Positions 1 to 20,028 of a stretch of DNA of 20,028 nt are shown in pieces. A program made the position numbers and the translations under genes. The first letter of the stretch is position 1. The number at the start of each line of letters is the position of its first letter. The notes beneath the pieces were generated by a model, which saw only the letters and a program-made list of their open reading frames with translations, did not search any database and was not told the DNA's origin. Origin of the DNA: a virus. The stretch lies in the IMG/VR virus record IMGVR_UViG_3300020439_000113, positions 1 through 20,028 of that record, one strand, 5' to 3'.

Positions 1-2
1 GA

Positions 3-29
3 CATTTTGAGGAGATTGAAAATGAATGA
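3..29 (+). CDS. Possible 3' end of an upstream gene (partial)
   Basis: The frame beginning at base 3 reads as an acidic tail (HFEEIENE) and stops at TGA 27-29, overlapping the next start by eight bases. This style of overlap is the rule in this operon. Only nine codons are inside the window, so neither the gene nor its function can be judged. The overlap could equally be chance. Confidence 0.25.
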   Translation, partial: HFEEIENE

Positions 30-126
30 TGGTTCAAACGATTTTATGAATAAGGTTCTAGTGAGTGTTATCATAGTTCTTTATTCGTATGCAATGATAC
101 AAGTAGGCATGGAGTTATTATCATGA
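22..126 (+). CDS. Small single-pass membrane peptide (34 aa)
   Basis: A 34-residue ORF, too short for most gene callers. GAGGAG at 9-14 sits about seven bases before the ATG, and the stop codon overlaps the next start as ATGA at 123-126, so it fits the operon's translational coupling. Residues 1-10 are polar (MNDGSNDFMN). Residues 11-29 are strongly hydrophobic (VLVSVIIVLYSYAMIQVGM), consistent with one transmembrane helix. I do not recognise the family. Phages often carry short membrane peptides early in the genome, some acting on host envelope functions, but nothing here shows which role applies. The alternative start at base 46 would remove the polar head and lacks a good ribosome site. 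Confidence 0.55.
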   Translation: MNDGSNDFMNKVLVSVIIVLYSYAMIQVGMELLS

Positions 127-344
127 GTGTAGAACGTGACCAATTAGCACAGAAGTTAATAGATGCACATCATTTAGATAAGAAGATAGAATCAAATGGT
201 GTGTTAAAAGCATTTAAAGATGGTGTAACAGATGCTATGTTACATGGCACAAAAGATGAGAAACAAGAAAGTTATTACTATAAACAAGGCTATGACTTTG
301 GTATAGATTTATTTTGTAAACAAGAGGAGTGGACACATGAATAA
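123..344 (+). CDS. Hypothetical protein (73 aa)
   Basis: Starts at an ATGA overlap with the preceding peptide gene, with GGAG at 111-114 eight bases upstream. It ends inside the next small gene, whose ATG is at 337. The product is soluble, charged and probably helical, and ends in an aromatic segment (ESYYYKQGYDFGIDLF, then CKQEEW). No catalytic motif, zinc site or membrane helix is visible and I do not recognise the family. Its place in a chain of tiny overlapping genes next to the integrase suggests an accessory early phage gene. That is context, not evidence of function. Confidence 0.75.
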   Translation: MSVERDQLAQKLIDAHHLDKKIESNGVLKAFKDGVTDAMLHGTKDEKQESYYYKQGYDFGIDLFCKQEEWTHE

Positions 345-420
345 TGAAGAATTAATTTGGTTTATACTTGGTATGTGTTGTATGGCATTTATATTAGGAT
401 TTTTAGGAGTAGGATTATGA
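337..420 (+). CDS. Small single-pass membrane peptide (27 aa)
   Basis: A 27-codon ORF with an excellent ribosome site (GAGGAG, 324-329, seven bases before ATG). It overlaps the previous gene by eight bases and the next gene by the ATGA at 417-420. The product is MNNEELIW followed by a hydrophobic stretch rich in Leu, Phe, Ile and Gly up to the C-terminus, so probably one transmembrane helix with a short acidic N-terminus. The family is not recognised. Perfect fit to the overlapping gene chain on both sides is the main argument that it is translated. Confidence 0.55.
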   Translation: MNNEELIWFILGMCCMAFILGFLGVGL

Positions 421-920
421 ATAGATTTATTATAGAAGACACACCAAGTAAAATAGCAGCATCTCTATGTGACCAACACGTAGTTAAGATGCCACTTGAA
501 GAGGCACAGATGTTATGTACTACACTATGGCATCATGCACCTGACTATGCAGAGGAGCATGACTTATACAAACCTGTACATCAAAAGCATCCATGCACAC
601 TATGGGCAATGGAGAACAGATTAAATTATATCTTTGCTTTTTCTTTATATGATTGTATGTTAAATGAGTACACTAAAAGATACAAAAAAATACATGGTGC
701 AGTCAAACACTTTACATCTTTATGGGAAGGTAGAAAGTTTGTACCTGATTGGAAGAACTTTATGACCCCACACCCACAATGTTTTAGTGGGCATGATGAC
801 TTGAAGACAGATGAGAACTTTCCTATAGAGGCATATAGAAAATTTTATATTGTTGACAAATCTAGATTTGCTAGATACAACTATAGCCAACGACCAAAAT
901 GGTTTAAGGAGATAGCATGA
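417..920 (+). CDS. Pyrimidine-dimer DNA glycosylase-like phage protein (167 aa)
   Basis: The start is set at ATG 417 because AGGAG (405-409) lies seven bases upstream and an ATGA overlap links it to the preceding peptide. The frame stays open to 357, but that extension has no ribosome site and overlaps the peptide gene. The protein begins MNRFIIEDTP and contains the pattern CDQHVVKMPLEEAQML near residue 20, an HPCTLW segment around residue 60, and EYTKRYKKIH around residue 90. These match my memory of a family widespread in marine myo- and podoviruses, often annotated as pyrimidine dimer DNA glycosylase or left hypothetical. If correct, it would excise UV-induced thymine dimers, useful to a virus exposed to sunlight. 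The catalytic residue cannot be assigned by eye. Its stop overlaps the integrase start. Confidence 0.5.
   Translation: MNRFIIEDTPSKIAASLCDQHVVKMPLEEAQMLCTTLWHHAPDYAEEHDLYKPVHQKHPCTLWAMENRLNYIFAFSLYDCMLNEYTKRYKKIHGAVKHFTSLWEGRKFVPDWKNFMTPHPQCFSGHDDLKTDENFPIEAYRKFYIVDKSRFARYNYSQRPKWFKEIA
853..881 (+). promoter_or_regulatory. Weak candidate sigma70 promoter upstream of the integrase
   Basis: A perfect TTGACA (853-858) is followed after exactly 17 bases by TACAAC (876-881), which matches TATAAT at four of six positions. It lies inside the preceding coding region, about 35 bases before the integrase start, where an internal promoter would allow separate integrase expression. In A+T-rich coding sequence such matches can arise by chance, so this is only a candidate. 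Confidence 0.22.
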
Positions 921-1807
921 AATTAAAAGATTTAGTAATGGAATATTATGGTTCTTACGAGTTTAAACACGTAAAAGAAGAGACTAAAAAACAATACGTA
1001 TATTTTTCTCGTATAGTCATGGATAGTGACCTACAATCTAGTAAATTAGGTAATTATCAGTTGCAAAAGATCACTACTAAAATGTGTAAAGTAGTTTACA
1101 GAGAGTGGTGCGACAGAGGAGTATCGTTAGCCAACCATGTTTTATCTGTAGCAAAGATATTATTTAACTATGCCATTGATATGGAATACATAGAGAATAA
1201 TCCATTTCGTAGCGTTAAAAGACAAGTAACTAAACAAAGAAAAGTTGTTTGGACTAAAGATGATATACAAAAGTTTCTAGATTTAGCTTATTCTAACTTT
1301 AAAACAAGAAATATTGGCTTGATAGCACAAATGGCATATGAATGGTGTCAAAGGTTAGGTGATATGCGATTGTTAAAGTGGGAAAACCTAGATTTAGATA
1401 AAAAAACTATGCACATAGAGCAATCTAAACGAAGAGCAGAGGTATTTTTACCTATATCAGATGATTTAACAGAGATGCTAACACAACAGAAAGAAGATTT
1501 TGGGTTTCAACAGTACGTAGCACCTCGTACAAAGCCATATAAGGGGGTCTACGAGCCTTATTCACTATATAAGCTACCTTTACTAGCAAGAAAGGTTATG
1601 ACCTCTGCAGGACTCTCTAATGAGCTACGATTGAGTGATCTCAGAAGAACAGGAACTACAGAAATGGTTGACGCAGGAGTATCTATGGCAAATATTATGT
1701 CAGTAACAGGTCATGCAAACCCTCAAAGTGTTAAACCATACATGAAGCACACACTAACAAGTGCAAGTTTAGCATTGGATATGCGTAAAAATTTGACAAG
1801 TAAATAA
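917..1807 (+). CDS. int: Tyrosine recombinase (phage integrase)
   Basis: A 296-aa tyrosine recombinase that would integrate phage DNA into, or excise it from, the host chromosome. The N-terminal part (about 1-105) looks like a SAM-like core-binding domain. The catalytic domain follows, with Arg146 in EWCQRLGDMRLLKW, Lys161 in SKRRAE, Arg243 in LRLSDLRRTG, His266 in VTGHANPQ and nucleophile Tyr275 in VKPYMKHT. The first histidine of the usual HxxR box is serine (Ser240), an atypical but perhaps subfamily-wide change. AAGGAG lies five bases before the ATG, which overlaps the stop of the previous gene, so int sits inside the early operon rather than being transcribed alone. No excisionase, repressor or attP was recognised nearby. 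Confidence 0.93.
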   Translation: MKLKDLVMEYYGSYEFKHVKEETKKQYVYFSRIVMDSDLQSSKLGNYQLQKITTKMCKVVYREWCDRGVSLANHVLSVAKILFNYAIDMEYIENNPFRSVKRQVTKQRKVVWTKDDIQKFLDLAYSNFKTRNIGLIAQMAYEWCQRLGDMRLLKWENLDLDKKTMHIEQSKRRAEVFLPISDDLTEMLTQQKEDFGFQQYVAPRTKPYKGVYEPYSLYKLPLLARKVMTSAGLSNELRLSDLRRTGTTEMVDAGVSMANIMSVTGHANPQSVKPYMKHTLTSASLALDMRKNLTSK

Positions 1808-1821
1808 AAGTATGATAAAAG
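1793..1821 (+). promoter_or_regulatory. Very weak candidate promoter before the primase
   Basis: TTGACA (1793-1798) at the end of the integrase gene is followed after 17 bases by TAAAAG (1816-1821), preceded by TGA like an extended -10. The -10 match is poor and overlaps the region of the primase ribosome site. It is listed because TTGACA recurs at gene ends in this window, but it may be chance. Confidence 0.15.
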
Positions 1822-1831
1822 GATATTGTCT

Positions 1832-2632
1832 ATGCCCGCAGATATATATACATATATACAAGAATTAAATATACCTATTGATGAAACAGTAAGAATGGAT
1901 TGTCCTATATGTAATGGAAATAAAACATTTACTGTTACTAATTCTATGGGTGCATTATTATATAATTGCTATAAAGCATCTTGTAATGTATCAGGAAAAA
2001 ATAAAACTAGAATTTCAATAGAGGATATAGAAAAAAAGATGCACAAAAAAGAAGCAGAATCATCTGTTCCCAACTTGGGAATGGATTTACCTGATCATGT
2101 AGTTTACTCAGTTGACAGACATGAGATTAAAAAATTTGTCCATGAATATGGAATAGACACAAATAAAATACATTTACATTACGATGTAAAAGAACATAGA
2201 GTTGTCTTCCCTATACACCAAAATGGTATCATAGTAGATGGTGTGGGAAGATCACTAGGAATGAGATTACCTAAATGGAAAAGATATGGTAATACAGGAT
2301 TGCCCTTTACTTTTGGTTGTGGTAAAGTGGCAGTTGTGGTCGAGGATTGTATAAGTGCCTCCGTAATAGGTAGTGATGTCTACGTAGGGGTAGCAGTGTT
2401 GGGAACATCATTATCGGAACTCCATAAGCAATACTTATCGCAATTCTCGACTGCTATAATTGCTCTAGACCCTGATGCTATCCCTAAAACAATGCTATTC
2501 GCTAGAGAATTACGACCACACGTAGATAATGTAAAAGTCTTAAAGTTAAAAGACGATTTAAAATACTTCAACGAAGAGGATATAATGAACTTATATTCTT
2601 TAACCCCAAAGGAGAAAGCAATATGGAAGTAG
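1832..2632 (+). CDS. DNA primase (zinc-binding and TOPRIM domains, T7 gp4A-like)
   Basis: A 266-aa primase that would synthesise RNA primers for lagging-strand replication. A zinc-binding module is formed by Cys24, Cys27, Cys46 and Cys51 (CPIC ... NCYKASC). A TOPRIM fold follows, with the conserved Glu171 in VVVEDCISAS and the acidic pair Asp213/Asp215 in ALDPDA that binds Mg2+. I chose ATG 1832, since AAAGGA (1817-1822) is about nine bases upstream. An in-frame TTG at 1826 is too close to it. The C-terminal helicase of T7 gp4 is absent here and encoded by the next gene, which starts ten bases before this stop, so the two products are presumably made in coupled fashion and act together at the fork. 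Confidence 0.88.
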   Translation: MPADIYTYIQELNIPIDETVRMDCPICNGNKTFTVTNSMGALLYNCYKASCNVSGKNKTRISIEDIEKKMHKKEAESSVPNLGMDLPDHVVYSVDRHEIKKFVHEYGIDTNKIHLHYDVKEHRVVFPIHQNGIIVDGVGRSLGMRLPKWKRYGNTGLPFTFGCGKVAVVVEDCISASVIGSDVYVGVAVLGTSLSELHKQYLSQFSTAIIALDPDAIPKTMLFARELRPHVDNVKVLKLKDDLKYFNEEDIMNLYSLTPKEKAIWK

Positions 2633-3852
2633 CGTTAGTTAGAAGTTTGATGGACAAAGGCTTCTATGATGAGCATAGAGGTGCTAAATGTCCTGATAGA
2701 CTTTTTAGTAAAGATATAGGCAAGGTTAAGAAAGCTATTGATTATGCTATGGACAGATACAACAGAGATATCAGTCCTGATGAGATAGAAGCATTATTCA
2801 TGTCAAGCAATCCTAATCTAACAACTGCACAGAAACAAGCATATTCAATACTTTTTAATGATATTAAGAAAGAGCAACCATTAGGAAAAGATATAGCACA
2901 AGAAGTATTGTCAAAGTTGTTTCAAAGAGTTGTAGGAGAGGATGTAGCTAATCTAGGTTTTGAATATGTTAATGGCACACAATCAAGTTTAGAGCCATTA
3001 CGTATTCTGTTAGAACAACACAAAGACGATTTCACTCCTGATCTTAATGTGGATTGGGATGATATGGATATAGAGACTTTACTTCAGAAGAATGATCTTG
3101 AAGCAAGGTGGCATTTTAATTTACCATCTTTAACTAGACATATTAGTGGCATCAATGCAGGACACTTAATTGAAGTGGGTGCTAGACCAAATACAGGCAA
3201 GACTTCTTTTCATGCTAGTATTATTGCATCACCTGATGGTTTTGCAAAGCAAGGTGCTAATTGCATTGTCTTGTGTAATGAAGAGGGTAGTCACAGAGTA
3301 GGTGCTAGATATCTTACTGCGTCTACAGGTATGACTATGCAAGAGATAAAGAGAGATCCTACAAAAGCAAGAGACTTATATCAACCTGTAAAAGATTTAA
3401 TAAAGATTAAAGATGCCACAGGTAGAGATATGTCTTGGGTAGAAAGTGTGTGTAAATCATACAGTCCTGATATTGTAGTTTTAGATATGGGAGACAAGTT
3501 TGCTCGTACACAAGGATTTGCTAGACAAGATGAAGCACTCAAAGCAAATGCTATCCATGCTCGTATGATTGCTAAACAATATAATTGTGCTATATTTTAT
3601 ATGTCGCAGTTATCTGCAGATGCAGAGGGTAAAGTATTACTTAACCAATCTATGATGGAAGGCAGTCGTACAGGTAAAGCAGCAGAAGCAGACTTAATGA
3701 TCTTGATTGCAAAGAATCCACCAAAGCAAGATGATGATCCTGATAAAGAGGATTTACAAAGACACTTAAATGTGGTAAAGAATAAACTTACAGGATGGCA
3801 TGGCACAAGACATTGTACATTAAATTACAAGATTGGAAGATACGAACCATGA
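2623..3852 (+). CDS. Replicative DNA helicase (DnaB/T7 gp4B type)
   Basis: A 409-aa RecA-fold hexameric helicase that would unwind DNA 5'-3' ahead of the phage polymerase. Walker A is GARPNTGKT (186-194, Lys193), close to the DnaB form ARPxxGKT. Walker B is VVLDMGDK with Asp288. The following motif is YMSQLSAD with sensor Gln329, and GSRTGKAAEADLM (about 347-359) matches the last conserved DnaB box. The first 150 residues form a helical N-terminal region without zinc ligands. GGAG at 2611 precedes the ATG at proper distance, and the start overlaps the primase stop. It is shorter than the full primase-helicase of T7, as expected for a split gene. Its stop overlaps the next start (ATGA, 3849-3852). 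Confidence 0.9.
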   Translation: MEVALVRSLMDKGFYDEHRGAKCPDRLFSKDIGKVKKAIDYAMDRYNRDISPDEIEALFMSSNPNLTTAQKQAYSILFNDIKKEQPLGKDIAQEVLSKLFQRVVGEDVANLGFEYVNGTQSSLEPLRILLEQHKDDFTPDLNVDWDDMDIETLLQKNDLEARWHFNLPSLTRHISGINAGHLIEVGARPNTGKTSFHASIIASPDGFAKQGANCIVLCNEEGSHRVGARYLTASTGMTMQEIKRDPTKARDLYQPVKDLIKIKDATGRDMSWVESVCKSYSPDIVVLDMGDKFARTQGFARQDEALKANAIHARMIAKQYNCAIFYMSQLSADAEGKVLLNQSMMEGSRTGKAAEADLMILIAKNPPKQDDDPDKEDLQRHLNVVKNKLTGWHGTRHCTLNYKIGRYEP

Positions 3853-4289
3853 CACAACAAGAATTATTTGAAATAGAACTGAGTCACATAGATGGTGAAA
3901 CTAAAACTTGTAGCAAGTGTGAGAGAAGATTACCTTTATCTAGTTTTAGCGTATCTTCAGGTGCTAACTTTCTCAGACCTGAGTGTAAGAAATGCAATAA
4001 TGATTTAACTAAAGTTAGAAACAGATTGCGATACAAGTATGGTATGCCTGATAATAATTATCAATGCCCAATATGTAAGAAAGATGAGACAGAGGTGGCA
4101 GGAAAAGGTGGACAAAGAAATGGTGCTTGGGTCATAGATCATTGTCATGAATCAGAAACATTTAGAGGATGGTTATGCCATAGTTGTAATCGTTCTTTGG
4201 GTGGTTTCTTTGATAGTGTTGAATTTTTAAAAAGAGCTATAATATATTTAGAGAACCATAAGGAGACATTAAATGAAATTAACAATTGA
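3849..4289 (+). CDS. Recombination endonuclease VII-like HNH nuclease
   Basis: A 146-aa nuclease of the endonuclease VII type (T4 gp49 family), which cuts Holliday junctions, branched DNA and mismatched DNA before packaging. Two zinc modules are visible: Cys21, Cys24, Cys46, Cys49 at the N-terminus, then Cys73, Cys76, Cys110, Cys113 framing the active site. The active site DHCH (97-100) and the downstream CHSCNRSLGGF give the His-Me/HNH layout with Asn114. The start is the ATG at 3849, overlapping the helicase stop. An upstream extension to 3795 would run deep into the helicase gene. The first zinc module is extra compared with a minimal HNH domain and resembles small zinc knuckles often fused to phage HNH nucleases. 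Confidence 0.85.
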   Translation: MTQQELFEIELSHIDGETKTCSKCERRLPLSSFSVSSGANFLRPECKKCNNDLTKVRNRLRYKYGMPDNNYQCPICKKDETEVAGKGGQRNGAWVIDHCHESETFRGWLCHSCNRSLGGFFDSVEFLKRAIIYLENHKETLNEINN

Positions 4290-6291
4290 TGTAGAGAATA
4301 CAGTTACAAAGCGAGATGGTAAGATGCATCTTGATCCTTTTGAAGCAGATAACAAGTTAGTTATGGTAGGTTGCAGAACAGATAAAGGTGTTGAGTATCT
4401 GTATAACATGGACAGAGATGAAGAATCTGTGGTAGGCATACAAGAGTTATTAGATGCTACTACTATCCTAATTGGTCACAACATTGCATACGACTTGATG
4501 TGGCTTTGGGAGTCAGGTTTCAAGTATGATGGTGTTGTATTTGATACAATGTTAGCAGAGTACGTATTACAAAAAGGTATAAAGAAACCTTTATCTTTAG
4601 AAGCCTGTGCAGAGAGACACAACTTAAACACCAAGAAACAAGATACTCTAAAAGAATACTTTGCTAAAGGTGTCGGAGTAGATGAGATACCTAGAGATGA
4701 GTTATCAGAATATCTAAGTGCAGATTTAAAAGCAACACAAGAGTTGTGTGATCTTCAGTACAAAAGACTTAACTCTGTACAAGATGCAGGATTAATGGAG
4801 ACAGTTATATTTACCAATAAAGTTTGTGTAGCTTTAGCCAAGATATACAGAAGAGGTTTTAAGGTAGATATTGATACACTTAATGGTGTAAAAGAAGAGT
4901 TTGAAAAAGAGAAGCAAGAGATAGAGCTTAGGTTAAAAAAGCAAGTTAAAGAGATAATGGGAGACACTCCTATTAATTTAAATAGTCCTGAACAATTATC
5001 TTGGATAATCTACAGTAGAAAACCTAAAGATAAAACAACGTGGTTAAATAATTTTACACCTTACATGAGTAAAGATGATTTACTTAATAAAGTTAAATTA
5101 AACTCTGATATAATGTTTAGAACAGTAGCAGAAAGATGTAGCACCTGTTTTGGTACAGGTAGAATTAGAAAGGTAAAGAAAGATGGAACTCCTTATGCTA
5201 AACTACCCAAGTGTACTACTTGCAATAGTCTTGGGTACGTTTTTACTCCTACTAAAAAAGTAGCAGGATTTAGATTTAATCCACCTAATTATAAATGGAT
5301 TAGTGCAAATGGATTTAGTGTAAATAAAAAAATGCTAGATGTATTACAACACATGACAAAAAGAAAACAGTCTATGGTAGCATATAACTTTTTAACAGAT
5401 ATACAAAGGTTGTCTGCTCTAGATACATATTTATCCTCTTTTGTAGAGGGTATAAAGAGTTATACAAAGTCTGATGGTATGTTACACGTTAGACTATTAC
5501 AACACAGAACTGCGACAGGTAGATTTAGTGGAGCAGACCCTAATATGCAGAATATGCCTAGAGGTGGTACATTTCCTGTAAAGAAAGTATTTGTTTCTAG
5601 ATTTAAGAATGGAAAGATATTAGAGGCAGATTTTGCACAGTTAGAGTTTAGAACTGCTGCTTTCCTGTCGCAAGATAAAATAGCAATAAAGGAGATAAAT
5701 GATGGATTTGATGTGCATGACTATACTGCTCGTATTATTACTGATGCTGGGGAAGAGACTTCTCGCCAAGAAGCGAAAGCACACACGTTTGCACCCCTGT
5801 ACGGAGCAACAGGATTTGGCAGGTCGGCTGCTCAAGCTACATATTACAAACACTTCACAGAGAAGTACGAGGAGATCAGGTTATGGCACTCCCGATTGGC
5901 TAAAGAAGCTATAACTAAGAATGTAATAAAGATACCTTCAGGTAGAGAGTTTTCTTTTCCTGATGTTCAGAGAAGATCAAATGGATCAGTAACTAATTTT
6001 ACTCAGATAAAAAATTATCCTGTGCAAAGTTTTGCTACTGCAGACATAGTTCCTCTCATTTTGTTAGAGATAGATTCAAGACTAGAGCATATGAAGTCTT
6101 GTATTGTAAATACAGTACATGATTCAATAGTTATTGATGTACATCCTGACGAAGAAAAGCAAGTTAATTTTATCTTAACTGATGTTAATAATAATATGAA
6201 GAGTATTATAGATTCTCAGTATAATATTGATTTCAATGTACCATTGTTATTAGAATCAAAAATAGGAGACAATTGGCTTGACACAAAATAA
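4273..6291 (+). CDS. Family A DNA polymerase with 3'-5' exonuclease and zinc-finger insertion
   Basis: A 672-aa replicative polymerase of the Pol I/T7 gp5 family. The proofreading domain shows Exo I (Asp6, Glu8), Exo II (GHNIAYD, Asp74) and Exo III (Tyr147-x3-Asp151), all intact. The polymerase domain shows TATGRFSG (413-420), motif A with Asp453 (DFAQLEFR), motif B (Arg498, Lys502, Phe506, Tyr510) and motif C with His616-Asp617. The position equivalent to E. coli Phe762 is Phe506, unlike the Tyr of T7. Between exonuclease and palm, Cys289-x2-Cys292 and Cys314-x2-Cys317 form a zinc finger with the CxxCxGxG look of DnaJ. AAGGAG precedes the ATG, and the gene overlaps the endonuclease VII gene by 17 bases. 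Confidence 0.95.
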   Translation: MKLTIDVENTVTKRDGKMHLDPFEADNKLVMVGCRTDKGVEYLYNMDRDEESVVGIQELLDATTILIGHNIAYDLMWLWESGFKYDGVVFDTMLAEYVLQKGIKKPLSLEACAERHNLNTKKQDTLKEYFAKGVGVDEIPRDELSEYLSADLKATQELCDLQYKRLNSVQDAGLMETVIFTNKVCVALAKIYRRGFKVDIDTLNGVKEEFEKEKQEIELRLKKQVKEIMGDTPINLNSPEQLSWIIYSRKPKDKTTWLNNFTPYMSKDDLLNKVKLNSDIMFRTVAERCSTCFGTGRIRKVKKDGTPYAKLPKCTTCNSLGYVFTPTKKVAGFRFNPPNYKWISANGFSVNKKMLDVLQHMTKRKQSMVAYNFLTDIQRLSALDTYLSSFVEGIKSYTKSDGMLHVRLLQHRTATGRFSGADPNMQNMPRGGTFPVKKVFVSRFKNGKILEADFAQLEFRTAAFLSQDKIAIKEINDGFDVHDYTARIITDAGEETSRQEAKAHTFAPLYGATGFGRSAAQATYYKHFTEKYEEIRLWHSRLAKEAITKNVIKIPSGREFSFPDVQRRSNGSVTNFTQIKNYPVQSFATADIVPLILLEIDSRLEHMKSCIVNTVHDSIVIDVHPDEEKQVNFILTDVNNNMKSIIDSQYNIDFNVPLLLESKIGDNWLDTK

Positions 6292-6306
6292 AATATATGA
6301 TATAAC
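6278..6306 (+). promoter_or_regulatory. Strong sigma70-type promoter before the SSB-like gene
   Basis: TTGACA (6278-6283, perfect -35) is followed by exactly 17 bases and TATAAC (6301-6306, five of six -10 matches), preceded by TGA to give an extended -10. It spans the last codons of the polymerase and one of the few intergenic gaps in the block. Transcription would start near 6313, leaving about 20 bases of leader including AAGGAG. This suggests host RNA polymerase drives extra expression of the next gene. No phage-RNA-polymerase-type promoter was recognised. Confidence 0.6.
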
Positions 6307-6332
6307 TTACTAACTTTATAAAGGAGAATAAA

Positions 6333-7259
6333 TTGACAGAACTAACAACTATATCTACTGATAATTATGCCACTATGGCAAAAGCAATGGGATTATCCAC
6401 ACCTAAAAGTGGAGAATCTAAGAAAGTAAATAATCTTAATAGACTTAGAATATGGCATTCACCTATTATGGGTCAAGAAGAAGTTAATGGTAAAACTAGA
6501 AATGTAGAGGTAGTGCCTAGTGGCACATACAGACTTGAAGTAATAAATGGAGAGTCTTCATCTTACTACTACTCTACTAGTGCTACCATCAGACCTTTTA
6601 TGCAAAGATATATGTATAGAAGATATATTGCGTTTCCTAATGCAAAAGAGAATGAGCCAAAAGGGGAGTTTCATAGAACGATAATGTCTGATTCATTAAG
6701 TATTGATCTGAAAGATAATACAGGTCGTTTTAACTGTGGTAAACCTACAGGTTTCATAGAAGATTTCAAGTCTTTACCTACAGACACACAAGACTTAATA
6801 CGTCAAATAAAAAGAGTTCGTGTTGTGTTTGGTACAGTTCAAATGACTGACCCTGTAGATCAGAGTGGTGTTTCTCAAACTTTAGAGGAAGTTCCATTTA
6901 TTTGGGAGATAGATAATAAGACTGCATATAAGAATGTGGGAGATGCTTTTAATCTTTTTGCTAAGAGAGAAAGACTTCCATTGCAACATCATGTACAGTT
7001 AACTAAGCTAACTGAGAATCCACTACCAAATGGTTCTTGTTTTTATACACCTGAGACTTCTATAGACTTTTCTAAATCAATATCATTGTTACCAAAAGAC
7101 AATGAGACTTTTACTCATTTTCTTGATTGGATTAAAAACTATAATGATTATATCTACAAAGAGTGGGAAGAGAAAGCTAATGCTAGAAATAAGTCTGTGT
7201 CTGATGAAGACAAAGATGTAGTGGAAGAGTTTATTGATGTAGATACTGATGACGCATAG
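6333..7259 (+). CDS. Probable single-stranded DNA-binding protein (308 aa, TTG start)
   Basis: I infer an SSB role from context and shape, not from a clear motif. It follows the polymerase and precedes the exonuclease, has its own strong promoter and an ideal ribosome site (AAGGAG, 6321-6326), and ends in an acidic tail (EEFIDVDTDDA), as in T7 gp2.5 and bacterial SSB, where the tail contacts replication partners. The central region (about 60-230) is rich in beta-prone and aromatic segments such as SSSYYYSTSATIRPFMQRYMYRRY, suitable for stacking on DNA bases. The start codon is TTG, since no ATG lies near the ribosome site. The product is longer than T7 gp2.5 (232 aa). Alternatives are a recombination annealing protein or another abundant DNA-binding protein. 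Confidence 0.6.
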   Translation: MTELTTISTDNYATMAKAMGLSTPKSGESKKVNNLNRLRIWHSPIMGQEEVNGKTRNVEVVPSGTYRLEVINGESSSYYYSTSATIRPFMQRYMYRRYIAFPNAKENEPKGEFHRTIMSDSLSIDLKDNTGRFNCGKPTGFIEDFKSLPTDTQDLIRQIKRVRVVFGTVQMTDPVDQSGVSQTLEEVPFIWEIDNKTAYKNVGDAFNLFAKRERLPLQHHVQLTKLTENPLPNGSCFYTPETSIDFSKSISLLPKDNETFTHFLDWIKNYNDYIYKEWEEKANARNKSVSDEDKDVVEEFIDVDTDDA

Positions 7260-8112
7260 AGTAGAACTAGCACTACATCAATATATGGAAGATGCTTCTA
7301 ATGGAAAATCATCTATGTCTGATGAGACTATAGGTAAGATATGTGATGATATAAAAGAAGCATTGCAAAGGCAATTTGGGAGTAAAACTAAAAACGATAA
7401 GTTTTCTCTCAGAATGTCTAATCTAGGCAGACCCACTTGCCAACTTTGGTTTTTAAAAAATAAACCTGATACTGCAACATCTAAACCATCTAACTTCATT
7501 ATGAATATGATGATAGGAGATATAGTTGAAGCTATATTTAAAGGATTGTTAAGAGAAGCAGGTATAAAGTTTACAGATTCTAGTAAAGTATATCTAGATA
7601 TTAGTAAAACTAAAGTTAGTGGTACATACGATCTTGTGATTGATGATGTTGTAGATGATGTTAAGTCTGCATCAGATTGGTCATACAGAAATAAATTTGA
7701 ATCCTATGATGCACTTAGCAGTGGGGATTCATTTGGCTACATAGGACAACTTGCAGGATATGCAAAAGCATTAAAAAAGAAAGCAGGTGGTTGGTGGGTA
7801 GTCAACAAAGCCAATGGTAAATTTAAATATGTTTTGGCTTCAGGACTTGACATTGACAAAGAAGTAATTAAATTAGAACAGACTGTAAAAAAACATGAGT
7901 CTAATAAGTTTGAAAGATGTTTTGAACCTGAAGACGAAATGTTTAGAGGGAAACCTACAGGAAATAAAATACTAGGAACAACTTGTTCTTTTTGTGACTT
8001 TAAATATGCTTGTTGGGAAGGTCTACAAGAAAAACCATCAGTTATGTCTAAAGCACAGTTTCCTAAAATGGTTTCATATGTGTCTATTAATAAGGAGCTT
8101 GAGAATGTCTGA
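7249..8112 (+). CDS. Cas4/RecB-like PD-(D/E)XK nuclease with Fe-S cysteines
   Basis: A 287-aa nuclease of the PD-(D/E)XK superfamily, probably the phage DNA exonuclease filling the role of T7 gp6 in breaking down DNA and processing ends. The core reads GTYDLV (Asp128), then Asp137-Val-Lys139 as the (D/E)xK triad, then Gln167-x3-Tyr171, the QxxxY motif of RecB/Cas4 nucleases. One cysteine before the core (Cys64, RPTCQLW) and three after it (Cys246, Cys249, Cys255 in CSFCDFKYACW) match the four-cysteine layout that holds a 4Fe-4S cluster in Cas4 and AddB. The ATG overlaps the stop of the SSB-like gene. Nothing CRISPR-related is nearby, so this is a replication or recombination enzyme, not an adaptation protein. 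Confidence 0.85.
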   Translation: MTHRVELALHQYMEDASNGKSSMSDETIGKICDDIKEALQRQFGSKTKNDKFSLRMSNLGRPTCQLWFLKNKPDTATSKPSNFIMNMMIGDIVEAIFKGLLREAGIKFTDSSKVYLDISKTKVSGTYDLVIDDVVDDVKSASDWSYRNKFESYDALSSGDSFGYIGQLAGYAKALKKKAGGWWVVNKANGKFKYVLASGLDIDKEVIKLEQTVKKHESNKFERCFEPEDEMFRGKPTGNKILGTTCSFCDFKYACWEGLQEKPSVMSKAQFPKMVSYVSINKELENV

Positions 8113-8347
8113 CACTAAAAAACTAGATGAGCTAAAAGCTAATATTGAAAATATGGAAAAAGAGTTAGCTGAAGCTAAAACTGCCTATCGTGAGATGAAA
8201 ACGAAAGGTTTAAAAGATGCTATGGAAGCCAAGAGGATGGCAGACGAAGCAGTAAAAGAAGAGCTAAAAGCATTAGGTTACACCTATAATACTAGTTCTT
8301 CTTATAAAGAATGGAGTCCGTTTACAGGTTGGAGAACTTTTCTGTAG
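8105..8347 (+). CDS. Small coiled-coil protein (80 aa)
   Basis: The start is ATG 8105, with AAGGAG at 8092-8096 and surrounding bases about eight bases upstream. It overlaps the nuclease stop, and a longer in-frame reading would run over 100 bases into that gene. Residues 1-55 form a highly charged helix (KKLDELKANIENMEKELAEAK) with heptad spacing of Leu, Ile and Met, so probably a coiled coil. The tail is aromatic (YKEWSPFTGWRTFL). The stop abuts the endonuclease I start with no gap, implying coupled translation. I do not recognise the family. It could be a partner or regulator of one of the two adjacent nucleases. Confidence 0.7.
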   Translation: MSDTKKLDELKANIENMEKELAEAKTAYREMKTKGLKDAMEAKRMADEAVKEELKALGYTYNTSSSYKEWSPFTGWRTFL

Positions 8348-8803
8348 ATGTCTCCTCATAAAGCATATCGTGATGCTTTGAAGCATGGGTATAGGAGTGG
8401 CATAGAACATAAGGTATCTCTCTATCTAGATGATCTTAAATATGGGTACGCATATGAAGCGATCAAAATAGAATGGGAAGATTTAACTTATCGCACCTAT
8501 ACCCCTGACTTTATATTAGACAACGGAATAATTATAGAAACAAAAGGTAGGTTTATAACCTCAGACAGAAGAAAACATCTTGCAATAAAGAAACAACATC
8601 CTAAGTTAGATATACGATTTGTATTTACTAATAGTAAAGTTAAGATATACAAAGGATCAAAAACAAGTTATGCTATGTGGTGCTTAAAACATGGTTTTAG
8701 ATATTACGACAGAATAATACCTGAAGATTGGTTAAAAGAAAAAGGTAAGAATAAACATTCTAAATTTATAAAATATTCAAATAGTAAAAGGAGAAAAAAA
8801 TGA
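8348..8803 (+). CDS. Endonuclease I, Holliday junction resolvase (T7 gp3 family)
   Basis: A 151-aa protein clearly related to T7 endonuclease I (149 aa), which resolves four-way junctions, debranches replicating DNA and degrades host DNA. Visible family motifs are RSGIEHKVS with Glu20, TYTPDFIL with Asp54, and IIETKG with Glu64 and Lys66. These correspond to T7 Glu20, Asp55, Glu65 and Lys67, the metal-binding catalytic set. The segments FITSDRRKHL, HPKLDIRFVF and CLKHGFRY also parallel T7 gp3. The C-terminus is very basic (SNSKRRKK), likely aiding DNA binding. Translation starts at the base after the preceding stop. With the endonuclease VII-like protein, the phage has two different junction-cleaving enzymes. 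Confidence 0.92.
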   Translation: MSPHKAYRDALKHGYRSGIEHKVSLYLDDLKYGYAYEAIKIEWEDLTYRTYTPDFILDNGIIIETKGRFITSDRRKHLAIKKQHPKLDIRFVFTNSKVKIYKGSKTSYAMWCLKHGFRYYDRIIPEDWLKEKGKNKHSKFIKYSNSKRRKK

Positions 8804-9129
8804 CAAACGGAAGAACCCTAAACCCAAAAGCAGTTTACATAGAGATAACACCAAGAGTGTTTGAAGATGAAGAATCTTGGACAGGAGAGGTTGAAGTTAA
8901 TATTATAATGGATAAAGATAATCCTCTTGACAAAAGATCACAACATGATTTAATGCATCTTGGACAATTAGTGGCTTCCTCTTTACCTTTGATGGAAAAA
9001 GAAAAAGGATTGCTAGGTAAATTAGAAATGTGCTTGGAAGAACAAAATAAAAGGTTTACATACCCTGAAAATAAAGATAATGTAATTCATGTAGACTTTA
9101 AAAAGGAACGACATAATGGGAATGTATAG
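8800..9129 (+). CDS. Hypothetical protein (109 aa)
   Basis: Starts at an ATGA overlap with the endonuclease I stop, after a strong AAAGGAG (8787-8793). The N-terminal half looks like beta strands (VYIEITPRV, WTGEVEVNIIM) and the C-terminal half helical (HDLMHLGQLVASSLPLMEKEKGL), ending with charged residues. The order of strands and helix gives a compact alpha/beta fold, but I see no catalytic or metal-binding motif and do not recognise the family. It ends 14 bases inside the DUF3310 gene. Its position between nuclease and nucleotide-metabolism genes suggests an early role only by association. Confidence 0.75.
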   Translation: MTNGRTLNPKAVYIEITPRVFEDEESWTGEVEVNIIMDKDNPLDKRSQHDLMHLGQLVASSLPLMEKEKGLLGKLEMCLEEQNKRFTYPENKDNVIHVDFKKERHNGNV

Positions 9130-9433
9130 AGAATCAGTAAGACATAAATTTAGAGAAGTAGGAGATATGATGAGAAAACAAGCACAAGAACAATCAGACC
9201 ATAAACAAACTATGGATATGGTTAATAGCCCACCTCATTATAATAAGTCAGGCATAGAGACAATTGAGGCTATCAAGGCTATGACAGACAATGGTTTTGA
9301 GTATTATCTACAAGGTAATATAATGAAGTACCTATGGAGATACAGGTACAAAAATGGTGTAGAAGATTTAAAGAAAGCACAATGGTATCTCAATGAGTTA
9401 ATAGATGTTGTAGAAGATGACGATAAAAGTTAA
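9116..9433 (+). CDS. DUF3310 protein (T7 gp1.7-like nucleotide kinase family)
   Basis: A 105-aa protein whose core matches DUF3310: VNSPPHYNKSGIETIEAI (about 36-53), then GNIMKYLWRYRYKNGVEDLKKAQWYLNEL toward the C-terminus. The same domain occurs in T7 gp1.7, a nucleotide kinase acting on dGMP and dTMP, so a role in dNTP supply fits with the ribonucleotide reductase two genes downstream. T7 gp1.7 is longer, and whether this shorter form has kinase activity is unknown. AAAAGG (9102-9106) precedes the start at 9116; a second in-frame ATG at 9122 is possible. The C-terminus is acidic (VVEDDDKS). Confidence 0.82.
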   Translation: MGMYRESVRHKFREVGDMMRKQAQEQSDHKQTMDMVNSPPHYNKSGIETIEAIKAMTDNGFEYYLQGNIMKYLWRYRYKNGVEDLKKAQWYLNELIDVVEDDDKS

Positions 9434-9593
9434 AATAACTATTTCTTTAGACGTTGATAAGGAAGATTATCATTTACCTGCAGACGAAGATGCAGGGCAA
9501 GAAATAGAAAATAGCTTGACTGAATTTTTATATGATATTGATGGTGTTAAAATAAAAAGTATTAAAACTATACAGGAGAATAAATATGAATAA
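9417..9593 (+). CDS. Small hypothetical protein (58 aa)
   Basis: A 58-codon ORF that fills the gap between the DUF3310 gene and the ribonucleotide reductase gene, overlapping the first by 17 bases and the second by 8. The product begins with a beta strand (MTIKVKITISLDV), followed by acidic helical sequence and a second strand (VKIKSIKTI), suggesting a small alpha/beta fold. I do not recognise it firmly; short proteins with a similar K-I-T-I opening are common in marine phages. Its ribosome site is weak, so coupled translation from the upstream gene is likely. Confidence 0.65.
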   Translation: MTIKVKITISLDVDKEDYHLPADEDAGQEIENSLTEFLYDIDGVKIKSIKTIQENKYE

Positions 9594-11514
9594 TTACTTA
9601 CCTACCGACTATCAAAATTTTATTGCTCTTTCTAGATATGCTAGATGGAAAGATGATGAGCAAAGAAGAGAAACTTGGTTAGAAACTGTGGACAGATATT
9701 TTGATTATATGGCTAATCATTTAAAAGAAAAGCATGGCTATATATTGACAAAAGCATTACGAGAGAAGTTAAACAATTCTATTGTCTCTTTATCTACTAT
9801 GCCTTCTATGAGAGCTTTAATGACTGCAGGAGAAGCATTAGACAGATGCCATGTAGCAGGATACAATTGTAGTTATATACCTGTAGATAGTCCAAGAAGT
9901 TTTGATGAATGTATGTACATACTTATGTGTGGTACAGGTGTAGGCTTTTCTGTTGAAAGAGAGAATGTTGATAAGTTACCTATTGTGAATGAACACTTTG
10001 AAGATAGCACGACTGTTATTACAGTTGCAGATAGCAGACCCGGATGGGCAAGAGCACTACGTGAATTGATAGCTATGTTATACGTTGGTCAAGTTCCTTC
10101 TCTAGATGTTTCACAAGTTAGACCTGCAGGTGCAAGATTAAAAACATTTGGTGGCAGAGCATCAGGTCCTCAACCTTTAGTTGACTTATATAATTTTTGC
10201 ATATCTATTTTTAAAAAAGCATCAGGTAGAAGATTATACCCTATTGAGTGCCATGATATAATGTGTAAGATAGGAGAAGTCGTAGTTGTTGGTGGAGTTA
10301 GACGTTCTGCATTAATTAGTTTATCTAATCTTAATGATGATCAGATGAGACACGCAAAATCAGGATCATGGTGGGAGAATGAAGGACATAGAGCATTAGC
10401 TAATAACTCTGTAGCATATAAAGGTAAACCTGACATGGGTACATTCATGAGAGAGTGGTTAGCTTTGTATGAATCTAAGTCAGGAGAACGTGGTATATTT
10501 AATCGTAAGTCTGCTAAAAAGAAAGTAGAAGAAAATGGTAGAAGAGACTCAGATTATGCTTTTGGTTGTAATCCTTGTAGTGAAATTATTCTTAGACCAT
10601 ATCAATTTTGTAACTTAACTGAAGTTGTTTGTAGAGAAACTGATGATTTAAATATCTTAAAAGATAAGGTAAGAAATGCTACTATTTTAGGCACTTTTCA
10701 ATCTACATTAACTGACTTTAAATACTTACGCAAAGTGTGGAAAGACAACACAGAAGAAGAAAGACTGCTTGGTGTATCCTTAACAGGCATATTAGATTGT
10801 CCTTTGTTATCTCCTAATAATCCACAGTTAGAGGATACTCTTGAGCAGTTACGAGCAGTTGCAGTAGAAACTAATCTACAAATATCTAAGGTATTAGACA
10901 TACCTCAATCAACTGCGATAACTTGCATTAAACCATCAGGAACTGTGTCACAGTTAGTGGACAGTGCTAGTGGTATTCACGCTAGACATAACGATTTCTA
11001 TGTTAGAACTGTACGTGGAGATAATAAAGACCCTCTCACACAGTTCATGAAAGAAGCAGGTATACCTATTGAGCCTGACATCACTAAGCCTGATAGCGTT
11101 TCTGTTTTTAGTTTTCCTATGAAATCACCAACAGGTGCAGTTACAAGAACACAGATGACTGCAATAGACCAATTAAATTATTGGTTAACTTTTCAAAGAC
11201 ATTGGTGTGAACACAAACCTTCTGTTACTGTTTCTGTTAAAGAGAATGAATGGATGGATGTAGGTGCTTGGGTATATGAAAACTTTGATGAAGTATCAGG
11301 TATTTCTTTCTTACCTTTTAGTGAACATACATACAAACAAGCACCTTATCAAGACATAGATGAAAAAGAATATAGTAAACTTATGGAATCTATGCCAAAG
11401 TCTATAGATTGGAGTAAATTACAAGACTTTGAAAAAGAGGATACCACTACAGGTAGTAAAGAGTTAGCCTGTACTGCAGGTGTATGTGAAGTCGTTGACA
11501 TCGAAGCTAGTTAA
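9586..11514 (+). CDS. nrdJ: Adenosylcobalamin-dependent (class II) ribonucleotide reductase
   Basis: A 642-aa monomeric ribonucleoside-triphosphate reductase that would convert ribonucleotides to deoxyribonucleotides using coenzyme B12. The thiyl-radical cysteine is Cys331 in NPCSEI, with Asn329 and Glu333 as catalytic partners. The redox pair is Cys95 (YNCSYI) and Cys342 (FCNLTE). The 331-342 spacing equals that of Cys408-Cys419 in the Lactobacillus leichmannii enzyme. C-terminal Cys629 and Cys634 (ACTAGVCEV) match its Cys731/Cys736 shuttle pair. GTGVGFSVER and KTFGGRASGP are typical of this class. No small subunit or activase gene lies nearby, also as expected for class II. It is about 100 residues shorter than the Lactobacillus enzyme. 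CAGGAG precedes the ATG. Confidence 0.93.
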   Translation: MNNYLPTDYQNFIALSRYARWKDDEQRRETWLETVDRYFDYMANHLKEKHGYILTKALREKLNNSIVSLSTMPSMRALMTAGEALDRCHVAGYNCSYIPVDSPRSFDECMYILMCGTGVGFSVERENVDKLPIVNEHFEDSTTVITVADSRPGWARALRELIAMLYVGQVPSLDVSQVRPAGARLKTFGGRASGPQPLVDLYNFCISIFKKASGRRLYPIECHDIMCKIGEVVVVGGVRRSALISLSNLNDDQMRHAKSGSWWENEGHRALANNSVAYKGKPDMGTFMREWLALYESKSGERGIFNRKSAKKKVEENGRRDSDYAFGCNPCSEIILRPYQFCNLTEVVCRETDDLNILKDKVRNATILGTFQSTLTDFKYLRKVWKDNTEEERLLGVSLTGILDCPLLSPNNPQLEDTLEQLRAVAVETNLQISKVLDIPQSTAITCIKPSGTVSQLVDSASGIHARHNDFYVRTVRGDNKDPLTQFMKEAGIPIEPDITKPDSVSVFSFPMKSPTGAVTRTQMTAIDQLNYWLTFQRHWCEHKPSVTVSVKENEWMDVGAWVYENFDEVSGISFLPFSEHTYKQAPYQDIDEKEYSKLMESMPKSIDWSKLQDFEKEDTTTGSKELACTAGVCEVVDIEAS

Positions 11515-11526
11515 AGGAGATAATAA

Positions 11527-11769
11527 ATGCGAGATATAATGTTAAATGCATTAAAGTCCTACTACGTAGGAAACATAAATAGACACATAGCTAATGTGGA
11601 AGTTTATTTAAGAATGACTGTAGGCATAGGAGAGCATTCTGATATACAAGAAACTATAGACAAAGAGATAGAAAAGATTGCTCAATTTGATGACAGATTA
11701 GGAATGGTAATTAAATACTTTGAAAGGAAAGAGAATGACAAAAAAGATGCCAAAGAAAAATCTAAGTAG
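11527..11769 (+). CDS. Conserved small phage protein (80 aa)
   Basis: Preceded by AAAGGAG just after the reductase stop, with the ATG about eight bases on. The product is helical: MRDIMLNALKSYYVGNINRHIANVEVYL, then GIGEHSDIQETIDKEIEKIAQFDDRLG, then a lysine-rich tail. I recall very similar small proteins with the GxGEHSDI segment in many marine T4-like and T7-like phages, always without known function. No active-site motif is visible. The gene overlaps the next ORF by 35 bases. Confidence 0.78.
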   Translation: MRDIMLNALKSYYVGNINRHIANVEVYLRMTVGIGEHSDIQETIDKEIEKIAQFDDRLGMVIKYFERKENDKKDAKEKSK

Positions 11770-11968
11770 ATCACAAAAAGGTCTTACTAAATATGATGCA
11801 CCTTTAATTATACAATATAAAAAGGGATTCAATGCATTTTACAACAATTATCTAACTCCGTACCATGTCAATACTATGCAGTATAGAGAATGGCAAAGAG
11901 GTTGGAACGATGCATATGCTAAAAGATTAAAGAAGGTGGTTAATGCACAAGCTAGAGCAAGAAGCTAA
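11735..11968 (+). CDS. Ribosome-modulation-factor-like small basic protein (77 aa)
   Basis: The start is ATG 11735 after AAAGGA (11723-11728); a TTG at 11720 is in frame but lacks a site. The protein is basic. Residues about 30-63 contain KGFNA, then PY, then REWQRGWNDAYAKR. E. coli ribosome modulation factor has the same order: RGYQA, PY, QWLGGWREAMADR, with nearly the same spacing. RMF binds 70S ribosomes and drives hibernating dimers, so this protein might alter host translation. The resemblance is my reading of a short pattern, not a search result. It could be an unrelated Trp/Gly-rich DNA-binding peptide. It overlaps both neighbours, as is typical here. Confidence 0.6.
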   Translation: MTKKMPKKNLSRSQKGLTKYDAPLIIQYKKGFNAFYNNYLTPYHVNTMQYREWQRGWNDAYAKRLKKVVNAQARARS

Positions 11969-12110
11969 AAAATTCATGCAGGGTAAAAACAATACATTTT
12001 CTAAAAAACTAGATGAGCTAGTTGAAAACACTAAATTGTTAAAAAATTTATCTGAAGTAATATTAAGAAAAGCAAAGGAATTAAATGCAAAAAATAACAC
12101 CGACACATGA
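11943..12110 (+). CDS. Small helical protein (55 aa)
   Basis: A 55-codon ORF overlapping the RMF-like gene by 26 bases and the membrane protein gene by 26 bases. GAAGGTGG lies upstream of the ATG at workable spacing. The product is charged and almost entirely helical (KLEQEAKKF, KKLDELVENTKLLKNLSEVILRKAKEL), with Leu spaced as in a short coiled coil. No family was recognised. Without this ORF, about 115 bases between neighbours would be empty, which is unusual in this block and supports it being real. Confidence 0.55.
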   Translation: MHKLEQEAKKFMQGKNNTFSKKLDELVENTKLLKNLSEVILRKAKELNAKNNTDT

Positions 12111-12333
12111 TCTATCGTGGTATCTTAAATGGTCAGGTTCATTTCTGATCATGTCAGGTATAATATGTAGGTCTGTCGGTGTGTTACCTTTGTATGATCT
12201 TATTGCATCTTGTGTAGGAACAGGATTGTTAGCAGGTATGGCTTACCTATGGCACGATAGAGCATTACTTATGGTAAATGGAGTTGCTTGTGCAGCTTTA
12301 TTGATGGGAATATTGAGACACTTATTTGTTTAA
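12085..12333 (+). CDS. Small membrane protein (82 aa)
   Basis: AAAGGA (12074-12079) lies about five to six bases before the ATG. The product has three hydrophobic stretches, at about residues 17-30 (SFLIMSGIICRSVG), 37-54 (LIASCVGTGLLAGMAYLW) and 60-80 (ALLMVNGVACAALLMGIL), so two or three transmembrane helices. Its place as the last clear gene before the transcription convergence invites thought of a holin or other envelope protein, but the virion block faces the other way and no endolysin is adjacent. A lysis role is therefore unproven. I do not recognise the family. Confidence 0.65.
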   Translation: MQKITPTHDLSWYLKWSGSFLIMSGIICRSVGVLPLYDLIASCVGTGLLAGMAYLWHDRALLMVNGVACAALLMGILRHLFV

Positions 12334-12421
12334 GTTAGCACAAATATTTTGGTATAGTCTACACATAATTACTTGTCTATTTATTATTGTAGGTAATGGT
12401 AGACTGTTAGGATTTTGGTGA
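12326..12421 (+). CDS. Possible 31-aa membrane peptide (TTG start)
   Basis: An open frame starting with TTG overlaps the end of the membrane protein gene and runs to TGA at 12419-12421, just short of the opposing virion gene's stop. The product would be FKLAQIFWYSLHIITCLF followed by IIVGNGRLLGFW, a plausible single transmembrane helix. The ribosome site is weak and the start is not ATG. The same bases form an inverted repeat that may have an RNA-level role instead. Low confidence. Confidence 0.3.
   Translation: MFKLAQIFWYSLHIITCLFIIVGNGRLLGFW
12356..12405. other. Two-tiered inverted repeat at the convergence point
   Basis: AGTCTAC (12356-12362) pairs perfectly with GTAGACT (12399-12405). 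Inside it, ATTACTTGT (12368-12376) pairs with GTAGGTAAT (12389-12397) if G-U pairs are allowed, leaving a 12-base A/T loop. It lies between the two opposing transcription units, where a two-way transcription terminator would be expected. There is no clean run of T after the stem on either strand, so it is not a textbook intrinsic terminator. It could instead be an RNA-stability element. Confidence 0.4.
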
Positions 12422-12426
12422 TGTTA

Positions 12427-15400
12427 TTACTTAGGTGTTCTAAAAGGTTGTTTAACATTTCCTCTGATGTCAGTCATAACATTTCTACCTAACTCAAATA
12501 ATGATCTTAAATCATTTGCTTTATCTAAATTAGGCTCTCTATTAAATTGATTTTTAAAATAGTATTTAGCAGTTATTCTAGCTCTAGGACTCAATCTTTG
12601 ATATTTAATTAAGCCATCTAAAAGCTCTTCATTATTAGTTCTCTCTGCTTTTGCAAATGCCATAGATTCAGATTTTATGGATTTAACATACGTATCTAAA
12701 TACCCAATTATCTGCTGATCTTTCATCCCATGATTTACTCTTAAATCTCTTAAAAAGGTAGGAAATTCTACTTGCATTGTTTCTGCAGTAAGTTTATTAG
12801 CTTTTCTATTTGTCTCAGGAAAAGCAGACTTTGCCATAAAATCTTTATAGCTAAATCCTAATCTTCCTAATTCTATAATATAATCAGGTGGTGTTCTATT
12901 TAGAGTAGCACCCATTAATATTTTCATAAAAGGTAAAACTCTTTCAGGTATATTTGGGTCTTGAGGACTTCTCTGAAAAGGAACGTTTGGATCATTTATA
13001 AAAGCATCTATTCTTCTTTTAAATGGTAAACTAAACTCCTGAAAGAAAGCATTAAAACCTGTGCCTAAGTTTATTTCTCTTCCTAAAAAATCAATAGTTG
13101 TATTCTCATATATAGGGTCTTTTTTATAATCTCTTCTTCTCTGAGAATCAAATCTAACATCTCCAAATTGATATATAGGTTGCAAATATCCTGATGTTGC
13201 TTCTCCTAATATTCTTCCAAGAGCACCTAAACCTTTTTCAAATTCTTGATATTCTCCTTTAGACATATAGTCATAGAACTCAGATACTGTTTTTTCAACG
13301 CTATAAAAACTTCTAAAATTAGTTCCTGTTATACCCTCAAGAACTTCTTTTCCTTTTATTAGGTCTATACCTCTCTCTGCTCTGTGCATCATTTCACCTA
13401 TCAATAAGTAAGGAACTAATATAGGACCATATACTCTTGCATCAAACTCTCCAACAAGATTATCTTTTAATTTATACCACTCTGAACCTGCCACATCATT
13501 TTCAGGATCACGTAACATATAACCTAATGGAACTAAAAATGCTGATCCTGCTATGCCCTCTGCAGTTTGTCTATATGCTCCTTTACCTAAAAAATCTCCT
13601 TCTGTACTGAGAGCTTTCATTCTGTCTTTAAAGCTCCTACCTCCTGATATATCTGCCATTCTAGTCATTATTCTAAAAGCACCTGTTGCTGCTCCAAAAG
13701 CATTGTAATTGTATGCCATCTCCATAGCTTTAAACATAAATCTAGGGAAGGGTATACCTAAAGTTAATCCTGACTTAACAATAAAATTATTTAAAATCTT
13801 AAATGGTAAAAATTTTGGTTGGGCAGCAAAAGTAAATTCTAGAGCATCATCTACTGCTTTAGCCATCATATCATCTGTTACATCATCTAAAAATGTACCA
13901 CTTTCAAGAACTTCATCTATTGTTTTATTTTTAACTGCTAGTTGCCTTTCTAAAGAACCCATTAGAGCTCCTCGTCTAAACATTGACTCTTGAAATCTGT
14001 TAAACACATTAAAATGATGTATAGCACCTTCATATTTTTCTAAAACAGAGTCAACTCTTTTGTACAAAAATCCGGGTTTACCTATGTTATCTGTCCTTGT
14101 ATTAGACAATGCCTCTTGATTAGGTTTAGCTTTTTCCATTCTAGATTTTACTTCACTAAATTGATTCCACATTCTACGCTTTGCTTCTGCAAAATTATCA
14201 AGTAAAAAATCTGATATTATTGCAGCTTCTGAATTATCTCTCATAGTATATTTCATTTGAGCAAATGTGCCTCTAAATGTAAATTTTTTAGTTGGATCTA
14301 ATATATCTTCAAATCCTGCAATAATAGAATCTATTGCAAGTCTTGGAAACTGTGCATATCCATTTCTCATGGCAGTAGCAACACCTGACACAAGTGCAGC
14401 TCTACGAGCATTTTCTAATCGCACAACTACTTCACCAAAACGACTTTGTACTGCTACTGCTGCTTTTTCTTCTGCTAATTCTTCAGGAGTAACTTTTCTA
14501 TTTGCTCTACTTATTTTTTGTGGTAATTTAGATATTAAACTTAATGTTCCACCTGCTCTACTAGTGTGTGACAATACCATCGCAGCAAAGTCTTTGCTTG
14601 ACACACCATATTGACCTAGTATTTGAAAAGGTATATCTTTATTAATGTGATCACTTAATAGTATTTTAAATATTCTATCAGAGATCATTTCTTCTTTTCT
14701 GAGTGGTTTTAATAAATCTTTGACTACATTTATATCTCCACCTTCTGCTACTAACGATTCTATATTTTTATTTGCAACATCAAATATATCTGTTATACCA
14801 CCAACAACTCTTGAAAATACATCAAAATCTAATGCAGGTTCAGTTATTTCGTTCTCTGCACCTACTCTTCTTATTTCTAATCTACCTGCATTTTTAATTA
14901 TTTCTTTATCTACTCCTGTAACTTTGCCACTTTTATTTCTTATAATAGCACCTGTGCCAAAAGTATCTTCAATATCTTTTACAAAACTATCTTCAATTCC
15001 TGCACTGATTTGTTTTTTCTGTTCTATAGTCTTTTGTGCTTTCTTTGTTTGAGCTTCTCTAACCTTTTTTACTGCACCATCTATTCTTTCTTTTAACGTT
15101 CCTACATCAGATTTTAGTGCATTTCTAGTAGCAAATCCACTTAATGTTCCTGATACAAGAGCAGATGTTCCCATCACTGTAGCAGTTCTGAGAGGATCAT
15201 AATTCTCTCTTATACCCATTTCTTTTTCTGCACCTTGAACAACAACGTCAACTACACCTGCTTGTGTAGCATCAATAGCTCCTGTTGTTGCAGCACTTAA
15301 TAATATCTGAGTAACAGTTTTTCCTGCAAGTTTTTTACCTGCATACTTTAAAACTTCTTTACCTGCACCTAAAGATATTAAAGATAAAGGAGCAGATATG

Positions 15401-15981
15401 TTAGCTGCAATATGTCCACCAACAGTATCTACAATGTCAAATAACTCTTCTCCAACATTCATACCTTCAAATCGTTTTGTTTCAAATATTGTGGCTAAAT
15501 TGTTTGTTTTTCTATATATTCTAGCAGCTCTTGCTTTTATTTCACCAAACTTTTTAGCTTCATTCTGAAATCTTATTCTTTGTATATCATTAGTTGCATT
15601 ATTAGCCTTTTCAATAGCTTCTTGCTCTTTTCTTGTAGTGTCTTTTAGCCAATCTAATTCTGCTACTGCATTCATTTCATTTGATGTAATAAATCTATAA
15701 TTGTCAATCATATCATCGACTAGATTTTCTTTATTCAAATCTCCTTTTAAAAAAGGCAATGTAAAGACATTCGTTCCAACATCTTTTTTAGTACCAAATC
15801 TGTCTTCTCTATATTGAAGTACATCATTGAAATACTCATCGTCATTTATTAAGTCTTTTTTGGAGAGAGTTTGTTGAGGTTGTTGGTCAACCTTTTCTAC
15901 AGGAGTTGTAGTTATTTGAGGGGGTACAACAGGTTGTTGATTGAAACCTAATTCATCATCTGTTCTATTTTGTAGAGACAT
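12427..15981 (-). CDS. Very large internal virion/DNA-ejection-type protein (1184 aa)
   Basis: The last gene of the - strand block; AAGGCAAC stands before the ATG. The N-terminus is disordered and Q/P-rich (about 1-45). A charged helical region follows (100-170), then a Gly/Ala-rich hydrophobic region (about 180-285, including APLSLISLGAGKEV and GTSALVSGTLSG) that could insert in a membrane. Further hydrophobic patches lie near 800 (GIAGSAFLVPLGYML) and 855 (YGPILVPYLLIGEM). Size and position after a coiled-coil gene recall T7 gp16, which is ejected into the cell to help build the DNA channel. I see no lytic transglycosylase motif, so the wall-cutting role of T7 gp16 is not supported. Other possibilities are a large minor structural protein or a polyvalent injected protein. 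Confidence 0.6.
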   Translation of the reverse strand: MSLQNRTDDELGFNQQPVVPPQITTTPVEKVDQQPQQTLSKKDLINDDEYFNDVLQYREDRFGTKKDVGTNVFTLPFLKGDLNKENLVDDMIDNYRFITSNEMNAVAELDWLKDTTRKEQEAIEKANNATNDIQRIRFQNEAKKFGEIKARAARIYRKTNNLATIFETKRFEGMNVGEELFDIVDTVGGHIAANISAPLSLISLGAGKEVLKYAGKKLAGKTVTQILLSAATTGAIDATQAGVVDVVVQGAEKEMGIRENYDPLRTATVMGTSALVSGTLSGFATRNALKSDVGTLKERIDGAVKKVREAQTKKAQKTIEQKKQISAGIEDSFVKDIEDTFGTGAIIRNKSGKVTGVDKEIIKNAGRLEIRRVGAENEITEPALDFDVFSRVVGGITDIFDVANKNIESLVAEGGDINVVKDLLKPLRKEEMISDRIFKILLSDHINKDIPFQILGQYGVSSKDFAAMVLSHTSRAGGTLSLISKLPQKISRANRKVTPEELAEEKAAVAVQSRFGEVVVRLENARRAALVSGVATAMRNGYAQFPRLAIDSIIAGFEDILDPTKKFTFRGTFAQMKYTMRDNSEAAIISDFLLDNFAEAKRRMWNQFSEVKSRMEKAKPNQEALSNTRTDNIGKPGFLYKRVDSVLEKYEGAIHHFNVFNRFQESMFRRGALMGSLERQLAVKNKTIDEVLESGTFLDDVTDDMMAKAVDDALEFTFAAQPKFLPFKILNNFIVKSGLTLGIPFPRFMFKAMEMAYNYNAFGAATGAFRIMTRMADISGGRSFKDRMKALSTEGDFLGKGAYRQTAEGIAGSAFLVPLGYMLRDPENDVAGSEWYKLKDNLVGEFDARVYGPILVPYLLIGEMMHRAERGIDLIKGKEVLEGITGTNFRSFYSVEKTVSEFYDYMSKGEYQEFEKGLGALGRILGEATSGYLQPIYQFGDVRFDSQRRRDYKKDPIYENTTIDFLGREINLGTGFNAFFQEFSLPFKRRIDAFINDPNVPFQRSPQDPNIPERVLPFMKILMGATLNRTPPDYIIELGRLGFSYKDFMAKSAFPETNRKANKLTAETMQVEFPTFLRDLRVNHGMKDQQIIGYLDTYVKSIKSESMAFAKAERTNNEELLDGLIKYQRLSPRARITAKYYFKNQFNREPNLDKANDLRSLFELGRNVMTDIRGNVKQPFRTPK

Positions 15982-15993
15982 GGTGTTGCCTTA

Positions 15994-17325
15994 TTATTGT
16001 CCAAAAATCGGTATATTTGTAATATCTCTTGGTGGTGTAGAATTGTCTTGTAATACATTAGCTCCTAAATAAATATATTTTTGTTTAGTTGTAGGATTAA
16101 TATATATTTTACCAAATTCAGGTGTTACGTTTGCACTTGCACTAATAGCAGGAATGGTGTTCGCTAAAGCCATAAACTTAGAAACAATATCAGAATTTAA
16201 TAAACCATCTACATTTTGTTCTTTAATATCTTGCATTATACTTTGAAAAGCATTTTGTTTAACCTTCTGTAATAATGCTGGTTTATTTGATGGCAATATA
16301 AAAGAACCTGTGGTCTGATTAAATCCTGTTGCTATTTCAGCATAACCATCATCTCTTAAAAATTTGTATCGTTTCATTAAATTATCAAAAGTAAAATCAC
16401 CAATAGCTATTTTTCTTTTTAATTCTTTTGCTTGTTCAGTTTCTTTTTCTAAAGCAATTTTAGCTCTTTTTTCTTGTAAATTTTTTATTCTTTTATTTAT
16501 GTCAATTTGATCTACATCAACTTGCGATAACTCTACTTTATCTTCTAATAATTCTCTATTTAATGGTATATTTTTTACCTTTGCTTCTAGCAATTTCTTT
16601 CTATCATCATAATCATCAATGTCTTGTTTTATTCGTGTCTTTTGTAATGCTGCAGTCTCAAATGCTTGTATCTTTGATAAATCTACAGGTGCAGGTTTTA
16701 TACCTATAGCAGGTCCTTCAGGCACAGGTTTCTGTTCCATGTATCCTGTAGAAGCAACTAGATTGTCATATATTTTACTTGTGTCAGGTTTTACAAAAGC
16801 AGTTTCTTTATATGCACCCAATGCTTTAGCTTTAGCTTCTAAATCTAATGTTGGCATTGGTGCTAATTCTAAAGCATAACTTTGAGCTATTTGATCAAGA
16901 CTTCTATCTGAACTTATATCTTTTAATGATCCTTCATCTACATAAGAATTTAAATAACTAAAACCATCTGTCTTGCCTTTGTTAAGATAAGCATATTGTA
17001 GTCTTCTAGCTTTAGCATCATTAAGAACATTTTGTAATTTATTGCCATTTGTTGAATATATAGAAGATGCTAACTCATATTTTATGTTATCAGGAAGATC
17101 GCTTTCTTTAAAAAAGTTATTTACAATAGTGGATAAATCTCTTTTAACTCTGCCTGATATTAGCTTTTGTTTAGCAGAAGCAGCTTTTAACTGTGGAGCA
17201 GTATTGTCAACAAATCTATTCATTGCATCTGTCATTTCTTTTTGTCTTTTTTCTTCAGTTACACGAATAATATCTGCAGCTTTACCACCTGCTATCATAG
17301 CTGTTCTTAAAAATCCTAAAGCCAT
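15994..17325 (-). CDS. Coiled-coil virion protein, possible internal core protein (443 aa)
   Basis: AGGAAG lies upstream of the ATG, which shares one base with the stop of the 175-aa gene (TAATG). The protein is helical and rich in K, A and L. Residues about 218-310 form a strong coiled coil (RIKQDIDDYDDRKKLLEAKVK and INKRIKNLQEKRAKIALEKE). The C-terminus is different: a short beta-rich segment (FGKIYINPTTKQKYIYLGANVL) ending in IPIFGQ. No enzyme motif is visible. Its place just before the giant last gene resembles T7 gp15 before gp16, so an ejectable core protein is my best guess. A scaffold or tape-like protein is less likely in a podovirus. Confidence 0.5.
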   Translation of the reverse strand: MALGFLRTAMIAGGKAADIIRVTEEKRQKEMTDAMNRFVDNTAPQLKAASAKQKLISGRVKRDLSTIVNNFFKESDLPDNIKYELASSIYSTNGNKLQNVLNDAKARRLQYAYLNKGKTDGFSYLNSYVDEGSLKDISSDRSLDQIAQSYALELAPMPTLDLEAKAKALGAYKETAFVKPDTSKIYDNLVASTGYMEQKPVPEGPAIGIKPAPVDLSKIQAFETAALQKTRIKQDIDDYDDRKKLLEAKVKNIPLNRELLEDKVELSQVDVDQIDINKRIKNLQEKRAKIALEKETEQAKELKRKIAIGDFTFDNLMKRYKFLRDDGYAEIATGFNQTTGSFILPSNKPALLQKVKQNAFQSIMQDIKEQNVDGLLNSDIVSKFMALANTIPAISASANVTPEFGKIYINPTTKQKYIYLGANVLQDNSTPPRDITNIPIFGQ

Positions 17326-17852
17326 TACTCTACTTCCTCATCTTGTTTTGGTCTAGCCATTAAACCTTTCTTTTGCTCTTGCACAGTTTCTTCTGCTAGT
17401 TTTGTTATCTCTTCTTGTTGTTCAGGTGTCACAGGTTTTGCACCTTGTAATTCTAAGACTGCATCTTCAACCATTTTATCAGATACTTCTAAGTCCATAG
17501 TAGACTCACTATTATCAATATTATATTTAATACCTGCTACATCTCCCATACCTTTTAAGTATTCTACTATAATAGGATTAACCAATACTCCTACATCAAT
17601 ATTATGTTTACCTTCCATAGCTCCAACAAGAGTCATTGTTTCTGCTATTGTTGTTAAAGATGTACCACTCTCTAATAGTCCTAAAACTTGATTAGTATAT
17701 TTAGGGTCTCCGATACGAGGTATATAAAAATCCAATGCATCTTCAACTGTAGACATTTGAGATGGAGTCTGCCAAGGTCTAGCACCTACCTCGTGTGTCA
17801 ATCCCATTCCGGGAATAGGAGCATCTAATTCAGGTTCTAATGATCTTGCCAT
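17325..17852 (-). CDS. Conserved phage structural-block protein (175 aa)
   Basis: GGAG lies eight bases upstream of an ATG that directly follows the stop of the 69-aa gene. The N-terminus reads MARSLEPELDAPIPGMGLTH, followed by a helical domain (about 35-115: VEDALDFYIPRI, NQVLGLLESGTSLTTIAETM, VGAMEGKHNIDVGVLVNPII). The tail is acidic and low in complexity (PEQQEEITKLAEETVQEQKK). I recall similar proteins, beginning with SLEP and PIPGMSLTHE, in other marine phages, without a defined function. Its place between virion genes suggests a minor capsid or internal protein, or an assembly chaperone for its long neighbours. Confidence 0.7.
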   Translation of the reverse strand: MARSLEPELDAPIPGMGLTHEVGARPWQTPSQMSTVEDALDFYIPRIGDPKYTNQVLGLLESGTSLTTIAETMTLVGAMEGKHNIDVGVLVNPIIVEYLKGMGDVAGIKYNIDNSESTMDLEVSDKMVEDAVLELQGAKPVTPEQQEEITKLAEETVQEQKKGLMARPKQDEEVE

Positions 17853-18062
17853 TTACTGTTCTCCAATATCCATATTCTTTTTAAAAGCATCTCTTATAAC
17901 TTTTACATAACGAGTTGTTTTGTCTATGTCTTCTGACATATCAGATTCAGGTCTTTTCAGTAAACTTTCTCTCTTAGTTTCTGTAGGACTATTGTTCATT
18001 TTTTTTACTTTTTGGTCAATAGAAAACCATGATCTACGATTGGCTTGAATATAACTTGTCAT
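17853..18062 (-). CDS. Small hypothetical protein (69 aa)
   Basis: Starts 29 bases inside the 3' end of the 663-aa gene, in the +1 frame relative to it, and stops just before the ATG of the 175-aa gene. A modest AGG site stands about nine bases upstream. The product is basic and polar (YIQANRRSWFSIDQKVKKMNN, then KRESLLKRPESDMSEDIDK, then TTRYVKVIRDAFKKN), with no membrane segment or known motif. A later ATG (residue 22) is possible but has no ribosome site. Tight fit on both sides supports it being a real gene in the virion operon. Confidence 0.65.
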   Translation of the reverse strand: MTSYIQANRRSWFSIDQKVKKMNNSPTETKRESLLKRPESDMSEDIDKTTRYVKVIRDAFKKNMDIGEQ

Positions 18063-20025
18063 TTTTAATACCTATCTTCTTTTCTTTTTCAGTTATCATA
18101 TCCATGAAATAACGAATAATAGATTTGATTCTAGGTTTGTTTTTAATAAACTTAGCAAACCTTTCACCATATCTCTTATATATCCACACGAACCATTTTG
18201 GAGCATCTAAGTCTAACCAATTTTTAAACTTAACCCATCTAACATCTTGAGCACCATAAACTTCTCTAGCTACCCAACATAACCAACTACCAACTAAAGA
18301 ATCTGCACCTGCAGTTAAAATAGTTCCAACCATAGAACCTAACCCTGATGCTGCTTTTGCATCTGCTTCCATTTCTCTTGATTTCATCAAAGAGTCTGCT
18401 TGTATGTTTGCAGTTGCTAATTTATTAATTCTATCTAATTCACTCTCTGCACTTGTCCATGCCCACTCCATAGTATCTGAATAGTATTGCCATAAATTAT
18501 CATAGGCTTGTTTTGATACATCTAGTATTGCATTTGCATTTATTTCATTAGCTCTATTTATCGCTGCAGTATCTGCAGTAGCAATCTCTCTTCTCCATAC
18601 TGCATTATTTTGTGCTATAGCTAATTGATTTTGTGCATTAAATTGATCACGTTGATTGTTAAGTTCTGCATTAAATCTTTCTACAGTATTAGCTTGACCT
18701 GCATTAAACTGTGCTTGTGCATTTGCTTGTGTCGCATTATACTGTCCTATTTGAGTTGCTAGATTAGCAAAAAACTGATCAACCTGATTCTGTGATGTAG
18801 CGTTAAATTGTCTACTTGCGTTTTCTGCAGCTTGATCTGTTAATAAAGATTGTATCCTCTGTTGAGATTTAAACAAGTTTGTTTGTTGAGTATTAGAGAG
18901 ATTAGCCATATCTCTTTGTAAAAATGCTTGTGCGTTTTGAACTGAGGCTTGTTGTCTATTATTAAGATTAGACATATCAAGATTAGCTAAAGCAGATGCT
19001 TCTGCTATTACTAAAGCCTGTCTATTAGATAGATTATTTAAATTCATAGTGTTAGCTAATTTACTGTTCTCTAATGCTATTTGTTGATCTGCAGTAAAAT
19101 TTTGATTAGCTATGTCTGCTATTCTAGATGCATTTTGAACTCTAGATTGAAACTCTTGATCAAACTCTAATCCTATAAAATTAGCTCTTTGTTGAGCAGC
19201 TAACATAGCACGTTGTTGTCTGTTAGACAGATTCTGTGTCTCAAACTGTGCTTGTATTTGTGCATCTGCTTGTGCAATAGGTAGTGCAGATTCCATTGCA
19301 GCTTGAACAAGTGCCTGTCCTGCAATACTAGAAGCACCAAGACCTCTTTGTTGCATTACTGCTTGAACACCTCTTATTGCACCTGCTGCCCATGCAGGAG
19401 GATTTGTTGCATCAAAGTTTGCAGTTAATAATCCTAGTTGCCCTGCTACAGATGCTTTGTCAGTAGGGGTAGCAGTTGCTGCTTCCACTTGTTCAGTAAA
19501 TGTTTTAGCACGTTCTGCATTAGCAGTAGAGCTTATTAATTCTCCTGCCTGTATCTCTCTTTGAGTTGGATTATTTATTAAAGTAGCATTACCTTGAGCT
19601 GCGTTTAAATTACCTACACTAGAGGCTATTTGTTGTGCTGCAGTAACTTGTGCTCTTGGATCATCAGGAGTAGTTTGAGCAGCTTGGGTTGCATCTAAAG
19701 CAGTTTCAACAGATTCAGTAACTTGATCTGCAGTCATCAAATTAGCAGGAGTTTCTTGTCTTTGTTGGACACCTGTTGTTGTAGCCATTGTGGTAGGAAC
19801 AGATACTAATCCTTGCATAAGACCTGTATTTGGATCAATGTATTGTTCTTGTGTTTGCCCTATACCTACAGGTTGTGCCACACCTCCTACAGGCAATGCA
19901 GGTTGTTGCATTCTTGTTGCAGTAACCTCGCCTATTGCTGCAGAGGAATTGGGAGTGCCACCCTCTTGCATCTTAACAACACCACCACGAGCCATTTGTT
20001 TTGCAGCTTCTTCGTAGACAACCAT
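18034..20025 (-). CDS. Q/N/A-rich hendecad-repeat virion protein (663 aa, 5' end possibly cut off)
   Basis: The first ATG in view is three bases from the window edge, so the true start may lie outside. The early segment MARGGVVKMQEGGTP resembles an internal motif of other phage proteins rather than a start. Residues 1-260 are low-complexity, rich in T, Q and A. Residues 266-472 are built of 11-residue repeats, giving a very long helix. Residues 560-580 are Gly/Ala-rich and weakly hydrophobic. The C-terminal domain (about 580-642) carries WLCWVAREVYG, then WVKFKNWL, APKWF and YGERFAKFIKNKPRIK, a motif set I recall at the ends of other marine-phage structural proteins, role unknown. Position before coiled-coil and giant proteins suggests an internal core or ejection protein like T7 gp14. 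A fibre or appendage protein is the alternative. Confidence 0.55.
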   Translation of the reverse strand: MVVYEEAAKQMARGGVVKMQEGGTPNSSAAIGEVTATRMQQPALPVGGVAQPVGIGQTQEQYIDPNTGLMQGLVSVPTTMATTTGVQQRQETPANLMTADQVTESVETALDATQAAQTTPDDPRAQVTAAQQIASSVGNLNAAQGNATLINNPTQREIQAGELISSTANAERAKTFTEQVEAATATPTDKASVAGQLGLLTANFDATNPPAWAAGAIRGVQAVMQQRGLGASSIAGQALVQAAMESALPIAQADAQIQAQFETQNLSNRQQRAMLAAQQRANFIGLEFDQEFQSRVQNASRIADIANQNFTADQQIALENSKLANTMNLNNLSNRQALVIAEASALANLDMSNLNNRQQASVQNAQAFLQRDMANLSNTQQTNLFKSQQRIQSLLTDQAAENASRQFNATSQNQVDQFFANLATQIGQYNATQANAQAQFNAGQANTVERFNAELNNQRDQFNAQNQLAIAQNNAVWRREIATADTAAINRANEINANAILDVSKQAYDNLWQYYSDTMEWAWTSAESELDRINKLATANIQADSLMKSREMEADAKAASGLGSMVGTILTAGADSLVGSWLCWVAREVYGAQDVRWVKFKNWLDLDAPKWFVWIYKRYGERFAKFIKNKPRIKSIIRYFMDMITEKEKKIGIKNDKLYSSQS
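18610..19230 (-). repeat. Tandem 11/22-residue (33/66-base) coding repeats
   Basis: Within the 663-aa protein, six 22-residue units start at residues 266, 288, 310, 332, 354 and 376, four of them opening with LSNRQ, LNNRQ or LSNTQ. A second array follows in shifted phase: Phe or Tyr at 407, 418, 429, 440, 451 and 462, exactly 11 apart, mostly reading (F/Y)NAx(3-4)N and ending in Gln. The period is visible in protein but degenerate in DNA, so it is old or selected rather than a recent duplication. Confidence 0.8.
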
Positions 20026-20028
20026 CTG

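Follow-up and report, generated by a model that had tools for sequence, protein, structure and literature searches.

We found that the cysteine-rich insert of the family A DNA polymerase encoded in the window (the whole 20,028-nucleotide stretch of viral DNA that was analysed) is placed by modelling and alignment within the thumb tip of the enzyme, and that it resembles one half of the DnaJ zinc domain, with two CxxC knuckles separated by a strongly basic linker. It is almost certain that this is the polymerase of an HMO-2011-type marine phage and that its cysteines constitute the DnaJ-like zinc module already known from that group. The presence of a 'partial DnaJ central domain' flanked by the exonuclease and polymerase domains is a published mark of HMO-2011-type phages (PMC9038755, PMC6918029, PMC8528129), and one of these three papers reports it from isolates and 207 metagenomic genomes, together with more than 2,000 HMO-2011-type polymerase sequences. 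The first-pass annotation, which had treated the module as unreported, was thus mistaken on this point. What is new here is the single-site match to DnaJ motifs 2 and 3, the placement between thumb helices H1 and H2, the always-basic linker, the relaxed second motif and C314D subclade, and the acidic-tailed protein encoded downstream; a limited search of the open-access literature found no paper on the function of the insert. These phages are among the most abundant in the ocean, and the insert serves as a marker for recognising them.

The family A identity of the ORF at 4273-6291 is secure from its Pfam matches to DNA_pol_A (2e-52) and DNA_pol_A_exo1 (1e-6). An AlphaFold2 model built from 42 homologues (mean pLDDT 86.9, pTM 0.82) and alignments with related polymerases were used to delineate the following features:

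4273-6291, + strand: family A DNA polymerase, 672 aa, HMO-2011-type (Pfam DNA_pol_A and DNA_pol_A_exo1; 62.8% identity to HMO-2011 DNAP)
4327-4752, + strand: 3'-5' exonuclease domain, residues 19-160 (PF01612 match)
4870-4959, + strand: thumb helix H, residues 200-229 (AlphaFold2/DSSP; alignment to Pol I)
4987-5013, + strand: thumb helix H1, residues 239-247, within NLNSPEQLSWIIY (AlphaFold2; equals Pol I NLSSTKQLQTILF)
5014-5310, + strand: inserted segment, predicted H1-H2 loop at the thumb tip, residues 248-346 (alignment with Pol I, StenR_269 and other polymerases; pLDDT 64-90)
5116-5136, + strand: strand 1 of the hairpin bearing the putative zinc knuckles, residues 282-288 (DSSP on models)
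5137-5160, + strand: putative zinc knuckle 1, CSTCFGTG, residues 289-296 (sequence; both Cys in 185/185 homologues)
5161-5211, + strand: basic 17-residue linker, residues 297-313, RIRKVKKDGTPYAKLPK, net +6 (length, charge, invariant residues)
5212-5235, + strand: putative zinc knuckle 2, CTTCNSLG, residues 314-321, relaxed form (C317 in 185/185, C314 in 182/185)
5236-5262, + strand: hairpin strand 2, residues 322-330 (DSSP on models)
5326-5463, + strand: thumb helices H2 (352-364) and I (368-397), which follow the insert (AlphaFold2/DSSP)
5305-6279, + strand: polymerase core, palm and fingers, residues 345-669 (PF00476 match)

Translation of the ORF placed Cys289/Cys292 and Cys314/Cys317 where the first-pass annotation had them, within residues 289-318 (CSTCFGTGRIRKVKKDGTPYAKLPKCTTCN), which are encoded by window positions 5137-5226. 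The first knuckle has exactly the CxxCxGxG form ascribed to it and is the only one with the full motif; the second lacks the first glycine and keeps the last. When the protein was shuffled 20,000 times, CxxCxGxG arose 6 times and the complete two-knuckle module never. Three IMG/VR scans yielded 185 full-length homologues, with identities to the window protein as low as 38-40% in the aligned subset. The residues C289, C292, C317, G296 and G321 are present in all of them, and C314 is replaced by Asp in three. Close homologues lacking the four cysteines, which the first-pass annotation had named as grounds for refuting the module, were thus looked for and did not refute it (182 of 185 retain all four), and the sequence comparisons confirm the module as real and not a chance occurrence. 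A larger set of 233 distinct sequences, deliberately enriched for the C314D variant, has all four cysteines in 218 and C314D in 15. Ten loci on cellular genome contigs, mostly short contigs of marine MAGs, also carry copies, which are more likely to be binned or packaged phage than host genes. The same phage-like contigs (L262, L263, L267 and L268) recur in MAGs as unrelated as Flavobacteriales TMED123 and Neomarinimicrobiota MED589, which points to phage contamination of the bins.

The likeness to DnaJ was seen in both sequence and fold comparisons. The PF00684 model (DnaJ central domain) matched residues 286-325 with an e-value of 0.014 against all of Pfam, a weak match below the curated cut-off, and with 2.5e-5 in a search of the whole record; it matched each of 42 diverse homologues at E <= 0.1, the best at 1e-5. 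When a profile of the insert was run against PDB sequences, the best match was the zinc domain of E. coli DnaJ (1exk), weakly (E 0.058) and over motifs 2 and 3, with a further weak match to phage antitermination protein Q. The insert modelled alone drew in DNAJA2 as the best Foldseek match (probability 0.99, rmsd 2.7 over 40 columns, E 0.13), followed at lower significance by anti-TRAP and the zinc modules of UvrA. The 1exk and DNAJA2 matches uphold the earlier description of a DnaJ-like zinc module, and together suggest that it corresponds to half of a DnaJ domain, namely motifs 2 and 3, with one predicted zinc site, not two, that would be equivalent to Zn centre II. As in the cysteine-rich domain of DnaJ/Hsp40 proteins (PF00684; 1exk, 7zhs), CxxC(x)Gx(G) knuckles are borne on a beta-hairpin. 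However, the window module has two motifs and one predicted zinc site as against four and two, its linker is basic, and it resides in a polymerase without a J domain or substrate-binding domain. No Pfam match to a J domain with its HPD motif was obtained in the polymerase, and the DnaJ likeness is confined to the zinc module. The modules of anti-TRAP, protein Q and UvrA share the single-site arrangement of two CxxC knuckles on a hairpin, but the proteins that house them are unrelated and function in TRAP binding, transcription antitermination and DNA-damage recognition.

Several lines of evidence assign the window to the HMO-2011-type group. The best GenBank match of the polymerase, over its full length, is the DNAP of Puniceispirillum phage HMO-2011, whose record annotates PF00684 inside the polymerase; the identity of 62.8% exceeds the 38% that CRP-3, a member of the group, shows to the same query, and the tree places the window polymerase among the HMO-2011-type group. 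The hallmarks of the group found here are a family A polymerase with a 3'-5' exonuclease domain (Pfam), a partial DnaJ central domain (PF00684) that separates the exonuclease from the polymerase domain, and a relationship to HMO-2011 in both sequence and gene order. The order is that of HMO-2011, running integrase, primase, helicase, polymerase, unknown, Cas4-type exonuclease, endonuclease I, MazG-like and RNR; as in descriptions of the group (PMC9038755, PMC6918029), the integrase lies ahead of the replication module. The record is a 20-kb fragment that ends before most structural genes, and no terminase or capsid gene was identified within it. The window polymerase thus shares family, domain order, insert, cysteines and neighbourhood with HMO-2011 gp12 and the polymerases of CRP-1/2/3, HTVC033P and others (PMC9038755, PMC6918029), but belongs to a separate uncultured clade whose nearest GenBank relative is the HMO-2011 enzyme, and has an additional endonuclease VII-like gene between helicase and polymerase. 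Across 50,697 phage records, convincing scores for the module were confined to HMO-2011-type DNAPs, the next matches (E 0.4 and worse) being a dnaJ, dUTPase-type and hypothetical proteins.

It should be noted that the published criterion is worded as two CXXCXGXG motifs, and that the literal second motif is absent not just from the window protein but also from published members, namely CRP-345 (CTECDARG), CRP-2/CRP-603 (CKDCDARG) and CRP-207 (CKDCDTRG). Given that these members fail the literal rule too, the rule as applied means CxxCxxxG. Among our homologues, 131 of 184 have CxxCxGxG as the second motif and 53 do not. Consequently, surveys keyed to two literal CXXCXGXG motifs would miss real members, both those with the relaxed second motif and those of the C314D subclade.

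In the AlphaFold2 model the knuckles form the tip of a beta-hairpin that belongs to a segment of about 97 residues between H1 and H2; the order of elements is H (200-229), H1 (239-247), insert (248-346), H2 (352-364) and I (368-397). In the alignment with E. coli Pol I, NLNSPEQLSWIIY falls opposite NLSSTKQLQTILF of helix H1, the NxxS/H1 motif anchors the same placement in StenR_269, MEP402, ICP2 and others, and the polymerase of phage StenR_269, an insert-free relative with a single StenR_269-like locus in IMG/VR, aligns cleanly across the gap. Given that H and H1 precede the insert and H2 and I follow it, and given the clean StenR_269 alignment and the Pol I H1 match, the model and alignments put the insert in the H1-H2 loop, inside the thumb tip and one helix past the site of the T7 thioredoxin-binding loop. 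This corrects the first-pass annotation, which had located the module after the thumb helices. Its further statements, that the module is not at the T7 thioredoxin-loop position and that Pol I and T7 gp5 lack it, held good: the insert follows H1, and no CxxC occurs in T7 gp5 or the Klenow part of E. coli Pol I. In T7 the H1 motif is FNPSS (residue 334), and the thioredoxin-binding domain precedes it, between helices H and H1, whereas the window insert comes after H1. A forced global alignment to T7 gp5 did overlay the insert on the T7 loop, pairing FNPPN with FNPSS. This placement was rejected on two grounds: in the relatives it is NLNSPEQL that forms the true H1 motif, and StenR_269, which has no insert, aligns cleanly. 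Nor does FNPPNYKW represent the helix H1 NxxS motif. The two insertions are alike as basic elements at the thumb tip of a phage family A polymerase, but that of T7 requires host thioredoxin, while that of the window has cysteine knuckles. A search of seven HMO-2011-type records, fragments among them, found no phage-encoded thioredoxin.

Several cysteine-free relatives (ICP2, MEP402, H4/4, Lullwater and others) have in this gap loops bearing K-x-G-K-x-x-G-x-x-K, and this short alignment suggests that the basic turn may predate the zinc knuckles. In ICP2, MEP402, QDWS535 and VP41s3 (L086, L087, L257 and L261), the family A polymerase is split into two ORFs, just past the PNLQN motif and ahead of the catalytic palm motif.

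The linker between the knuckles is typified by a fixed length and a strong positive charge: it spans 17 residues in 184 of 184 homologues, every one of which gives it a net charge of +4 to +6, compared with +1 for the equivalent stretch of E. coli DnaJ. Its consensus is K-x-K-K-D-G-x-P-Y/F; K303 and G305 never vary, and K300 hardly does. The isolate CRP-738 is exceptional in having a longer linker, which is basic all the same. A pattern scan for KDPxCNGLGY, in which Asp replaces C314, recovered 24 IMG/VR contigs, each with a His at residue 323, 325 or both; the loci of this subclade are L009, L041, L055 and L205-L226. Both Asp and His commonly coordinate zinc, and the site in these proteins may therefore have exchanged ligands instead of having been lost, though this is suggestive only since the sequences are related and may represent one event.

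From the sequence, conservation, predicted secondary structure and fold position observed for the module, we infer zinc occupancy, DNA contact and a contribution to processivity. We propose that zinc would clamp the base of the strongly basic loop at the end of the beta-hairpin between H1 and H2, making the thumb tip a longer and stiffer arm. Such an arm could lie along the duplex leaving the active site and touch its backbone, which would raise DNA affinity and processivity. On balance we consider it probable that the zinc-stapled hairpin grips duplex DNA in this manner. Pointing in this direction are the charge of the linker in every homologue counted, set against that of DnaJ, and the basic loop of the cysteine-free relatives in the same H1-H2 gap, though the latter likeness is short and could reflect chance or convergence. 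A Klenow fragment from which the equivalent thumb-tip residues are deleted has a lower affinity for DNA and is less processive. The T7 loop touches the DNA backbone through basic residues (PMC5984650), and T7 gp5 would represent a parallel in which the same job is done by a thumb loop with host thioredoxin. Plant organellar DNA polymerases also have Lys-rich thumb insertions thought to be poised on dsDNA (PMC7699545), but these are not homologous, are not described as binding zinc, and are associated with lesion bypass and end joining. The thumb-tip site, beside the T7 processivity loop, turns the 'partial DnaJ domain' into a testable claim on copying without a known processivity factor. A fuller version, which we put forward tentatively and hold to be rather doubtful as a whole, is that the arm is a built-in replacement for thioredoxin or a clamp, that it possibly docks the acidic tail of the phage's own SSB, and that the zinc site of the subclade is now formed by three Cys with Asp or His.

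The main rival concerns the product of the gene directly downstream:

6333-7259, + strand: protein of unknown family, 308 aa, with an acidic C-terminal tail (no family match)
7191-7256, + strand: acidic tail KSVSDEDKDVVEEFIDVDTDDA (last 22 residues, net -8)

The module might instead dock a replisome protein, be it the acidic tail of this protein, the helicase or the primase, and thereby couple the polymerase to the fork. The basic patch could equally well bind an acidic protein tail, and the tail in question is acidic in all 135 homologous loci examined (net -3 to -11 over the last 22 residues) and the most acidic among the 15 window ORFs compared. The thioredoxin-binding domain of T7 polymerase is itself a docking site for the acidic tail of the T7 SSB (PMC7699545). 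Moreover, proteins are frequent partners of DnaJ-like zinc modules (anti-TRAP, PMC2896485), and by analogy with DnaJ, anti-TRAP and BSD2, in which protein binding is the main role, this would weigh against a grip on DNA. However, searches with the downstream protein, in which C135-G136 is invariant, found no match in PDB, Pfam or PHROGs profiles and detected no SSB homology, so that to call it a possible SSB-like partner is a guess; several T7-like relatives lack the zinc module and yet presumably bind their SSB. We regard docking as rather unlikely to be the function of the module, while noting that it and the DNA grip are not mutually exclusive.

A mainly structural role, in which zinc steadies a long loop of historical origin with no separate function, appears improbable. 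Related polymerases do fill the H1-H2 gap with cysteine-free loops of varied length, and the replacement of C314 by Asp with a nearby His in one subclade indicates that some variation of the zinc site is tolerated. Yet the linker length of 17 and the basic residues are nearly as strict as the cysteines, and a mere staple needs neither. It is even harder to credit that the module acts like Zn centre II of DnaJ and recruits host DnaK so that the phage replisome is loaded or remodelled. The alignment to DnaJ motifs 2 and 3, a report, cited in PMC4428491, that Zn centre II of DnaJ is necessary for the DnaK interaction, and the analogy of phage lambda, which needs DnaJ/DnaK (PMC9038755), are offset by the missing J domain, by a linker that is basic and not DnaJ-like, and by the single-site modules of anti-TRAP and phage Q proteins, which are not chaperone recruiters. 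That the four cysteines are a chance pattern binding no metal, a reading favoured by the weakness of the Pfam match in the window protein alone, is very unlikely: chance is refuted by their near-invariance in homologues down to 37% identity, and the shuffling result also speaks against it.

The DNA-grip proposal aside, a few other genes of the window deserve mention. The gene at 3795-4289 (+), between helicase and polymerase, encodes an endonuclease VII-like protein (PF02945, 5e-15) and is probably a homing-type insertion; no such gene separates helicase from polymerase in HMO-2011 and HTVC033P, where these two genes overlap directly. On the opposite strand, 12427-15981 (-) encodes an 1184-aa protein without a PHROGs match, probably a virion protein, and 18034-20025 (-) encodes a 663-aa protein whose translation contains many NLSNRQQ / NxxNRQ repeats.
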